Of a stretch of DNA of 64,000 bases, positions 1 to 64,000 are shown piece after piece. Source of the stretch: an uncultured Veillonellaceae bacterium (GTDB taxonomy: Bacteria; Bacillota; Negativicutes; Veillonellales; Veillonellaceae); NCBI GenBank assembly GCA_945867815.1, contig CAMBIX010000002.1, positions 62,001 to 126,000 on the forward strand. The letters are read 5' to 3'. Position numbers and translations under genes: made by a program. The notes beneath the pieces were generated by a model. The model was not told the DNA's origin. It did not search any database and saw nothing but the letters and a program-made list of their open reading frames with translations. Numbering within the stretch: the first letter of the stretch is position 1; every line of letters starts with the position of its first letter.

Positions 1-948
1 ATTGTCTTTGCCTCTAATGCTCTCTTCCGTCCGCCTGTACAGATTATGGAAGAATTAGGTAATCGGATTACTAATGTAACGGAACAAGGCACGGTTCATT
101 GTTTTATTCCTTTGGCAGCCATTCAGGATCAGCTAGGTATGAATAAAATGGCTGTGCAGTATATGTTGACGCAGCCGACGTTGACGGCTGTTAATGAATG
201 GGCACCGATTGGAGCCTATGAGTTTATCTTTACACCGGCTAAGCCACAGAAGGTGGCCTTGGCTATCTGTGAAGTCAATGAAGACGGTAAAGACTATCGG
301 ACGACGCCTTTTATAGCTCTGCCTCATGAAGTCTTGAGTGTAATGAATGCCTTTTCTATCATGCAATATGCTTTATCTTTATGTGGCGTCAAGCCTGATG
401 TATCGGCGCAAAATCCATGTATGGGGGAAGATGGGTTCTATACCAATGACCCACGGACGCCTTTGTATATGCGGGCTATCTTTGATGCGTATGAATCAGA
501 ACGGCTTGTTTTTACAAGACAAGGTCAAGAGATAGGGGTACGTTTTGTCCATCATGAAGGTTTGCCAGCGGATAAGAAATTAAGTGAAGAGGAATTTCAA
601 AAGATTGTTAGGGCTTATAAAGCGTCATCGGCAGAAGAGCAATCCTATTATTGGGAATTTACGGAACCGGTAGCCGCCTATGTATGGTATACGTACTTGA
701 CATCTGAACGGGGACGGCAGATTGTACAAACCTTGTCGACTATGGTTCTATCTACAGAAGCCTTTTTACAGCTCTTAGGCTCCTGCCGGCGTGTGGCTAT
801 TAAGGGGGATGATTTGCAGGCTTTCTTAACAACCTTTGTAGACCAACAGACTAAGTATGAAGCTCGTTTAAAAGAAGCTAATGACGATTGGAAGGCTACG
901 TTAGATAGATTGAGTCAGGCTATTTTGCCAGCCCACACAGAGGAGTAA
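1..948 (+). CDS. Unrecognised protein, 5' truncated by window edge
   Basis: The reading frame is open from base 1 to the stop at 946-948. The first ATG is at 46, but nothing like a ribosome binding site precedes it and the 15 codons before it are open (beginning IVFASNALFRPPVQI), so the real start is probably outside the window. The visible part is about 315 residues, soluble-looking, with no signal peptide or membrane segment and a charged helical C-terminus. I do not recognise a family or catalytic motif. A hairpin terminator follows directly, so it ends its own transcription unit. Confidence 0.7.
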   Translation: MVFASNALFRPPVQIMEELGNRITNVTEQGTVHCFIPLAAIQDQLGMNKMAVQYMLTQPTLTAVNEWAPIGAYEFIFTPAKPQKVALAICEVNEDGKDYRTTPFIALPHEVLSVMNAFSIMQYALSLCGVKPDVSAQNPCMGEDGFYTNDPRTPLYMRAIFDAYESERLVFTRQGQEIGVRFVHHEGLPADKKLSEEEFQKIVRAYKASSAEEQSYYWEFTEPVAAYVWYTYLTSERGRQIVQTLSTMVLSTEAFLQLLGSCRRVAIKGDDLQAFLTTFVDQQTKYEARLKEANDDWKATLDRLSQAILPAHTEE

Positions 949-960
949 GTAGGTAAGGAG

Positions 961-987
961 GACGTAGCTATGTTTTCTACGTCTTTT
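961..987 (+). terminator. Intrinsic terminator after first gene
   Basis: GACGTAG (961-967) pairs with CTACGTC (977-983) around a 9-base loop and is followed by TTTT. It lies 12 bases after the stop of the first gene. The remaining bases up to 1219 show no gene that I can support. Confidence 0.55.
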
Positions 988-1219
988 AGTTGATATAGAT
1001 AGTTCTTTTGATGTGTTAACTTAAGGTCTAGTCTGGCTTCTAAGCTTTTAGTAACTGGGGATAGTTTTTGACAGGCGGATGTAAGGCGCAGTCTTTAGTT
1101 GAAAAGAGGTTGGCTAAGGAATTGGCTTTAATAGCGGATTAGTTATCTTGTAGATATAGGTTAGCTATCTGTATTTTTTAATAAATATAAATTTTGTGTA
1201 ATATACTAGGTGAATAGAT

Positions 1220-1576
1220 ATGGCAGTTGTTAATTTTGAAATTTATGATGTATTAGGTACCTTGTCTGAAAATAAGGATGGCTGGAAAAAGCAGTTAACT
1301 TGTACTAGCTGGGGGCGTTACAATCCTAAGTTCGACTTGCGGTCTTGGGATGGTGAATATAATGGTATGACAAAGGGGATTACCCTGACCTTGGAGGAAA
1401 TTACCCTACTTAGGGATTTGCTTAATCAGGTGGATCTAGAAGCAGTTATGGAAGCGGCCTTAAAGGAACGAGCTGAAGCTAAGCAGGCGGAAAAAGAAGC
1501 GGCTGGTGAGGTAGAAGAAAAGCCTAAGAAAGAGGCGACTAAGAAAACAAGTAAGAAAAAGACATTTGATAAGTAG
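1220..1576 (+). CDS. YdbC/PC4-like putative ssDNA-binding protein
   Basis: A 118-residue protein. Residues 1-72 match the pattern of the YdbC family, bacterial relatives of the transcription coactivator PC4: an N-terminal strand (FEIYDVLGTLSE), a GW-K-L segment, then SWGRYNPKFDLRSWD and a closing helix after GITLTLEE. PC4/YdbC proteins bind single-stranded nucleic acid as dimers. The last 45 residues are a Lys/Glu/Ala-rich tail that is probably disordered and basic at the end (KKTSKKKTFDK), which is longer than in the short YdbC proteins. The start ATG follows AGGTGA at a usual distance. It is monocistronic, with gaps of about 200-270 bases on both sides. The family call is from sequence pattern only, and the cellular role is unknown. 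Confidence 0.65.
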   Translation: MAVVNFEIYDVLGTLSENKDGWKKQLTCTSWGRYNPKFDLRSWDGEYNGMTKGITLTLEEITLLRDLLNQVDLEAVMEAALKERAEAKQAEKEAAGEVEEKPKKEATKKTSKKKTFDK

Positions 1577-1757
1577 TGTAAGGGGTGCCTTTTGTAAGGG
1601 ATTTATTTAATAGTTTGTTTGTGGTATAAGTTAGGCACTATAGAATTGTAATGGATGTATTTGCTGGATTTTTAAAACAGCAATATAGAGATTAGGCGCT
1701 AGCGGCCTGAATCCAGCTTATGTACAGAAGAATAGGCTTACCTTGTTTGACAGGCTT

Positions 1758-1765
1758 GCTATAAT
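1758..1765 (+). promoter_or_regulatory. Extended -10 promoter for rpmE
   Basis: The sequence TGCTATAAT is an extended -10 element (TG, one base, TATAAT at 1760-1765) about 110 bases before the L31 start. No good -35 is present at the normal distance, which extended -10 promoters tolerate. Confidence 0.45.
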
Positions 1766-1873
1766 AAAAGTAGAGAGAATAAGGTGTCTATACAGTTCGT
1801 ATATTGCCTTTTATTATACTCTGTGATACAATTAAAAAGCTTAGAACAAATGAATGGAAAAGAGGTGTATAAA

Positions 1874-2077
1874 GTGAAAGAAGGAATTCATCCTAATTAC
1901 GGAGAAGCTACGGTAACATGTGCGTGCGGTAATACATTTAAAACAGGTTCTACAAAACCAGAACTTCGCGTTGATGTATGCTCTAAATGTCATCCATTCT
2001 TCACTGGACAACAACGTGCGACACAGGCTCGTGGTCGTATTGAACAATTTAACAAACGTTACGGTAAAAATAAATAA
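1874..2077 (+). CDS. rpmE: 50S ribosomal protein L31, zinc-binding form
   Basis: A 67-residue protein of typical L31 length, a component of the large ribosomal subunit near the central protuberance. The chosen start is GTG 1874 ([10 protein letters not shown]), because AAGAGGTG lies about 8 bases upstream and all L31 proteins begin here; the upstream in-frame ATGs would add an atypical 30-residue extension. Four cysteines, C16 and C18 (TCACGN) and C36 and C39 (VCSKCHPF), form the Zn site of the C+ paralogue, the version replaced by a C- L31 under zinc starvation in some bacteria. A hairpin follows the gene, then yqhQ and prfA, a common Firmicutes order. Confidence 0.95.
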
Positions 2078-2102
2078 TCTATCTGTGGCGATACAAATGA
2101 TA

Positions 2103-2124
2103 CGGCAGAGCGTAAGCTCTGCCG
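2103..2124 (+). terminator. Hairpin after rpmE
   Basis: A perfect 9-bp stem (CGGCAGAGC/GCTCTGCCG) with a GTAA loop. The following ATATTTGTT is only a weak U tract, so it may be a partial terminator or an mRNA 3' stabiliser between rpmE and yqhQ. Confidence 0.55.
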
Positions 2125-2163
2125 ATATTTGTTATTATGGACTTATAAAGAAAGGATTCGTCC

Positions 2164-3054
2164 TTGAAAGATAAAAGAATACGAAAATTTGTAGGGGGAC
2201 AGGCCGTTATTGAAGGCGTTATGATGCGGGGACCTAAGGTTACAGCAACGGCTGTACGCAATCAAGACGGCGATATAGTGTTAGATAAAAAGGCAACGAC
2301 GTCGATTAGTGATTCCTATCCTATATTAAAGTGGCCCTTGTTACGGGGCTGTGTTGCCCTCTTTGAGTCTTTAATTATAGGCATGCAGGCCTTGGCTTTT
2401 TCAGCAAAAGTCTTAGGAACAGAAGAAGAGGAAGAAGTATCTAACAAGGAAATTGCTATTACTATGATTGTAGCCAGCTTGGTAGCTATTCTCATTTTTT
2501 TGGCTATTCCTACCTATGTAGTTAAATTTATTCCAGGACTGGATGCAAGTCCTGTGGCTATGAATATAGTAGAAGGTCTTGTAAGGTTAGTTTTATTTCT
2601 ACTCTATATTTGGGGGATTAGCTTAACAAAGGATATACGTCGCGTGTTTCAATATCACGGAGCGGAACACAAGACCATTCACACTTATGAAGATGAAGTG
2701 CCTTTGACGGTGGAGAATGTAAGAAAGCAGTCTCGTTTACATCCTCGGTGTGGTACGAATTTTTTACTCATTGTTATGATTGTGAGTATTTTTATATTTG
2801 CCTTTTTAGGCTGGCCTAATTTGTTAGAACGTATTGTATCACGGATTGTTTTAATGCCCGTGGTAGCAGGGGTGGCTTATGAAGTTATTCGTCTAGCTGG
2901 ACGCAGTAGTAGTTCCTTGGTACAGACGGCCATTAAGCCTGGTTTGTGGCTACAGTATATGACGACGCGTGAACCAGAGGATGATCAAATTGAAGTGGCG
3001 ATTAAGGCTTTAGAAGCGGTGCGCCCGTCGGAAGAAGAGGCATTCGAGGAGTAA
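2164..3054 (+). CDS. yqhQ: DUF1385 integral membrane protein (YqhQ family)
   Basis: A 296-residue protein beginning with TTG at 2164, with GAAAGG about 8 bases upstream. It carries the DUF1385 hallmarks VGGQAVIEGVMMRGP near the N-terminus and YHGAEHKTIHTYE around residue 163, with hydrophobic segments near residues 94-120, 130-155 and 203-225. The function of the family is not established; it is a widespread Firmicutes membrane protein whose gene is often next to rpmE/prfA, as here. The stop is 4 bases from the prfA start, so the two are surely cotranscribed and probably translationally linked. Confidence 0.85.
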   Translation: MKDKRIRKFVGGQAVIEGVMMRGPKVTATAVRNQDGDIVLDKKATTSISDSYPILKWPLLRGCVALFESLIIGMQALAFSAKVLGTEEEEEVSNKEIAITMIVASLVAILIFLAIPTYVVKFIPGLDASPVAMNIVEGLVRLVLFLLYIWGISLTKDIRRVFQYHGAEHKTIHTYEDEVPLTVENVRKQSRLHPRCGTNFLLIVMIVSIFIFAFLGWPNLLERIVSRIVLMPVVAGVAYEVIRLAGRSSSSLVQTAIKPGLWLQYMTTREPEDDQIEVAIKALEAVRPSEEEAFEE

Positions 3055-3057
3055 AGC

Positions 3058-4143
3058 ATGGAATTAGTAGATAAAGTACAGGTTATTGAAGATAAATTTA
3101 TGGACTTGGAGCAACGGATTAGTGATCCAGCTGTCATTGCCAATCAAACGGAATGGCGCAAATTAACCAAGCAGCATGCAGAATTAACGGAAACGGTGGA
3201 AGTATTCCGTACCTATAAAAAGGTTTTGACTGGTCTTAAAGAGGCTCTTGATGTAGTGGAAGATAAGTCCCTTGATGAAGAATTTCGTGAAATGGCGCAA
3301 GAAGAGTTAAAGGAATTAAAGGAACAGCGGACAGAATTAGAAGATAAGCTGCATGTATTACTTTTACCAAAAGACCCGAATGATGATAAAAACGTCATTG
3401 TTGAAATTCGTGGCGGTGCTGGCGGTGATGAAGCAGCCTTGTTCGCTGGCGATTTATTCCGTATGTATACAAAGTATGCAGAAAGTCAAGGTTGGCGGTG
3501 TAGCATTATCGATGCTAATGAACCAGAATTAGGTGGTTTTAAGGAAGTGGTCTTCTCTGTGGAAGGGGAAGGTGCCTATTCCAAGCTCAAGTTTGAAAGT
3601 GGCGTTCATCGGGTGCAACGTGTGCCAGAAACGGAATCGGCTGGACGTATTCATACATCAACGGTTACGGTGGCCGTTTTACCAGAAGCGGAAGATGTGG
3701 ATGTAGAAATCAATGAAAAAGACTTACAAATTGATACCTATTGTGCTAGTGGCGCTGGTGGTCAGCACGTTAACCGTACAGAATCTGCTGTTCGTATTAC
3801 CCATAAACCGACGGGAATTGTTGTGTCCTGTCAGGATGAACGGTCTCAGTTAAAAAATAAGGATAAGGCTATGAAGGTTTTGCGGGCGAAATTGCAGGAT
3901 ATGGCAGAACAAGAAGCGGCGGCAGCCGTTGCATCTGACCGTAAAAGCCAGGTCGGAACCGGTGATCGGAGTGAACGCATTCGTACTTATAACTATCCGC
4001 AAGGTCGTGTGACGGACCATCGTATTAATTTAACTTTATATAAGTTGGATTCGATTTTAAATGGTGATTTAACAGAAATCATTCAAGCCTTGATTACAGC
4101 GGATCAAGCGGCTAAGATGCAAGAGTCGAATGCCAATGGCTAA
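3058..4143 (+). CDS. prfA: Peptide chain release factor 1
   Basis: A 361-residue class I release factor that reads UAA and UAG and triggers peptidyl-tRNA hydrolysis in the ribosome. It has the GGQ catalytic motif at residues 234-236 ([12 protein letters not shown]) and the RF1-type PxT recognition tripeptide PET at 190-192, which separates it from RF2 (SPF). Length is normal. The 3' end overlaps prmC by 14 bases; PrmC methylates the Gln of this GGQ, so enzyme and substrate are coupled in one operon. Confidence 0.97.
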
Positions 4144-5203
4144 GGACTTATGGACGATTGGTCGTATCCTTGAATGGACGACGAGTTATTTTGCGGATAA
4201 GGGCATTGAATCGCCTCGTATTGACGGAGAATTGTTACTGGCCCATGTCTTAAAAAAAGACCGTATTTATCTGTATACCCATTATGATGAACCTTTGACG
4301 ACATCTGAGCTTGATGCCTATCGGCCCTTAGTGATTCAACGAGGCAAGGGCTATAGCGTAGCTGTTATCGTTGGGCATAAGGAATTTATGGGCTTGTCTT
4401 TTAAGGTGAATGATAGAGTTCTGATTCCCAGGCCAGATACGGAAACATTGGTGGAACAGGTCTTGGCCATGACTGATAAGGATAAACCAGTCAAGATACT
4501 TGATTTAGGCGTGGGGCCAGGTACGATTTTGCTTAGTCTCTTGCACTATTTGCCCAAGGCGGCGGGCATAGGGTTAGATATATCTATGGACGCTTTGACT
4601 GTGGCTAAGGACAATGCAAATAATTTAGAATTAGCACAGCGTGTCTTGTTGCTACCATCGGATCTATTTACGGCATTGGTAACTAGGCGGAATGAGATAG
4701 ATTCGTATTTGAAACAATGGGACCAATCTCTTCTATCCACTGTATTTAATGCAAATGCGCAATCTAATGCGAATGCGCAAAGTGAATCTGGAGAGAGTCA
4801 AAGGCGCATAAAAGAAGAATCAATGATAAGCTCTGTTCTAAGCCAAGGACAGCAAGTATCTGTGACTAATAAACATGGTCTAGGTGAAAAGTTGCTTTTT
4901 GATTGGATTGTGTCCAATCCGCCTTATATTCCAGAGTCAGATAAAAGTATATTAGCACCGGAAGTTTTGCATGAGCCAAGTACAGCCTTGTTTGGTGGAG
5001 CCGATGGATTAGATTATTACCGGCGTATCTTGGCAGAGGCTTATCAGTATCTGGCTGATGATGGTCATCTCATAGTAGAAATTGGCATTCATCAAGTCCA
5101 AGCGGTGGCGGATATGGCAGAAAAAATTGGTCATTATGGGCCGGTTAGTAGATATAAAGATTTAGCTGGTATTGAACGAGTGCTTTGTTGGCAGAAAAAA
5201 TAA
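4130..5203 (+). CDS. prmC: RF1/RF2 glutamine methyltransferase with low-complexity insert
   Basis: A 357-residue SAM-dependent N5-glutamine methyltransferase that modifies the GGQ motif of release factors. Residues 1-80 are the helical N-terminal substrate domain. [26 protein letters not shown] (SAM loop) and [10 protein letters not shown] (catalytic NPPY) identify PrmC. Usual length is about 280 residues. The excess lies between about residues 195 and 257, just before the NPPY strand: a polar stretch containing a tandem NANAQS repeat and many Ser, Gln and Asn residues. The frame stays intact, so the enzyme is probably functional with an added surface loop. ATG 4136 is an equally possible start. 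Confidence 0.93.
4748..4783 (+). repeat. 18-bp tandem repeat inside prmC
   Basis: Two direct 18-base units, 4748-4765 and 4766-4783, encode NANAQS twice. They differ at a few positions, so the duplication is not brand new. They form part of the extra loop in PrmC. Confidence 0.85.
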
Positions 5204-5279
5204 AAAGCGTTAAAACGCCTGCATGAAAGTACATGTACCGTTTATGGTATTGAACAAGTGCTCTGTTGGCAGAAAAAAA
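5167..5279 (+). repeat. Duplicated 3' end of prmC
   Basis: Bases 5167-5200 encode the last residues of PrmC ([11 protein letters not shown]). Nearly the same 34 bases recur at 5245-5278 downstream of the stop, differing at two sites, both silent in the reading frame (CGA/CAA would be Arg/Gln; CTT/CTC). The two copies start 78 bases apart. The second copy is a non-coding remnant of a local duplication. Confidence 0.85.
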
Positions 5280-5499
5280 TAGAGTTGGTCGATTATATAT
5301 TGTGCCTTATGTATAGGGCTCTAATCGGACAACTAGACTTGAGCGTATACAACTTAACTTAGTTATTGCACCACGTGAATGAGGCTGTAATTTTTGTGTC
5401 AGCCGATGGGGGTTGAACCTATGATATGTCACCACGTGTATAAGACTGTAATAGTAAGATTCGATATAAAAGATATGGTAAAGAGCTTAAGGTAGACTT
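5204..5499. other. Intergenic region prmC-sua5 with two repeat pairs
   Basis: No gene is supported in these 296 bases. They hold the second copy of the prmC tail (5245-5278) and a separate direct repeat, 5369-5391 and 5430-5452 (20 of 23 bases identical, both beginning CACCACGTG and ending CTGTAAT). The pattern suggests repeated slippage or illegitimate recombination in this interval. Confidence 0.7.
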
Positions 5500-6810
5500 A
5501 TGCTGGAAGAAAAAGAAACGAAAATAATACAGAATCCGAATAAAAAAGATATGGAAGCAATAGGGCGGCTTTTACGAGATGGTGGCTTAGTGGCTATACC
5601 TACCGAAACTGTTTATGGGCTAGGTGCTAATGGACTTGACGCAGAAGCGATGAGCCGTATTTATGAAGCCAAAGGCCGGCCGTCGGATAATCCCTTGATT
5701 TTACATGTGCCAGATATAGAGGCAGTGATACCTCTAGTAAAGGAGATTACACCAACAGCTAAGGCCTTGATGGAGGCTTTTTGGCCAGGACCGTTAACTA
5801 TTACGTTGGAAAAGTCTGATTTGGTGCCTGATAAGGCAACGGGTGGCTTATCACGGGTGGCTTTACGTTGTCCTAATCATGCCTTATGCCATGATATTTT
5901 ACAGGCAGCTGGGGTGCCAATAGCAGCGCCGAGTGCGAATCTATCAGGGCGGCCAAGTCCAACAACAGCTGCTGGTGTTTGGCATGATATGAAGGGGCGT
6001 ATTGACCTCATCGTTGATGCGGGACCTTGCCAGATAGGAGTGGAGTCTACTGTTGTTGAATGCGGGCAAGATGCGGTAACGATTTTGCGGCCTGGTGGCA
6101 TTACGGCGGATATGCTGCGTACGGTAGTTAAAGAGGTACGCTATGATACAGCTTTGCAGGCAGGGACGGCGGCGCCGAAGGCACCAGGAATGAAGTATAA
6201 GCACTATGCGCCTGATGCGGAAATGATTGGTTTTGTCGGGGCAGTAGGGTCTGTGGCTAAGCGCATGAATGAGGCGCTTACTCAGATTAAAGCTGAGGGC
6301 TTGGATCCTTATATAGCTGGTTTAGGTTTTTCTAAGTTAGCAAGTGATACTTTGCCTGATAGACTTATGGATAATAGTAAGATTAATAATAAGGTCAATA
6401 ATAAGCAGATTAGGATAAGTCGACCTTTGAAATTGGGGCTTTTAGTTAGTGAAGAAGTTAGCTTAGCCTTAGCGAAAGAGTGGCAGGACTTAGGGTTAGA
6501 AAAGGTTAATATTATTAGTGAAGGGAACAATCTTAGTCAGTCGGATACCTATGGGGTTTTAGAAGGCGCTGGCTGCCAGCTGAAGTCTGTTTCCTATAGG
6601 GGATTGGATTTAGTGCTAGTCGTTTATGGCAAACATAATAAAGCACCGGCCCTAGCCCGTGTCTTTTATGAAGCACTCTTGTACTTTAATGAAGAAGGTG
6701 TACAAGGCATTTTAGCAGAAGGCCTTAGTAAAGATGGCTTAGGAATGGCTGTTATGAATCGTATGGAAAAGGCTACGGCCCATCGGATTATATATACAAA
6801 CAATAATTGA
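5500..6810 (+). CDS. sua5: L-threonylcarbamoyladenylate synthase, long Sua5 form
   Basis: A 436-residue protein that makes threonylcarbamoyl-AMP from threonine, bicarbonate and ATP, the first step of tRNA t6A37 synthesis in the cytoplasm. The N-terminal YrdC domain (about residues 15-205) has GGLVAIPTETVYGLG, KGRPSDNPLILH and APSANLSGRPSPT. The C-terminal Sua5 domain follows the linker KAPGMKYKHYAP, which closes the active site in this family. Two-domain relatives are about 345 residues; the excess here includes an Asn/Lys-rich stretch around residues 290-307 (NSKINNKVNNK). It sits where B. subtilis has ywlC, after prfA/prmC. Confidence 0.92.
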   Translation: MLEEKETKIIQNPNKKDMEAIGRLLRDGGLVAIPTETVYGLGANGLDAEAMSRIYEAKGRPSDNPLILHVPDIEAVIPLVKEITPTAKALMEAFWPGPLTITLEKSDLVPDKATGGLSRVALRCPNHALCHDILQAAGVPIAAPSANLSGRPSPTTAAGVWHDMKGRIDLIVDAGPCQIGVESTVVECGQDAVTILRPGGITADMLRTVVKEVRYDTALQAGTAAPKAPGMKYKHYAPDAEMIGFVGAVGSVAKRMNEALTQIKAEGLDPYIAGLGFSKLASDTLPDRLMDNSKINNKVNNKQIRISRPLKLGLLVSEEVSLALAKEWQDLGLEKVNIISEGNNLSQSDTYGVLEGAGCQLKSVSYRGLDLVLVVYGKHNKAPALARVFYEALLYFNEEGVQGILAEGLSKDGLGMAVMNRMEKATAHRIIYTNNN

Positions 6811-6836
6811 CATCATATGTTCGATTAATATATAAT
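6807..6836 (+). promoter_or_regulatory. Consensus sigma-70-type promoter for the Panacea gene
   Basis: TTGACA (6807-6812) and TATAAT (6831-6836) are both perfect, separated by 18 bases. The -35 overlaps the stop codon of sua5. The Panacea gene start lies about 85 bases downstream. Confidence 0.7.
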
Positions 6837-6920
6837 AAATATACAGAAAGACTATGCTTGGTTGTTGGGATTTTCTATGTAAGTATAGGTGATTCTTAAG
6901 GCTTATAAGAAGGTGATAGT

Positions 6921-7457
6921 ATGGCCAGAGCTTGTGATGTAGCTGCATTTATTATAGATATGATAGGGCGGAATCCGAATGAAGATTTAGTTACCAATCT
7001 TCGCTTAAATAAATTGTTGTATTTTGCCCAAGTGGGTAGTAAAGACATTTTGGGTTATCTTTTAATTGATGATGATTTTGAAGCTTGGCCTTATGGGTTT
7101 GTGGTGCCAGCTGTTTATAATATGTACAAGCGATATGGACGTAATGGTATTGCTACGGCAGATTTCGATAAAGCGAGTTTGACGCGACAAGAGCAATTAT
7201 ATTTATTGGATGTGCTTCGTACATTTAAGGATGATTCGATATCAGCGCTTGTTAAAAAAAGCCATCAAGTAAATGGACCTTGGGATATAGTGACGAAAAA
7301 AAGAGAAAAAATTATACCTAAAGAAGCAATGGCGGTTTATTGTACTAAAGATCCTTTAATTAATGCATTTAAAACAAAGTATAAAGATTCAGATTTCGTA
7401 GGTTATCGTGATGCGGATGGCCACTTGGTGTTACCTAAGGAGTTAGATAATGCCTGA
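6921..7457 (+). CDS. Panacea-domain (DUF4065/SocA-like) putative antitoxin
   Basis: A 178-residue protein with the features of the Panacea domain (DUF4065, relatives of SocA and GepA): DVAAFIIDMIG at the N-terminus, LRLNKLLYFAQ, the FEAWPYGFVVPAVYNMYKRYG segment, and a C-terminal helical part with GPWDIV. Panacea proteins are established antitoxins that neutralise many unrelated toxins. Start ATG 6921 follows AAGGTGAT. The stop overlaps the start of the next frame by 8 bases; that frame is a MazF/PemK-like toxin relic, which fits a two-gene toxin-antitoxin operon. This gene looks intact although its partner is broken. The domain call is from pattern memory. Confidence 0.75.
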   Translation: MARACDVAAFIIDMIGRNPNEDLVTNLRLNKLLYFAQVGSKDILGYLLIDDDFEAWPYGFVVPAVYNMYKRYGRNGIATADFDKASLTRQEQLYLLDVLRTFKDDSISALVKKSHQVNGPWDIVTKKREKIIPKEAMAVYCTKDPLINAFKTKYKDSDFVGYRDADGHLVLPKELDNA

Positions 7458-7772
7458 GAGCTGGGAAATTTGGTGGGCTCGTGTTAAATTTGAAGATTCT
7501 GAGGAATGTAAAGTGCGACCTGTTATTGTATTAGAAGATGCTGTTGCCTATATTATTTCTTTGAAAGTGACCAGTCATGCACCTAGAATAATTACGCTGG
7601 CGAGTATGTCTTGCTTGATTGGCAAGAGGAGGGTTTACAAAAAGAATCTACTGTTTGACTAAGTCAACCTTTAAAATTGTTACCAGATGATTTTATTGAT
7701 AAAATTGGTGATGTGTCTATTTTTGATGTAGCTGGTATACAAGATTTAATGGCTTTTTATAAATTTATTTAA
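7450..7772 (+). pseudogene. Decayed MazF/PemK-like toxin gene
   Basis: The first 47 codons read like a short MazF/PemK-type protein (WEIWWARVKFEDSEE, then KVRPVIVLED, then KVTSHAPR). At about 7588 one base is missing; reading on from 7590 in the shifted frame restores a sensible protein (NYAGEYVLLDWQEEGLQKES, then TV, stop, LSQPLKLLPDDFIDKIG) to a stop at 7770-7772. A TGA at 7656-7658 sits where the family has Arg before LS, consistent with a CGA to TGA change. So there are two independent lesions: a frameshift and a nonsense codon. The intact product would have been about 107 residues. It overlaps the antitoxin gene by 8 bases. Confidence 0.75.
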
Positions 7773-7820
7773 GAAAGTAGTTACCCTAGTTATTATAGGT
7801 AATTATATAGTGGTGAGATA

Positions 7821-8273
7821 ATGAACATTTTATATGTATGTACAGGAAATACCTGCCGCAGTCCTATGGCTGAAGGTATTACACGGGCACTGGCAGATAA
7901 GGAAGGCTTACCGATTGTTACCTTGTCGGCAGGTTTGTTTGCAGCCAATGGAGCGCCGGCAACGCCCTTTGCTGTAGAAGCGGTAAAAGATATAGTGGAT
8001 ATTAGTGAACATCGTTCACGCCCCCTAAGTGTACCGATTATGGAGGCCGCCGATATTGTTGTTGGTATGACAGAAGGGCACAAGGCTATCTTGCTTAGAC
8101 AATTTCCTGATGCAAAGGATAAGATTACGACGTTAGCTGAGTGGGCTGGAGAAACAGGTGATGTGCCGGATCCATTTGGTGAATCACAAGAGGTGTATAC
8201 GACTTGTGCGGCGCGTTTAAAAGAATTAGTTGAAAAAGGTTTAGTAAAGCATAAGGCAGAGATAGAGTCATAG
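7821..8273 (+). CDS. ywlE: Low-molecular-weight phosphatase, YwlE-type protein-arginine phosphatase
   Basis: A 150-residue phosphatase. The P-loop CTGNTCRSPMAE holds the nucleophile C7 and R13, and DPFG near residue 117 gives the general acid Asp. T11 in the P-loop is the residue that in B. subtilis YwlE selects phosphoarginine over phosphotyrosine, and the loop here is identical, so an arginine phosphatase that reverses McsB marking is more likely than a tyrosine phosphatase. No mcsB is in this window. It lies between sua5 and rpiB as in B. subtilis (ywlC-ywlE-ywlF), but the toxin-antitoxin remnant is inserted before it. Confidence 0.88.
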   Translation: MNILYVCTGNTCRSPMAEGITRALADKEGLPIVTLSAGLFAANGAPATPFAVEAVKDIVDISEHRSRPLSVPIMEAADIVVGMTEGHKAILLRQFPDAKDKITTLAEWAGETGDVPDPFGESQEVYTTCAARLKELVEKGLVKHKAEIES

Positions 8274-8392
8274 AATTACTATAAGTACATTACCTTAAGT
8301 GAGCTATAGGATATAATATAACCTATAGTAATAAGTGCTAGTAGGCGTTGATAACTAGTTACTTAAATAGTTGAATGGTGGAGGATACAACG

Positions 8393-8830
8393 ATGACAAT
8401 TGCAATTGGCAGTGACCATGGTGGCTTTCATTTGAAAGAACATATAAAAGAAACATTAGATGCTATGCAGATAGCTTATAAGGACTATGGTACCTATTCA
8501 GAAGATTCTGTAGATTATCCAGATATTGCAGAAAAAGTAGCTAAAGCGGTAGCTGATGGTCAGCATGAAAAAGGTATTCTTATTTGTGGTACAGGTATCG
8601 GTATAGGTATTGCAGCCAATAAGATAAAAGGTGTTCGGGCCGCCTTGTGTCATGATACGTTCTCGGCTATTAAAAGTCGTGAACACAATAATGCTAACAT
8701 TTTGACTATGGGTGAACGTGTTATTGGCCTAGGCCTTGCTGATGAAATTGTTAAGGCTTGGTTGGCAACAGACTTTGCTGGTGGTCGTCATGAACGGCGG
8801 GTAAATAAAATTATGGATTTAGAAAAATAG
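8393..8830 (+). CDS. rpiB: Ribose-5-phosphate isomerase B
   Basis: A 145-residue RpiB/LacAB family sugar phosphate isomerase that interconverts ribose 5-phosphate and ribulose 5-phosphate. Start ATG 8393 is chosen because GGTGGAGG lies about 9 bases upstream; the in-frame ATG at 8375 overlaps that site. Visible motifs are IAIGSDHGGFHLKEH at the N-terminus, SVDYPDIA, GILICGTGIGIGIAANK (active-site Cys and anion hole) and EHNNANILTMGERV. A TATAAT at 8312-8317 may be its -10. In B. subtilis glyA follows this gene; here upp comes next and glyA is absent. Confidence 0.92.
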   Translation: MTIAIGSDHGGFHLKEHIKETLDAMQIAYKDYGTYSEDSVDYPDIAEKVAKAVADGQHEKGILICGTGIGIGIAANKIKGVRAALCHDTFSAIKSREHNNANILTMGERVIGLGLADEIVKAWLATDFAGGRHERRVNKIMDLEK

Positions 8831-8869
8831 GTTTACTCTTATATAGACGTATTCAATACAGATTAAATT

Positions 8870-8878
8870 TGTTATACT
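8870..8878 (+). promoter_or_regulatory. Extended -10 promoter for upp
   Basis: TGTTATACT (TG, one base, TATACT at 8873-8878) lies about 70 bases before the upp start. The -35 is poor. Confidence 0.4.
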
Positions 8879-8948
8879 AATAGTGTATATGAATAGTGCG
8901 GTTATACGCATAAGTTTTACCAGTAATTAAATAGAGAAGGGTTACGCT

Positions 8949-9575
8949 ATGAATGTAAATGTAATGACACATCCGCTGATTCAGCATAAAGTAAGTTTGA
9001 TTCGCTCCATTGGAACGAGTTCTAAGGACTTTCGTCAGTTATTAGATGAAATTACCTTGTTAATGGGCTATGAAATTACTCGTGATTTGCCTTTAGAAGA
9101 TGTGGAAGTACAGACGCCGTTAGTAAAAATGGTAGGCAAGCAGATTGCTGGTAAAAAATTAGGCATTATTCCTATTTTGCGTGCTGGCTTAGGTATGGTT
9201 AGTGGTTTGTTAGAATTAATGCCAAGTGCTCGCGTTGGGCATATTGGTTTGTATCGTGATCCAGAAACTTTAAAACCAGTTGAATATTATTGTAAATTAC
9301 CGTCCGACTTATCGGAACGCCGTATTATTGTAACGGATCCTATGTTGGCTACAGGTGGCAGTGCTTCAGCGGCTTTGTCTTTATTAAAGGACCGTGGGGC
9401 TAAGGATATTCAATTGATGTGCTTAGTAGCTGCACCGCAAGGGGTGGAAACGGTGAATAAAGAACATCCGGATGTGCGTGTGTATGTAGCCGCTTTGGAT
9501 GAAAAATTAAATGAACATGGATATATCTTACCTGGTCTAGGTGACGCGGGTGACCGTATCTTTGGTACGAAGTAA
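8949..9575 (+). CDS. upp: Uracil phosphoribosyltransferase
   Basis: A 208-residue enzyme of normal length that converts uracil and PRPP to UMP in pyrimidine salvage. The PRPP-binding loop [16 protein letters not shown] is near residue 130, and the uracil-binding C-terminal region has [11 protein letters not shown] at the very end. GAGAAGGG precedes the ATG. A two-part hairpin (9592-9626) follows the stop. Confidence 0.96.
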
Positions 9576-9641
9576 GACGAAACGGGGCGTCTTCCTTGTG
9601 AGCTGGTGCTATATCACAATGAGGAAAAGGAGATAATATAG

Positions 9642-9852
9642 ATGAGGGTAGTTACTAATTTAGTTTTTAGAGGCATGAAACATATTATAAATAGTTATTC
9701 TGATTCAAAAGAGATGCGGAATATTAATATTAAATAATTATGGAGAAAGTGCAATTGCTAATGATTGGAAGATGCTAGGTAATGATATTCGCATAGCAAT
9801 GAGTAATTATGGTAAAAAATATGGACGACAAGAAGTTAAGTTCGTCTGTTAA
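9642..9852 (+). pseudogene. Frameshifted small gene before the DUF2335 remnant
   Basis: After a good ribosome site (AAAAGGAGA), ATG 9642 opens a 31-codon frame (MRVVTNLVFRGMKHIINSYS...) ending at 9737. A second frame takes over at about 9730 and runs to 9852 (ILNNYGESAIANDWKMLGND, then IRIAMSNYGKKYGRQEV). The two parts look like one small protein of about 70 residues split by a one-base indel near 9730. I do not recognise a function. Its tail overlaps the next ORF. Confidence 0.4.
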
Positions 9853-10042
9853 TGAAACTCATCAAGTAAATAACAATATTATGGCTACAGCTATGGAGAT
9901 TCATCGTGGTCCATTGCCATCCCCTGAAGTATTAGAGCGTTATGAACAGATTTGTTCAGGATCAGCCGAAAGAATTATATCTATGGCTGAAAAAGAGGCT
10001 AGTGAGAGCCTTTTTGAGAGAATCAATAGGGAAAAGTTCTGA
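9809..10042 (+). pseudogene. Truncated DUF2335-like protein gene
   Basis: A 77-residue frame containing HRGPLPSPEVLERYEQICSG and SAERIISMAEKEA, the signature of the N-terminal part of DUF2335 proteins. Those proteins normally continue into two membrane helices, which are absent here: the frame stops 20 residues after the signature and an intrinsic terminator follows 16 bases later. The start may be ATG 9809 or 9821, and neither has a clear ribosome site. I read it as a truncated gene, but a functional short variant cannot be excluded. Confidence 0.5.
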
Positions 10043-10057
10043 AAGTAAGAATAAATG

Positions 10058-10086
10058 AAGGAGAAGCTGCTTAGGCTTCTCCTTTT
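10058..10086 (+). terminator. Intrinsic terminator before cggR
   Basis: A 10-bp stem, AAGGAGAAGC (10058-10067) with GCTTCTCCTT (10075-10084), a 7-base loop and a T-rich tail. It isolates the glycolytic operon from the decayed DUF2335 locus. Confidence 0.75.
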
Positions 10087-10175
10087 GTATATTTGTATAT
10101 AATATTATAAGGCTTGAATAATTTGACTAGATAGGGTAGAATGTGAACTGAAGGTATATATTTTTTTATTGTGCT

Positions 10176-10200
10176 GGGACATAAAAAGCCCTAAGGGACA
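10176..10200 (+). promoter_or_regulatory. Possible CggR operator (direct GGGACA repeats)
   Basis: GGGACA occurs at 10176-10181 and 10195-10200, 19 bases apart, just ahead of the cggR ribosome site. The B. subtilis CggR operator is built from direct CGGGAC/TGTC repeats upstream of cggR, so an autoregulatory operator is plausible. The match is partial, because the TGTC halves are missing. Confidence 0.35.
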
Positions 10201-10211
10201 AGGAGAGAGTC

Positions 10212-11228
10212 GTGGATAGTTTAGCATTAGCTTATAGTCGGCTGGTTCCAGAGCTTATGGAGGTAGCGGAAGAACGTTACCGCATACTTAGGCATATTGC
10301 TCATGCGGAACCTATAGGTCGGCGCTTATTGGCGACCCAACTAAATTTAACGGAACGAGTAACGCGCTCTCATGTAGACCATATGCGGGATACAGGTTTG
10401 TTAGCTGTTACTGGCGAAGGGATGGTGTTAACACAACTTGGCAAAGAATTTCTTCCAGAATTAACACGGTCAATGAATGAATTGGCGCAGATTAATGTGC
10501 AACAAGATTTTATTAAGAAAGCGCTAGGTATTGAGGACGTTATTATTATTAGTTCTCGCTATGGTAATGCCGATTTAGCAGAGCTTGGTTATGGGGCGTC
10601 TCGTGAAGTTATGCAGATCTTGCAGCCAGATCAGACCCTCGTTGTTACTGGTGGCAGTACTATGGCTAAGTTAGCGGAAATGCTTCCTAAAAAGAATTTA
10701 AACACATTGGTCTTGCCTGCTCGTGGTGGCGTTGGTGAACGTGTTGAATATCAATCGAACGTCATTGCTTCGGTGATTGCTTCTAAGTTAGGTGGCACGT
10801 ATAAGATGCTCCATTTTCCAGATGGTCTATCTAAAGAAACGATTGAGCTTCTTATTGACCGTGAACCACAGATTAAGGAAGTGAATCAGCAGACCAAGCG
10901 AGCTGATGTTTTACTTTTTGGTATTGGGCAGGCTGTAGTTATGGCTAAGAAACGTAATAGCAGTCAGGAAGTTTGTCAGCAAATAGAAAAAGCTGGTGGC
11001 GTTGGTGAAGCTCTCGGTTGTTATTGTGACATTAATGGACATATTGTTTATGAAATGACCAATATAGGCCTTTCGCTGCGAACCGTGTCAGATATACCGC
11101 ACGTATTTGCTGTGGCTGGTGGCGCGGAAAAAGGTGCCGCTATTATTGGGGCTATGCGGGCTTGTCATAAGGGCACATTAATTATTGATGAGGCTGCTGC
11201 TAAGGCTATTCTTTCTTTACTTAAGTAG
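10212..11228 (+). CDS. cggR: Central glycolytic genes regulator CggR
   Basis: A 338-residue repressor of the SorC/DeoR family. An N-terminal winged helix-turn-helix (about residues 22-80, with RRLLATQLNLTERVTRSHVD) is followed by a SorC-type sugar-phosphate sensing domain (VVTGGSTMAKLAEMLP, LPARGGVGERVEYQ, VAGGAEKGAAIIGAM). In B. subtilis CggR binds upstream of its own operon and is released by fructose 1,6-bisphosphate. It heads the gap-pgk-tpiA-gpmI-eno cluster here, which supports the same job. Start GTG 10212 has AAGGAGAG a few bases upstream. Confidence 0.92.
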   Translation: MDSLALAYSRLVPELMEVAEERYRILRHIAHAEPIGRRLLATQLNLTERVTRSHVDHMRDTGLLAVTGEGMVLTQLGKEFLPELTRSMNELAQINVQQDFIKKALGIEDVIIISSRYGNADLAELGYGASREVMQILQPDQTLVVTGGSTMAKLAEMLPKKNLNTLVLPARGGVGERVEYQSNVIASVIASKLGGTYKMLHFPDGLSKETIELLIDREPQIKEVNQQTKRADVLLFGIGQAVVMAKKRNSSQEVCQQIEKAGGVGEALGCYCDINGHIVYEMTNIGLSLRTVSDIPHVFAVAGGAEKGAAIIGAMRACHKGTLIIDEAAAKAILSLLK

Positions 11229-11352
11229 TAGGTTAGTTTCTTATGGTTTGTTTTGTAGATTGGTTTTGATTTATGAATGGCTGGAGGAGCCTATATTTAA
11301 CTTGTTTTCAGACCTGTTATCTATAAGGTTGGGAAGCTGTTTTACAGAAGAT

Positions 11353-11376
11353 ACAAAAGGGCCTTAGTACTTTTGT
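11353..11376 (+). terminator. Hairpin in the cggR-gap leader
   Basis: ACAAAAG (11353-11359) pairs with CTTTTGT (11370-11376). It sits in the 271-base gap between cggR and gap, which otherwise shows no gene. It could be a weak terminator or an mRNA processing/stabilising stem that lets gap be expressed above cggR; this is inference. Confidence 0.35.
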
Positions 11377-11499
11377 TGTAAGTATGTTGTTACATTGTTT
11401 TTTTATGGCCGTATGGCTGTGAGCGATGCGGCGATTATATACGTTGTTTTTGTTTGTCGTTTATTTATAGATTGTAAACAGTTACAGGAGGACATCAAA

Positions 11500-12507
11500 A
11501 TGGCAGTAAAAATTGGTATTAACGGATTTGGTCGTATTGGTCGTTGTGTTATGCGTGCTACCTTAAATAATCCAGACGTAGAAGTGGTAGCTATTAATGA
11601 TATTGGTAAAACAGAAGATACGGCTCTTTTATTAAAATATGATTCAGTACATGGTACGATTCCTAATGATGTTACCTATGAAAACGATGATTTAATTGTT
11701 GATGGCAAACGCATTCCTATTTTCCACACACGAGATCCAAAAGAACTTGAGTGGGACAAGACGGGCGCTCAGATTATTGTAGAAGCAACGGGTGTATTCC
11801 GTAATGCGAATGATGCCAAAAAGCACTTAGGTGGTTCTGTTAAAAAAGTTATTATTACAGCACCAGCTAAAGAAGAAGATATTACTATCGTTATGGGCGT
11901 TAATGAAAAAGAATATGATCCAGCTAAGCATCATATTATTTCTAATGCTAGCTGCACGACAAATTGCCTAGCTCCTTTTGCTAAGGTACTTGATGAAGTC
12001 TTTGGTATTAAACGAGGATTAATGACAACGGTTCATTCTTACACCAATGACCAACGTATTTTGGATGTGGCTCATAAGGATCCACGTCGGGCGAGAGCTG
12101 CTGCTTTATCTATTATTCCAACAACAACAGGAGCCGCTAAGGCCGTAGCTTTAGTGTTGCCACAATTAAAAGGTAAATTAAATGGTTTCGCTTTACGTGT
12201 GCCAACACCGAACGTGTCTATCACAGATCTTGTTGTTGAATTAGACAAACCAGCGACTAAGGAATCCATCAATGAGGCCTTCCGTAAAGCCGCTAATGGT
12301 CAATTAAAGGGGATTTTAGGTGTATCTGATTTACCATTAGTTTCTCATGACTTTAATGGTGATCCTCGTAGTTCTATTGTTGATGCTGATTTGACTATGA
12401 CTATGGAAGGTAATATGGCTAAGGTTGTATCTTGGTATGATAATGAATGGGGCTATTCTAACCGTGTTGTTGATTTAGCTGCTTATGTAGGTAAACAAGG
12501 TTTATAA
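11500..12507 (+). CDS. gap: Glyceraldehyde-3-phosphate dehydrogenase, NAD type
   Basis: A 335-residue enzyme that oxidises glyceraldehyde 3-phosphate to 1,3-bisphosphoglycerate. Start ATG 11500 is set by ACAGGAGG 9 bases upstream; the longer in-frame opening to 11395 encodes a non-conserved 35-residue extension. The Rossmann motif [10 protein letters not shown] is at the N-terminus, the catalytic C152 sits in [12 protein letters not shown], and the phosphate-binding and C-terminal signature [12 protein letters not shown] is present. The Asp in AINDIG favours NAD over NADP. It is the first enzyme gene of the glycolytic operon. Confidence 0.97.
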
Positions 12508-12548
12508 GATAAACTGACTATTTCTTAGTATATGGTAAGTAGAGCGAC

Positions 12549-12597
12549 GACTGTTTTTGGGGGCAAAATAGAGAACTTGCTAGCTGTAAAAACAGTC
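12549..12597 (+). terminator. Long-loop hairpin between gap and pgk
   Basis: GACTGTTTTT (12549-12558) pairs perfectly with AAAAACAGTC (12588-12597) across a 29-base loop. A weak T/C-rich stretch follows. It may attenuate read-through or define an mRNA end so that gap transcript exceeds pgk transcript. Confidence 0.4.
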
Positions 12598-12650
12598 TTC
12601 TCTGCTATAGATAGGGATAGAAGATATAGCTAAGCTATAGGAGGCCATCT

Positions 12651-13829
12651 ATGAAAAAGACGATTGAACAAGTACCAGTGGATGGAAAAACCGTTTATGT
12701 ACGTGTTGATTTTAATGTGCCTTTAAAAGAAGGACAGATTACGGATGATACACGAATTCGAGCAACCTTGCCGACAATAAAGTATTTGTTACAGCATAAG
12801 GCGAAAATTATATTAGCCTCTCATTTAGGTCGGCCTAAGGGCGAGCGCAAAATGGAAATTTCCCTGGCACCAGTGGCTAAGCATTTAAGTCAGCTTTTAG
12901 GTCAGCCTGTGCAGTTTGCCAATGACTGTATTGGAAACGAAGTAAAGGCACAGGCTAAGGCTCTAAAGAAAGGCGATATTCTTTTATTAGAAAATGTTCG
13001 TTTTCATAAGGAAGAAGAAAAGAATGCCCCAGCGTTTGCCAAAGAATTAGCTAGCCTAGCTGATGTGGCTATTAATGATGCTTTTGGTGTATCGCACAGA
13101 GCTCACGCCTCTGTTGTTGGCGTGGCTAAGTTCTTGCCTATGGCTGCTGGCTATTTGTTAGAAAAGGAAATAGCCTATATTGGGCAGGCTGTAGCTCATC
13201 CAGACCATCCATTTGCCGCTATTATTGGGGGCGCTAAGGTTAGTGATAAAATAGAAGTGATTTCTAATTTATTGCCTAAAGTGGACGTGCTATTAATTGG
13301 TGGCGGCATGGCTAATACCTTTATAGCCGCTCAAGGATATTCTATGGGGACGTCCTTAGTAGAAGAAGACAAATTTGAATTGGCTCGGCAACTATTAGCT
13401 AAGGCTAAGGAAGAACATACGACGTTAGCCCTGCCGGTTGATTTTGTTGTCGCTAAGGAATTTAAGGACGAAGCCGATTATAAAATCGTTGCCTTTGATG
13501 CTGTAGAAGATGGATGGATGGCCTTAGATATTGGCCCTAAGACGATTGAAAAGTATACGGACTTATTGGCGCCTATGAAGCTTATTGTATGGAATGGGCC
13601 TATGGGTGTATTTGAAATGGACCATTTTGCTGTAGGGACAAATCAGATAGCAAAAGCTGTTGCTCAGTCTAGGGGGACGACTATTGTTGGTGGTGGTGAT
13701 TCGGTAGCAGCCATAGAAAAAAGTGGACTCGCTGATAAGATTTCCCATATTTCTACAGGCGGTGGTGCATCCTTAGAATATTTAGAAGGCAAAGTGTTGC
13801 CAGGTATTGATGTTTTGGAAGAAGCTTAG
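12651..13829 (+). CDS. pgk: Phosphoglycerate kinase
   Basis: A 392-residue enzyme of normal length that transfers phosphate from 1,3-bisphosphoglycerate to ADP. Substrate-binding motifs in the N-terminal domain are VRVDFNVPL and [24 protein letters not shown] and [13 protein letters not shown] follow. The nucleotide-binding C-terminal domain has [18 protein letters not shown] and the GGGDSVAA loop. TAGGAGG lies directly upstream of the ATG. The tpiA start is 15 bases after the stop. Confidence 0.97.
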
Positions 13830-13844
13830 GAGGAAGAATAAATT

Positions 13845-14600
13845 ATGAGGCAGACAATTATTGCAGGTAACTGGAAGATGCATAATGATCGGGCAGCCGC
13901 TAAGGAATTAGTTAGTGGTTTGCAAGATGTATTAGCACAGGTTGGAGACAATCGAGAAGTGATTTTATGTCCGCCTTATACGGATTTAGAAACAGCCACT
14001 ACGTTGATAAGTAAGTTAGCTCATGTGTCGGTATATGCACAAAATATGTTTTATGAAGAAAAAGGGGCTTTTACAGGAGAAATTGCGCCGTCTATGCTAA
14101 GAGAACTTGGTGTTAAGGGCAGTATTATTGGACATTCGGAACGGCGTGGGTATTTTGGTGAAACAAACCTAGATACGAATAAAAAAATTAAGACGGCTTT
14201 AGGGCATAAGCTTCGTCCTATCTTGTGTGTCGGTGAAAACGAAGACCAGCGAGTAAATGGTGTTATGAAACCATGGATTCAGATGCAGATTTTAGAAGGT
14301 TTACAAGGCCTTTCTGGGGAAGACGTAGCTTCTATTGTTATTGCTTATGAACCCCTTTGGGCTATCGGTACAGGCCGTACTGCTACGGTAGAACAAGCAC
14401 AGGAAGTATGCCAATATATTCGTCAGGTCTTGGCTGATGCCTATTCCAAGGAAATAGCTGATAAGACACCTATCTTATATGGCGGTAGTGTAAAAGCAGC
14501 AAATGCAAAGGATATTTTGCAACAAGCTGACATTGATGGCGTTCTTGTTGGAGGGGCTTCTTTAAAGGTTGATGAATTTAGTCAGATTATAAAAGCCTAA
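13845..14600 (+). CDS. tpiA: Triosephosphate isomerase
   Basis: A 251-residue TIM barrel enzyme that interconverts dihydroxyacetone phosphate and glyceraldehyde 3-phosphate. Active-site residues are all present: K11 in GNWKM, H97 in IIGHSERR and E169 in AYEPLWAIGTG, plus the phosphate-gripping loop YGGSV near residue 213. The AGGAGGAAG ribosome site overlaps the end of pgk. Confidence 0.97.
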   Translation: MRQTIIAGNWKMHNDRAAAKELVSGLQDVLAQVGDNREVILCPPYTDLETATTLISKLAHVSVYAQNMFYEEKGAFTGEIAPSMLRELGVKGSIIGHSERRGYFGETNLDTNKKIKTALGHKLRPILCVGENEDQRVNGVMKPWIQMQILEGLQGLSGEDVASIVIAYEPLWAIGTGRTATVEQAQEVCQYIRQVLADAYSKEIADKTPILYGGSVKAANAKDILQQADIDGVLVGGASLKVDEFSQIIKA

Positions 14601-14616
14601 GCGGGGTGATAAGCGC

Positions 14617-16164
14617 ATGACCAAGATAAAACGACCCGTTATGTTGGTTATTTTAGATGGCTTTGGCATTGGTAATCCAGATGACGAGGCTAATGCAGTA
14701 GTACAAGCGCATCCAGAAAATTTTAATACTTTATGGCAGATGTGCCCGCATACGCAGTTAGAGGCATCAGGTCTAGCTGTTGGTCTGCCTGAGGGACAGA
14801 TGGGTAATTCGGAAGTGGGGCATTTAAATTTAGGTGCTGGTCGTGTAGTTGACCAGTCTTTAACACGGATTACTAAGGATTTAGCGTCAGGTACTTTTTT
14901 TGAACGACCTGTTGTAAAAGAACTGTTGGAGCAAGCGAGAAAAACGAATCGTTTGCAATTATTGGCGCTCTTATCTAATGGGGGCGTTCACAGTGAGTTG
15001 TCTCATGTAGAAAAGATTATCGAAAAGGCGCATAAAGAAGGAATCCAGCATATATATGTACATGCCTTTCTAGATGGGCGTGATGTAGCACCTAAGAGTG
15101 CGCAAACTTTTATTAAGGAATTAGAAGCGTGGTGCCAACAGGTAGGTGGTGGACAGATAGCTACTGTTGGTGGTCGTTACTATGGTATGGATCGTGACCA
15201 TCGCTGGGAACGGACCGAAAAAGCCTATAAGGCTATTGTGCTTGGTAAGGGCTTAGAGGCTAAAAGTGCTGAGGAAGCAGTGGAACATTCGTATGCCAAA
15301 GATATTACTGATGAATTTGTAGTGCCTACAGTGATTGAGCCTTCTGGTTGTATACAGGCTGGTGATGCTGTATTGGTATGCAATTTTAGACCCGACCGTG
15401 TGCGTCAAATAACGCGCCTTTTAAGTGATGTAGCAGACAGTGAAAAAGCACTGGGATATGCTTTGCCTGGTAAAGATAGGTTAAAAGACTGCTATATAGC
15501 AACAATGACTCGCTATGAAGATGATTTGCCTGTTCATATTGTATATGATAAAGAATTGTTGCCACAGACACTGGGACAGGTCCTAGCAGATAATAGCTGT
15601 CAGCAGCTACGCATTGCAGAAACAGAAAAGTATGCTCATGTGACCTATTTCTTTAACGGAGGCCGTGAGGAACCTTTTGCTGGAGAAAGTCGCATTCTTG
15701 TACCATCACCGAAAGTGGCTACCTATGATTTACAGCCAGAGATGAGTGCCCCTGTGGTTACCGATAAGGTGGTAGCGGCTATGAATGAGCAAAAATATGA
15801 TATGATTATTCTTAATTTTGCTAATCCAGATATGGTTGGTCATACAGGTAATTTGCAAGCCGCTGAAGAAGCCATTCGGGCGGTTGATGCGGGTCTGGCT
15901 AAGATTGTAGAAGCCGCTAATGCTAATGATGTGCAGTTACTTATTACAGCTGATCATGGCAATTCAGAAGTGATGGTTAATCATAAAACAGGTGCACCGC
16001 ATACGGCGCATACAGTAAATAAGGTGCCTTTGGTTTTGTATAACGGGCCTCATGATGCCAAATTAGCTAGTGGAGCCTTGTGCGATATAGCCCCAACGAT
16101 GTTGGCTTTGGCAGGGTTTGCTCAGCCTAAGGAAATGACAGGTCAATCCTTACTTCGTTTTTAG
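14617..16164 (+). CDS. gpmI: 2,3-bisphosphoglycerate-independent phosphoglycerate mutase
   Basis: A 515-residue Mn-dependent mutase of the alkaline phosphatase superfamily that converts 3- to 2-phosphoglycerate. LVILDGFGIG provides the first metal Asp; the catalytic Ser lies in GQMGNSEVGHLNLGAGR; substrate-binding DGRDVAP and GRYYGMDRD follow; ITADHGNSE near residue 448 carries metal ligands. Length and motif order are typical. It lies 17 bases after tpiA, and eno follows after 76 bases. Confidence 0.97.
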   Translation: MTKIKRPVMLVILDGFGIGNPDDEANAVVQAHPENFNTLWQMCPHTQLEASGLAVGLPEGQMGNSEVGHLNLGAGRVVDQSLTRITKDLASGTFFERPVVKELLEQARKTNRLQLLALLSNGGVHSELSHVEKIIEKAHKEGIQHIYVHAFLDGRDVAPKSAQTFIKELEAWCQQVGGGQIATVGGRYYGMDRDHRWERTEKAYKAIVLGKGLEAKSAEEAVEHSYAKDITDEFVVPTVIEPSGCIQAGDAVLVCNFRPDRVRQITRLLSDVADSEKALGYALPGKDRLKDCYIATMTRYEDDLPVHIVYDKELLPQTLGQVLADNSCQQLRIAETEKYAHVTYFFNGGREEPFAGESRILVPSPKVATYDLQPEMSAPVVTDKVVAAMNEQKYDMIILNFANPDMVGHTGNLQAAEEAIRAVDAGLAKIVEAANANDVQLLITADHGNSEVMVNHKTGAPHTAHTVNKVPLVLYNGPHDAKLASGALCDIAPTMLALAGFAQPKEMTGQSLLRF

Positions 16165-16237
16165 TATAAGTAACATAAGGAACCTATTTTCTATTCGATA
16201 GTATTAAGATATAGAGAAATTAATTATAGGAGGTTAG

Positions 16238-17524
<1,287 letters not shown>

Positions 17525-17552
17525 CTATATATAAAACCTATAAAAAGCGTAT

Positions 17553-17620
17553 AAAAGCGCCTACTATCTTTCGGGAGCTGATACTGTTGTAAGGTTTCCT
17601 GTGAGATAGTAGGTGCTTTT
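17553..17620 (+). repeat. Structured hairpin repeat, copy 1
   Basis: The arms 17553-17569 and 17604-17620 form a 17-bp stem with one G-T pair. The 34-base apical part contains GGGAGCTGATACTGTTGTAA, a diverged copy of the family core. The right arm runs into TTTTTA, so it can also work as the eno terminator. Confidence 0.8.
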
Positions 17621-17650
17621 TATGTAGTTAGATATCATAGGTATGTAAGT

Positions 17651-17714
17651 AAGGGGCACACATCCTTTAAGAGCTGGTACTAGCGTAAGGCTCTTTACAG
17701 GATGTGTGCCCCTT
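17651..17714 (+). repeat. Structured hairpin repeat, copy 2
   Basis: The arms 17651-17666 and 17699-17714 are perfect complements over 16 bp. Inside, AAGAGC (17669-17674) pairs with GCTCTT (17690-17695) to give a second stem, capped by the 15-base loop TGGTACTAGCGTAAG. The core reads GAGCTGGTACTAGCG followed by TAAGGCTC. A TTTT run follows. Confidence 0.85.
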
Positions 17715-17747
17715 TTAATAGTTTTGTTTTTATATCATTGAAAGATG

Positions 17748-17814
17748 AAGGCATCCATATATCTCGTTAAAGAGCCTTGCGATAGTTCAAGCTCACGAGA
17801 GATGTGTGGATGCC
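17748..17814 (-). repeat. Structured hairpin repeat, copy 3, inverted
   Basis: The arms 17749-17765 and 17798-17814 pair over 17 bp with some G-T pairs. Read on the minus strand the apex is GAGCTTGAACTATCG then CAAGGCTC, the same core as copy 2 but in opposite orientation. TCCTTTTATT follows on the plus strand. Confidence 0.8.
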
Positions 17815-17955
17815 TCCTTTTATTAGCATGTAGGCCGATACGTTTTATTTTACCGTCTTTTCCTTATTAGGAAGATTGAAAGGAAGAAGAGGGCTTCTTG
17901 TAAAAGTAGTTAGTGCTGGATTTTTCAAAGGCAGAGTACAAGAAAAGGAGGTTAT

Positions 17956-19107
17956 ATGTTACCCATAGAGATAGCTCTTGACCAGTGGATTGAGGAGGCC
18001 ATAAAAAGGCGAGCCAGTGATATTCATTTTGATGCGGTTGAAGGAGGTGTATGTATACGCTATCGTATTGATGGTCTTTTGCAAGAAGAGGACCGTGTTT
18101 TGTCACCACGAGCAGACCAGGTAATTAATCGGATTAAGGTAGAAAGCAATATGGATATTGGAGAAAAACGCCTGCCTCAAGATGGCCGATGGTATTGGCA
18201 GAGGGAAGCATTGACTTGTTTATTACGTGTATCATCGCTGCCGTCCTTATATGGTGAGACGATTGTTTGCCGTATAACAGGAAATGAAGGTGCCCATAAG
18301 TCTCTTGTTGAGTTAGGCCTGCCAGCACCGTTAGTAAGTGATGTGCTAGCTGTTTTGCATCGCTCTTACGGACTCTTCCTAGTATGTGGCCCTACTGGGT
18401 CGGGTAAGACGGCGACTCTGTATGCCTTGCTTAAGACCTTACCTGTAGAGAGTGAATCAATTGTTTCTTTGGAGGATCCAGTAGAGGTGAGTTTGAAAGG
18501 TGTTGTACAGGTACCCATACAGGAGCGGGCCGGTCTTACATTTGGACAAGGGTTGCGATCTATTTTGCGGCAGGATCCAGATACGATTATGGTAGGAGAA
18601 ATTCGTGATAGGGAAACAGCACAGTTGGCGATTCAGGCGGCTTTAACTGGTCATCGCGTCTTGTCGACCATTCATACTAATCGAGCGGAAGAAGTAGAGG
18701 ATCGCTTAGTCAATATAGGGGTAGATAGGTATTTAGTAAAGGCTACCTTACAAGGAGTTCTGTCACAGCGACTCGTGCGAACATCCTGCTCACATTGTCA
18801 GCAGGGACAAACGAACAGAGTAGGTTCTCTTAGTTCTGTCGCCGAAGAGAATCGGCATACTTTAGAGTTAAGACAAGATGTGTCAGTGAGGATCAGAGAA
18901 GATACACTTTGTCCCTATTGTCATGGTAGTGGCTATTATGGACGAACAGCTGTTTTTGAAGTCTTATTGCTTCCTGAGTTAGGTAAAAGGCAGGATTTAG
19001 GTGGGTATTCGTCTTATATCCGGCAGAGTCTAGAAGAGCAGGGGCAGCAATTGGTTTTACAAGGAAGGACACGACCAGAGGAATTGGCTCGGGTAGGAAT
19101 TTTTTAA
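17956..19107 (+). CDS. pilB: Type IV pilus extension ATPase (PilB/GspE/ComGA family), short form
   Basis: A 383-residue cytoplasmic hexameric ATPase that powers pilin polymerisation. It has RRASDIHFDAVEGG (start of the N2 domain), Walker A CGPTGSGKT near residue 148, the Asp box, Walker B region IMVGEIRDRETAQLA, the His box STIHTNRAEE, and a zinc-type pair CSHCQQG plus CPYCHGSGYYGRTAVFEV at the C-terminus. Full PilB is about 560 residues; this one lacks the N-terminal MshEN/N1 domain and resembles ComGA in size. It is the first gene of the operon; AAAAGGAGG precedes the ATG. Confidence 0.9.
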   Translation: MLPIEIALDQWIEEAIKRRASDIHFDAVEGGVCIRYRIDGLLQEEDRVLSPRADQVINRIKVESNMDIGEKRLPQDGRWYWQREALTCLLRVSSLPSLYGETIVCRITGNEGAHKSLVELGLPAPLVSDVLAVLHRSYGLFLVCGPTGSGKTATLYALLKTLPVESESIVSLEDPVEVSLKGVVQVPIQERAGLTFGQGLRSILRQDPDTIMVGEIRDRETAQLAIQAALTGHRVLSTIHTNRAEEVEDRLVNIGVDRYLVKATLQGVLSQRLVRTSCSHCQQGQTNRVGSLSSVAEENRHTLELRQDVSVRIREDTLCPYCHGSGYYGRTAVFEVLLLPELGKRQDLGGYSSYIRQSLEEQGQQLVLQGRTRPEELARVGIF

Positions 19108-19182
19108 TAAGGAGAAAGAAGGAGCCTTGTAAGCTTGTAGCGAGAGTTTTAATTTTGAAATCGCTTTGGAAGGAGGGGTTAG

Positions 19183-20196
19183 GTGGTCAGTTTGGATGAC
19201 ATCGTTCAAGAGGCTATAGATAGACAGGCGACTGATATTCATGTAGAAATGGATGCACCTATTTACTGGCGGCAAGGTGAAGCTATGGTTCGTAGTGACT
19301 CTGTTTTTACTAGGGATATATTGGATGAGGTGTATAAGCGGTGTGGCTGCCAGGTGGTAGGGTGCAAAAATTTATCTGTTGATGCAGCTTGTACTTGTCA
19401 AGGTTTGCGGATTCGTGTTCATCTTTATGCTGTTCAGCAAAAGGTTTGTGGCACTCTTAGATTGTTATATCAAAGACAGTTGGGTCTAGGTGATAGTGAG
19501 GAAGATAAATTATTGAAAGATTTGTCTTTAAAGACGGATGGCTTAATCCTCATTACAGGACCGACTGGTTCTGGCAAAAGTTATACCTTAGCCTCTTGTA
19601 TTACTTACATTAATCAGGAGGCAGCGAAACATATTGTTACTTTAGAAGATCCAGTGGAATATATGTTTACAAATGATAAATCCTTAATCCATCAACGAGA
19701 ATTGCATCGAGATGTAGCATCTATGGCTGGCGGTGTGCGAGATGCGCTGCGCGAAGACCCAGATATTATCATGATTGGTGAATTACGGGATAGAGAGACC
19801 TTGGAAGCCGCCTTGCAGGCGGCAGAAACGGGACACTTAGTCTTTGCGACCATGCATACGCAACGGGCTATTACGGCTATACAGCGGATGATTTCTTTGT
19901 TTCCAGGCGAGCAGCAGGAGGAAGTGCGCAATCAGTTAGCTCAAGTCCTTCGAGCTATTATTTGCCAGCACTTAACTCGTATTGATGCGGAGTTTGTAAC
20001 CATTCGGGATATTCTTTTGAATACGACAGCCGTATCAAATCTTATACGCCAAAAGAAAGAGCCACAGATTTTATCGGTACAGGAAACACAAAAACCGATG
20101 CAGACTATGGAGATGGCTGTGCATGAGTTAGAAAGCAAATGGGGACGGCGCCAGGAATTACGTGAGGTGTTACATACGTCTTATGGAACAGTATAA
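19183..20196 (+). CDS. pilT: Type IV pilus retraction ATPase
   Basis: A 337-residue ATPase that drives pilus disassembly and twitching. Walker A ITGPTGSGKSYTLAS, Walker B with MIGELRDRETLEAALQAAET and the PilT-type His box HLVFATMHTQRA separate it from the PilB-type neighbour. GTG 19183 follows AAGGAGGGG at good spacing. The N-terminal PAS-like domain is shortened and carries several Cys (CGC, C, CTC). A retraction motor beside the extension motor argues for retractile pili rather than a pure type II secretion system. Confidence 0.88.
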   Translation: MVSLDDIVQEAIDRQATDIHVEMDAPIYWRQGEAMVRSDSVFTRDILDEVYKRCGCQVVGCKNLSVDAACTCQGLRIRVHLYAVQQKVCGTLRLLYQRQLGLGDSEEDKLLKDLSLKTDGLILITGPTGSGKSYTLASCITYINQEAAKHIVTLEDPVEYMFTNDKSLIHQRELHRDVASMAGGVRDALREDPDIIMIGELRDRETLEAALQAAETGHLVFATMHTQRAITAIQRMISLFPGEQQEEVRNQLAQVLRAIICQHLTRIDAEFVTIRDILLNTTAVSNLIRQKKEPQILSVQETQKPMQTMEMAVHELESKWGRRQELREVLHTSYGTV

Positions 20197-21364
20197 GTAT
20201 AGTGTTATTACAGATAAAGGGGAGAAACAGCAAGGCCGATTATGGGCGGAAAATAAAGAAGAAGCACGGATTAAGTTAAGGCATAGCTACCAATATGTAG
20301 TGGCCTTGCAGGAGGAAAGGGAGGCACATAAGAAAAAATCTTGGAAGGGAAAGGACACGGTAGAGTTTTGTTACCGCTTATCTCTTTTAGTGGAAGCCGG
20401 TATTCCCATTCGTCGCGTGTTTACCTTGCTTACCAAAAAACCACATCCACGAATACCCTATCAACAAATGAGTGAATCCTTAAATCGAGGACATAGTTTG
20501 TCGATGGCCTTGCGAGAGACAGGCTTTAATCGTATTGGATTAACCATGGTGGAAGCGGCTGAACGAGCTGGTACATTAGGGGAAACATTGCAGATTATGC
20601 ATGCTTATTTTCAACGGGAATTGGCTTGGAAAAAGCAGATACAGTCAGCTAGTACGTATCCCGCCTTTCTCTTGTTTCTCATGTTGGGCTTTATGGTTGT
20701 TGCCTTTGTTTTTATCATTCCTTCCTTTAAGCATGTATTTGAATCCATGCAAATTCCCTTGCCCTTGTTAACGAAAATTCTGTTTGCTATTAGCGATGGC
20801 TTGCAGGCTCATTTTTTACTTATTTTGGTTTTGTTTATGATAGTTATAGCCGGAAGTTTTGCTTGGTATAAGCGGCCGAATCATACCTTATGGTTGCATA
20901 AACACTTATGGGCTTGGTGTCAAGCACATGAGTTGGCTATGGCTTTTATGGTGCCTCGTGTGTTAAAGGTATGGTCTTTGTTATTAGCATCAGGAGTGTC
21001 TGTTACTGATATGCTTACATTGAGTCAGTCTTTGTGGCCTAATCAAGAAGCCCGTAGGCGACAAGCACTAGTGGGGCAGTCGATAAGAAAGGGGTATACC
21101 CTAAGTCAAGCTTTGCAGGCGAATCAGTTAGGCAATGATTTTTTGTGGGAATTAATTGAAATTGGAGAAGAAACAGGCGATATGACAGGGATGCTTAACC
21201 ATGCGTATCGATATTATGAACGATTAGCAGAGACCTATAGTAGGCAATGTCAAAAGTTAATGGAGCCTATTTTATTATCTTTGATGGGCATTGGCGTTGG
21301 TATTTTAATTGTAGCTATTATGGTGCCTATGTTTTCGGCTGTTACCTCTGTGGGTAATGGCTAA
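20183..21364 (+). CDS. pilC: Type IV pilus inner membrane platform protein
   Basis: A 393-residue PilC/GspF protein with two cytoplasmic GspF domains (about residues 60-180 and 265-385) and hydrophobic segments near residues 165-190, 215-240 and 365-390. Motifs include FCYRLSLLVEAGIPI, the GHSLSMAL type repeat and ELIEIGEETGDM. Start ATG 20183 (MEQYKYSVITDKGE) is preferred; an in-frame GTG at 20162 is possible and lies inside pilT. Either way it overlaps pilT (14 bases from 20183), so the genes are coupled. Confidence 0.9.
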   Translation: MEQYKYSVITDKGEKQQGRLWAENKEEARIKLRHSYQYVVALQEEREAHKKKSWKGKDTVEFCYRLSLLVEAGIPIRRVFTLLTKKPHPRIPYQQMSESLNRGHSLSMALRETGFNRIGLTMVEAAERAGTLGETLQIMHAYFQRELAWKKQIQSASTYPAFLLFLMLGFMVVAFVFIIPSFKHVFESMQIPLPLLTKILFAISDGLQAHFLLILVLFMIVIAGSFAWYKRPNHTLWLHKHLWAWCQAHELAMAFMVPRVLKVWSLLLASGVSVTDMLTLSQSLWPNQEARRRQALVGQSIRKGYTLSQALQANQLGNDFLWELIEIGEETGDMTGMLNHAYRYYERLAETYSRQCQKLMEPILLSLMGIGVGILIVAIMVPMFSAVTSVGNG

Positions 21365-21418
21365 TAAGGATTGTAGATTTTACGTATTGAGAAAGTAGAG
21401 CGAGTAAAGGAGTTATTT

Positions 21419-21976
21419 ATGAAAAAGCGAGTTGTATTAGTAGAAGAGACCATGTTATTAAGTGGAGAGAGAACGTATTTGAATGGGGGAAATAAAGGTA
21501 GTTATAAGTCTATTTTCGCACAGGGGCAGAGAATATGTGCTCGCCTATGGCAGGTTCTTGGTACTATATATGGTAAGAAAAAAGCTCAGATAAAAGAAGA
21601 GATAGAGAAGCTAGTAGCTAGGCGGCCCGGAAAGGAAGCCGGTTTCACTTTGGTGGAATTAATGGTAGTTGTTGCTGTTATAGCCATTTTAGCAGCTATT
21701 GCAATGCCACAATTTTTGTCAGCGGCCGATAAAGCCAAGGCAGCTAAGGTGAAGGCGGATACACAGACGATTGCTAACGCGGCTCAGTTGTATATGGTAG
21801 ATACGACGTCTTCTACGGTACCGACAGTGGAAGAGTTATATAAGGCAGGGTATTTGTCTGAAGATGTAAAAACACCTAAGGGCGGTGATTACCTTATTTC
21901 TTCGGAAAGTAGTGGTGGCTCAGGCAATCATATTGTTGTAACGGCACCAGATATGCCACAAACAGAGGCTGAGTAG
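21419..21976 (+). CDS. pilA: Major type IV prepilin with 75-residue leader
   Basis: A 185-residue prepilin. The class III signal is clear, with cleavage after the Gly of KEAG and a mature N-terminus FTLVELMVVVAVIAILAAIA with E5 in place. Mature length would be 110 residues, ending in a short globular part and Ser/Gly-rich tail. Prepilin leaders are usually 6-25 residues; here the only start with a good ribosome site (AAAGGAG, 7 bases) gives a basic 75-residue leader, and no ATG, GTG or TTG occurs within the 50 codons before the cleavage site. The next possible start, TTG 21479, would still leave 55. Confidence 0.88.
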   Translation: MKKRVVLVEETMLLSGERTYLNGGNKGSYKSIFAQGQRICARLWQVLGTIYGKKKAQIKEEIEKLVARRPGKEAGFTLVELMVVVAVIAILAAIAMPQFLSAADKAKAAKVKADTQTIANAAQLYMVDTTSSTVPTVEELYKAGYLSEDVKTPKGGDYLISSESSGGSGNHIVVTAPDMPQTEAE

Positions 21977-22014
21977 GCGTAGTTACTAAATAGATAGATG
22001 AGGATGGAAGGATT

Positions 22015-22626
22015 ATGTCAGATGCTTTGGTTATTCTTAGTAGTATAGCAACCGGTTATATGTATAGTTTTATTAGTTGTTTGTTTATTCCAGATGCAGA
22101 TATCTCCTTGCGAATCCGTTGGGGCACAGCTGGTATAGGCTGGTTATATGCTTTTACCTTAGCCTATGTAGGATCCTATACAGGTATAGTCTATGGATTA
22201 TATATTTTGTTTGGTTTGCTTCTTTTAGTAGGTGCTGTCATTGATAAGCAATATATGATTTTACCTGATCAGGGAGCAATCGCCCTAGTGCTTTTAGGTG
22301 CTATTCGGTTGTGGGTTATGGAGGCTTCGTATATAGAAGCAATAAGCATGAGTATGAGCCTTTTATGTATATTTGGTTTTATCGCTTGGAAATGGACGGG
22401 AGCTATGGGCTTAGGTGATTGTAAGTGGATGAGTGCCATGGCTTGGTGGTTTTCTGTAGAAACCATGTACATGGTTATCACACTGGCTTTTGTCTTAGGC
22501 AGTCTAGGCGGGCTTATATGTATGTACCGTACTCGACAAATAACTAATCATCAGCGTATTCCTTTTGGTCCTTATTTAGCTATGAGTGCTTATTGTGGTC
22601 TTATCTACCAATCGATAGTTGGTTAA
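22015..22626 (+). CDS. pilD: Prepilin peptidase lacking the methyltransferase domain
   Basis: A 203-residue polytopic aspartic protease (A24 family) that cuts prepilin leaders at the cytoplasmic membrane face. The two catalytic Asp motifs are present: VIDKQYMILPD near residue 74 and MGLGDCKWMSA near residue 137. Standard PilD is 250-290 residues with a cytoplasmic loop carrying two CxxC pairs for N-methylation of the new Phe; that domain is missing here, as in some ComC-like or FlaK-like short peptidases. It sits between the prepilin and the minor pilin genes it serves. Confidence 0.85.
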   Translation: MSDALVILSSIATGYMYSFISCLFIPDADISLRIRWGTAGIGWLYAFTLAYVGSYTGIVYGLYILFGLLLLVGAVIDKQYMILPDQGAIALVLLGAIRLWVMEASYIEAISMSMSLLCIFGFIAWKWTGAMGLGDCKWMSAMAWWFSVETMYMVITLAFVLGSLGGLICMYRTRQITNHQRIPFGPYLAMSAYCGLIYQSIVG

Positions 22627-22736
22627 GTAAGTGTATTAGTAGAGATAGACAGGAAATAGGTTGTAGGCTGGTATTCGTATATATGTGTTTATACAAGACT
22701 TGGCAGTCTATCAGAAAGGGGGGCAAGTTAGTATGC

Positions 22737-23381
22737 ATGAGTTTATATAAGTATTTATGCAAAGGGCTCGAGAAGCCCTTAGACGTTTGGCAACCTTTTA
22801 AGGTTATTAGGAAAATGTTGATTTACAGTCCTAATTTCAAAATGGGCGTCCGAAGCTTTGGTAGTAATAGGCAGAGGTATATGGCTAGTAGAGAAAGGAA
22901 AGAAGAGCGTGGTTTCATATTAGCGGAATTAACCATGTATATAACAGTGGCTCTTTTAGTGATGAGTTTTGTTATTATTACATCGCAGCAACTATCTTTA
23001 GAGCGACATGTATTTGATACGTCAGCACGAACGTTTTATATGTCATTAAAGCGTTTGCAAACAGCAGCTCTACAAGGCTCTATCTATCCTTATGGAGATG
23101 AGCGAATTTATGTTGAGTCAGATAGGTATGAACATATTAATTATGGCCCTTATGAACGGAGAGCCTATCAGATTTTGCCTGAAGGCATTCATTTGACCGT
23201 GTTAGGTCATAAAACAAATTATATTGTATTTGATGATAAACGAGGTACGTCAGATCTGTTTCGGTGTCGACTTACAGATGATAAGCTAGGTATTTATCGG
23301 GAATATGTTTTTTCACAGCAAACGGGGCATATTCGTTGGTGGCAGTATGATAAAAATGGGTTACAAGAAAGTACGGAATAA
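22737..23381 (+). CDS. Minor pilin-like protein 1
   Basis: A class III signal protein: a basic segment RERKEERG, then mature FILAELTMYITVALLVMSFV with E5. The mature part is about 155 residues, with an N-terminal helix and a beta-rich remainder, as in GspH/FimT-like minor pilins. Start is uncertain: ATG 22737 follows AAAGGGGGG at 12 bases and gives a 59-residue leader; ATG 22881 gives a normal 11-residue leader but its AGAGGT is only 3 bases away. It lies in the run of pilin-like genes after pilD and its end overlaps the next gene. Confidence 0.75.
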   Translation: MSLYKYLCKGLEKPLDVWQPFKVIRKMLIYSPNFKMGVRSFGSNRQRYMASRERKEERGFILAELTMYITVALLVMSFVIITSQQLSLERHVFDTSARTFYMSLKRLQTAALQGSIYPYGDERIYVESDRYEHINYGPYERRAYQILPEGIHLTVLGHKTNYIVFDDKRGTSDLFRCRLTDDKLGIYREYVFSQQTGHIRWWQYDKNGLQESTE

Positions 23382-23772
23382 AAAGAGAGGCCGAGAGGCT
23401 GGTTTTCTTTTATGGGATGCTTTGTGTGCTTTTATGGTCCTTTCTATAGGAATAGGTGGTTTGGCTCCCTTAGTTACGTCAACACTTAATCAAATGAGTC
23501 AGGCTAGAGAAAAGGATGCCTTATTAATGTATACGCGGTCTACTTTAGAATCTGTTAAGAGTCAGTGTCTAGAACAATTGAATACGACAGGCCACATTGA
23601 AGTGAATGGTTTGCGTGAACCTACTTTTCTACGTAAAAAAGAAAACCAAGTTATTACAATCAGCGTAGAGCCTAAGACAGTCGATGGTACGGTCGTTAAT
23701 AAGGTAGAGGTTCAAGGTAGTGCTCGTAAAAATCAAGTGACTTTGTCTACCTATGTATGGCAAACTGTATAA
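23347..23772 (+). CDS. Minor pilin-like protein 2
   Basis: A 141-residue protein with leader MIKMGYKKVRNKKRGREAG and a mature start FLLWDALCAFMVLSIGIGG. Position 5 is Asp instead of the usual Glu. The rest resembles GspI/PilV-type minor pilins (helix, then SQAREKDALLMYTRSTLESV). The chosen ATG 23347 lies inside the previous gene, overlapping it by 35 bases; ATG 23356 is an alternative. Confidence 0.72.
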   Translation: MIKMGYKKVRNKKRGREAGFLLWDALCAFMVLSIGIGGLAPLVTSTLNQMSQAREKDALLMYTRSTLESVKSQCLEQLNTTGHIEVNGLREPTFLRKKENQVITISVEPKTVDGTVVNKVEVQGSARKNQVTLSTYVWQTV

Positions 23773-23840
23773 CGGTCTAAAGAGATGGGGACTTTTGATT
23801 GATGAGATAGGTTTTTAGTATATGAAATTGAGGATAATGA

Positions 23841-24467
23841 GTGTGTACTTATAACTATTTTATAAAACGAGGGTTAGCAGATTATAAGGAGCAAGTTAGA
23901 AAAAAGCTATATGAAATGAGACAAAAACAATTAGCAGCTGGTTTCTTGTTGGCGGAGGCCTTAATAGGTGCCAGCCTGATTCTTGTAGTCATTACCGTAA
24001 CCATGGTATACACGGGACGTATGATGCAAATGGCAGAGCATATTGAATATGGCAATGAATTGGCTATGGATGCGCGTTTTATAAGAGCTTTTGTACGTGA
24101 ACGCATACAAGGTACGACATCACCGTATGAGATAAATGATCGTTTTGTGTCTTATCTTGTTCCAAAGGCGGATTGGGGCTTTACCTTAGCTGGAGGGGAG
24201 GCTCGCTTGTATTTATCTAATATGTCGACACAGATTATTTCCTTACGTGGCTTAGGATTTAAGACAGGGCGGGTGAAGCTTCTTCATATAGATGATGAGC
24301 CTCTGCTTGAGCAAACGGGTGATGGCAGTTTACGTGTCCGTTTTCAAGAGGCCTATATGCCATCTGTCTTTAGTCAAGTCTATCCTTATGGATTGCATCC
24401 TGTCGAATTGGATATATGTACAGATTATTCTTTTTGGCGCATGGCAAAGAAAAAGGACGATCTATGA
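23841..24467 (+). CDS. Minor pilin-like protein 3
   Basis: A 208-residue protein. The cleavage site is QLAAG followed by FLLAEALIGASLILVVITVT, with E5 present. GTG 23841 follows TTGAGGA and gives a 34-residue leader; ATG 23917 would give a 9-residue leader (MRQKQLAAG) but lacks a ribosome site. The size and position suggest a GspJ/PilW-like minor pilin. The last four bases overlap the next start (ATGA). Confidence 0.72.
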   Translation: MCTYNYFIKRGLADYKEQVRKKLYEMRQKQLAAGFLLAEALIGASLILVVITVTMVYTGRMMQMAEHIEYGNELAMDARFIRAFVRERIQGTTSPYEINDRFVSYLVPKADWGFTLAGGEARLYLSNMSTQIISLRGLGFKTGRVKLLHIDDEPLLEQTGDGSLRVRFQEAYMPSVFSQVYPYGLHPVELDICTDYSFWRMAKKKDDL

Positions 24468-24889
24468 GACAGAAAGAAGCTGGTTTTACTACTTATATGG
24501 TTATGCTTTTAATGGCTGTTATATTCGTCACTTGGGGCGGCCTTATAGGACAGGTACATCAACAATTACAATCGGTACAGGATGAAGCTCTGTTAACTCA
24601 GTGCCAGTATGGTGCTGAACGCGGTATTAGCTGGTACTTATCTAGGGTTCAACAACAGGGTCAGCCTTGGTCGCCTAAACAAATAGTCACTAGGATTGAT
24701 CCAGAAAATAATCAACTAGAATGGCGGATGACGTCTTATGTAGAGGCTGAACCAAACACTTATGAGCTTCGTATAGCTTGTTTGCATAAGATATATGGTT
24801 TATCGGTGACGCGTCTAGTCTCTTATAGGATGAGTGAAGTGGATGGTAAACGACATATTCAGGTTACAAATGTGAAACGATTAGAGTAA
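24464..24889 (+). CDS. Minor pilin-like protein 4, no Glu5
   Basis: A 141-residue protein with the short leader MRQKEAG, then FTTYMVMLLMAVIFVTWGG. Position 5 is Met, so the Glu that docks incoming pilins is missing, as in PilX/GspK/ComGG-type proteins that cap the tip. ATG 24464 overlaps the previous stop in an ATGA. The mature domain contains AERGISWYLSRVQQQGQPW, reminiscent of PilX. Confidence 0.72.
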   Translation: MRQKEAGFTTYMVMLLMAVIFVTWGGLIGQVHQQLQSVQDEALLTQCQYGAERGISWYLSRVQQQGQPWSPKQIVTRIDPENNQLEWRMTSYVEAEPNTYELRIACLHKIYGLSVTRLVSYRMSEVDGKRHIQVTNVKRLE

Positions 24890-24912
24890 GTAGTGAAAAG
24901 AGAGGAATACAG

Positions 24913-25791
24913 ATGAAAAGACAATGGTTAGGCCTTGTAGTGGGACAAGAGGGTCTATATGGGGTGCAATGCAGTAAGAGAAAAGAGTCTGTACAGGTGC
25001 AAAACGCTTATTATTGGCCAAGAAAGAATTCAATAGCTAAAGATTGCAAGGATTTTTTGCATCGGTATAGTTTAGAGGATACCTATTTATCTGTTGCTTA
25101 TGAGGAAGAAGTGCCTATGACAGCTACGGTTATTCCTCATATGAAACCATGGGAAGTACGTGAAATGTTGCAGTGCCAGGTGGAGGACTTTTTTCCTCAT
25201 GATACAGCAACGTATACTTATGATTTTTCAGTGACAGCTTTACCTGAACCAGAACTAGAAAATAAGAAAGAAGATTTATTGTTCCTTGTGTGTATGCGAC
25301 GGGATGTCTTGAAAGAATTGACAAAAGGGTTGGAAAGTGGGGAAGGCCTGCTTAAATTTGTTAGTTTTTGGCCTAGTGTCTTGTATCATGATCCAGTTTA
25401 TAAGGAAGGTGTTTACCTCGTTTGCTATGAAAGAGGGACTAGCTTATATATGTACGCATTAATGAAGGGCTTATGTTTGTGGCATACAGAGATAAGAGGA
25501 AGCAATCGGAATGAAGCGATACAAGAGGCTTTTAATGAAATTGAAACTATGTGTACGCACGTACGTAAGCCAGGTATTGAGGGCGTTCAGTATTGGAGCG
25601 TAGATGTAGGTCAAGAGGAGCCAGCTTGGTGGCAATTTTGGAAAGAGAAATATGGACAAGCTCAAGGTTTGTCCTTACAGGTGGCTAGTAAGGCCCAGTC
25701 TATTTGCCAATTAAATCAACTACAATGGCAGGTGGCTATACAATTAGCTTTGCAAGGTATGAATCGGTCTGATTATGTACACATCTATTAA
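24913..25791 (+). CDS. pilM: PilM-like cytoplasmic pilus assembly protein
   Basis: A 292-residue protein in the pilM position, followed by PilN- and PilO-type genes. It starts with a strand-like segment (WLGLVVGQEGLYGVQ) and has the PilM/GspL-type region IPHMKPWEVREMLQCQVEDFFPHD, typical of the actin-like fold that holds the PilN tail. Conservation is modest and the ATP-binding motifs are weak, so the call leans on gene order. It overlaps the next gene by 17 bases. Confidence 0.65.
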   Translation: MKRQWLGLVVGQEGLYGVQCSKRKESVQVQNAYYWPRKNSIAKDCKDFLHRYSLEDTYLSVAYEEEVPMTATVIPHMKPWEVREMLQCQVEDFFPHDTATYTYDFSVTALPEPELENKKEDLLFLVCMRRDVLKELTKGLESGEGLLKFVSFWPSVLYHDPVYKEGVYLVCYERGTSLYMYALMKGLCLWHTEIRGSNRNEAIQEAFNEIETMCTHVRKPGIEGVQYWSVDVGQEEPAWWQFWKEKYGQAQGLSLQVASKAQSICQLNQLQWQVAIQLALQGMNRSDYVHIY

Positions 25792-26353
25792 TTTTCTTTT
25801 GCCAGAGACAAGGTGGCGTAGGTGCTGGCATCAATATAAGAAGATTTGGCTTGGGTTAGGTATTGGTCTTTTTCTTGTCTATTTTGCTTTATCTAGTAGC
25901 GCTGTTTATGCAATTTATCATTATTGGCAGGTAGAAAAAGGGTATCAAACCTATATAGCAAGCTCATCCTATACAGAAGCGATAAAAGAGCAAAGGCAAT
26001 ACCAAATTTGGCTTAGGCAGGTGAAACAGGCTAGTAAAGTTCAGCAAGAGGAATGGCGGAAGTCCCGTCTTATGCTTACTTTATTAGATGTAGCAGGTGT
26101 GGATTTACAATTTACGTCCTTGTCTTTTACCCAATCGGGTTGGACTCTTAGTGGGCAGGGGCGAACCATAGAAGCCATACGGCAATTTACTAGTCGGGTG
26201 CGATCCCAGTTGTCGACGATGGAGGTTAGTGAGAAGCATGACAGCACTACAATGGCGGGAAAAGTGGCTCCTGCTGAGGGAATATCTTTTACCATGGAAG
26301 GTCGTTATAGAGAGTCATCCAAAGGCAATGAAAAGGGGAAGCATCGGTCTTAG
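25775..26353 (+). CDS. pilN: PilN-like inner membrane alignment protein
   Basis: A 192-residue bitopic protein: a short N-terminal cytoplasmic tail with INFLLPETRWRR (the PilN tail inserted into PilM contains a related INLLP motif), one membrane helix at about residues 25-47, a coiled-coil stretch, then a ferredoxin-like periplasmic fold ending in ISFTMEGRYRE. The final part shares 116 bases with pilO in another frame, yet ISFTMEGRYRE looks like a normal PilN ending, so the overlap appears real. Confidence 0.75.
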   Translation: MYTSINFLLPETRWRRCWHQYKKIWLGLGIGLFLVYFALSSSAVYAIYHYWQVEKGYQTYIASSSYTEAIKEQRQYQIWLRQVKQASKVQQEEWRKSRLMLTLLDVAGVDLQFTSLSFTQSGWTLSGQGRTIEAIRQFTSRVRSQLSTMEVSEKHDSTTMAGKVAPAEGISFTMEGRYRESSKGNEKGKHRS

Positions 26354-26783
26354 TATATTTTTAAGTTCAATGATAATCTGGGTTGCTTTAATCGTCGTTT
26401 TTTGGACTAAAAGTCAAGCTATTACTGATCAATGGCAAACAGCTAAGCAAACAAGTCAGGTTATACAGGCCGTCGTAGAAGAACCTATGTATCAATCGAT
26501 ACAGGCCTGGCAGGAGGTGTTAGGCACACAAGATGAATTGCCTCAGCAAATCGAGCAGGTAGTGTCAGATTTTCCTGTTGTTTTATTGGGACAAGAAGTA
26601 GGTAAAGATAAAACGGTAACAGTTATGATACAAGGGTCGGTACAGGATTATTTGTCTATCTGTGCCCGCTTACAAGAGGAATATCCCTTGTTGTCTATTA
26701 ACTTAAAGCAGGTGCAGAGGAAGGAGACTGGTGAGGTTATTACTTTTTCTTGTTCCTATCCTATAAATAAAAGAAAATTATAA
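26238..26783 (+). CDS. pilO: PilO-like inner membrane alignment protein
   Basis: A 181-residue bitopic protein with a cytoplasmic N-terminus of about 33 residues, a membrane helix (about 34-56), a coiled coil and a small periplasmic alpha/beta domain. PilN and PilO form heterodimers linking PilM to the secretin. ATG 26238 lies 12 bases after GGAGG; GTG 26229 is too close to it. The start lies 116 bases inside pilN. The gene expected next (pilP) is not here but at 59926. Confidence 0.7.
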   Translation: MTALQWREKWLLLREYLLPWKVVIESHPKAMKRGSIGLSIFLSSMIIWVALIVVFWTKSQAITDQWQTAKQTSQVIQAVVEEPMYQSIQAWQEVLGTQDELPQQIEQVVSDFPVVLLGQEVGKDKTVTVMIQGSVQDYLSICARLQEEYPLLSINLKQVQRKETGEVITFSCSYPINKRKL

Positions 26784-26806
26784 GCTCTTTTGTTTTCAAC
26801 CCTTTT

Positions 26807-26857
26807 TAGATATAGTACAATGAAAAGAGTACTATATCTACGTATTCGAAAGAATAC
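26807..26857 (+). promoter_or_regulatory. Two hairpins upstream of aroK
   Basis: TAGATATAGTAC (26807-26818) and GTACTATATCTA (26829-26840) form a perfect 12-bp inverted repeat with a 10-base loop. Immediately after, GTATTC and GAATAC (26842-26857) make a 6-bp stem with a GAAA loop. No U tract follows, so these are more likely an operator, an RNA control element or an mRNA boundary than a terminator. Confidence 0.5.
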
Positions 26858-26878
26858 AGAACGGAAGCGGAAATAAAC

Positions 26879-27439
26879 ATGCAGAGAAATATTATTCTTA
26901 TAGGAACCATGGGCAGTGGGAAAAGCCACTTGGGCCGTAACTTAGCTGATTCGAGGAATTGGCAGTTTGTTGATACGGACCGTTTATTAGAACAGCGTTA
27001 CCAACTGCCTATGGCGATGATTTTTAAAAAATTAGGGGCCAGTGCCTTTAGACAGGCAGAACTAGATGTATTAAAAAAAGTAGCCTTATATCACGAGGCT
27101 GTCATTTCTGTCGGTGGTAACTTTCCTATTGAAATGAAAACCTTACGGCAATTGCGTAAATATTCAGTGATTATTGGTATTCGAGCTGCTGAATTTCGTA
27201 TTGTAAAACGAGTCAATCGACGTATTGGTAAGCGGCCAACTATGGACTATTCTAATGTACCTGGTTTTGTACAACATATGATTCAGCGGTGGAATCCCAT
27301 GTATCGTCGGTGTGACTATGTTATTGATACCACACATGGACGGACGGAAGATTTGATTGATCAGATTAATCAGCGTTTAGAAAAAGATGGCATTGTTTTT
27401 AAAAAGCGTAAAACCACCTTTCATAAAAGTTTCATGTGA
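26879..27439 (+). CDS. aroK: Shikimate kinase
   Basis: A 186-residue NMP-kinase fold enzyme that phosphorylates shikimate in aromatic amino acid synthesis. Walker A is GTMGSGKS; DTD (VDTDRLLEQ) and FRQAE give substrate-binding Asp and Arg; the lid has GKRPTM; RWNPMYRRCDYVIDT matches the C-terminal R-x-P-x-Y pattern. The shikimate-binding GGG triplet reads GGN (SVGGNFP), a notable change. In many Proteobacteria aroK follows pilMNOPQ; here it follows pilMNO. The C-terminus is basic and slightly longer than usual. Confidence 0.85.
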   Translation: MQRNIILIGTMGSGKSHLGRNLADSRNWQFVDTDRLLEQRYQLPMAMIFKKLGASAFRQAELDVLKKVALYHEAVISVGGNFPIEMKTLRQLRKYSVIIGIRAAEFRIVKRVNRRIGKRPTMDYSNVPGFVQHMIQRWNPMYRRCDYVIDTTHGRTEDLIDQINQRLEKDGIVFKKRKTTFHKSFM

Positions 27440-27582
27440 TTTATATATGCTCACTATTGAATAATTGACTATGATTAATAGAGTGTATTTTATTTTTTAT
27501 ATGCTCTGTATTATATGTTGTACATAGGGATAGAAAGTCATAGACAAAAGGTGATTAGTTTGTATATAAGGAGTTGTCAAAC

Positions 27583-28692
27583 ATGGGTGAGGGAAAGTTA
27601 GGTCATTTGCGACGCCTTTTAAAACGTTATCGAGTGTGGATTATATTTATTGTTATTATTGCGATTGCTGGTGGTGTCTATGCCTTTACCTCTAAGGGGC
27701 AGGCTAAGGTAACACCTACGTATACAACTGGTGTTGTTAAGCGTGGAGATATAGCCAATGTCATTAGCGCCACAGGGACTATTAATCCTGTTCATTATGT
27801 AGATGTGTCAACCAACGTAGGTGGTAAGCTAGAAACTGTTGATGTAAAAGAAAATCAGCAGGTAACAGAAGGACAGGTTATAGCTACTATTGACCCACGA
27901 CAGTTGCAGGCTACCGTAGATGATGCTAAGGCTAAGCTAGATAATACAAAACGAGATTTAGATCGTTACTCTCAATTATCTGAAGAAGGGGCTATTCCTA
28001 AACAGACTTACGATAACGCCTTAATGGCTTATCAACAGGCACAGGCTGCTTATGATAAGGCGGTAGCTAATCTAAGTGATACGACGATTACGGCACCTAT
28101 GACAGGGACTATTATTGGGACTCCATTAAAGGCTGGACAGACAATTAGCACGGGGATTTCTACCCAGATGATTATTGCGACCATTGCTGATTTATCAGAT
28201 TTGGAAATTTATTTGACTGTTGATGAGACGGATATTAGTCATGTAAAAGCAGGTGAACGAGTTACCTTTACGGTTGATGCTCATCCAGGTAAGACCTATA
28301 CAGGTTATGTAACGCAAATTGCCAAAGGGACTAAGGGTAACTTAGGTACGACGAGTACTAGTGTTGTTTATTATACTGTACATGTATCGATTCCTAAGGC
28401 GGATGCGTCTCAATTTTTCCCTATGATGACAGCGCGAGCTAATATTTATGGACAAGAACAGCGTAATGTTTTAGTTGTTCCATTGGCTGCTGTACGTACT
28501 GACAAGCAAGGCGAATATGTGTATGTCATTAAGGATGGTAAGCCAGTACGGACGAGTGTAACAACAGGGACTACGGGCGATACCAATATTCAAATTGTAA
28601 AAGGCTTAACAGAAGGTCAAGAAATTGTTGTTAGTGGTGATGTGAGCCCTACAAGTGGAAGTAAAAGTGGCGGTGGCCGGATGCCAATCTAG
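27583..28692 (+). CDS. macA: MacA/HlyD-type periplasmic adaptor protein
   Basis: A 369-residue membrane fusion protein. A signal anchor lies at about residues 20-38 (VWIIFIVIIAIAGGVYAF), followed by a split biotinyl-lipoyl domain (VDVSTNVGGKLETVDVKENQ ... TITAPMTGTIIG), an alpha-helical hairpin with QQAQAAYDKAVANL, and beta-barrel and proximal domains. Start ATG 27583 lies 9 bases after AAGGAG. Together with the two following genes it makes a MacAB-type tripartite exporter; the substrate is unknown, and no dedicated outer membrane channel gene is adjacent. The C-terminus ends in a Ser/Gly-rich tail. Confidence 0.88.
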   Translation: MGEGKLGHLRRLLKRYRVWIIFIVIIAIAGGVYAFTSKGQAKVTPTYTTGVVKRGDIANVISATGTINPVHYVDVSTNVGGKLETVDVKENQQVTEGQVIATIDPRQLQATVDDAKAKLDNTKRDLDRYSQLSEEGAIPKQTYDNALMAYQQAQAAYDKAVANLSDTTITAPMTGTIIGTPLKAGQTISTGISTQMIIATIADLSDLEIYLTVDETDISHVKAGERVTFTVDAHPGKTYTGYVTQIAKGTKGNLGTTSTSVVYYTVHVSIPKADASQFFPMMTARANIYGQEQRNVLVVPLAAVRTDKQGEYVYVIKDGKPVRTSVTTGTTGDTNIQIVKGLTEGQEIVVSGDVSPTSGSKSGGGRMPI

Positions 28693-28711
28693 TAGGAGCT
28701 AAGAGATAGCG

Positions 28712-29611
28712 ATGGAAAAAGAAGTTATTGCATTAAAAGGAATCACCAAGACGTATATTAATGGCAAACTTAAAGTACCGGTTTTACATGGTATAGACTT
28801 AACCATTTATGAAGGACAGTTTACATCTATTATGGGGCCTTCTGGCTCTGGTAAGTCCACCTTCATGAATATATTGGGTTGCTTGGATCGACCGACTAGC
28901 GGTTCCTATATATTGGATGGACAGGAAGTAGCTAATTTAGATGATGATGAATTGGCTTATGTACGTAATAAACGGATTGGCTTTGTCTTTCAGAGTTTTA
29001 ATTTATTGCCTAAATTGACCGCCCAAGAAAATGTAGAACTCCCTATGGTTTATGCAGGTATGGATAAAAAGAAACGCCGTGCACGGGCTGCTGAGCTGTT
29101 AACTGAGTTAGGGCTTGGTGAACGATTAGATCACTTGCCAGCGGAACTATCTGGTGGGCAAAGGCAGCGTGTAGCTATTGCACGGGCCTTAGCTAATGAT
29201 CCGGCTATTATTATGGCGGATGAACCGACAGGTAATTTGGATTCCAAGGCTAGTGTGGATGTAATGCATATCTTTACAAACCTTTATAAGGAAGGCCGGA
29301 CAATTATATTGGTTACTCATGAACCAGATATTGCTACCTATGCAGGGCGTAATGTAGTCTTAAAAGATGGCTACATAATAGAAGATAAGCAAAATCCACA
29401 TATGGCTGGCTTAGTCGATGAAGGGGCTGTAAGGGAGCAAGAAAAGGTAGTAGCCGGTGAAGTAAAACCATCTAATAGTAAGCTGACTCATTCTGCGGAT
29501 ACGATAGAAGGGCGTAAGGATGATCTTACTAAGGTGGATAAGAAGCCGTCAGTTGATGACTTATATGACCAATTAGAAGAAGAGATAAAGCGAGGTGATG
29601 CACATGCTTAA
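28712..29611 (+). CDS. MacB-type ABC transporter ATPase with charged C-terminal extension
   Basis: A 299-residue ATPase of the LolD/MacB/FtsE group. Walker [11 protein letters not shown]-loop [21 protein letters not shown], signature [15 protein letters not shown], Walker [13 protein letters not shown] and the H-loop THEPDIA are all present. The core ends near residue 228; the remaining 70 residues are charged and probably disordered, which is unusual for this group. Its stop overlaps the permease start by 8 bases. Confidence 0.93.
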
Positions 29612-30815
29612 AGAAGGCTTTTTGATGGCATGGGCATCCATTATCGCCAATAAGATGCGGTCCTTATTGACCATGTTAGGTATTATTATTGGGGTGGCCG
29701 CTGTGATTGCCCTTGTATCCGTAGGTTATGGCGTGCGGCAGCAAGTATCAGATTCTATTTCTAGTCTAGGGAGTAATCTTTTGATGGTCTATCCTGGCGC
29801 TCCGCGGACGCCTGGTGTAAGGCCAGCCGCTGGTTCTGATAAGACCTTAAAGGTAGGTGATGCAAAAGCCATTGCTAAATTGCCTGACGTCAGCGCCGTT
29901 TCTCCTGTTGTTAGCAAGTCTTATGTAGTTGTTTATCAAAGTAAGAACTGGACGACCAATGTAGAAGGTGTCAGTCCTAGTTTTGCGGATATTAACAATT
30001 GGACCATTAAAGCTGGTCGCTTTATTACGGATTCATCAGTGGAGCGACGAGAACGAGTGGCTGTCATTGGGGCTACGGTGGCTAAGAATCTATTTGGCAC
30101 AGAAGAACCGGTAGGGAAGGATATACGTATCAACAATGACCCCTATAAGATTATTGGTGTATTAAATGCTAAAGGGTCTGGTAGTTTTGGTAATGACCAA
30201 GATGATATTATATTCATCCCTTATACGACGGGGATGGAACGTTTGCTAGGTAAAGATTATTTAAATATGATTTATGTAAAAGCTGCCGATGGCATCAACT
30301 TAAATCAGGTACAAAGCGATATAGAAAACATCTTGCGTGTGCGACACGGCATAAAAGATTCATCAAAAGATGATTTTAATGTACGTAATATGCAGACGGT
30401 TATGCAGACTATGGAATCGACAACAGGCACCTTGACTATGTTCTTAGGTGCGGTAGCGGCCATTTCACTTATTGTTGGTGGGATTGGCATTATGAATATT
30501 ATGCTCGTATCCGTTACCGAACGAACACGGGAAATTGGTATTCGTAAGGCTCTAGGTGCTACCTATAACACGATTATTATGCAGTTCCTTATTGAAGCGA
30601 TTGTGATTAGCTTGTTTGGTGGTATTATCGGTATTATCTTAGGTGTAGGCATGGCGGAGGCTATTAGTCATTTTTCGTCAATGAAGACGGTGATTACATC
30701 AGGACCGATTCTCTTATCCTTTGGCTTCTCGATGGCTATTGGATTAATCTTTGGTATTTATCCAGCACAAAAGGCGGCGCGGCTCAATCCTATTGATGCC
30801 TTGCATTATGAATAG
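29604..30815 (+). CDS. macB: MacB-type ABC transporter permease
   Basis: A 403-residue FtsX-like permease. The N-terminal membrane helix (RSLLTMLGIIIGVAAVIAL) is followed by a periplasmic MacB_PCD domain and three C-terminal helices (with GGIGIMNIMLVSVTERTREIG and FLIEAIVISLFGG). This topology marks mechanotransmission-type exporters. ATG 29604 is chosen because CGAGGTG lies 6 bases upstream; GTG 29595 and ATG 29598 overlap that site. ATPase and permease are separate polypeptides, unlike E. coli MacB. Confidence 0.92.
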   Translation: MLKEGFLMAWASIIANKMRSLLTMLGIIIGVAAVIALVSVGYGVRQQVSDSISSLGSNLLMVYPGAPRTPGVRPAAGSDKTLKVGDAKAIAKLPDVSAVSPVVSKSYVVVYQSKNWTTNVEGVSPSFADINNWTIKAGRFITDSSVERRERVAVIGATVAKNLFGTEEPVGKDIRINNDPYKIIGVLNAKGSGSFGNDQDDIIFIPYTTGMERLLGKDYLNMIYVKAADGINLNQVQSDIENILRVRHGIKDSSKDDFNVRNMQTVMQTMESTTGTLTMFLGAVAAISLIVGGIGIMNIMLVSVTERTREIGIRKALGATYNTIIMQFLIEAIVISLFGGIIGIILGVGMAEAISHFSSMKTVITSGPILLSFGFSMAIGLIFGIYPAQKAARLNPIDALHYE

Positions 30816-30884
30816 TGGTAGCTGATACAAGGTAACTGAAATAGCTAAAATAGATAAGGCTGGTTGTAGGGGTGTTTACCTCTG

Positions 30885-30916
30885 TTAGAATAGCAATAAG
30901 TTAGAATAGCAATAAG
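30885..30916 (+). repeat. 16-bp perfect tandem repeat
   Basis: TTAGAATAGCAATAAG occurs twice in a row (30885-30900, 30901-30916) between macB and the convergent DUF438 gene. Confidence 0.9.
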
Positions 30917-30937
30917 TTACTTAGTTATATAAAATAG

Positions 30938-30978
30938 AAAGAAGGCGTTTCTCTGATAACAGAGGAACGCCTTCTTTT
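30938..30978. terminator. Bidirectional intrinsic terminator
   Basis: AGAAGGCGTTTCTCTG pairs with CAGAGGAACGCCTTCT across an ATAA loop (one G-T pair), with an A run before and a T run after. It serves both the macB operon (plus) and the DUF438 gene (minus). Confidence 0.85.
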
Positions 30979-30997
30979 GGTATTACGTATTTGTTTT

Positions 30998-32629
30998 CTA
31001 TTTTTGATTTACAAATTCATTCATAGCCTTAACTAAGGCTGTCATCCCCATACCACTGCGTTCAGCAGCCATGCCTAGGGTGGCTTTGCGAAGCATCATA
31101 ATGGCCATTGGCGTTTTTAACATTTTAAACATAGGATTAATGGTTGGCATGTAAGTCTTTAAGCCGTCAAATTGAGAGAAAATTTCTTTTAACTTAGTAT
31201 CAGCTGTTACTGTCATGGAACCAATTTGGTAGCTTTCATTACTGTTGGTAGCTGTGAGAGGTTCCTTAACTTGCTTAGTAGTTTTGCCAATTGTTGATGC
31301 GGTAGTATTAGTAGACGCATTTACAGAAGTGCTTGTCGTAGAGCCTTGGTTATCTTGCTTACGTTCATTATCCCAAGTTAATAGGGTACGGGATCCTTGG
31401 AGAGAACGAATATGCGTGCAGTCTTGCATCATTTCCAAGACACCACGGAAACGACCTTGTTCATCTCGAATGGCCGTGTACTTAATGTAGATGAAGGCTT
31501 CTGGCTTATTAATCCAAAATTCAGCCTCATCTTGTTCGCCACTACGGAATTTACTAATAATTTCTTCGACTAAGTGGACGCTGCGAGCTGGGTGGCAGTT
31601 CTGTACTTGGCGGCCAATTACATTGGCACTGCGAGGGAAGATGCGGTGCTCTGTATCGCTGTAGAATTTAACAAGTTCATTTTCATCCACATAGGATAAG
31701 TCGACAGGCATATGTTTAAAGAGTAAGTTAATTTGCTCTAAGGTTAATTTACCAGTCGCTACATCAAGCACATCGGTGTTTGATGATTTGGTAGATAGAT
31801 GGTATTTAGCCAGTAAGTCTTGTAGGTCGTTAGCAAAATTTTGAGGGATAGAAGGGTCATCAGAAAGAGGTGTTGGTGCTTGTCCATTTCCATTATATAA
31901 GTCTGGCGGTGTAATTAGGGAAAATCCAATTTCATGGTCACCACGGCTCATGGTAATGAAATCAGCGTCGTCAATCATTTTATAGGAAGTAGGTAATAAG
32001 ACTTCTCGTTCTTTACTGTCTAAGTCGCGCACGATATCTTCCATTTCGGCAAAAGCTTGCAAGAAGGCAGTTGGTGTATCATTTTCTAGTTTGTCATAGG
32101 CTTTACGGATAGCGTCACGTGCCTTATCATCGAAGGTCCACATGATTTTGGTTGGTCGGTCAAAGCCATAGGTTTCAAGAACGGGATACAGTTGGTTTTG
32201 CTTGCGGGATAAGTGCGTACGCCATGTATTAAATTGGTCAAATAAGCCTAACCATTGATTTTTAATGAATTCTTTTTTGCTGAGAGCGAGCCCTTGATCT
32301 AATAATTTATCCATAGCATCAATTTCTAACGCATAGGCATGAAGCGGATGATTTGATGGATAATCGTAAGGGGTACGTACGAGGATGCCGTCAAATAGTT
32401 CTAGTAAGTCGCTCATACGGTCAGTAACTTCTTCGTCCGTGTACTTGCCCTTTAATTGTTGTTCACCATAGGCAAATTCATCAGGTGTACAGGTACCGAT
32501 TTTTTCCTTTAATAATTGGTGTGCTTTTTCTAAGGAATAGGTACCATTAAGGTACTTGTCTTTGATATCTACCATGGTAGCAAGGCGTTCTTTGTCGGTA
32601 ATGGATAAGGCTGTTTCTAAGTTCTTCAT
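30998..32629 (-). CDS. DUF438-hemerythrin-PAS-DUF1858 protein
   Basis: A 543-residue soluble protein on the minus strand, the only one in the window. In order: DUF438 (about residues 20-95), a hemerythrin-like helical region (about 105-240, with NHPLHAYALEID and WRTHLSRKQNQLYPVL), a PAS domain (about 320-420) with GRQVQNCHPARSVHLVEEII and FWINKPEAFIYIKYTAI, a Ser/Thr/Asn-rich linker of about 50 residues, and DUF1858 (about 470-543). Such proteins are inferred to sense redox or gases; the target is unknown. Start ATG at 32629 follows GAAGGAGA on the minus strand; an upstream in-frame ATG is less likely. Confidence 0.85.
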   Translation of the reverse strand: MKNLETALSITDKERLATMVDIKDKYLNGTYSLEKAHQLLKEKIGTCTPDEFAYGEQQLKGKYTDEEVTDRMSDLLELFDGILVRTPYDYPSNHPLHAYALEIDAMDKLLDQGLALSKKEFIKNQWLGLFDQFNTWRTHLSRKQNQLYPVLETYGFDRPTKIMWTFDDKARDAIRKAYDKLENDTPTAFLQAFAEMEDIVRDLDSKEREVLLPTSYKMIDDADFITMSRGDHEIGFSLITPPDLYNGNGQAPTPLSDDPSIPQNFANDLQDLLAKYHLSTKSSNTDVLDVATGKLTLEQINLLFKHMPVDLSYVDENELVKFYSDTEHRIFPRSANVIGRQVQNCHPARSVHLVEEIISKFRSGEQDEAEFWINKPEAFIYIKYTAIRDEQGRFRGVLEMMQDCTHIRSLQGSRTLLTWDNERKQDNQGSTTSTSVNASTNTTASTIGKTTKQVKEPLTATNSNESYQIGSMTVTADTKLKEIFSQFDGLKTYMPTINPMFKMLKTPMAIMMLRKATLGMAAERSGMGMTALVKAMNEFVNQK

Positions 32630-33128
32630 CTTAAGTCTCCTTCTTTCATTCATATAGAACATGCATAAGTATAGTTGTTGATAATTAATTAATTTTTAAA
32701 GCAAATTCTAAGCAAGCCTTGATACTTGTGTGGCCTAGCTTATTTGATTTGTCCTACTAATTAATCATATAGTTTGCTAATGATTAGGATGATTAGTTGG
32801 TTTCTTCTACTTACTTTTATAGCAAGTAGTAACTATGCTATTAGAATATAGTAAATGAAATTTATTTTCAGTAGCTAGGGCGACATAATTTTTATCTTAT
32901 AAAATGAATTCTTTTATTTTATAAGGACATACATATGTCTATTTTCTTATATATAGTAGAGGCAGAAATAGAATTTCTTCTTAGAAGGAAGGCAATGGCA
33001 ATTAGTAAATACCGATTTATGATTGCGTACAATAGATGCTGATAGTCTATGAATCTAGCGGTTGTATGGTGTCTTGCCTTATAAGGTAAGGAAAATGTCT
33101 CGTTATTAAAAGAAGGAGTGTTTAACCT
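32630..33128. other. Divergent intergenic region with inverted repeats
   Basis: About 500 bases without a supported gene. It must hold the minus-strand promoter of the DUF438 gene and a plus-strand promoter for 33129. CTTATAAAAT (32896-32905) and ATTTTATAAG (32916-32925) form a perfect 10-bp inverted repeat with a 10-base loop. CCTTATAAGG (33077-33086) is a perfect 10-base palindrome. Either could be an operator. Confidence 0.6.
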
Positions 33129-33350
33129 ATGCGTATTGATTTAAGTTATGCAAAAAAGATGCCAGAAGAAATTGAGGTCGTATTGGATAATGAAAGGAGC
33201 TTAGTAATTCAGATAAAGGCACGGACAGATCATAAGAAACGAGCTGAAATGAAACGACAGCAAGAAGAATTGCGTAAACGACAGGCTGAATTAAAGATAC
33301 TAAGAGAACTTTTTGAAAAATATATTACGTATGATATGGAAGAGGTATAG
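33129..33350 (+). CDS. Small charged helical protein of unknown function
   Basis: A 73-residue frame with a strong ribosome site (AAGGAG about 10 bases before ATG 33129). The first 30 residues could form strands (EIEVVLDNERSLVIQIKA); the rest is a highly charged helix rich in Lys, Arg, Glu and Gln that could be a coiled coil. I recognise no family. It ends 2 bases before the start of the FtsZ-like pseudogene, so the two were probably an operon. Confidence 0.55.
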   Translation: MRIDLSYAKKMPEEIEVVLDNERSLVIQIKARTDHKKRAEMKRQQEELRKRQAELKILRELFEKYITYDMEEV

Positions 33351-33352
33351 TT

Positions 33353-33691
33353 ATGAGAAGAGAAGAATCGATTCGGATGAAGGTAGTTGGCATTGGTGGT
33401 GCGGGCACTGGAGCAGCTCCGTAGTTGCTCAATGTTGTAAAGAGTTAGGTATATTGACCGTAGCCGTCGTGACTATGCCTTTTCCCTTTGAAGGAGGACA
33501 ACGCCAGGCTGTTGCTAAACAAGGTCTTAAGACCTTAACTAGTGTGGTTGATATCATTGTTGTAGTACAGAATAAGAATATTATGAAACTAGCTGAGCGA
33601 CAGACGTCGTTAACAGATGCCTTTTTATTGGTTCATCTCGGATTTTGGGGGATTAGGATTTATCCTTGTTAAGTATAATTGTAGCAGATAG
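33353..33691 (+). pseudogene. FtsZ-like pseudogene with internal deletion and frameshifts
   Basis: ATG 33353 opens MRREESIRMKVVGIGGAG, the first FtsZ GTP-binding strand and loop, but this is joined directly to TGAAP, which in FtsZ lies about 85 residues later (GGGTGTGAAP). At 33419-33423 a one-base loss gives TAG in frame; the shifted frame continues VVAQCCKELGILTVAVVTMP, FEGGQRQAV and DIIVVVQNKNIMKLAERQTS then LTDAF, all FtsZ-like. A further shift near 33635 gives ISDF and a stop at 33691. The rest of the tubulin fold, with the T7 loop, is missing. It is a relic of an extra ftsZ-like gene. Confidence 0.8.
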
Positions 33692-33697
33692 ATAAGG

Positions 33698-33730
33698 CCT
33701 CTTATGCATTCATGTGTAAGAGGTTTATTT
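33698..33730 (+). terminator. Terminator after the FtsZ-like relic
   Basis: CCTCTTA (33698-33704) pairs with TAAGAGG (33717-33723), followed by TTTATTTA. Confidence 0.5.
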
Positions 33731-33815
33731 ATTGTGTATCTCTAGATAAATAAAGGAAGAGGTTGTTGTAATCTCTTGCAAATCTTCTAGCTTTACCTTA
33801 TACTTAAGAGGAAGT

Positions 33816-33834
33816 ATTATTACTAGGTCATAAA
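33816..33834 (+). promoter_or_regulatory. Possible FapR operator
   Basis: ATTATTACTAGGTCATAAA resembles the FapR box of Bacillus (ATTAGTACCTAGTCTTAAT as I recall it; 13 of 19 positions agree) and is an imperfect palindrome. It sits 11 bases before the fapR start, fitting autoregulation of the fatty acid operon. Confidence 0.4.
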
Positions 33835-33844
33835 AGGTGGTCAT

Positions 33845-34405
33845 ATGAGTCGGTTAAAGAAAGCAGAGCGTCAAGCACAACTACAAGATAAGTTGCATCA
33901 AACGCCCTTCGTGACTGATGATGAGTTGGCTGCCTTTTTTCATGTCAGTGTACCTACCATTCGTTTAGATCGGTTGGCCCTTGGTATTCCAGAAGTACGA
34001 GAACGTTTACGTCAGATGGCAGAGACAAATGAAGGTGATAGTCCTGTACATACAAATCATGGGGGACGTGGTATACTGATAGACATAAGTGCCGGACAGT
34101 CTGGTATTCTTTTCCTTAGAACGACGGAGGATATGCTGGATGTATCAGGCTATGTGGATCCTCAGTACTTGTATGGTGAGGCACATAATTTAGCTAAGCA
34201 AGTCATTGGCTTGCCGGCTGTTATGTCTGGCGTAGGTAATATTAAATATAAGAAGCCTGTACGAGCAGGTCATGAATTAGTGGCTAAGGCAGAAGTTGTC
34301 CGCCACAGAGGCGATAAGTTTTTTATATGGGTCTTTGTAACCGACAAGGGCGAAGAAGTTTTTCGTGCTAAGTTTATTATGGAGACACTTGAGAATAAGG
34401 TGTAA
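33845..34405 (+). CDS. fapR: Fatty acid and phospholipid synthesis regulator FapR
   Basis: A 186-residue repressor. An N-terminal helix-turn-helix (about residues 20-50, TDDELAAFFHVSVPTIRLDR) precedes a hotdog-fold effector domain (about 75-185, with VDPQYLYGEAHNLAKQVIG and ARVRAGHE-like KPVRAGHELVAKAEV). FapR represses fab and plsX genes and is released by malonyl-CoA. The plsX start is 3 bases after the stop, and a candidate operator precedes the gene. Confidence 0.93.
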   Translation: MSRLKKAERQAQLQDKLHQTPFVTDDELAAFFHVSVPTIRLDRLALGIPEVRERLRQMAETNEGDSPVHTNHGGRGILIDISAGQSGILFLRTTEDMLDVSGYVDPQYLYGEAHNLAKQVIGLPAVMSGVGNIKYKKPVRAGHELVAKAEVVRHRGDKFFIWVFVTDKGEEVFRAKFIMETLENKV

Positions 34406-34407
34406 GG

Positions 34408-35436
34408 ATGAAAATTGCGGTAGATGCCATGGGTGGCGATTTTGCTCCTGGTGAAATTGTAAAGGGAGCCGTTACAGCAGTAAAAACATTGTCAGATATA
34501 GAAGTGGTTCTTGTTGGTGATGAAACGCAGATTCATGACTTACTTGTTACGTATGGGGCTGCGGATAATCCTAAATTATCCATTCGTCATGCTAGTGAAG
34601 TCATTGAAATGGGTGAACATCCAGGACAAGCCATACGTAAGAAAAAAGATGCCTCCGTTGTAGTTGCTACTAAATTGGTACGTACTAAGGAATGTGATGC
34701 TGTGGTAGCTCCAGGTAGTACAGGCGCTGCGGTAGCAGCCGCCCTATTTGGCCTTGGTCGCATTAAGGGCATTGATCGGCCGGCTATTGCGACACCGATT
34801 CCAACCCTACGCGGGACAACAGTTATGTTGGATTCGGGGGCAAATGCGAATTGCAAACCGAAACATCTCGTACAGAATGCTATAATGGGGTATAATTATG
34901 CTAAGTTAATGTTTGGCGAAGAAAATCCAAGTGTTGGCTTATTAAATATTGGAGAAGAAGCTACCAAAGGAACAGAATTGGTACAGGCAGCTTATCCTAT
35001 GCTACAGCACTTAAAAACGATTCCTTTTAAAGGTAATGTAGAAGGTCGTGACATTCCTAAGGGCACCGTTGATGTTGTTGTCTGTGATGGCTTTGTAGGC
35101 AATGTTATCTTAAAATTTGGTGAAGGTCTTGTATCAGCAGCGGTTCAGATTGCCAAACAGGCCATAAAGGATACTGGCTGGCTGGCTAAGTTAGGCGCTC
35201 TTTTATTGGTACCGGCTTTGAAAAAGATGAAGAAAGGCTTTGACCATAAGGAAAATGGCGGGGCTCCTCTTTTGGGGGTTAATGGTGTTTTCTTGATTGC
35301 CCATGGCAGTTCTAAGGAAAAGGAAATTGTTACGGCCATTAAGATTGCTAGTGACCTAGTGGAACGAAAAATTATAGACAATATTCAAAAGAGTATTGAA
35401 GCAGAAGGAGTTATTGAGGATGTCGATGTGGAATAA
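34408..35436 (+). CDS. plsX: Phosphate acyltransferase PlsX
   Basis: A 342-residue peripheral membrane enzyme that makes acyl-phosphate from acyl-ACP for phospholipid synthesis. It begins MKIAVDAMGGDFAPGEIVKG, the family signature, and contains VAPGSTGAAVAAALFGLGRI and DVVVCDGFVGNVILKFGEG. Length is normal. It overlaps fabH by 17 bases. Confidence 0.96.
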   Translation: MKIAVDAMGGDFAPGEIVKGAVTAVKTLSDIEVVLVGDETQIHDLLVTYGAADNPKLSIRHASEVIEMGEHPGQAIRKKKDASVVVATKLVRTKECDAVVAPGSTGAAVAAALFGLGRIKGIDRPAIATPIPTLRGTTVMLDSGANANCKPKHLVQNAIMGYNYAKLMFGEENPSVGLLNIGEEATKGTELVQAAYPMLQHLKTIPFKGNVEGRDIPKGTVDVVVCDGFVGNVILKFGEGLVSAAVQIAKQAIKDTGWLAKLGALLLVPALKKMKKGFDHKENGGAPLLGVNGVFLIAHGSSKEKEIVTAIKIASDLVERKIIDNIQKSIEAEGVIEDVDVE

Positions 35437-36415
35437 ATCGATTGGTATTATCGGGACAGGTAAGTTTTTGCCAGATAATATTGTTACAAATAAAGATATC
35501 GAAAAGATGGTGGATACGTCTGACGAATGGATTCGTGAACGTACAGGCATTGAAGAGCGATGTATTGCACCAGAAGGGTTAAATACATCGGATATGGCTG
35601 TTGAAGCCGCTAAAGCAGCGATTGCTGATGCTGGTTTAAGTGTAGATGATATTGACTGCATCATCGTAGCGACTATGACCCCTGATATGAATATTCCGTC
35701 GACGGCTTGCTTGGTACAGGCTAAATTAGGTGCCGATAAGGCAGCTGGCTTTGACCTCCACATTGCTTGCTCTGGTTATATTTATTCCCTAATTACAGCT
35801 GTTAGTTACATCAATTCGGGCTTGTTTAAGAACGTGTTAGTTATCGGGGCGGAAATTATGTCTCGCGTTCTTAATTGGAAGGATCGGAGCACTTGTATCT
35901 TATTTGGTGATGGCGCGGGTGCTTGTATCGTTTCAGAGGTACCAGAAGGTTATGGCATGCTAAGTATGGATATGGGTATTAATGGTGGTGCTGGTATGAA
36001 TTTAACAATCCCAGCCAGTGGCGTTGCTATGATACCGACAGATGCACGGGCAGCGGAAGGTCTTACTTACTTACATATGAATGGTCCAGAAGTTTATAAA
36101 TTTGCTGTACGAACCATGGGCAAGACGGTTATCAATGCGCTTGATAAAATACATTTAACTGTTGAAGATTTGGATTTCTTCATTCCCCATCAGGCTAATA
36201 AACGGATTATTGATTCGGCAGCGCATCGATTGAAGCTACCAGCCGAAAAGGTATTTATTAATTTGCCTAAGTATGGGAATACAACGGCTGCGTCCATTGC
36301 TATTGCTTTGGATGAAGCTTTACACTCAGGCTTGATCAAGAGGGGCGACATAGTAGCTATGGCTGGTTTCGGCGCAGGATTAAGCTGGGGCAGCTTGATT
36401 GCTAAATGGTATTAA
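35420..36415 (+). CDS. fabH: Beta-ketoacyl-ACP synthase III
   Basis: A 331-residue condensing enzyme that starts fatty acid synthesis from acyl-CoA and malonyl-ACP. The triad is visible: Cys in HIACSGYIYSL, His in FIPHQANKRI and Asn in YGNTTAAS. ATG 35420 lies 9 bases after AAGGAG, inside the end of plsX; ATG 35426 is an alternative. Confidence 0.96.
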   Translation: MSMWNKSIGIIGTGKFLPDNIVTNKDIEKMVDTSDEWIRERTGIEERCIAPEGLNTSDMAVEAAKAAIADAGLSVDDIDCIIVATMTPDMNIPSTACLVQAKLGADKAAGFDLHIACSGYIYSLITAVSYINSGLFKNVLVIGAEIMSRVLNWKDRSTCILFGDGAGACIVSEVPEGYGMLSMDMGINGGAGMNLTIPASGVAMIPTDARAAEGLTYLHMNGPEVYKFAVRTMGKTVINALDKIHLTVEDLDFFIPHQANKRIIDSAAHRLKLPAEKVFINLPKYGNTTAASIAIALDEALHSGLIKRGDIVAMAGFGAGLSWGSLIAKWY

Positions 36416-36426
36416 GGGAGGATAAG

Positions 36427-37371
36427 ATGATACGAACGGAATTATGTGATTTATTGAATGTCGAGTATCCAGTACTGCAAGGCGGTATGGCATGGATAGG
36501 GACGGCTGAATTAGCCTCTGCTGTGTCAGAAGCTGGTGGCCTCGGGATAATCGGTGCTGGTCATATGCCTCCTGATTTGTTTCGCAATGAAATTCATAAA
36601 TTAAAGGAACGGACAAGTAAACCATTTGGCTGTAATATTATGCTTATGTCTCCTTTTGTTAAGGAAGTTATGGAAGTTGTTATTGATGAAAAGGTGCCAG
36701 TTATTACGACAGGTGCAGGTAATCCAAGCTCCTATATTCCTCGCTTAAAGGAAATTGGTACGAAAGTAATTCCTGTTGTTGCTTCCGTTTCTTTAGCTAA
36801 ACGCTTAGTCCGCGGTGGTATTGATGCTTTAATCGCAGAAGGTACAGAATCTGGTGGTCATGTAGGTAATATTACGACAATGAGTTTGTTACCACAGGTT
36901 GTGGATGCTGTAGATATACCGGTTATTGCGGCTGGTGGTATTGCTGATGGTCGTGGCATGGCAGCTGCCTTCGCCCTTGGTGCTAAGGGTGTGCAGATGG
37001 GAACGCGTTTTGTCTTGTCTGAAGAATGTATCGCCCATGAAAATTATAAGAATATTGTATTGAAGGCTAAAGATCGGTCTACGGTTATGACGGGCTTAAC
37101 AACAGGACATCCAGTACGTATTATAGAAAATCAACTGGCCCGTAAATATGAAGAATTAGAATTTAAGGGCACATCGAAAGAAGAATTAGAAAAGTTAGGT
37201 GCTGGTACCCTTCGCATGGCGGCTATTGATGGGGATGTTAAGAATGGATCTGTTATGATAGGTCAAATTTCGGGTATGCTTCATGATATTAAGCCATGTA
37301 AACAGATTATTACGGATATTATGACAGAAACAGAAACTGTTATTAAGAATATGCAGTCGCTTGTAAAGTAG
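36427..37371 (+). CDS. fabK: Enoyl-ACP reductase II
   Basis: A 314-residue FMN-dependent TIM-barrel enzyme of the nitronate monooxygenase superfamily that reduces enoyl-ACP. Motifs: YPVLQGGMAWIGTAELASAV, PFGCNIMLMSPF, AEGTESGGHVGN, IAAGGIADGRGMAAAFALGA and GVQMGTRFVLSEE. Start ATG 36427 follows GGGAGG. Position between fabH and fabD supports the FabK role; no FabI-type reductase occurs in the window. Confidence 0.92.
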   Translation: MIRTELCDLLNVEYPVLQGGMAWIGTAELASAVSEAGGLGIIGAGHMPPDLFRNEIHKLKERTSKPFGCNIMLMSPFVKEVMEVVIDEKVPVITTGAGNPSSYIPRLKEIGTKVIPVVASVSLAKRLVRGGIDALIAEGTESGGHVGNITTMSLLPQVVDAVDIPVIAAGGIADGRGMAAAFALGAKGVQMGTRFVLSEECIAHENYKNIVLKAKDRSTVMTGLTTGHPVRIIENQLARKYEELEFKGTSKEELEKLGAGTLRMAAIDGDVKNGSVMIGQISGMLHDIKPCKQIITDIMTETETVIKNMQSLVK

Positions 37372-37386
37372 TAGGGGGCAGATAGA

Positions 37387-38328
37387 ATGAAAACAGCATT
37401 TGTTTTTCCAGGACAGGGCTCACAAAAGGTTGGTATGATGAAAGGCTTATATGAAGCCTTTCCTATTGTTAAACAACGCTTTGAAGAAGCTGATCAAGCT
37501 TTAGGTTATTCTATTACAAAACTTTGTTTTGAAGGACCAGACACAGAATTAGTTAAAACAGCTAATACGCAGCCAGCTATTTTAACGGCTAGTGTCGCTT
37601 GTTATGAAATCTTAAAGGAAAAGGGTTATACACCTGATTTAGTCGGTGGTCATAGCTTAGGTGAATACAGCGCTTTGGTGGCGGCTGGTGTACTAGACTT
37701 TAAAGATGCTGTATATGTAGTTCATAAACGCGGAGAATATATGCAGGAAGCGGTGCCTTTAGGACAAGGGGCTATGTCTGCTATTATTGCTTTAGACCGT
37801 GATAAGGTTGTGGCTGTCTGTGAAAAGGTTAGCAAGGAAGTCGGTCCTGTACAGGCGGTTAATTTCAACTGCCCAGGGCAGATTGTTATTGCTGGTCAAA
37901 CAGAAGCCGTAGAAAAGGCAAATGAAGAAATGAAAGCAGCTGGAGCTAAACGAGCTATTACTTTACCAGTTAGTGCCCCTTTCCATAGTACTTTAATGGA
38001 ACCGGCCGCTCTTCGTTTGAAAGAAGAATTAGATAAGATTCAGATTTCGGATGCACAGATTCCAGTAGTTGCTAATGTAACAGGAACTATTTTGACAAAA
38101 GCACAAGATATTAAGGATTCCTTAGTTGTACAAGCAGCTCATCCTGTACTATGGGAAGATTGCGTAGCGACTATGATTAAAGAAGGTATTGAAAACTTTG
38201 TTGAAGTTGGTCCTGGTAAGGTCTTAACTGGCTTTACCAAGAAAATCGACCGCAGCCGCAAGTTGGCTAATGTGGAAGATGTGGACTCTTTGAATAAAAC
38301 GCTTGAATTTTTGGAAGGGGTTCGCTAA
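37387..38328 (+). CDS. fabD: Malonyl-CoA:ACP transacylase
   Basis: A 313-residue enzyme that transfers malonyl from CoA to ACP. The N-terminal FPGQGSQKVGM and the active-site Ser in GHSLGEYSAL are present, with the catalytic His in PVSAPFHSTLM. Length is typical. It is followed after one base by fabG. Confidence 0.96.
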   Translation: MKTAFVFPGQGSQKVGMMKGLYEAFPIVKQRFEEADQALGYSITKLCFEGPDTELVKTANTQPAILTASVACYEILKEKGYTPDLVGGHSLGEYSALVAAGVLDFKDAVYVVHKRGEYMQEAVPLGQGAMSAIIALDRDKVVAVCEKVSKEVGPVQAVNFNCPGQIVIAGQTEAVEKANEEMKAAGAKRAITLPVSAPFHSTLMEPAALRLKEELDKIQISDAQIPVVANVTGTILTKAQDIKDSLVVQAAHPVLWEDCVATMIKEGIENFVEVGPGKVLTGFTKKIDRSRKLANVEDVDSLNKTLEFLEGVR

Positions 38329-38329
38329 A

Positions 38330-39073
38330 ATGCATTTGAAAGATAAAGTAGCATTAGTCACTGGAGCTTCTCGTGGTATTGGACGCGCTGTGGCCTTGCA
38401 ATATGCTCAATTGGGTGCTGATGTTGTTGTTAATTACAGTGGCAGCCAGGCGGCAGCGGAAGAGGTCGTAAAAGAAATTGAAGGCCTAGGTCGTAAGGCT
38501 ATTGCCGTTAAAGCGGATGTGTCGCAGGCTGACCAAGTAACGGCTATGGTAGATAAGGCACAGGAGACATTTGGACATATTGATATTTTAGTTAATAATG
38601 CAGGGATTACTCGTGATGGTCTTTTCATGCGTATGAAAGATAGTGACTGGGATGAAGTTATTGCAATTAACTTAAAAGGTGTTTACCTAGTGACTAAGGC
38701 TGTTACTAAAGTCATGATGAAGCAGCGCAGCGGCCGAGTTATCAATATGACGTCGGTTAGTGGTCTTATTGGTAATGCAGGGCAGGCCAATTATTGCGCG
38801 GCTAAGGCTGGCGTGATTGGCTTAACTAAGACTTGTGCTAAGGAATTAGCTGGTCGGGGCATTGCTGTTAATGCCATTGCTCCTGGGTTTATTGCTACGG
38901 ACATGACGGAAAAATTATCTGATAAGGTAAAAGAAAGTATTATGGCCTCTATTCCTATGAAACGGATGGCTCAACCATCAGAAATTGCGTCAGTAGCGGC
39001 TTTTTTAGCGTCTGATTTTGCTTCTTATATTACAGGTCAAGTCATCGTTGTTGATGGCGGCCTGGCTATGTAA
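38330..39073 (+). CDS. fabG: 3-oxoacyl-ACP reductase
   Basis: A 247-residue short-chain dehydrogenase, NADPH-dependent, reducing beta-ketoacyl-ACP. Cofactor loop VTGASRGIGRA, LVNNAGITRDGLF, catalytic Ser in NMTSVSGLIGN and YCAAK (Tyr-xxx-Lys) are all present. Start ATG 38330 directly follows the fabD stop; the earlier in-frame codon at 38303 lies inside fabD. Confidence 0.96.
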   Translation: MHLKDKVALVTGASRGIGRAVALQYAQLGADVVVNYSGSQAAAEEVVKEIEGLGRKAIAVKADVSQADQVTAMVDKAQETFGHIDILVNNAGITRDGLFMRMKDSDWDEVIAINLKGVYLVTKAVTKVMMKQRSGRVINMTSVSGLIGNAGQANYCAAKAGVIGLTKTCAKELAGRGIAVNAIAPGFIATDMTEKLSDKVKESIMASIPMKRMAQPSEIASVAAFLASDFASYITGQVIVVDGGLAM

Positions 39074-39119
39074 GCAAATGACTATAGATAGAACGTATTG
39101 AAAGGAGGTGAACCCCTCG

Positions 39120-39356
39120 ATGACTACATTCGATAAAGTTAAAGCAATCGTAGTGGAACAATTAGGTGTTGATGAATCTCAAGTAACTATTGATGCCACT
39201 TACATTGATGACTTAGGAGCTGACTCCTTGGATATCGTTGAATTGATTATGGCTTTTGAAGAAGAATTCAGTGTTGAAATTCCAGATGACGTTGCTGAAA
39301 AGATTAAGACAGTAAAAGATACGGTTGAATACATTGATTCTGTAAAAGAAGCATAA
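39120..39356 (+). CDS. acpP: Acyl carrier protein
   Basis: A 78-residue acidic helical protein. The phosphopantetheine attachment Ser is S36 in the [10 protein letters not shown] motif. ATG 39120 is preferred because AAAGGAGGTG ends 9 bases upstream; the in-frame GTG at 39108 overlaps this site. It carries the growing chain for all surrounding Fab enzymes. Confidence 0.97.
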
Positions 39357-39371
39357 TTCCAGATGCGCCAG

Positions 39372-39393
39372 CAGGAGACAAGCTTGTCTCCTG
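39372..39393 (+). terminator. Perfect 22-bp palindrome after acpP
   Basis: CAGGAGACAAG is followed directly by its complement CTTGTCTCCTG. As RNA it makes a strong stem with a tight loop but no U tract, so it may protect the acpP mRNA 3' end or cause partial termination, raising ACP over downstream genes. Confidence 0.5.
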
Positions 39394-39423
39394 TATGGTT
39401 AGCACTGACAGGAGGAAACTATT

Positions 39424-40383
39424 GTGAAGCTCCCTGAACTTCGAATTGGTAAATTAGTAGCCAAAATGCCGATTATTCAAGGCGGCATGGCTGTCCGCTT
39501 ATCAACAGCTCGTTTGGCGGCAGCAGTGGCAAATGAAGGTGGTATCGGTCTTATCGCCGCATCCGGTATCCCTTATGAAGAATTGCGTGCGGAAATTCGT
39601 TTAGCTAGAAAATTATCACCTACGGGTATTATTGGTATAAATGCAATGGTAGCAGCCACTCAGTTTGCTGGGTTGGTGCATACAGCCATTGATGAAGGCA
39701 TTGACTTAGTAGTAGCTGGTGCTGGTTTCTCACGAGATATGTTTGGCTGGGGAAAGGAATCAGGTACACCGATTGTTCCTATCGTTTCATCTGGTAAGCT
39801 AGCTCGTATTTCAGAAGGCTTAGGTGCTTCAGCCGTTGTGGTTGAAGGAGCTGAAGCTGGTGGTCATTTAGGGACGGATCGGTCATCACGGATTATCGTT
39901 CCTGAAGTTGTTAAGGCTGTTAAACATATTCCTGTTATTGGCGCCGGTGGTGTTGTGAATGGGCAGGATATTGTCGATATGCTTAAATTAGGTGCGAATG
40001 GGGTTCAAATGGGTAGCCGATTTGCTGCCAGCGTAGAATCTAACGCGCCTATGGAATTAAAGAAAATGTATTTGCGTGCTCATGATGAAGATGACATTGT
40101 CTTAATTGATAGTCCTGTTGGTTTACCAGGACAGGCGATTCGCAATCGTTTATCTGAATCCGTTTTAGATGGAACGGTAGCGCCGCCAACAGAATGTGAT
40201 CATTGCTTGAAGCATTGTTCTCATAAGTTCTGTTTAATTAAGGCCTTAGTTCGTGCTCAACAGGGGGACGTAGAAACAGGTCTGGTATTCTCAGGGAATA
40301 ACATTCGTCGTATTGATGAAATTCTCCCTGTTAAGGAAATATTCCGTCGGTTGAAAGAGGAAGTAGCTGCTATTGATGAGTAG
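39424..40383 (+). CDS. FabK-like FMN-dependent NPD-family oxidoreductase, Cys-rich paralogue
   Basis: A 319-residue paralogue of FabK in the same operon: MPIIQGGMAVRLSTARLAAA, VVVEGAEAGGHLGTD, IGAGGVVNGQDIVDML and GVQMGSRFAAS. Unlike FabK it has a Cys cluster near residue 260 (ECDHCLKHCSHKFC) that could bind a metal or iron-sulfur centre. Start is GTG 39424 with ACAGGAGG upstream. It may be a second enoyl reductase or a nitronate monooxygenase-type enzyme; the sequence alone does not decide. Confidence 0.8.
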   Translation: MKLPELRIGKLVAKMPIIQGGMAVRLSTARLAAAVANEGGIGLIAASGIPYEELRAEIRLARKLSPTGIIGINAMVAATQFAGLVHTAIDEGIDLVVAGAGFSRDMFGWGKESGTPIVPIVSSGKLARISEGLGASAVVVEGAEAGGHLGTDRSSRIIVPEVVKAVKHIPVIGAGGVVNGQDIVDMLKLGANGVQMGSRFAASVESNAPMELKKMYLRAHDEDDIVLIDSPVGLPGQAIRNRLSESVLDGTVAPPTECDHCLKHCSHKFCLIKALVRAQQGDVETGLVFSGNNIRRIDEILPVKEIFRRLKEEVAAIDE

Positions 40384-40428
40384 TTGCCTATTGAGGGAAG
40401 TTCCCATTAGCGTAAGAGGTGAAAGTTT

Positions 40429-41673
40429 TTGGAAAAACGTGTTGTAATTACTGGATTGGGTGCTATTACACCTGTAGGTACCGGTAAAGAAGAATTTTAT
40501 AATGCATTATTGGCCGGTAAATCTGGTATTGGACCGATTACACGGTTTGATGCATCAGAATACGTAACGCGTATTGCAGGCGAAGTAAAAGATTTTGATG
40601 TAACAGCTTATGGCATTGAAAAGAAAGAAGCGCGTCATATGGACCGTTCCGCTGCTTTGTCTGTAGCGGCTGCTACCTTAGCCTTAGAAGATTCTAAGCT
40701 TGATTTGGATGCAGAAGATCGTGAACGTTGTGGTACGATTGTTGGTACTGGTATTGGCGGTATTGAATCTATCCATGATGTATATGTAACTTTATTTAAT
40801 AAAGGGCCACGTCGCTTAAGCCCATTCGCAGTACCTATGATGATTGCTAACATGGTATCTGGTCGTGTATCTATTAAATTGGGTCTTAAGGGCCCAGCTT
40901 TGACAGACGTAACGGCTTGTGCTTCTGGTACTAATGCCATTGGTGATGCGTTTCGTATGATTGCCCGTGGTGATGTAGATATTATGTTTGCTGGTGGCTC
41001 GGAAGCGGCTGTATCGCCAGCAGCTGTAGCTGGCTTTGCTTCTATGAAGGCTATGTCAACTCGTAATGATGAACCAGAAAAAGCGTCTCGTCCATTTGAT
41101 GCGGAACGCGATGGTTTTGTTATGGGTGAAGGCGCTGGTATTATTGTTCTAGAAGAACTAGAACATGCAAAAAAACGTGGTGCTCATATTTATGCGGAAG
41201 TTATTGGTTACGGTGCTAATGCGGATGCTTATCATGTAACAGCACCAGCTCCAGGTGGCGAACAAGCTCGTAAGTGTATGGAAGCAGCCATTAAAGATGC
41301 CGGTATTGATCCAAATGAAGTAAACTATATCAATGCACATGGTACATCGACTGGCTTAAATGATAAGAATGAAACAAAGGCTATAAAAGAATTGTTTGGT
41401 GATCATGCAAAAGATATTGCTGTTAACTCGACAAAATCCATGACAGGCCATTTGTTAGGTGCTGCTGGTGGGGTCGAAGCTATTGTTATGGCTATGGCTA
41501 TCGAAACAGGTAAGATTCACCCAACTATTAATTTAACACATCCAGATCCAGAACTTGACCTTGACTATGTAAAAGAAGGGGCTCGTGAATGGAAGGTAAA
41601 TTGTGCTTTGTCTAATTCCTTTGGCTTTGGCGGACATAATGCAACACTTGTTGTACGTCGGTATGAAGACTAA
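40429..41673 (+). CDS. fabF: Beta-ketoacyl-ACP synthase II
   Basis: A 414-residue elongating condensing enzyme. The nucleophile is in TACASGTNAIGDAF; the two His are in NAHGTSTGLND and KSMTGHLLGAAGG; FGFGGHNATLV closes the protein. The start is TTG 40429 after AAGAGGTG. The stop shares one base with the rnc start. Confidence 0.96.
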   Translation: MEKRVVITGLGAITPVGTGKEEFYNALLAGKSGIGPITRFDASEYVTRIAGEVKDFDVTAYGIEKKEARHMDRSAALSVAAATLALEDSKLDLDAEDRERCGTIVGTGIGGIESIHDVYVTLFNKGPRRLSPFAVPMMIANMVSGRVSIKLGLKGPALTDVTACASGTNAIGDAFRMIARGDVDIMFAGGSEAAVSPAAVAGFASMKAMSTRNDEPEKASRPFDAERDGFVMGEGAGIIVLEELEHAKKRGAHIYAEVIGYGANADAYHVTAPAPGGEQARKCMEAAIKDAGIDPNEVNYINAHGTSTGLNDKNETKAIKELFGDHAKDIAVNSTKSMTGHLLGAAGGVEAIVMAMAIETGKIHPTINLTHPDPELDLDYVKEGAREWKVNCALSNSFGFGGHNATLVVRRYED

Positions 41674-42407
41674 TGGTAGAGGCAGACACGCATAAGGGTA
41701 TGACGCAAGCTCGTGAGGATTTACTTCGCGAGCTTGTTGACCGTTTACACTTACCGGTAAAAAATATGGCTCTACTTGACCGGGCATTCACCCATACATC
41801 TTATGCAAATGAAAAGAAGAGCCAGCATGTACTTCACAATGAACGTTTAGAGTTCCTTGGGGATGCCGTGCTTGATTTAATTATTGGAGAATATTTATTT
41901 AGAGAGTATCCTCAAATGGCTGAGGGCGAATTGACAAAGATAAAGGCTGCTGTTGTATGTGAACAGTCTCTAGCTCCTTGCAGTGAGGACTTACAGTTTG
42001 GTAAGTATTTACGTATGGGGCGAGGAGAAGTCTTGTCTGGTGGTCGGCATCGACCATCCATTTTGGCAGATACTTTTGAATCGGTAGTGGGTACGATTTA
42101 TATTGATGCTTCTTATAAGGCGGCCCAGCAATTCGTGTTGAGCCATTTGAAGGAACATATAAAAGAGGCCTTGGCAGGTCAGATTGGTAAGGACTATAAG
42201 ACCTTGCTTCAGGAAGTAGTACAAGCAGGTGGTGAAGCAGATATTCACTATCGCTTGATTGCTGAGTCGGGTCCTGATCATGATAAACGCTTTACTATGG
42301 AAGTACAGGTTGATGGGAAATCTTATGAATCAGGCACAGGCCATAGTAAAAAAGAAGCGGAACAGCGAGCCGCACAATTAACACTACAAAAGTGGCATAA
42401 ATCGTAA
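41673..42407 (+). CDS. rnc: Ribonuclease III
   Basis: A 244-residue double-strand-specific endoribonuclease that processes rRNA and mRNA. The catalytic signature NERLEFLGDAVLDLII begins at residue 56, with the second acidic cluster in SILADTFESVVGTIYID; the C-terminal dsRNA-binding domain (about 168-240) ends with HSKKEAEQRAAQLTLQKW. It overlaps fabF by one base (TAATG), so it is translationally coupled. Confidence 0.96.
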   Translation: MVEADTHKGMTQAREDLLRELVDRLHLPVKNMALLDRAFTHTSYANEKKSQHVLHNERLEFLGDAVLDLIIGEYLFREYPQMAEGELTKIKAAVVCEQSLAPCSEDLQFGKYLRMGRGEVLSGGRHRPSILADTFESVVGTIYIDASYKAAQQFVLSHLKEHIKEALAGQIGKDYKTLLQEVVQAGGEADIHYRLIAESGPDHDKRFTMEVQVDGKSYESGTGHSKKEAEQRAAQLTLQKWHKS

Positions 42408-42413
42408 GTGTAA

Positions 42414-42437
42414 GGGAGTGGGTAACCACTCTCTTTT
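42414..42437 (+). terminator. Intrinsic terminator after rnc
   Basis: GGGAGTGG (42414-42421) pairs with CCACTCTC (42426-42433, one G-T) around GTAA, followed by TTTT. It likely gives partial termination of the fab-rnc transcript before the radical SAM gene. Confidence 0.7.
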
Positions 42438-42456
42438 CATATATAGGAGTGTGGTT

Positions 42457-43725
42457 ATGGCCAAACAGGATATATTACCTTTTTTTATTCCCCATTGGGG
42501 CTGTCCAGAAGGCTGTATTTTTTGCAACCAACCTAAGATTGTGGGGAAGCAGGGAGATTATCGCCCTTTATCGGGAGCCGATGTAGAAGAGGCTTTGGAG
42601 AAAATGTTATCTATGTGGGATTCACACCCAAGACGCTATCGAGAAATTGCCTTTTATGGAGGTAGTTTTTCTGCCTTGCCGGCTAAGTGGCAGAAGGACG
42701 TATTAGGGGCCGCTAAGCAAGCTAAGGATAAGGGATTAATCGATGGTATTCGTTGTTCGACGCGGCCAGATGCAGTTAGTCAAGAACAAATTGATTTATT
42801 AGTGGCTTATGGTATGACAACGGTAGAGCTAGGCGTACAGTCTACGGATGAAAGGATTTTACGCTTAGCCAAACGAGGTCATACAGCTCAGCAGGCTGAA
42901 GAGGCGGTTAGGCGTTTAAAGGCAGTGGGCTTACAGGTAGGGGTACAGCTCTTGGTTGGTCTTCCTGGTGAAAGCTGGCAGACCTGGATTCACTCTATTG
43001 TTACCGTAGCTAAGTGGCAGCCAGCCTATTTGCGTATTTATCCTTGTTTGGTTATTGATAAAACAGAGTTAGCCGATTTGTGGCGGGCTGGTCTCTATGA
43101 ACCATTAAGTCTTACAGAGGCGGCAACTATGGCTGCTTTTGGCAAGACCTATGTAGAAAGTCAGGGCATTCAAGTAATTCGTACCGGATTGCAGGCGACA
43201 GAAGAGTTTGATGCAGGCCTAGATTTATTGGCAGGCCCCTATGCACCAGCCTTTGGAGAGATGGTTGTTAATGAGCAGTACCGCCAGCGCATCGAGTGGG
43301 TCTTATCTGATTATTTGGTTAATTATTCAATAGATAAGGTGAAAAATAAAACACTGATTTATCTTGTTTATACTAGGGAGAACACCTCTAAGGTTCGTGG
43401 TTTAAAAAAGGCCAATGAAATTTATTTTAAAAGGGCTTATCCAAGCTTCGATTGGCAGTGGATAGAGGCTGATGAAAAGAGCCGCAGGTTTATAAGCTGG
43501 CTTTCGTCTTTGTCAGATAAGGCGCAGGGATTGTTGACTCATGTTTTACAAATGCCTGAGGAGCAGACGGCTGATGACGGATCTTTTTATTGCCAGCCAA
43601 TAAAGGAAAGTGATTTTTCAAAAAATAAAAATAGAAGCCATAAGTTAGATGCTGGTTGTTCTTTTAAAAGAGTTGGATTAGCGCCACTTTATTTGCTAAT
43701 AAAAGATAAGCTATATATGATATAA
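42457..43725 (+). CDS. Elp3-like radical SAM protein
   Basis: A 422-residue radical SAM enzyme. The [4Fe-4S] cluster Cys are C16, C20 and C23 (CPEGCIFC); FYGGSFSALP, VELGVQSTDERILRLAKRGHT and VGLPGE are typical of the Elp3-like SAM barrel. The substrate is unknown. Genes of this kind are often found between rnc and smc in Clostridia-type genomes. Start ATG 42457 lies 7 bases after TAGGAG; the in-frame codon at 42418 lies within the terminator. The last 90 residues are not recognised. Confidence 0.82.
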   Translation: MAKQDILPFFIPHWGCPEGCIFCNQPKIVGKQGDYRPLSGADVEEALEKMLSMWDSHPRRYREIAFYGGSFSALPAKWQKDVLGAAKQAKDKGLIDGIRCSTRPDAVSQEQIDLLVAYGMTTVELGVQSTDERILRLAKRGHTAQQAEEAVRRLKAVGLQVGVQLLVGLPGESWQTWIHSIVTVAKWQPAYLRIYPCLVIDKTELADLWRAGLYEPLSLTEAATMAAFGKTYVESQGIQVIRTGLQATEEFDAGLDLLAGPYAPAFGEMVVNEQYRQRIEWVLSDYLVNYSIDKVKNKTLIYLVYTRENTSKVRGLKKANEIYFKRAYPSFDWQWIEADEKSRRFISWLSSLSDKAQGLLTHVLQMPEEQTADDGSFYCQPIKESDFSKNKNRSHKLDAGCSFKRVGLAPLYLLIKDKLYMI

Positions 43726-43726
43726 T
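43718..43726 (+). promoter_or_regulatory. Extended -10 promoter for smc
   Basis: TGATATAAT (TG, one base, TATAAT at 43721-43726) overlaps the end of the radical SAM gene, 50 bases before the smc start. The -35 is not convincing. Confidence 0.45.
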
Positions 43727-43775
43727 AAGACGATAGTATATTCGATAATTTATGTATGAATAAGAAAGGGTCTTT

Positions 43776-46700
43776 ATGCAGCTCCTACGATTGGAAATGA
43801 AGGGCTTTAAGTCCTTTGCCGACAAAACCATATTGCAATTTTCTCCGGGGATGACGGCTATCGTAGGACCTAATGGCAGTGGTAAGAGTAATATAACAGA
43901 TGCCATGCGTTGGGTGCTGGGAGAATCAAATGTCCGTAATTTACGAGGCCAACGGGCTGAAGATATTATTTTTTCAGGAACAGAAAAACGTAAGCCTTTG
44001 TCATCAGCAGAAGTTACCTTGATCTTTGATAATAAAGATCATGCTCTAGCTGTGGATTTTCCAGAAGTGGCTATTACACGGCGCATGTATCGTAATGGGG
44101 ATAGTGAATTTCTTATTAATAAGCGAACCGTTCGTTTAAAAGATATACATCTTCTCTTAGCCGATACGGGACTTGGTCGTGATTCTATGGCGATTATTGG
44201 GCAAAATCGGATTGATGCTATCTTGAATAGTAAGCCAGAAGAACGCCGGATCATCTTTGAAGATGTTGCTGGTATTGGTCGCTTTAAGTTAAATAAAGAA
44301 GATGCCTTGCGACGTATTCATAGTACAGACCGTAATATGGAACGCGTACGTGACTTAATGGCTGCCTTAGAAGAACAATTGGAACCGCTAGAAGAAAAGG
44401 CCAAGAAGACAGAGCAGTATATGAGTCTGTCCCGCCAAAAACGAGTATTTGATGGCGCCTTACTTTACCATGATTATAAGACAGCTGACCGCTTGTTTAC
44501 ACGGCAGGAAAATGAACAGTTAGCTTTGACGAATGAAGAAATTGAACTTCAAACACGGCAGGCGGCCTTAGAAGCGAGTAAACAAGAAACAAAATTAGCC
44601 TTGGAAAAGGCTCGTAACGGCTTAACAGCTTATTTGGATGCTTATAGTCAACGGCAACAAGAGTTAGAACGGTGTCGAGGTGACTTACGTTTATTAGAAG
44701 AACAGAAGCGGTCTTTAGGAGACAGTTTAGCTAAAGGTTCTGAACGACTAGAGCAGTTACAAGTGTCTCTGGCTGCTAATAAACAGCAGATTGTGCTATT
44801 AGAAAAATTAATTGAAGAAGAAAAAAGTAAGATAGAAAGCCTAGAAGAGGCTCATAAGCAGGCGCAAGCCTTATATGAGGACGTTAGCCGGCGTCTTACG
44901 CATAAGCAGGCAGATGTTAAGGCGCATCAATCGCAAGAGCAAGTGCGGCAGGAAGAGGAACGGCAGCGAGTGCGGCAGCAAGAAGCCTTACGGGCAGAAC
45001 GACAGGCACTAGCTGATAAAATAGGCGATTTGCAAAGGCAGGCACAAGAGTGGGATGCATCTTATAGAGAAGCGGTACAGGCACTAGGAGAAGCCGAAGC
45101 AACCTATAAGGATAAACAAGTCACCTATACGAGTTGTGAGCAAACACTGCAAGTAGCGCGACAGGCTTTACAACAACATCAGACAGACATAAAAGAGAGT
45201 CAGCGGCGGGTAAGCCAAATCGAAAGAGAAAAGCAGCGTAAAGAAGGCCGCCTCCAGATTTTGAGTCAGTGGGACCAGCAGCATGAAGGCTATATGGAAG
45301 GCATTCGAAATGTATTGGCTAGTCAGAAACCTTGGTTGGCAGGTATTCGGGGGGCTATTGGCGATTTATTTACTGTTGAACCGACCTATGTAACTGCTAT
45401 TGATATTGCTCTTGGTGCTAGTATTCAACATATGGTTACGACTACATCTAAGGTAGCATCTGAAGCGGTAGCCTATTTGAAAGGAACTAAGGGTGGCCGC
45501 GTTACGTTTTTACCTATGGAAGCCGTGCATGGACGTTTAGGTAGTGATGACGGCTTAGATGAACCAGGTGTATTGGGACGAGCGGTTGACTGTATTTCCT
45601 TTGATGAAGCCTATCGAGATATTTTTACCTATCTATTGGGTCGTACCTTATTGATTCAGGATATGCAGACAGGGATTGCCTTGCAGCGTAGGTATAAGGG
45701 CCGTCTCCGTATGGTCACTTTAGAAGGTGAATCTTTTCAGCCAGGTGGTTCTTTAACTGGTGGGGTTAGTAAACGGCGAAAGGCGTCTGTTTTGCAGCGT
45801 AAAGAAGAGGCTCGTGCCTTGGAAGACCAATTGGAAGCTCTAAAACAGGAAGAAAACCATTGGAATCAGTTGCAAAGTCAGGGACAGGCTCAAGAAGAAA
45901 TCTTGCAAAAGAAAGAGGAAACGGCTCGGCAAGCCTTACAAGAAGAAAAATTGCAAGTGATTAGCAGTGAATCTATTTGGCAGACTAAAAAAGATGCTCT
46001 TAAACGGTTAGAACGCCAAGGTAATCAGACAAAACAGGCTTTAAGGCTAGCCTTGGATAGGCAAAAAGAATTAGATAGCCAGTGGGCTTCTTATAAAGAT
46101 ATAAAAGAAGAAGAGCCAGTAGAGACACTTCAGCTCTTAGAAGAATTAGAGGTCTTGCAGGCAGACCAGCAAAAGGCGTATGAAGAGCTTACACAACTTG
46201 CTATGGAAGAAGAACGGCTGAAGGAACGCTTACAAGGTCATCAGCAGGATTGCTCAGAACGACAGTCTCGTAAGCAAGAGGAGATAAAAGAAGTCGATCG
46301 TTTGAAAGAAGAGAAAAAAGAGCAAGAGGAACGCTTACAGGTGCTATTACCAGCACAGCTACGGACCTTAGAAGAGCGATTGAAGGGCTTAAGGGATGGT
46401 GGCTCTGGCAGTGAGCGACAAGACTTGGAAGCGCGAGTAAAACAGCAGGAAAGCGCCTTGCAGGCTATGGAGGAAGAAGACAAACAGCTGGGTGATCGCT
46501 ATCGGTTGGTACAGAAACGTTTAGTATCTATGCAGAATCAATTGGCTAATTATAAGTTTCGCGGAGAACAGGCGCAGAAAGACTTATCCCAAATTGGTTA
46601 TACTTTGGAAGAAGGGCAGGCCTTGCAGCCTCAAGGCGGCGTAGCTGATTGGAAAACAGCCCAAGCGTCTTTAAAGGTACAAATTGAACAATTAGGTGCG

Positions 46701-47297
46701 GTTAACCCAGAAGCGCCAGCTGAATGGGAGGAAGCTAAAAATCGCTACAGTTTCTATGAAACGCAGCGAGATGACTTAGATAAGGCTAAGGAGCAACTGG
46801 AAACGGTTATTGCCGAAATTGATAAGGCCATGTCTAGTCGTTTGTTAGATGTACTTGATGTTGTAGGACGACGTTTCCAAGAGATTTTCCAAGATTTATT
46901 TGGTGGCGGCAGTGCACAGATTGCCATAACCGGTGATGATGATAGTATACTAACAGGGGGCATTGATTTTTACATACAGCCACCTGGGAAGAAACGTCAG
47001 CAGTTAACGCTTTTGTCTGGCGGGGAACGAGCCTTGACGGTTATTGCCTTGCTGTTTGCCTTCTTGGATTATCGGCCGGCTCCTTTCTGTGTGCTTGATG
47101 AAGTGGATGCGGCCTTGGACGAGGCCAATGTAGAACGCTTTAGCCGCTACTTGGGGCATATAGATAAGACGCAATTTATTGTTGTATCTCATAGAAAAAA
47201 GACCATGGAATCAGCTAAGGTATTGCAAGGGGTTACCATGGTAGAACGAGGTGTATCTCGTTTATTGACGGTATCCTTTGATGAATGGGAGGAATAA
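43776..47297 (+). CDS. smc: Chromosome segregation ATPase SMC
   Basis: A 1173-residue protein, normal for bacterial SMC, the core of the condensin that loads on and organises the chromosome. Walker A VGPNGSGKSNITDAMRW is at the N-terminus, followed by a long coiled coil, a hinge domain (about 510-670, with GIRGAIGDLF, LGASIQHMV and QPGGSLTGG), a second coiled coil, then the signature LLSGGERALTVIALLFAF and Walker B FCVLDEVDAALDEANV. ScpA and ScpB are not in the window. Its end overlaps the ribosome site of ftsY. Confidence 0.97.
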   Translation: MQLLRLEMKGFKSFADKTILQFSPGMTAIVGPNGSGKSNITDAMRWVLGESNVRNLRGQRAEDIIFSGTEKRKPLSSAEVTLIFDNKDHALAVDFPEVAITRRMYRNGDSEFLINKRTVRLKDIHLLLADTGLGRDSMAIIGQNRIDAILNSKPEERRIIFEDVAGIGRFKLNKEDALRRIHSTDRNMERVRDLMAALEEQLEPLEEKAKKTEQYMSLSRQKRVFDGALLYHDYKTADRLFTRQENEQLALTNEEIELQTRQAALEASKQETKLALEKARNGLTAYLDAYSQRQQELERCRGDLRLLEEQKRSLGDSLAKGSERLEQLQVSLAANKQQIVLLEKLIEEEKSKIESLEEAHKQAQALYEDVSRRLTHKQADVKAHQSQEQVRQEEERQRVRQQEALRAERQALADKIGDLQRQAQEWDASYREAVQALGEAEATYKDKQVTYTSCEQTLQVARQALQQHQTDIKESQRRVSQIEREKQRKEGRLQILSQWDQQHEGYMEGIRNVLASQKPWLAGIRGAIGDLFTVEPTYVTAIDIALGASIQHMVTTTSKVASEAVAYLKGTKGGRVTFLPMEAVHGRLGSDDGLDEPGVLGRAVDCISFDEAYRDIFTYLLGRTLLIQDMQTGIALQRRYKGRLRMVTLEGESFQPGGSLTGGVSKRRKASVLQRKEEARALEDQLEALKQEENHWNQLQSQGQAQEEILQKKEETARQALQEEKLQVISSESIWQTKKDALKRLERQGNQTKQALRLALDRQKELDSQWASYKDIKEEEPVETLQLLEELEVLQADQQKAYEELTQLAMEEERLKERLQGHQQDCSERQSRKQEEIKEVDRLKEEKKEQEERLQVLLPAQLRTLEERLKGLRDGGSGSERQDLEARVKQQESALQAMEEEDKQLGDRYRLVQKRLVSMQNQLANYKFRGEQAQKDLSQIGYTLEEGQALQPQGGVADWKTAQASLKVQIEQLGAVNPEAPAEWEEAKNRYSFYETQRDDLDKAKEQLETVIAEIDKAMSSRLLDVLDVVGRRFQEIFQDLFGGGSAQIAITGDDDSILTGGIDFYIQPPGKKRQQLTLLSGGERALTVIALLFAFLDYRPAPFCVLDEVDAALDEANVERFSRYLGHIDKTQFIVVSHRKKTMESAKVLQGVTMVERGVSRLLTVSFDEWEE

Positions 47298-47299
47298 AT

Positions 47300-48232
47300 A
47301 TGGGAATGAGTTTCTTTAATCGTATAAAAAAAGGCTTAGAAAAGACACGCAAGTCTTTTGTAAAAAGTGTAGAAACCGTTGTTATTGGTTATGCACAAAT
47401 TGATGATGAATTTCTTGATGATTTAGAAGCCGTTATGTTAACAGGTGACCTAGGTGTTAAGACAACAGATTACTTAATGAAGGAAATTCGCCGAGGTGTT
47501 ACAGAAGGTATTATTAATAATACCGGTGATGTGCTGCCTTTTATGGAGGAACGGATTGCTGAATTATTGGGTGAAAATGAAGAACAGTTAGAAATGCACC
47601 ATCCGGAAGTTATCTTAGTTGTAGGCGTTAATGGCGTTGGTAAAACAACAACAATTGCCAAATTAGCCCACTACTATAAGGAAGAAGGTAAGTCGGTTAT
47701 TATAGCCGCTGCCGATACCTTTAGAGCGGCTGCTTCTGAACAGTTAACGATTTGGGCTGACCGCGTAGGGGTGCCTATTGTTAAGCATCAAGAAGGCGCC
47801 GATCCAGCCGCTGTTGTTTTTGATGCCTTAGCTTCAGCGAAGGCTAAAAATGCGGATGTAGTTATTATTGATACAGCGGGTCGTTTGCATACGAAATCTA
47901 ATTTAATGGAAGAATTAAAGAAGATTGGTCGTGTAGCTGACAAGCAGGTACCGGGGGCACCGCATCAGACTTTGTTAGTTCTTGATGGAACAACGGGCCA
48001 GAATGCGATTAGCCAGGCCAAATTATTTGGGCAGGCGGTACCGGTTAATGGGATTGTTGTCACTAAATTGGATGGCACCGCTAAGGGTGGTGTTGTCATT
48101 TCCGTTAAGGAAGAATTGAATTTACCTGTTCGCTGGATTGGCGTTGGCGAAGGCATGGATGATTTACGCCCATTTAATGCTAAAGAATTTGCTGATGCCT
48201 TGTTTGATAAAGGACAAGAACAAAATGGATAA
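47300..48232 (+). CDS. ftsY: Signal recognition particle receptor FtsY
   Basis: A 310-residue SRP GTPase that docks SRP-ribosome complexes at the membrane. A basic N-terminal amphipathic helix (NRIKKGLEKTRKSF) replaces the long acidic A domain of E. coli. GTPase motifs: GVNGVGKTTTIAKLA, DTFRAAASEQL, DTAGRLHTKSNLMEEL, TKLDGTAKGG and GVGEGMDDLRPF. ATG 47300 follows GGGAGG; the in-frame ATG at 47285 overlaps the smc end. smc-ftsY is a conserved Firmicutes pair. Confidence 0.96.
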   Translation: MGMSFFNRIKKGLEKTRKSFVKSVETVVIGYAQIDDEFLDDLEAVMLTGDLGVKTTDYLMKEIRRGVTEGIINNTGDVLPFMEERIAELLGENEEQLEMHHPEVILVVGVNGVGKTTTIAKLAHYYKEEGKSVIIAAADTFRAAASEQLTIWADRVGVPIVKHQEGADPAAVVFDALASAKAKNADVVIIDTAGRLHTKSNLMEELKKIGRVADKQVPGAPHQTLLVLDGTTGQNAISQAKLFGQAVPVNGIVVTKLDGTAKGGVVISVKEELNLPVRWIGVGEGMDDLRPFNAKEFADALFDKGQEQNG

Positions 48233-48629
48233 TGAGGTATATGATTTACCTTTTTTAGTTAATTATATAAAAAAGCAAAATGAAAAAGGTCAGTATGGGA
48301 TACCAGAAGATAAGTATCTTGATATTGCCAATGCGGTTAGCTTTTTGCATAGCGGTATGTATCGTGTCTTAGTTCGCCTGCTTTTGTCTAATTGGAAGGA
48401 ACTCAGTGCTCGACTGGCTACTTTTACAGAAGAAGACTGGAAGGATGCGCAAGAAGTGGCTGATAAGACGGGGCTAGATCGAACTATTATAGCTATGCTT
48501 CTAGAAACTTTTGATGGACCAGATACAGCCTTTGCTAAAGGGGGCGGTGTTATGACGCCAGAAGAAAAGAAAATGATTCATTCCTATGATAGAAAACGAC
48601 CGGGAGAAGGAGACCATGAACGTTCCTGA
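48225..48629 (+). CDS. Conserved-looking hypothetical protein
   Basis: A 134-residue soluble helical protein whose ATG (48225) overlaps the ftsY stop by 8 bases and whose end overlaps the uvrB start by 14 bases. I recognise no family or catalytic motif. The helical middle ([21 protein letters not shown]) is amphipathic, and the C-terminus is charged. Tight coupling on both sides suggests it is a real gene of the ftsY-uvrB transcript. The longer frame beginning at 48138 is an extension into ftsY and is not supported. Confidence 0.6.
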
Positions 48630-50856
48630 TTTACATAGAAATTTTACCGGAGAAACGGTGCCTTTTAAAGTAGAGGCGCCGTTTTCGCCTATGGGAGACC
48701 AGCCAGCAGCGATTGACTCGTTAGCTAAGGGGATTGAAGCAGGTGATTGGGCTCAAGTTTTATTGGGGGCTACAGGAACAGGCAAGACCTATACTATGGC
48801 CAAATTGATTGAACGGGTGCAAAAGCCAACCCTAATTATTGCCCACAATAAGACCTTGGCAGCCCAGTTGGCTAGTGAATTTAAAAGCTTTTTTCCTAAC
48901 AATGCGGTGGAATATTTTGTATCCTATTATGATTTTTATCAGCCAGAAGCCTATATTGCGTCTACGGATACGTATATAGAAAAAGATGCGTCCATTAATG
49001 ATGAGATTGATAAGTTGCGCCATAGTGCGACCATGAGTCTATTTGAACGACGGGATGTTATTATTGTTGCTTCTGTTAGCTGTATCTATGGTTTGGGTGA
49101 TCCATCGGACTACAGTGATTTAGTTGTTTCTCTGCGTTTAGGTCAAGAAAAAAGTCGAGAAGAGATTTTAAAGAAATTAGTGGCTATCCAATATACACGG
49201 AATGATATTGATTTTAAGCGTGGTACCTTCCGTGTGAAAGGGGATACCATTGAAGTCTTTCCGGCAGCCTATAGTGAACGAGCCATTCGGATAGAACTCT
49301 TTGGTGATGAAATTGACCGCTTAACTGAAGTGGATGTGTTGACCGGAGAAAAAATTGTAGACCGTAAGCATATAGCTATTTATCCAGCATCACATTACGT
49401 AACGACTAAGGAAAAATTAGACTTAGCTATTACTCGTATTGAAGCCGAATTAGAAGATCGGCTAAAGGTTTTAAAGAGTAAAGACCGTCTATTAGAAGCC
49501 CAACGCTTAGAGCAACGTACCCACTATGATATTGAAATGATGCAGGAAATGGGTTATTGCTCAGGCATTGAAAATTACTCCCGCCTCTTGTCTAATCGTA
49601 AGCCAGGGGAGGCACCCTATACCTTGATTGATTATTTCCCTGATGATTTTATGATTCTTGTAGATGAATCCCATGTAACCTTGCCACAGTTGCGAGCTAT
49701 GTACAATGGGGATAGGGCGCGTAAGGAAAATCTTATTGAATATGGTTTCCGCCTGCCGTCAGCCTTGGATAATCGGCCTTTAAAATTTGAAGAATTTACT
49801 CAACGGATTAATCAGATTGTGTATGTGTCGGCTACACCGGGACCGTACGAAATGGAAGTACAAAGCAATGTGGCAGAACAAATTATTCGGCCAACAGGCC
49901 TTCTGGATCCAGTTATTGAAATTCGCCCCATAAAGGGTCAGATGGATGATCTGCTTAGTGAGATTAAAAAGCGGGCGGCTCAAGATGAACGTGTTCTTGT
50001 GACTACATTAACTAAAAAGATGGCTGAAGATTTAACGGATTACCTAAAGGAAATGGGGGTACGCGTTCGTTATTTGCATTCCGATATTGTTACTATTGAG
50101 CGGGCGGAGATTATTCGTGACCTGAGGGCTGGTGTTTTTGATGTACTTGTTGGTATTAACTTACTTCGTGAAGGTTTAGATATGCCGGAAGTGTCCTTGG
50201 TGGCTATTTTAGATGCAGATAAGGAAGGTTTCTTGCGTAGTGAAACGTCTTTAGTGCAGACCATTGGACGGGCTGCTCGTAATGCGAATGGCTTAGTTAT
50301 TATGTATGCAGATACGGTAACGGGCTCTATGGATCGTGCCATTAAGGAAACAGAACGACGACGGCAAGTACAAAAGGCCTATAATGAAGATCATCATATT
50401 ACGCCAAAGACTATTCGTAAAGAAATTAAAGATTTAATTGAATTGACAAAGATAGAAGATGATGAGGCTGATGTAACAGCGGCTGATCAGGCTTTACGTA
50501 AGCAGGCGGAAGAGGCACAAGAAAAGAATAAAAAACGTCGTAAGAAACCACGCATGTCTGTTGTTCATCGTGGTCAGCATGTAAGTGAATATGATGGCGA
50601 AAAGCGGCAAGAACGACAAGTGGCTGAAGAAACGGCAACTTATGGCAAAAAAGTAGATAATAAGTATGCCGATTGGACACCTGAAGAGGTGTATAACCGG
50701 ATAGAAGAAGCAACATCACAAATGAAGTTAGCAGCTAAGCAGTTAGAGTTTGAACGAGCGGCGGAATTACGTGATGAGTTAGGCGAATTGCGGCAGCTTT
50801 GGTCAGATATGCATGACGCAGGCACTAAGCCTAAGAAGGGACGCCGTAAGAAGTAA
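48616..50856 (+). CDS. uvrB: Excinuclease ABC subunit B
   Basis: A 746-residue damage-verification helicase of nucleotide excision repair. Helicase motif I is [16 protein letters not shown]; the beta-hairpin tyrosine region [34 protein letters not shown] and QTIGRAARN follow. The C-terminal UVR motif (about residues 690-725) mediates UvrC contact. Compared with about 660-670 residues in common UvrB, an extra charged segment precedes the UVR motif (around 610-670, [20 protein letters not shown]). ATG 48616 lies after GAGAAGGAGA. Confidence 0.96.
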
Positions 50857-50871
50857 AGCCGAGGAGGTTTT

Positions 50872-53721
50872 GTGAAAGATAAACTAATCGTGCGGGGGGC
50901 ACGTCAAAATAATTTAAAGAATATAGATTTAACATTGCCAAGGGATGCCTTTATTGTTGTAACTGGTCTTAGTGGATCTGGTAAATCATCTCTGGCTTTT
51001 GATACCATTTATGCCGAAGGGCAGCGGCGCTATGTAGAGTCACTGTCAGCCTATGCACGGCAGTTTTTAGGGCAGATGGATAAACCAGATGTGGATTACA
51101 TTGAAGGTTTATCGCCAGCTATTTCTATTGATCAGAAGACGACCAGTCGGAATCCACGGTCAACGGTAGGGACGGTTACAGAAATTTATGATTATCTGCG
51201 TCTATTATTTGCTCGTGTAGGTCATGCCTTTTGTCCAAAGTGTGGTAAACCGATTAGCCAGCAGACGATTGAACAGATGGTGGACGCTGTGTTGGCTTTC
51301 CCAGAAGGCACTAAAATACTCGTTATTGCGCCTGTTTTGGAAGGTAAAAAAGGGGAGCATAAGCAATTATTAGATCGCCTTCGGAAGGAAGGTTTTGTGC
51401 GTGTTCGCGTTGATGGAGACGTACGAACCTTAGATGAAGATATTGTTTTACAAAAGACCAAGAAACATACCATTGAAATTGTCATTGACCGCCTAGTTGT
51501 AAAGGGAGGCATTACGTCTCGTTTATCGGATTCCATGGAAACGGCGGCTAAGTGGGGCGATGGTTTGGTTACGGTCCAAGAAGTCAATGGACCAGCGCAT
51601 CTGTTTAGTCAGCATTTTGCTTGTCCTGATTGTCATATTTCCTTGCCACCAATTGAGCCACGAATGTTTTCTTTTAATAGTCCTTATGGGGCTTGCCCAG
51701 CCTGTGCAGGTCTAGGCAGTACCATGGAAGTGGATGAAGACCGGGTTGTTCCAGATCCGAATGTACGCTTTATTGATGGCGCTGTTTTACCCTTGAGTTC
51801 CAATCCTAATGCTTGGTTTATGCGTCAATTGGAAGGCCTTTTGAAGGCTCATGGCTATAGTTTGGAATCTACTTTTGGTGAGCTGCCAAAAGACTTACAG
51901 CATGATATTTTATATGGCACCAGTGAAAAAGTTAGCTTTGACTATGAAAACATGCGAGGCGAAGTAAAGACCTTTCATACGGAATATGAAGGTATATTAC
52001 CTATGGTCAAACGCCGTCATAGTGAGGCATCGACGGATAGTATGCGGGAAGAGTTTGAAAAGTTCATGTCTATTAAGCCATGTACGACTTGCCATGGCGC
52101 TCGTCTTCGTCCAGAAGTGCTAGCTATCCGTGTGGGGGATAAAAATATTAATGAAGTCACTCAGTTGACCATTGCGGAAGCCAAAGCTTTCTTTGAAAAT
52201 TTAACTTTAACAGATAGGGAACGCTTTATAGGGCAACAAGTATTAAAAGAAATACAGGCTCGTCTTGGTTTTTTGAATAATGTAGGCTTAGACTATTTAA
52301 CAATGAGTCGTAGTGCCGGCACCTTATCTGGTGGGGAAGCCCAGCGTATTCGTTTGGCTACCCAGATTGGGTCTGGTCTAGTTGGTGTCTTATATATCCT
52401 TGATGAACCATCTATTGGATTGCACCAGAGAGATAATAATCGTTTAATTGCTACCTTAAAAGGACTTCGTGATTTGGGGAATACTTTACTGGTTGTTGAA
52501 CATGATGAAGATACCATGTTAGCTTCTGATTATTTAGTGGATATTGGACCTGGCGCTGGTGAAAATGGCGGTCAGGTTGTGGCTCAAGGAACTGTGCAAG
52601 AAGTTATGCAAGTGCCGAATTCCATTACAGGACAATATTTAAGTGGTAAAAAGTACATTCCGCTTCCAGATAAACGACGGAAGCCTAAAAATGGCTGGTT
52701 AGAAATTCGCGGTGCTGCTGAAAATAATTTAAAGAATATTAATGTTAAGTTCCCTATCGGTTTATTTACAGTTGTCACCGGTGTCAGTGGGTCCGGTAAG
52801 TCTACCTTGGTAAATGAAATCTTATATAAGGCGCTAGCTAATAAGTTGTATCATGCCTATCATAAGGTTGGTAAGTATCGTACGATTAAGGGCATTGAGA
52901 ATATTGATAAAATTATAGATATTGACCAAAGTCCTATTGGGCGTACACCACGGTCTAATCCAGCCACCTATACAGGTGTATTTGATTCCATTCGTGAACT
53001 TTATAGTCAAGTGCCAGAAGCTAAAATGCGAGGTTACAAGGCGGGGCGTTTTAGTTTTAATATTAAGGGTGGTCGCTGTGAAGCTTGTCGTGGTGATGGT
53101 ATTATTAAGATTGAAATGCACTTTTTACCAGATGTATACGTACCATGTGAAGTCTGCAAGGGGGCCCGTTATAATCGGGAAACCTTAGAAGTTAAGTATA
53201 AGGGTAAGTCTATTGCTGATGTACTAGATATGGTCGTAGATGAAGCAGTTGAATTCTTTAAGGCCATTCCTAAGATTCATCGTAAATTGGTGACCTTGCA
53301 AGAAGTTGGCTTAGGCTATATTCGTTTAGGACAACCAGCTACGACCCTATCTGGTGGGGAAGCTCAGCGGGTTAAATTAGCGACGGAATTGGCTCGACGG
53401 AGTACAGGCAAAACCTTATATATCTTAGATGAACCAACCACTGGCTTACATTCAGAAGATATTCGTAAGTTATTGGAAGTTTTACAAAAGTTAGTTGATG
53501 GCGGTGATTCAGTTGTTGTTATTGAACATAACTTAGATGTTATAAAAACGGCTGATTATCTTATTGACCTAGGGCCGGAAGGTGGCTCTCGAGGGGGAAC
53601 AATTGTGGCAACAGGGACGCCAGAAGCGATTTGCCAGGTAGAGGAAAGCTATACAGGTAAATTCTTAGGTCCTGTTATCGATAAGACTAGAAAGTATATG
53701 GAAGCGGATAAGCAGTCATGA
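50872..53721 (+). CDS. uvrA: Excinuclease ABC subunit A
   Basis: A 949-residue dimeric DNA damage sensor with two ABC ATPase modules. It has [12 protein letters not shown] and [15 protein letters not shown] as Walker A loops, two LSGGEAQR signatures, and three zinc-type Cys pairs ([12 protein letters not shown] with CPAC; CEAC with CEVC). GTG 50872 follows GAGGAGG. It is followed by uvrC with a 4-base overlap, giving a complete uvrBAC cluster. Confidence 0.97.
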
Positions 53722-55550
53722 TTACAAAAGAAATTATAGATAAGGTCGGTCATTTTCCAACCACACCAGGTGTCTATTTGTGGCATGATGAACATGGACA
53801 AATTATCTATGTAGGTAAGGCGATTAATCTGAGAAACCGAGTACGGTCTTATGTGCGAAAGGATTCGAATCGAGCACCTAAGGTGGCGGCTATGGTCTCT
53901 CATGCAGCTGATGTAGAGTATATTCAGACGAAGACAGAGATGGAAGCTCTTATACTGGAAGCCACGCTAATTAAGGAGCATCATCCTAAGTACAATATTT
54001 TGCTTCGTGACGATAAGACCTATCCTTATATTAAGGTAACTATTCAAGAAGATTATCCTCGTCTTATGATGACGCGACGTATGGAACAGGATGGAGCTAA
54101 GTACTATGGCCCCTTTACGGATGTAGGAGCCGTCCATCAGACGCTTAAGGTCTTGCGACGTCATTTTCCCTTGCGTACGTGCCGTAATATGAATGTATCT
54201 CGTCCTTGTTTGCAGTTTCATTTAGGTCATTGCAAGGCTCCTTGTGTGGGACTCATTTTTAAGGAAGAGTATCGAATTTATGTAGACAAAATTGTGCAGC
54301 TTTTAGATGGTAAGCAAATCCCTTTGATTCAAGAATTAAAAGATAAAATGGAAGCAGCTGCCGAAGATATGGCTTTTGAAAAAGCAGCCATGTACCGGGA
54401 CCAGTTGCAGAGTATTGAAAAGATTCAAGAAAAGCAGCGTATTGTACGGCAGCGAGGGGATATGGATGTACTAGGTCTAGCTATGGATGCGTCCTTGGCT
54501 TGCGTGCAGTTATTCTTTATCCGCGGTGGTCGTATGATGGGGCGGGAGAATTTCTTTATCCCTGTTGATGGAGATCAACGAGCTGATATTATTAGTCAGT
54601 TTATATCTCAATATTATGGGGGCGCTAGCTTCATCCCTAAGGAATTACTCTTGCCGGAAGCTATTGAAGATACGCAGCTCTTTGTCGATTGGTTTACGTC
54701 TATGAAAGGTCAACAGGTAGCTGTGGATGTGCCTCAGCGTGGTTATAAGCGGGATTTAATAAAAATGGCACAGGAGAATGCGTTAACCTTTTTAACAGAG
54801 CGGCGGCGTCTAAAACAGGTCACGGCCGATAAGACGGGTGGCCTATTAAAGCAGTTACAGACAGCATTGGGGTTGCCTCGTTTGCCTATGCGGATGGAGT
54901 GCTTTGATATTTCTCATAATCAAGGAAAGGAAACGGTAGCTTCCATGGTTGTTTTTCAAGGGGGGCGACCAGATAAAAGGGAGTATCGCCGTTTTCGCCT
55001 TAAGACGGTGGAAGGCAAGCCAGATGACTTTAAGTCCATGGCTGAGGTTGTTACGCGGCGCTATGGTAAGGAAAAAGACTGGCCTAAGCCTGATTTAATC
55101 GTTGTGGATGGTGGTAAGGGACAACTTCATGCAGTGGTGGATTTGATTCATCAATGTGGCCTTACAGATGTGCCAGTTATAGGTCTTGCTAAGCGTTTAG
55201 AAGAGGTTTTTGTAGAAGGTCGGCAGGAGAGTATTATCTTATCCCATCATTCGCCAGAATTACAGTTATTACAGCAATTGCGTGATGAGGCCCATCGTTT
55301 CGCCATTACCTATCATAGGCAACTACGGAGTAAGCGAAATTTAACGTCAATTTTGGATCATGTGGAAGGGGTAGGTCCGACGCGGTGTAAAGCCTTATGG
55401 GCTGCTTTTAAAACATTAGATGCTATGAAACAGGCCTCTGTTGATGAACTGGCACAGGTGCCATCTATGAATCAGAAAACAGCGCAGGCTGTGTATGATT
55501 TTTTGCGTTTAGATACGGATGCTAAGCGGAAAGTGATAGCTATTAGATAA
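53718..55550 (+). CDS. uvrC: Excinuclease ABC subunit C
   Basis: A 610-residue dual nuclease that makes both incisions in excision repair. The N-terminal GIY-YIG domain reads [20 protein letters not shown]; a UVR motif lies near residue 205-240; the RNase H-like nuclease core has [20 protein letters not shown] and VVDGGKGQL; a C-terminal HhH pair ([19 protein letters not shown]) ends the protein. It starts in an ATGA overlap with uvrA. Confidence 0.97.
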
Positions 55551-55601
55551 GTGGAAAATGGAATTTGTTACACTTAGCTAGTTCTTCTTTTGATTATTAG
55601 C

Positions 55602-55757
55602 ATGCAAAAAAAAATAAAAAGTATAAGTAGTATGAAAACAGAGACTATCTTTTTTGGATTAGGGTTTGTTATGATTTTAGTAGGGACTGAATTATCTAAC
55701 CTTATTAGTGGTTTAGGTGCATTGTTTCTTGGTATTAGTTGGCTGTTATTTGACTAA
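55602..55757 (+). CDS. Possible small membrane protein (51 aa)
   Basis: A short frame from ATG 55602 (or 55632, MKTETIFFGLG). It encodes two adjacent hydrophobic, Gly-rich segments (FFGLGFVMILVGTEL and LISGLGALFLGISWLLF), like a small hairpin membrane protein. No ribosome binding site is evident before either ATG, so expression is uncertain. It sits in the 291-base gap between uvrC and the DUF2231 gene. Confidence 0.35.
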   Translation: MQKKIKSISSMKTETIFFGLGFVMILVGTELSNLISGLGALFLGISWLLFD

Positions 55758-55841
55758 TACTGATAAATTTATGCATAAACTTATTGCCATATTACGTATA
55801 ATGGTTATAATCAAGTATGTAAGTTTAGAGGAGGGATAGGT

Positions 55842-56465
55842 ATGGATACACAAACAAGTGCAAAAAAAACACCTGAAATGAAAGACAAAGAAGTCAAATT
55901 CATTATTTGTCGTGTCTGTGGGTATATTGAAACAGCCGATAAAATCGATCAACCATGTCCGGCGTGTGGTTTTCCAAAAACTGTATGGATGGAATATAAG
56001 CCACCTCGCCCAATGAATGAACGTCGTCGTAAATTGTTGGAATTACATATGCATCCAATTGCTGTGCATTTTCCTATTGCTGTAACGACAATGATGTTTA
56101 TTTTATCGTTAGTTGCTTTATGGCTTCCGTATAGCATTTCTTATGCTTTGTTTGGCGGATTAACGATTGCGGCTGTTGTATTGCCAGTGTTGGTTATCAT
56201 TGGGGCTGTTTCAGGTCTCATAGGTGGCCAATTGCGCTATAAGACTTTGAAAGCATCAGCCTTACGCTTAAAAATTATTTTGAGTGTTGTTTATTTCATT
56301 CTGACTTTGATTAATGCGGGTATTGCCTATACTTATACGGTACGGCCAAGTAATGCGCTTATTGTCTTTGTTGTGGCTTTGTTGGCAACGGCTGTAGCCA
56401 GTGTATTAGGTAAAATTGGTTCTAAATTATTTGCTGGTCCTTTTGGTCCATATAGAGCTGGTTAA
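55842..56465 (+). CDS. Rubredoxin-like domain fused to DUF2231 membrane domain
   Basis: A 207-residue protein. Residues 18-50 form a rubredoxin-like iron or zinc site (CRVCGY then CPACGFP). A DUF2231 membrane domain follows, starting MHPIAVHFPIAVTTMMF, with four hydrophobic helices (about 75-95, 100-125, 140-160, 168-190). A redox or metal-sensing membrane protein is a reasonable inference, but the substrate is unknown. The ribosome site GAGGAGGG precedes the ATG. It may be cotranscribed with the NdpA-like gene 13 bases downstream. Confidence 0.8.
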   Translation: MDTQTSAKKTPEMKDKEVKFIICRVCGYIETADKIDQPCPACGFPKTVWMEYKPPRPMNERRRKLLELHMHPIAVHFPIAVTTMMFILSLVALWLPYSISYALFGGLTIAAVVLPVLVIIGAVSGLIGGQLRYKTLKASALRLKIILSVVYFILTLINAGIAYTYTVRPSNALIVFVVALLATAVASVLGKIGSKLFAGPFGPYRAG

Positions 56466-56478
56466 GTTGAGGTGAGTT

Positions 56479-57477
56479 ATGCAGGTTAATCATGGTGTGT
56501 TGCAGATTTTTGATTTCACCTCATCTTTGGCTGTTTATTCAGAGCATGAATTAAAAGTTAGCGAATTGCCTATACAAGATTATTTGCAAAAGCATGTTAT
56601 GAAGGCTTTTACTGATCCAGCTGGCCGAGTGGGGCAGATTTCACCCACTAGCCAGATTGGTGCCTTATTGATGTCTTATAAAGAGGGCACAATATCTTTA
56701 ACAGCTTTGGCGAAAGATATAGGAGAAAAACTTTTTGACTATATGAAGCAAGCTACAGAACCATCGGTAATGGATGCGATTTTCTGTGATGTTATGGGTG
56801 AAAATCAATATATCTGTTTGTTAGTATGTCAGGCTCATGATGCATATACTCATCAATTATTTAGTGAAGAAGACGGTACCTTGACGACAGAGTTGGTAGA
56901 ACACAAAGCGGTTCTACCAACAACCGGCCAAAAGGTACGGTCTTTTTTTTCTGTTTCACTAAGTGATTTTTCAGTACGTGTATTTGAACCTAAGGGTGAA
57001 TATGATGGGGAGACTTGTTATATTCTAGCTGAAAAGTTGTTACAAATTGGGACTAATCCATCGTCTCGGGATACTGTACGTAAGGTACGGAATATTGTGG
57101 ACAAGGTAGCCAAGGATCATGAATCGGATGGGGTCGCCGAAATGGTTATGGCTAAGGAATTGATTGCTAAAAATGCTGAGGTGTCAGATACAGTGAATCC
57201 AGTAACTATTGTGGATACCGTATTTAAAGATAATCCACAGCAGCAGGAGGCCGCCCATAAGGAATTGGAAGAAGCCCATATGATGCGGGATCTTCCTGTA
57301 GACCGGTCTTTTGCAGAAAAGCAAGGAGCGCAGCATAAGATAAAGACAGATACTGGTATTGAGATAACTTTTCCTGTTGCTTATATGAAGGACAGAGAGT
57401 TTATGGAGATTGTGACGAATGATGATGGGACGCTCCGCATTGAGCTTAAGAATATAAACAAAATTATTAATAAGTAG
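56479..57477 (+). CDS. Nucleoid-associated protein, NdpA/YejK family
   Basis: A 332-residue member of the 37-kDa nucleoid-associated family. Typical features are an N-terminal VNHGVLQIFDFTSSLAVYSEHEL segment, IGALLMSYKEGTISL, the LLVCQAHDAYTH strand and the C-terminal part beginning around IKTDTGIEITFPVAYMKDREFMEI. E. coli YejK associates with the nucleoid and topoisomerase IV; the function here is not known. It is a family better known from Proteobacteria, but it also occurs in Firmicutes. Confidence 0.75.
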   Translation: MQVNHGVLQIFDFTSSLAVYSEHELKVSELPIQDYLQKHVMKAFTDPAGRVGQISPTSQIGALLMSYKEGTISLTALAKDIGEKLFDYMKQATEPSVMDAIFCDVMGENQYICLLVCQAHDAYTHQLFSEEDGTLTTELVEHKAVLPTTGQKVRSFFSVSLSDFSVRVFEPKGEYDGETCYILAEKLLQIGTNPSSRDTVRKVRNIVDKVAKDHESDGVAEMVMAKELIAKNAEVSDTVNPVTIVDTVFKDNPQQQEAAHKELEEAHMMRDLPVDRSFAEKQGAQHKIKTDTGIEITFPVAYMKDREFMEIVTNDDGTLRIELKNINKIINK

Positions 57478-57507
57478 TATATCTTTATGCTTTTACCATA
57501 GTATGGA

Positions 57508-57709
57508 AGCAGCTGATGGTCTTCCGAGACTCCGTATTACGCACTTCGTGCTCCATAAGTCGCTCGTAAGAGACATTAGGTGCTTCGTGACATAGTGCTA
57601 GATAGAAATAACAAATAAAACATATAATTATTAGGCGCGATATAATAATTTTGTTTATTTCAAAAGCAGAAGGCTCCGCTCAAAATTGTTTAGATAAATA
57701 GAGTGGAGC
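57508..57709. other. Structured non-coding region before rnhA
   Basis: No gene is supported between 57478 and 57749. It contains imperfect long inverted repeats (GAAGCA near 57506 with TGCTTC at 57581-57586; GCAC/GTGC near 57541-57551) and the motif GCTTCGTGACATAG (57582-57595), which recurs near 59860. A separate 9-bp stem, GCTCCGCTC (57673-57681) with GAGTGGAGC (57701-57709), lies just before rnhA. Confidence 0.5.
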
Positions 57710-57749
57710 TGAGCATTTGGTAGTAGGTGGAATGAAACGTGAGGTAGTG

Positions 57750-58562
57750 ATGGCCGGAAAGAAAAAGTGGTATGCTGTACAAAAAGGGCGGGTGCCTGGC
57801 ATTTATACGACCTGGTCGGAGTGTGAGAAGCAGGTACGTGGTTATAGTGGAGCCGTATATAAGTCCTTTTTAACTAGGGCAGAAGCAGAGGCTTATATGG
57901 GGCTTGCAGAAGAGGCATTTACAATTGGTGAAGAGTCTTTAATTGAAGAAACTGGGATTACTAGTGGTAAAACAATAGCAGGTGAAAATAAAAAGCAAAG
58001 TCTTCAGAGAAAGGTAGGAAAATCATCTACAGGTGAGATAGGACAAAGTTTATTTGACTATTTTGAAGGGGAAAAAGTTAAGTTAGAAGTTGATAGGGGT
58101 AAGAGAGACGAAATATCATTGACTGAATCAGATAAATTAGTGGCTTATATTGATGGTAGTTATAATAAGGCTAAGAAATCTGTTGGTTCTGGCGGTGTTA
58201 TTTTTTATAAAGGAGAAAAAGTACCTTTCTCGTTTGGGACAAAGCAAATGCAATATACTAAGTATTGGAACGTGTCTGGGGAGCTCTTAGCGAGTTTGTA
58301 TGTTATGCGATGGGCTAAAGAGCGTAGTATTTCTCAGCTTGCTTTATATTATGATTATATGGGCATTGAAATGTGGGCTACTAATCGGTGGAAGCAGAAT
58401 AATCCATTGACGCAGTGGTATCGTACACAGATGGCTGAGTATATGAAATATATGAAGGTATCTTTTCATAAGGTAGCTGCTCATACAGGTAATCAATATA
58501 ATGAAGAGGCAGATCAATTGGCTAAGGCAGGGACGGCAAAGATAACTGAAGTTGACCTATAA
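57750..58562 (+). CDS. rnhA: Ribonuclease H with viroplasmin domain
   Basis: A 270-residue RNase HI that cuts the RNA of RNA-DNA hybrids. An N-terminal viroplasmin/hybrid-binding domain (KKWYAVQKGRVPGIYTTWSE with VYKSFLTRAEAEAYM) is followed by a roughly 80-residue linker and an RNase H domain. Catalytic acids: D in AYIDGSY, E in SGELLA, D in YYDYMGI and D in NEEADQLAKAG. ATG 57750 lies 6 bases after GTGAGG; ATG 57732 is an alternative. Confidence 0.88.
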   Translation: MAGKKKWYAVQKGRVPGIYTTWSECEKQVRGYSGAVYKSFLTRAEAEAYMGLAEEAFTIGEESLIEETGITSGKTIAGENKKQSLQRKVGKSSTGEIGQSLFDYFEGEKVKLEVDRGKRDEISLTESDKLVAYIDGSYNKAKKSVGSGGVIFYKGEKVPFSFGTKQMQYTKYWNVSGELLASLYVMRWAKERSISQLALYYDYMGIEMWATNRWKQNNPLTQWYRTQMAEYMKYMKVSFHKVAAHTGNQYNEEADQLAKAGTAKITEVDL

Positions 58563-58647
58563 GGCATAGCAGGTGACTTGTCAAAGTAATTTAGTATGGC
58601 GTATGATGAAGAAGTCATTAGTATAAAGGTTAGAAGGAGTGTAATCA

Positions 58648-59634
58648 ATGAAAATTTTAGTAGCTGGAGGCGCTGGTTATATAGGAAGCCATACGGTACG
58701 AGCTTTAGTAAAGGCAGGGCATACTCCTGTTGTGTTGGATAATTTGTCTCATGGTCATCGTGGGGCTGTGCCAGAAGGCGTTTTATTTAAACAGGCTAAT
58801 ATTGAGGATTCGGATGTATCGGCTTGGATGCGTCAAGAAGGTATTGAAGGTATGATGCACTTTGCCGCGTCCATTGAGGTGGGCGAGTCAATGAAAAATC
58901 CAGCTCTTTATTATAAGAATAATGTGGTTGGCTCTTATCATTTAATTGAAGCCGCTCGGCAGGCTGGTGTTAAGTACGTTGTTTTTTCTTCAACAGCTGC
59001 TGTTTATGGGGAACCAGACCAGGTACCGATTGATGAAGATGCTAAGCAGGTACCAACAAATGTGTATGGTCGCACGAAGTTAATGATTGAAACAATGCTA
59101 AAGGATTACAGTGATATTTACGGTATGAAATATATTGCCTTGCGGTATTTTAATGCGTCAGGTGCGGATGCATCAGGTGAAATTGGTGAAGATCATCATC
59201 CGGAAACACATTTAATCCCTTTAGTATTACAAGCAGCTGCGGGAAAGCGCAAGTCAATCACTATTTTTGGCACCGATTATCCGACACCAGATGGAACTTG
59301 TGTGCGTGATTACATTCATGTAACTGATTTGGCAGATGCTCATGTATTAGCTATGAACTATTTGGCTAATGGTGGACAGTCTCAGTATTTTAACTTGGGC
59401 AGTGGTAAGGGCTTTAGTGTAAAAGAGATTGTAGAAGCAGCTAAAAAAGTGACGGGAATTGATTTTTCGGTGGAATATGGTACTCGTCGTGCAGGCGATC
59501 CAGGAACTTTAGTGGCTTCGTCAGATAAGATTAAGCGGATTTTAGGATGGAATCCGACGCATAGTACGGTGGAACAGGTGATTGGGGATGCATGGAAGTG
59601 GCATCAGACGCATCCACAGGGGTATAACGATTAA
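58648..59634 (+). CDS. galE: UDP-glucose 4-epimerase
   Basis: A 328-residue short-chain dehydrogenase-type epimerase that interconverts UDP-glucose and UDP-galactose. NAD loop GGAGYIGSHTVRAL, FAASIEVGESM, FSSTAAVYG and the Tyr-Lys pair in VYGRTKLMIE are present, with RYFNASGAD and the C-terminal GDPGTLVASSDKI. AGAAGGAG precedes the ATG. No other sugar nucleotide genes are adjacent. Confidence 0.94.
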   Translation: MKILVAGGAGYIGSHTVRALVKAGHTPVVLDNLSHGHRGAVPEGVLFKQANIEDSDVSAWMRQEGIEGMMHFAASIEVGESMKNPALYYKNNVVGSYHLIEAARQAGVKYVVFSSTAAVYGEPDQVPIDEDAKQVPTNVYGRTKLMIETMLKDYSDIYGMKYIALRYFNASGADASGEIGEDHHPETHLIPLVLQAAAGKRKSITIFGTDYPTPDGTCVRDYIHVTDLADAHVLAMNYLANGGQSQYFNLGSGKGFSVKEIVEAAKKVTGIDFSVEYGTRRAGDPGTLVASSDKIKRILGWNPTHSTVEQVIGDAWKWHQTHPQGYND

Positions 59635-59670
59635 TATTCTTTGCTGTTCTTTTAGTTTGTCTTGAGGGCG

Positions 59671-59744
59671 GAAGCACCCTACGCATTCTCTCGGGAGCTG
59701 GTCACCTTCGGCAAAGGCTCCCTACGAGAATGGTAGGATGCTTC
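59671..59744 (+). repeat. Structured hairpin repeat, copy 4
   Basis: The outer arms GAAGCACCCTACGCATTCTC and GAGAATGGTAGGATGCTTC pair with few interruptions. Inside, GGGAGC (59693-59698) pairs with GCTCCC (59717-59722). The core GAGCTGGTCACCTTCGGCAA then AGGCTC matches that of the eno-downstream copies, with a 3-base insertion. There is no T run here, so termination is not its common function. Confidence 0.8.
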
Positions 59745-59879
59745 GTGATATAGAGGAAAAAGAAAGGATAAGTAGCTTAGTTCTAGGCTGGCGTTAATCG
59801 TTATAGAAGGAGGTGGATGCCTTCTGATATAGGCCGGGCGGAAGTGTGTCTTGGTAGGATGCTTCGTGACATAGAGGCA
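59731..59879 (+). repeat. Partial copies of the hairpin repeat arm
   Basis: TGGTAGGATGCTTCGTGATA (59731-59750, continuing TAGAGG) is the right arm of copy 4 plus flank; it recurs at 59852-59877 with one change (GTGACA). A more diverged piece, GGTGGATGCCTTCTGATATA, lies at 59812-59831. The fragments lack the conserved core. Confidence 0.75.
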
Positions 59880-59925
59880 AGACGGAAAGGAAAAGAGAGA
59901 AAGTAAAGGAAATGGGGATTATAGT

Positions 59926-60774
59926 ATGATATATGTGCGATGGTTTGTTAATCGAATAAAAAAAGCAGTACACAAGCGAGGGCGACTCTTTTATGGAGTC
60001 GCCTTTTTATTTTGCTTAATTATAGGTTTTGGGATTTGGAATGGTTCTTGGCAGGCTATTCATGCGATTCATCACCCGAGTCAGGAGGTAGATAGGTTAA
60101 AGGAAAGAGATAGTGGAAGGTTAGCTAATGATGGTGAGGTAAATAATAGGGATGAAGTGAATACTAGAGGTAAGGAGTCTATGAGAGGTGGAAAAATCAA
60201 TAGTGGGGGAAATATAAAAGGAAATACTAGTAGGTATAAAAAAGATACATCGACTAAAAAGGATGGAGGAATAAATGATGAAATGAATGACAGTGACCAA
60301 GGAGGCAAGTTAGTCTTTTCCATTGGTAGTGCTTTACGGGCGACGCCTTTACGAGATGTTTTTGGTAGTGGTTATGGCACAGTAATAGGAGGGCAGGCTA
60401 GTGAAGGAAATACCTCCTCTCTTGCTAAGCCGGGTGAGAAGACGGGGAGAGAAAAGCAGGGGGGGCACCGATTAGACCATCCTACTAGTTTGGGAGGTAG
60501 TCCTATAGGCGATTATAAAAGTCGTGGTAGTCAAAGGACAAATCAGAGGCAAGGTGCTAGCGCTTCTAGCTCCAATCAGATAATTCAGAGGCCAGAAAGA
60601 CCTACGGTTATAGGTGTTATTGAAGGGCAAGTTCCTATTGTCTTATTTTCAGTGAATGGGCAAGAAGTGGGCTGTACAATTGGTGAAGGCCTACAAGGCT
60701 ATACGGTTGTGTCGGCGTCTTCCCAGCAGGTTGTATTGCGTGGGCCTAATGGATTGCAAACCTTATATTTATAA
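59926..60774 (+). CDS. pilP: PilP-like pilus assembly protein with long disordered linker
   Basis: A 282-residue bitopic protein: a basic N-terminus, a membrane helix at about residues 22-40 (LFYGVAFLFCLIIGFGIW), about 180 residues of low-complexity Gly/Ser/Asn/Lys/Arg-rich sequence, then a compact C-terminal domain (about 225-282: VIGVIEGQVPIVLFSVNGQE ... YTVVSASSQQVVLRGPNG) that resembles the PilP/GspC HR domain binding the secretin. The call rests on this domain and on the secretin 48 bases downstream. Usual PilP is a lipoprotein of about 170 residues, so the form here is unusual. Confidence 0.65.
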   Translation: MIYVRWFVNRIKKAVHKRGRLFYGVAFLFCLIIGFGIWNGSWQAIHAIHHPSQEVDRLKERDSGRLANDGEVNNRDEVNTRGKESMRGGKINSGGNIKGNTSRYKKDTSTKKDGGINDEMNDSDQGGKLVFSIGSALRATPLRDVFGSGYGTVIGGQASEGNTSSLAKPGEKTGREKQGGHRLDHPTSLGGSPIGDYKSRGSQRTNQRQGASASSSNQIIQRPERPTVIGVIEGQVPIVLFSVNGQEVGCTIGEGLQGYTVVSASSQQVVLRGPNGLQTLYL

Positions 60775-60822
60775 GAAAAATGGGTCTGTTATTTTAGAAA
60801 AAAGAGAGAAAGGATAAATAAG

Positions 60823-62193
60823 ATGCTTAGGTGGAAGTGTTGGTTATATGATGGGTTAGGTCAGAGAATAGGGCTATTTTTTTGTTTGGATTGGATGAGC
60901 TGGACCTTTTACAAGATAAGTAGTAGTCGAGTATGGCTAGAAGAAGAAAGTTTTCGACGGATTTGTGCTTTTATCATAGGCTTAGGTTTCGTCTTTTTTC
61001 CTCTTAAAGCGTCGGCACAAGTGACGATGCAAGTTAATGGAGCTGAGTTAGCAACGGTAGTGCAGTCTATAGCTCGTAGTGAAGGTTTGTCAATTATGGG
61101 AACGGAGTCCTTAAAAGGAAAGGTAACAGCTAGACTGCAGGGACTAAGTGGGAAAGAGGCTATTGAGGAATTAGCTCGATTGAAGCATTTTTCTCTTAGA
61201 CAGGTGCAGGGGGTACTTGTTGTTGATGGGGCTGGATTAGGTGAGAAAGATAGTCGGTATACACTTTTGTTAGAGCCCAAACATATTTCACCCGATGCCT
61301 TACTCAAGGCGCTAGCCGTGGTGGTGCCTAAGGAACATATGGAATTAGTGCCAGGAGCGAATCAAATTGCTTTATCGGTTACACCGGCGCAGGGACGAGA
61401 GGTGGAACGTTTGCAGGCTCTTTTAGATAAACAGCCAGAACAAATTCAGTTGGAGGTGTCTTTAGTAGCCTTAGAGCATTCCTATAGTAAGGAAACGGGT
61501 ATTCATTGGTCTTGGTTGGGGCCGCGTACAAGCGGTAGTGAAACTGGAAAGACAAGTACGACGGGCACAAGTGATACTAGTGAGTATACAAGTCTTCGTT
61601 TTGGCCATGCTTCGTTGGGACAGGCTTACGAAATGCTTTTAAAACCAACGATAAGTGCTAATGAAACGGATGGCAAAACGCTTCTGTTAGCTCGTCCGTC
61701 AGTAATGACAGAAAATGGAGAAGAAGCAAAAATTTTGATTGGTGATCGGGTGCCGGTAACGGTGGAATCAGTGCAAGATGGCATTAGTCGTACATCGGTG
61801 TCGTATCATGATGCGGGGATTCGTTTGCATTGTAAGCCTTATGTTATGCCGGATAAGTCTATTGATGTAGAAATTACTGCAGAGGTAAGTAATCCTACCT
61901 TAGTTAGTGAGTTGAAAGCTTATAAATTTACGACTAGGGAGGCTCATACGCGAGTTCGTTTACAGCCGGATGAAGTCCTTGTTATTGGGGGACTTATGGA
62001 TCAGCGCAAGGGGACTCAGGTAAGTAAATTTCCTCTACTGGGAGATATTCCCTTGTTGGGCAAGCTTTTCCGCCATGCTAAGAAGACAAAGGATAGGGTG
62101 GAACTATTAATTATTGTGCAGGCAAAAGCTAAAGATGCCTTTAAAGAGACAGGAGCTTTTAAAACATGGAAGGATCCAGAACATATGATATAA
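60823..62193 (+). CDS. pilQ: PilQ/GspD-type secretin
   Basis: A 456-residue outer membrane channel protein through which pili exit. A Sec signal core (RICAFIIGLGFVFFPLKASA, cleavage after ASA) lies at about residues 46-65, preceded by an unusually long 45-residue N-terminal stretch. Next come an STN/N0 domain (VTMQVNGAELATVVQSIARSE), an N1-type domain, and the secretin core (about 230-440), with EVSLVALEHSYSKETGIHW, RPSVMTENGEEAKILIGDRVPV and VLVIGGLMDQRKG plus PLLGDIPLLGKLFRH. AAAGGA precedes ATG 60823; the internal ATG for M24 is a possible alternative. Confidence 0.9.
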   Translation: MLRWKCWLYDGLGQRIGLFFCLDWMSWTFYKISSSRVWLEEESFRRICAFIIGLGFVFFPLKASAQVTMQVNGAELATVVQSIARSEGLSIMGTESLKGKVTARLQGLSGKEAIEELARLKHFSLRQVQGVLVVDGAGLGEKDSRYTLLLEPKHISPDALLKALAVVVPKEHMELVPGANQIALSVTPAQGREVERLQALLDKQPEQIQLEVSLVALEHSYSKETGIHWSWLGPRTSGSETGKTSTTGTSDTSEYTSLRFGHASLGQAYEMLLKPTISANETDGKTLLLARPSVMTENGEEAKILIGDRVPVTVESVQDGISRTSVSYHDAGIRLHCKPYVMPDKSIDVEITAEVSNPTLVSELKAYKFTTREAHTRVRLQPDEVLVIGGLMDQRKGTQVSKFPLLGDIPLLGKLFRHAKKTKDRVELLIIVQAKAKDAFKETGAFKTWKDPEHMI

Positions 62194-62222
62194 TTAAAAG
62201 ATAATGAGCTGGAGGAAATAGG

Positions 62223-64000
62223 ATGGAACGAATTCGAGTTATAGGATTAGAAAAGAATTTTGGCATAAAACCTGTTTTTGCTAATGTATCTTTTGAAATT
62301 AAACAAGGCGAACGATTAGGCCTAGTAGGGCCTAATGGAGCGGGTAAATCAACCCTTCTAAAATGTATATTAGGCGAAGAAGAGTATGATAAGGGGCAGA
62401 TTGTATGTCCACCGAATACAACAATTGGCTATTTGCAACAAGATGTGAATCTTAGTGATTTGACATTAGAAGAGGAAATACAAAAGGCTTGGGCTGATGT
62501 ACAAGGTTTACAGAAACAGTATGAGGCCTTAACAAAAAAATTAGAAATCGAGCCAGTTTTAGAAACAGACTTGAATCGATTGGCTTATTTGCAGGAACGA
62601 TTAGAGTGGCTTGGTGGTTATGACTATGAACGACAATGCCGTCAGATAGCTTATAGTCTAGGTTTTACGGAAGGTGATTTTACTAAATCAGCTAATGAAT
62701 TCTCAGGTGGGCAGAAGACACGGATCAATTTGGCAAAGGCACTTGTTCGTAGACCAGATTTTTTGTTTTTAGATGAACCGACGAACCATTTGGATATGGA
62801 TATGCTGGAGTGGTTAGAAGGGTATTTATCGGCTTATCATGGGGGCCTTATTATCGTTAGTCATGACCGTTATTTTTTGGATCGAGTGGCAACTAGTATT
62901 GTTGAATTAAATCATCATAAACTAAAAAGCTATAAAGGCAATTATAGTCGGTATTTAGTTCAAAAAGAAACGGATGATAAGGCCTATCGCATAGCTTATG
63001 AAAAACAGCAGGAGCATATTAAGAAGACCGAAGAGTATATAGATAAATACCGAGCAGGTATTAAGTCTAAAATGGCTCGTGGTCGTCAGTCGCAGTTAAA
63101 TCGTTTGGAACGTTTGGAAGCACCAGATAGAGATAATCATTTACATTTTACCTTTCCACCAGCAGAAATGAGTGCGGATAAGGTTTTAACGGTTAAAGAA
63201 ATAAGCTTTCATTACGGGCATAAAGATGTCTTTGATGACTTATCCTTTGTTATTCGCCACGGCGAAAGTGTCGCTCTCATTGGTCCTAATGGGGCGGGGA
63301 AATCCACTCTGGTTAAGGCGATTGTAGGTGAGCTTTTAGTGCAGTCTGGCTTTGTACAGATTGGTAACCGCGTTAGTATTGGCTATTTCTCCCAAGAACA
63401 TGAAGAGTTACATGATACGTGGACGGTTATAGAAGAAATACAAAATGCCTTCGCTTATTCGGAGGAGAAAGCACGGCGTGTTTTAGGATCTTTTCTTTTC
63501 CGCGGTGATGATGTATTTAAGTTGGTTGGCGATTTATCTGGTGGCGAACGAGCACGGGTGGCTTTGTTGAAATTGTTTTTACAGGGTAATAATTTTCTTA
63601 TTCTTGATGAACCGACTAATCATTTAGATATACCTACAAGAGAGGTTGTAGAAGAAGCCTTACAAGGGTTTGAAGGGACGATATTGGCAATTTCTCATGA
63701 TCGTTATTTTTTAGATAAGGTAGCTAAGCGTATTTTAGTTTTGGATAAGGGCCGCTTATCTTCTTATGAAGGAAATTATTCAGAGTATAAGACACAAATA
63801 CAAAAGATGAGTAGCTCAGATAAGGTGCTTCCTTCAGTAGAAAAAGAAGAACAAGATAAGCCTCAAAAAGATAAATTGATAAAGGATAAAGTCTCTCTAG
63901 TAGAAAAAATCAAAGAGGATGTAAGGGCTAAAGACTCGGCAAAAGAAAATGCTTACATGCAAGAGAAACGTTTAGAAGAGATAGAAACAGAAATTTCTAG
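62223..64000 (+). CDS. ABC-F family ATPase, 3' truncated by window edge
   Basis: At least 592 residues; the frame is open at base 64000. Two ABC modules without membrane domains: Walker A GPNGAGKSTLL and GPNGAGKSTLV, signatures FSGGQKTRIN and LSGGERARVA, Walker B FLFLDEPTNHLD and FLILDEPTNHLD. The inter-domain linker (KTEEYIDKYRAGIKSKMARG) is the ribosomal P-site tRNA-contacting arm of ABC-F proteins. A charged C-terminal extension follows (from about residue 520). Such proteins act on the ribosome in translation or antibiotic resistance; this one resembles housekeeping YdiF-type members. AGGAGGAAATAGG precedes ATG 62223. Confidence 0.92.
   Translation, partial: MERIRVIGLEKNFGIKPVFANVSFEIKQGERLGLVGPNGAGKSTLLKCILGEEEYDKGQIVCPPNTTIGYLQQDVNLSDLTLEEEIQKAWADVQGLQKQYEALTKKLEIEPVLETDLNRLAYLQERLEWLGGYDYERQCRQIAYSLGFTEGDFTKSANEFSGGQKTRINLAKALVRRPDFLFLDEPTNHLDMDMLEWLEGYLSAYHGGLIIVSHDRYFLDRVATSIVELNHHKLKSYKGNYSRYLVQKETDDKAYRIAYEKQQEHIKKTEEYIDKYRAGIKSKMARGRQSQLNRLERLEAPDRDNHLHFTFPPAEMSADKVLTVKEISFHYGHKDVFDDLSFVIRHGESVALIGPNGAGKSTLVKAIVGELLVQSGFVQIGNRVSIGYFSQEHEELHDTWTVIEEIQNAFAYSEEKARRVLGSFLFRGDDVFKLVGDLSGGERARVALLKLFLQGNNFLILDEPTNHLDIPTREVVEEALQGFEGTILAISHDRYFLDKVAKRILVLDKGRLSSYEGNYSEYKTQIQKMSSSDKVLPSVEKEEQDKPQKDKLIKDKVSLVEKIKEDVRAKDSAKENAYMQEKRLEEIETEIS

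Follow-up and report, generated by a model that had tools for sequence, protein, structure and literature searches.

A lineage-restricted family of interspersed hairpins with a conserved tip behind genes of a Veillonellaceae bacterium

The stretch of DNA analyzed here, called the window, is 64,000 nucleotides long and comes from an uncultured Veillonellaceae bacterium. Three long hairpins stand in a row behind the enolase gene eno, and a fourth lies behind galE. Their stems differ in sequence yet pair, and their apices resemble one another. The question is what such hairpins are: ordinary terminators, a mobile palindromic repeat, or a structure that is recognized by its apex.

The hairpins and their covariation

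A sequence-only reading of the window had placed four hairpins, and all four are borne out (Table 1). Covariance model R1 matched exactly these copies in the window, and compared with shuffled sequence, copies 1-4 fold with z = -7.7, -8.1, -6.6, and -4.2. R1 was built from 30 family copies that include the four. Because the window copies trained the model, its 85 genome-wide matches and the absence of the family from relatives are the more independent evidence.

Table 1. Features of the window. Copies were scored with covariance model R1, whose E-values come from a short calibration; genes are open reading frames without curated annotation.
Feature	Position	Strand	Outer stem	Core	Evidence
Copy 1, subtype A	17549..17623	+	17553-17576 / 17597-17620	17575-17597, GAGCTGATACTGTTGTAAGGTTT	62.3 bits, E 3.5e-17
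Copy 2, subtype A	17645..17719	+	17651-17670 / 17695-17714	17671-17693, GAGCTGGTACTAGCGTAAGGCTC	75.9 bits, E 1.1e-21
Copy 3, subtype A, inverted	17745..17820	-	17749-17765 / 17799-17815	17772-17794, - strand, GAGCTTGAACTATCGCAAGGCTC	71.0 bits, E 4.9e-20
Copy 4, subtype B	59669..59746	+		59695-59720, GAGCTGGTCACCTTCGGCAAAGGCTC	45.3 bits, E 1.5e-11
Subtype-B remnant, internally deleted, in tandem behind copy 4	59834..59877 (about)	+			fifth element of the window
eno, enolase; copies 1-3 at its 3' end	16241..17524	+			TIGR01060, 711 bits
galE, UDP-glucose 4-epimerase; copy 4 at its 3' end	58648..59634	+			TIGR01179, 446 bits
ORF, 383 aa, next gene downstream of the eno cluster	17956..19107	+			open reading frame

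Copies 1 to 3 are members of subtype A. The eno stop codon is 25 nt upstream of copy 1, which has a T-rich 3' edge and one G-T pair (core strand) in its outer stem. The arms of copy 2 are 95% complementary. Copy 3 is a rare antisense member, located inside the three-copy cluster. The gene downstream of this cluster, judged by eye, looks like a type II secretion or type IV pilus ATPase. The sequence-only reading had quoted the shared core as GAGCTGGTACTAGCG followed by TAAGGCTC; this is exact in copy 2, but copies 1 and 3 differ from it in several bases and copy 4 belongs to another subtype.

Copy 4 is a subtype-B element, with the galE stop codon 35 nt upstream. It is flanked by GGGCGGAAGC and GCTTCGTGATATAGAGG and has no T-run. 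Its tip is a longer stem-loop, CUGGU-CACCUUCGGC-AAAGG, and it has the CUGRU/WAGG internal loop and the lower portion in common with subtype A. The remnant behind it reads GGGCGGAAG, a few bases, and then GGTAGGATGCTTCGTGACATAGAGG, with the tip gone. It has a 25-nt stretch that is identical to copy 4 except for one base, where chance predicts 0 such matches. The remnant shows that tips can be lost in place.

The outer stem of the family is mostly 15-20 bp long, and in subtype A its edges are A-rich on the 5' side and T-rich on the 3' side. Inside it lies an asymmetric loop, in which 5' UCG(C) stands opposite 3' UUUAAC, CUUGC, or CUACG. A stem of 4-5 bp, commonly GAGC/GCUC, separates this loop from a second, upper one; it also occurs as the compensatory variants GUGC/GCAC and AAGC/GCUU. 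The upper asymmetric loop, CUGRU/WAGG, is conserved. Above it is a variable apical stem-loop, e.g., ACUANCGU, ACUUCGU, or UACCUUCGGUA. The internal loops do not appear to fit the K-turn, loop E, or the 11-nt tetraloop receptor.

The arms covary. Among 30 aligned copies, 158 two-sided pair changes were observed; shuffles gave 58.7, and controls with a slid partner gave 75 at most. Of the 23 pairs, 17 vary on both sides in some copies. Pairwise identity of the subtype-A arms is about 0.28-0.36 (0.42 at one outer position), close to the background of 0.256, while the nucleotides in and beside the tip are strongly conserved, nearly invariant. The earlier claim that the stems differ but still pair is thus upheld, and there is strong support for a structured family whose stems vary but pair and whose tip is constant.

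In subtype B the conserved flanks, AGTATGGAAGC and GCTTCGTGATATAGTGC, are longer. This subtype lacks a clean T-run as well, and for these reasons it is not a classical terminator. Within the TCG/CTTGC group, the sequence beyond the stem is also shared (RCGAAAAG...CTTTTCTYAAAT). Some copies have a damaged or absent tip, so the tip is dispensable at some sites. In weak matches such as L109:4001-4026 and L114:4001-4066, the apical stem-loop is deleted or swapped (GAGCTAGATGCTC in L114) and the lower part is kept.

The acting strand received no clear answer from a wobble test in either genus that carries the family. Stems of the own genome hold 42 G-U against 28 A-C mismatches (P = 0.12), and those of the sister genus hold 17 G-U against 59 A-C. 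The latter excess apparently comes largely from one shared position, and it is no argument for selection on the sense RNA alone.

Two further features of the window were observed. At 30938-30977, a terminator-like hairpin of the ordinary kind (18 bp, AAAGAAGGCGTTTCTCTG, 4-nt loop) lacks the conserved tip and is thus a natural control for the family. A 27-nt A+T-rich imperfect palindrome with a 4-nt spacer lies at 32882-32939, near the 5' side of the inverted ORF 30998-32662 (-), and is possibly an operator.

Distribution and behavior as a repeat

In the own genome, R1 gives 85 matches at E <= 1, a count bounded, like those of the other models below, by the first pass of the search and including two marginal matches at its end. 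They occupy about 64 sites, 15 of which hold 2-4 copies. The core pattern with at most 3 mismatches occurs in 43 places, compared with 2 for the reversed-pattern control.

A related form is found in the six species of a sister genus, g2, where the tip is CAAACUGAU, a short apical loop, and UAGGUUUG. Model R2, made for this form, gives 90-129 matches per genome; the palindrome is often matched on both strands, and the distinct copies number about half. With a joint model, R3, each of seven genomes, namely the own genome and the six of g2, yields 36-69 matches, and 54 other genomes of the order yield zero. Across the class, 7 of 380 Negativicutes genomes are positive, all from these two genera, and R3 has no match in the other 373. 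The core pattern within 2 mismatches was found in 0 of 39 relatives. A tree of the SMC protein groups the own genome with g2 (support 95/97, with a long-branch warning), although eno alone has higher raw identity to g3 and g4 than to g2. Because of the SMC grouping, a single gain in the common ancestor of the own genome and g2 would be the simplest history.

The family has no name in the sources searched, as had been proposed. Among 4227 Rfam families, none matched the window above its gathering threshold, and the matches below it look like chance. A literature search on Veillonella relatives returned no paper that describes the hairpins. In a named genome collection, which possibly leaves the own genome and near relatives outside, the exact core has two isolated matches only, in a Beijerinckiaceae genome and a Mediterraneibacter MAG; both were judged to be chance, as about 7 are expected for a pattern of that length by our own estimate. 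A phage-borne repeat was considered and rejected, the exact core patterns of both genera being absent from viral contigs. The sequence-only reading had suggested a covariance search of this genome and its relatives and had named three outcomes that would speak against a family: no further copies, chance likeness of G/C-rich hairpins, or identity to a described repeat. The searches above yielded none of the three.

Tandem copies are common, and dispersed copies occur too. The g2 unit of about 143 bp lies inside a palindrome of about 190 bp. Units of the sister genus are long palindromes with outer arms GTAGCCTGTGGCGTT and AACGCCACAAAGGCT; their stems and flanks are shared between copies, and a GTAG word occurs in the 3' flank, away from the hairpin base. 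At three sites compared across sister species, the site is shared and the number of units differs. In six sister species, the same genes enclose tandem arrays of about 143 bp (L130:14215-14487; L155, L157), with different unit numbers and contig ends often inside them.

Elements also bound a segment of about 2.7 kb that contains repeated stretches of genes (L130:1829-6419 against L152 and L154). G007, G001, and G004 have this segment; G016 and G013 lack it. Loss of this inter-array segment with its genes in G013 and G016 would be expected from recombination between arrays.

Between the two genera, few sites are shared. When orthologs of the own genome and G007 were compared, the element was present in both members of 4 of 79 pairs, a slight excess over the 1.4 expected (P = 0.026). 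As so few pairs carry it in both, the majority of sites have turned over since the two genera diverged. A search of the own genome for the Y1 (RAYT) transposase, PF01797, gave 0 matches, and control genomes were positive.

Position at gene ends

Members of the family are found mostly behind genes, in the sense direction, with gene ends taken from open reading frames rather than from a curated annotation. In the own genome, 76 of 85 copies are downstream of a gene in this orientation, mostly 0-60 nt past the stop codon. At single-copy sites the figure is 45 of 49, with a median of 29 nt after the stop codon. Single-copy sites between codirectional genes hold 25 sense and 2 antisense copies (P = 5.6e-6, somewhat overstated, as are the other P values here, since copies are kin by descent). 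The sister-genus genome G007 has 49 sense copies out of 54, and between codirectional genes there are 32 sense and 1 antisense. Both orientations do occur, as the sequence-only reading had pointed out, but the antisense one is exceptional, and several antisense copies sit in clusters, e.g., copy 3. That reading missed how strong the bias toward sense is and that copies sit at gene 3' ends; both findings favor a role at the level of the transcript.

The genes that bear an element are diverse and of unrelated function. They include eno, galE, galU, purB, hydG, ornithine carbamoyltransferase, an aldolase, and transporters. Behind them, copies of subtype A and of the sister genus have the stem and following T-rich tract of an intrinsic terminator. 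Counted over the 10 nt that straddle the stem's 3' edge, T averages 5.5 in subtype A and 6.0 in the sister genus.

Element-bearing gene ends seldom have a separate simple terminator. The scan used allows loops of at most 8 and therefore misses the hairpins of the family themselves. In G007, a simple terminator was found at 0 of 22 element-bearing ends, compared with 36 of 103 other ends (P = 4e-4). In G000 the counts are 4 of 50 and 19 of 124 (P = 0.23), which is non-significant alone. Pooled, they are 4 of 72 and 55 of 227 (P = 2.8e-4).

The 3' end of eno can be compared between genera. In the g2 and g4 relatives it has an ordinary short terminator and in the g3 relative a longer hairpin, all without the element; in the own genome the elements are present and an ordinary terminator was not found. 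The sequence of the site in relatives is too diverged for element boundaries to show. The g3 hairpin (L159) is long with a large loop (AACCTTTGAGAAAAGAGCTGTTAAGCG...TTTTTCTCGAAGGTTTTTTT), and none of the models matches it. Genus g3 may use another design of long terminator.

Explanations and meaning

The nearest known kinds are the pneumococcal SPRITE, REP/BIME repeats, and terminator-embedded aptamers. SPRITE is the closest in kind. It is likewise interspersed and lineage-restricted, has an 18 bp stem with a T-rich tract near gene 3' ends, and is a proposed terminator (PMC3049150). Subtype A shares these features, as an interspersed long-stem hairpin with a T-rich 3' side near gene 3' ends; subtype B does so without the clean T-run. 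SPRITE is defined by a sequence HMM, whereas in subtype A the stem is unconserved and the apical double internal loop is conserved. It is also reported to be enriched between convergent genes, while here the sense bias holds between codirectional genes too. The comparison is one of kind, and the host organisms belong to different classes.

REP/BIME repeats are high-copy extragenic palindromes that form clusters and inverted pairs and have proposed roles in termination and mRNA stabilization. REP families, which go with the RAYT transposase, are defined by a 5-13 bp stem together with GTAG or CGTC as a tag at one end (PMC3733652). The present stems are mostly longer, and the copies of the own genome have no common GTAG/CGTC tag. 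With neither the short tagged hairpin nor the Y1 transposase found there, membership in REP/RAYT was rejected. The HMP-PP (thiS) and guanidine-IV riboswitches and the HRC-8-4 motif are terminator-embedded aptamers (PMC8632094, PMC6478431). These control particular operons, whereas here one genome repeats the element at about 64 sites behind unrelated genes. A terminator-embedded riboswitch would stand ahead of the genes that it regulates in a single pathway; this identity was rejected, since the copies follow unrelated genes. BOX, RUP, ERIC, and NEMIS/Correia are also small foldable interspersed repeats, transcribed in mRNA and in some cases processed by RNase (PMC3049150). They are recognized by conserved terminal repeats or modules (PMC3049150), a distinction drawn from their descriptions rather than from sequence.

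The best explanation is a lineage-specific interspersed repeat that acts at the RNA level as an mRNA 3'-end or terminator hairpin, with a probability of about 0.6. The sense orientation behind genes, the replacement of terminators, and the covariation suggest that the element works in the transcript. That the tip is fixed while the stems are near random suggests in turn that the tip is recognized, probably by a trans-acting factor. The long stem would form as RNA polymerase leaves the gene, would cause or aid termination, and may shield the 3' end from exonucleases. Its sequence would drift freely because pairing alone would matter. The double internal loop of the tip would be kept fixed through recognition by the factor, most likely a protein, that reads it either in RNA (in 3'-end processing, stability, or termination control) or during the spread of copies. 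Copies multiply by local tandem duplication, as array sizes that differ among sister species show, and would also be dispersed to new sites.

Several other explanations share part of this evidence. The most substantial is a parasitic, MITE-like palindromic repeat whose tip, as a DNA hairpin or cruciform, is recognized by a transposase in trans, the 3'-end position reflecting only where insertion is tolerated. There is a published precedent, as pneumococcal SPRITE, BOX, and RUP have been argued to be parasites tolerated behind genes (PMC3049150). The dispersed and tandem copies, the array sizes that vary between sister species, the long palindromic units with outer arms, the turnover of most sites, and the flanks common within subtypes all suit such a repeat. 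Tolerance alone, however, does not lead one to expect a strong sense bias between codirectional genes for a near-palindrome, and the subtype-A stems, almost unrelated yet paired, are unlike young MITE copies. A Y1/REP-type transposase is absent from the own genome, in a search that covered the Y1 family only. A target-site duplication or clean empty site was not demonstrated, the eno site being too diverged and the sister-species sites compared being few. On balance this explanation is unlikely, if a serious contender. It is less probable still that an apical cassette of about 38 nt (CCCUCGCGAGCUGGU...AAGGCUCUUUAACGGG) entered the loops of intrinsic terminators that were already present and unrelated to one another, in which case the outer stems would never have had a common origin. 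Near-random subtype-A stems with A/T-rich, terminator-like edges agree with this, as do the long-stem terminators of varied sequence in relatives (g3/g4 loci). The subtypes nevertheless share sequence outside the stem (the TCG/CTTGC group and the subtype-B flanks), sister-genus copies have stems and flanks in common, and at eno, the single site examined, no orthologous tip-less terminator with the same stem was found.

Ordinary intrinsic terminators whose tips are alike by coincidence or composition would account for the shape and position, and long-stem terminators do occur in related genera. The tip is conserved where the stems vary, though, and chance and composition are refuted by the reversed-pattern control and by the genomes of relatives and of the class; this reading can practically be set aside. 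Equally improbable are DNA-uptake sequences that pair up as terminators, like those of Neisseria and Haemophilus. Those would also be lineage-specific, repeated, and terminator-like, but there are only about 85 copies per 2 Mb here, and conservation falls on an asymmetric tip, not on the two arms.

The sequence-only reading had offered two interpretations of the family, and each has gained some support. A palindromic repeat, putatively mobile, is in line with the dispersed and tandem copies, the shared subtype flanks, and the few sites common with the sister genus. A hairpin putatively recognized by its apex is in line with the covariation, the sense orientation, and the position at gene 3' ends. 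The repeat and the RNA 3'-end readings are compatible: the element may spread and be kept for supplying terminators. A more far-reaching version is tentative. It holds that the tips form a genome-wide terminator-embedded recognition element, in which dozens of unlinked mRNAs in two genera bind one factor, protein or ligand-responsive. This would possibly constitute a global 3'-end regulon in which the tip alone is read and the stem may take any sequence that pairs.

Bacterial interspersed palindromes are usually recognized by conserved arms or ends. Subtype A has near-random arms and a fixed tip, and arms that have drifted under pairing beside such a tip are the signature of a recognized structure. 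If the tip binds a factor, the family would offer a simple means of controlling dozens of mRNA 3' ends together, with the two genera as natural replicates for testing it. If the element is instead a parasite, it would be a repeat that survives by providing terminators.
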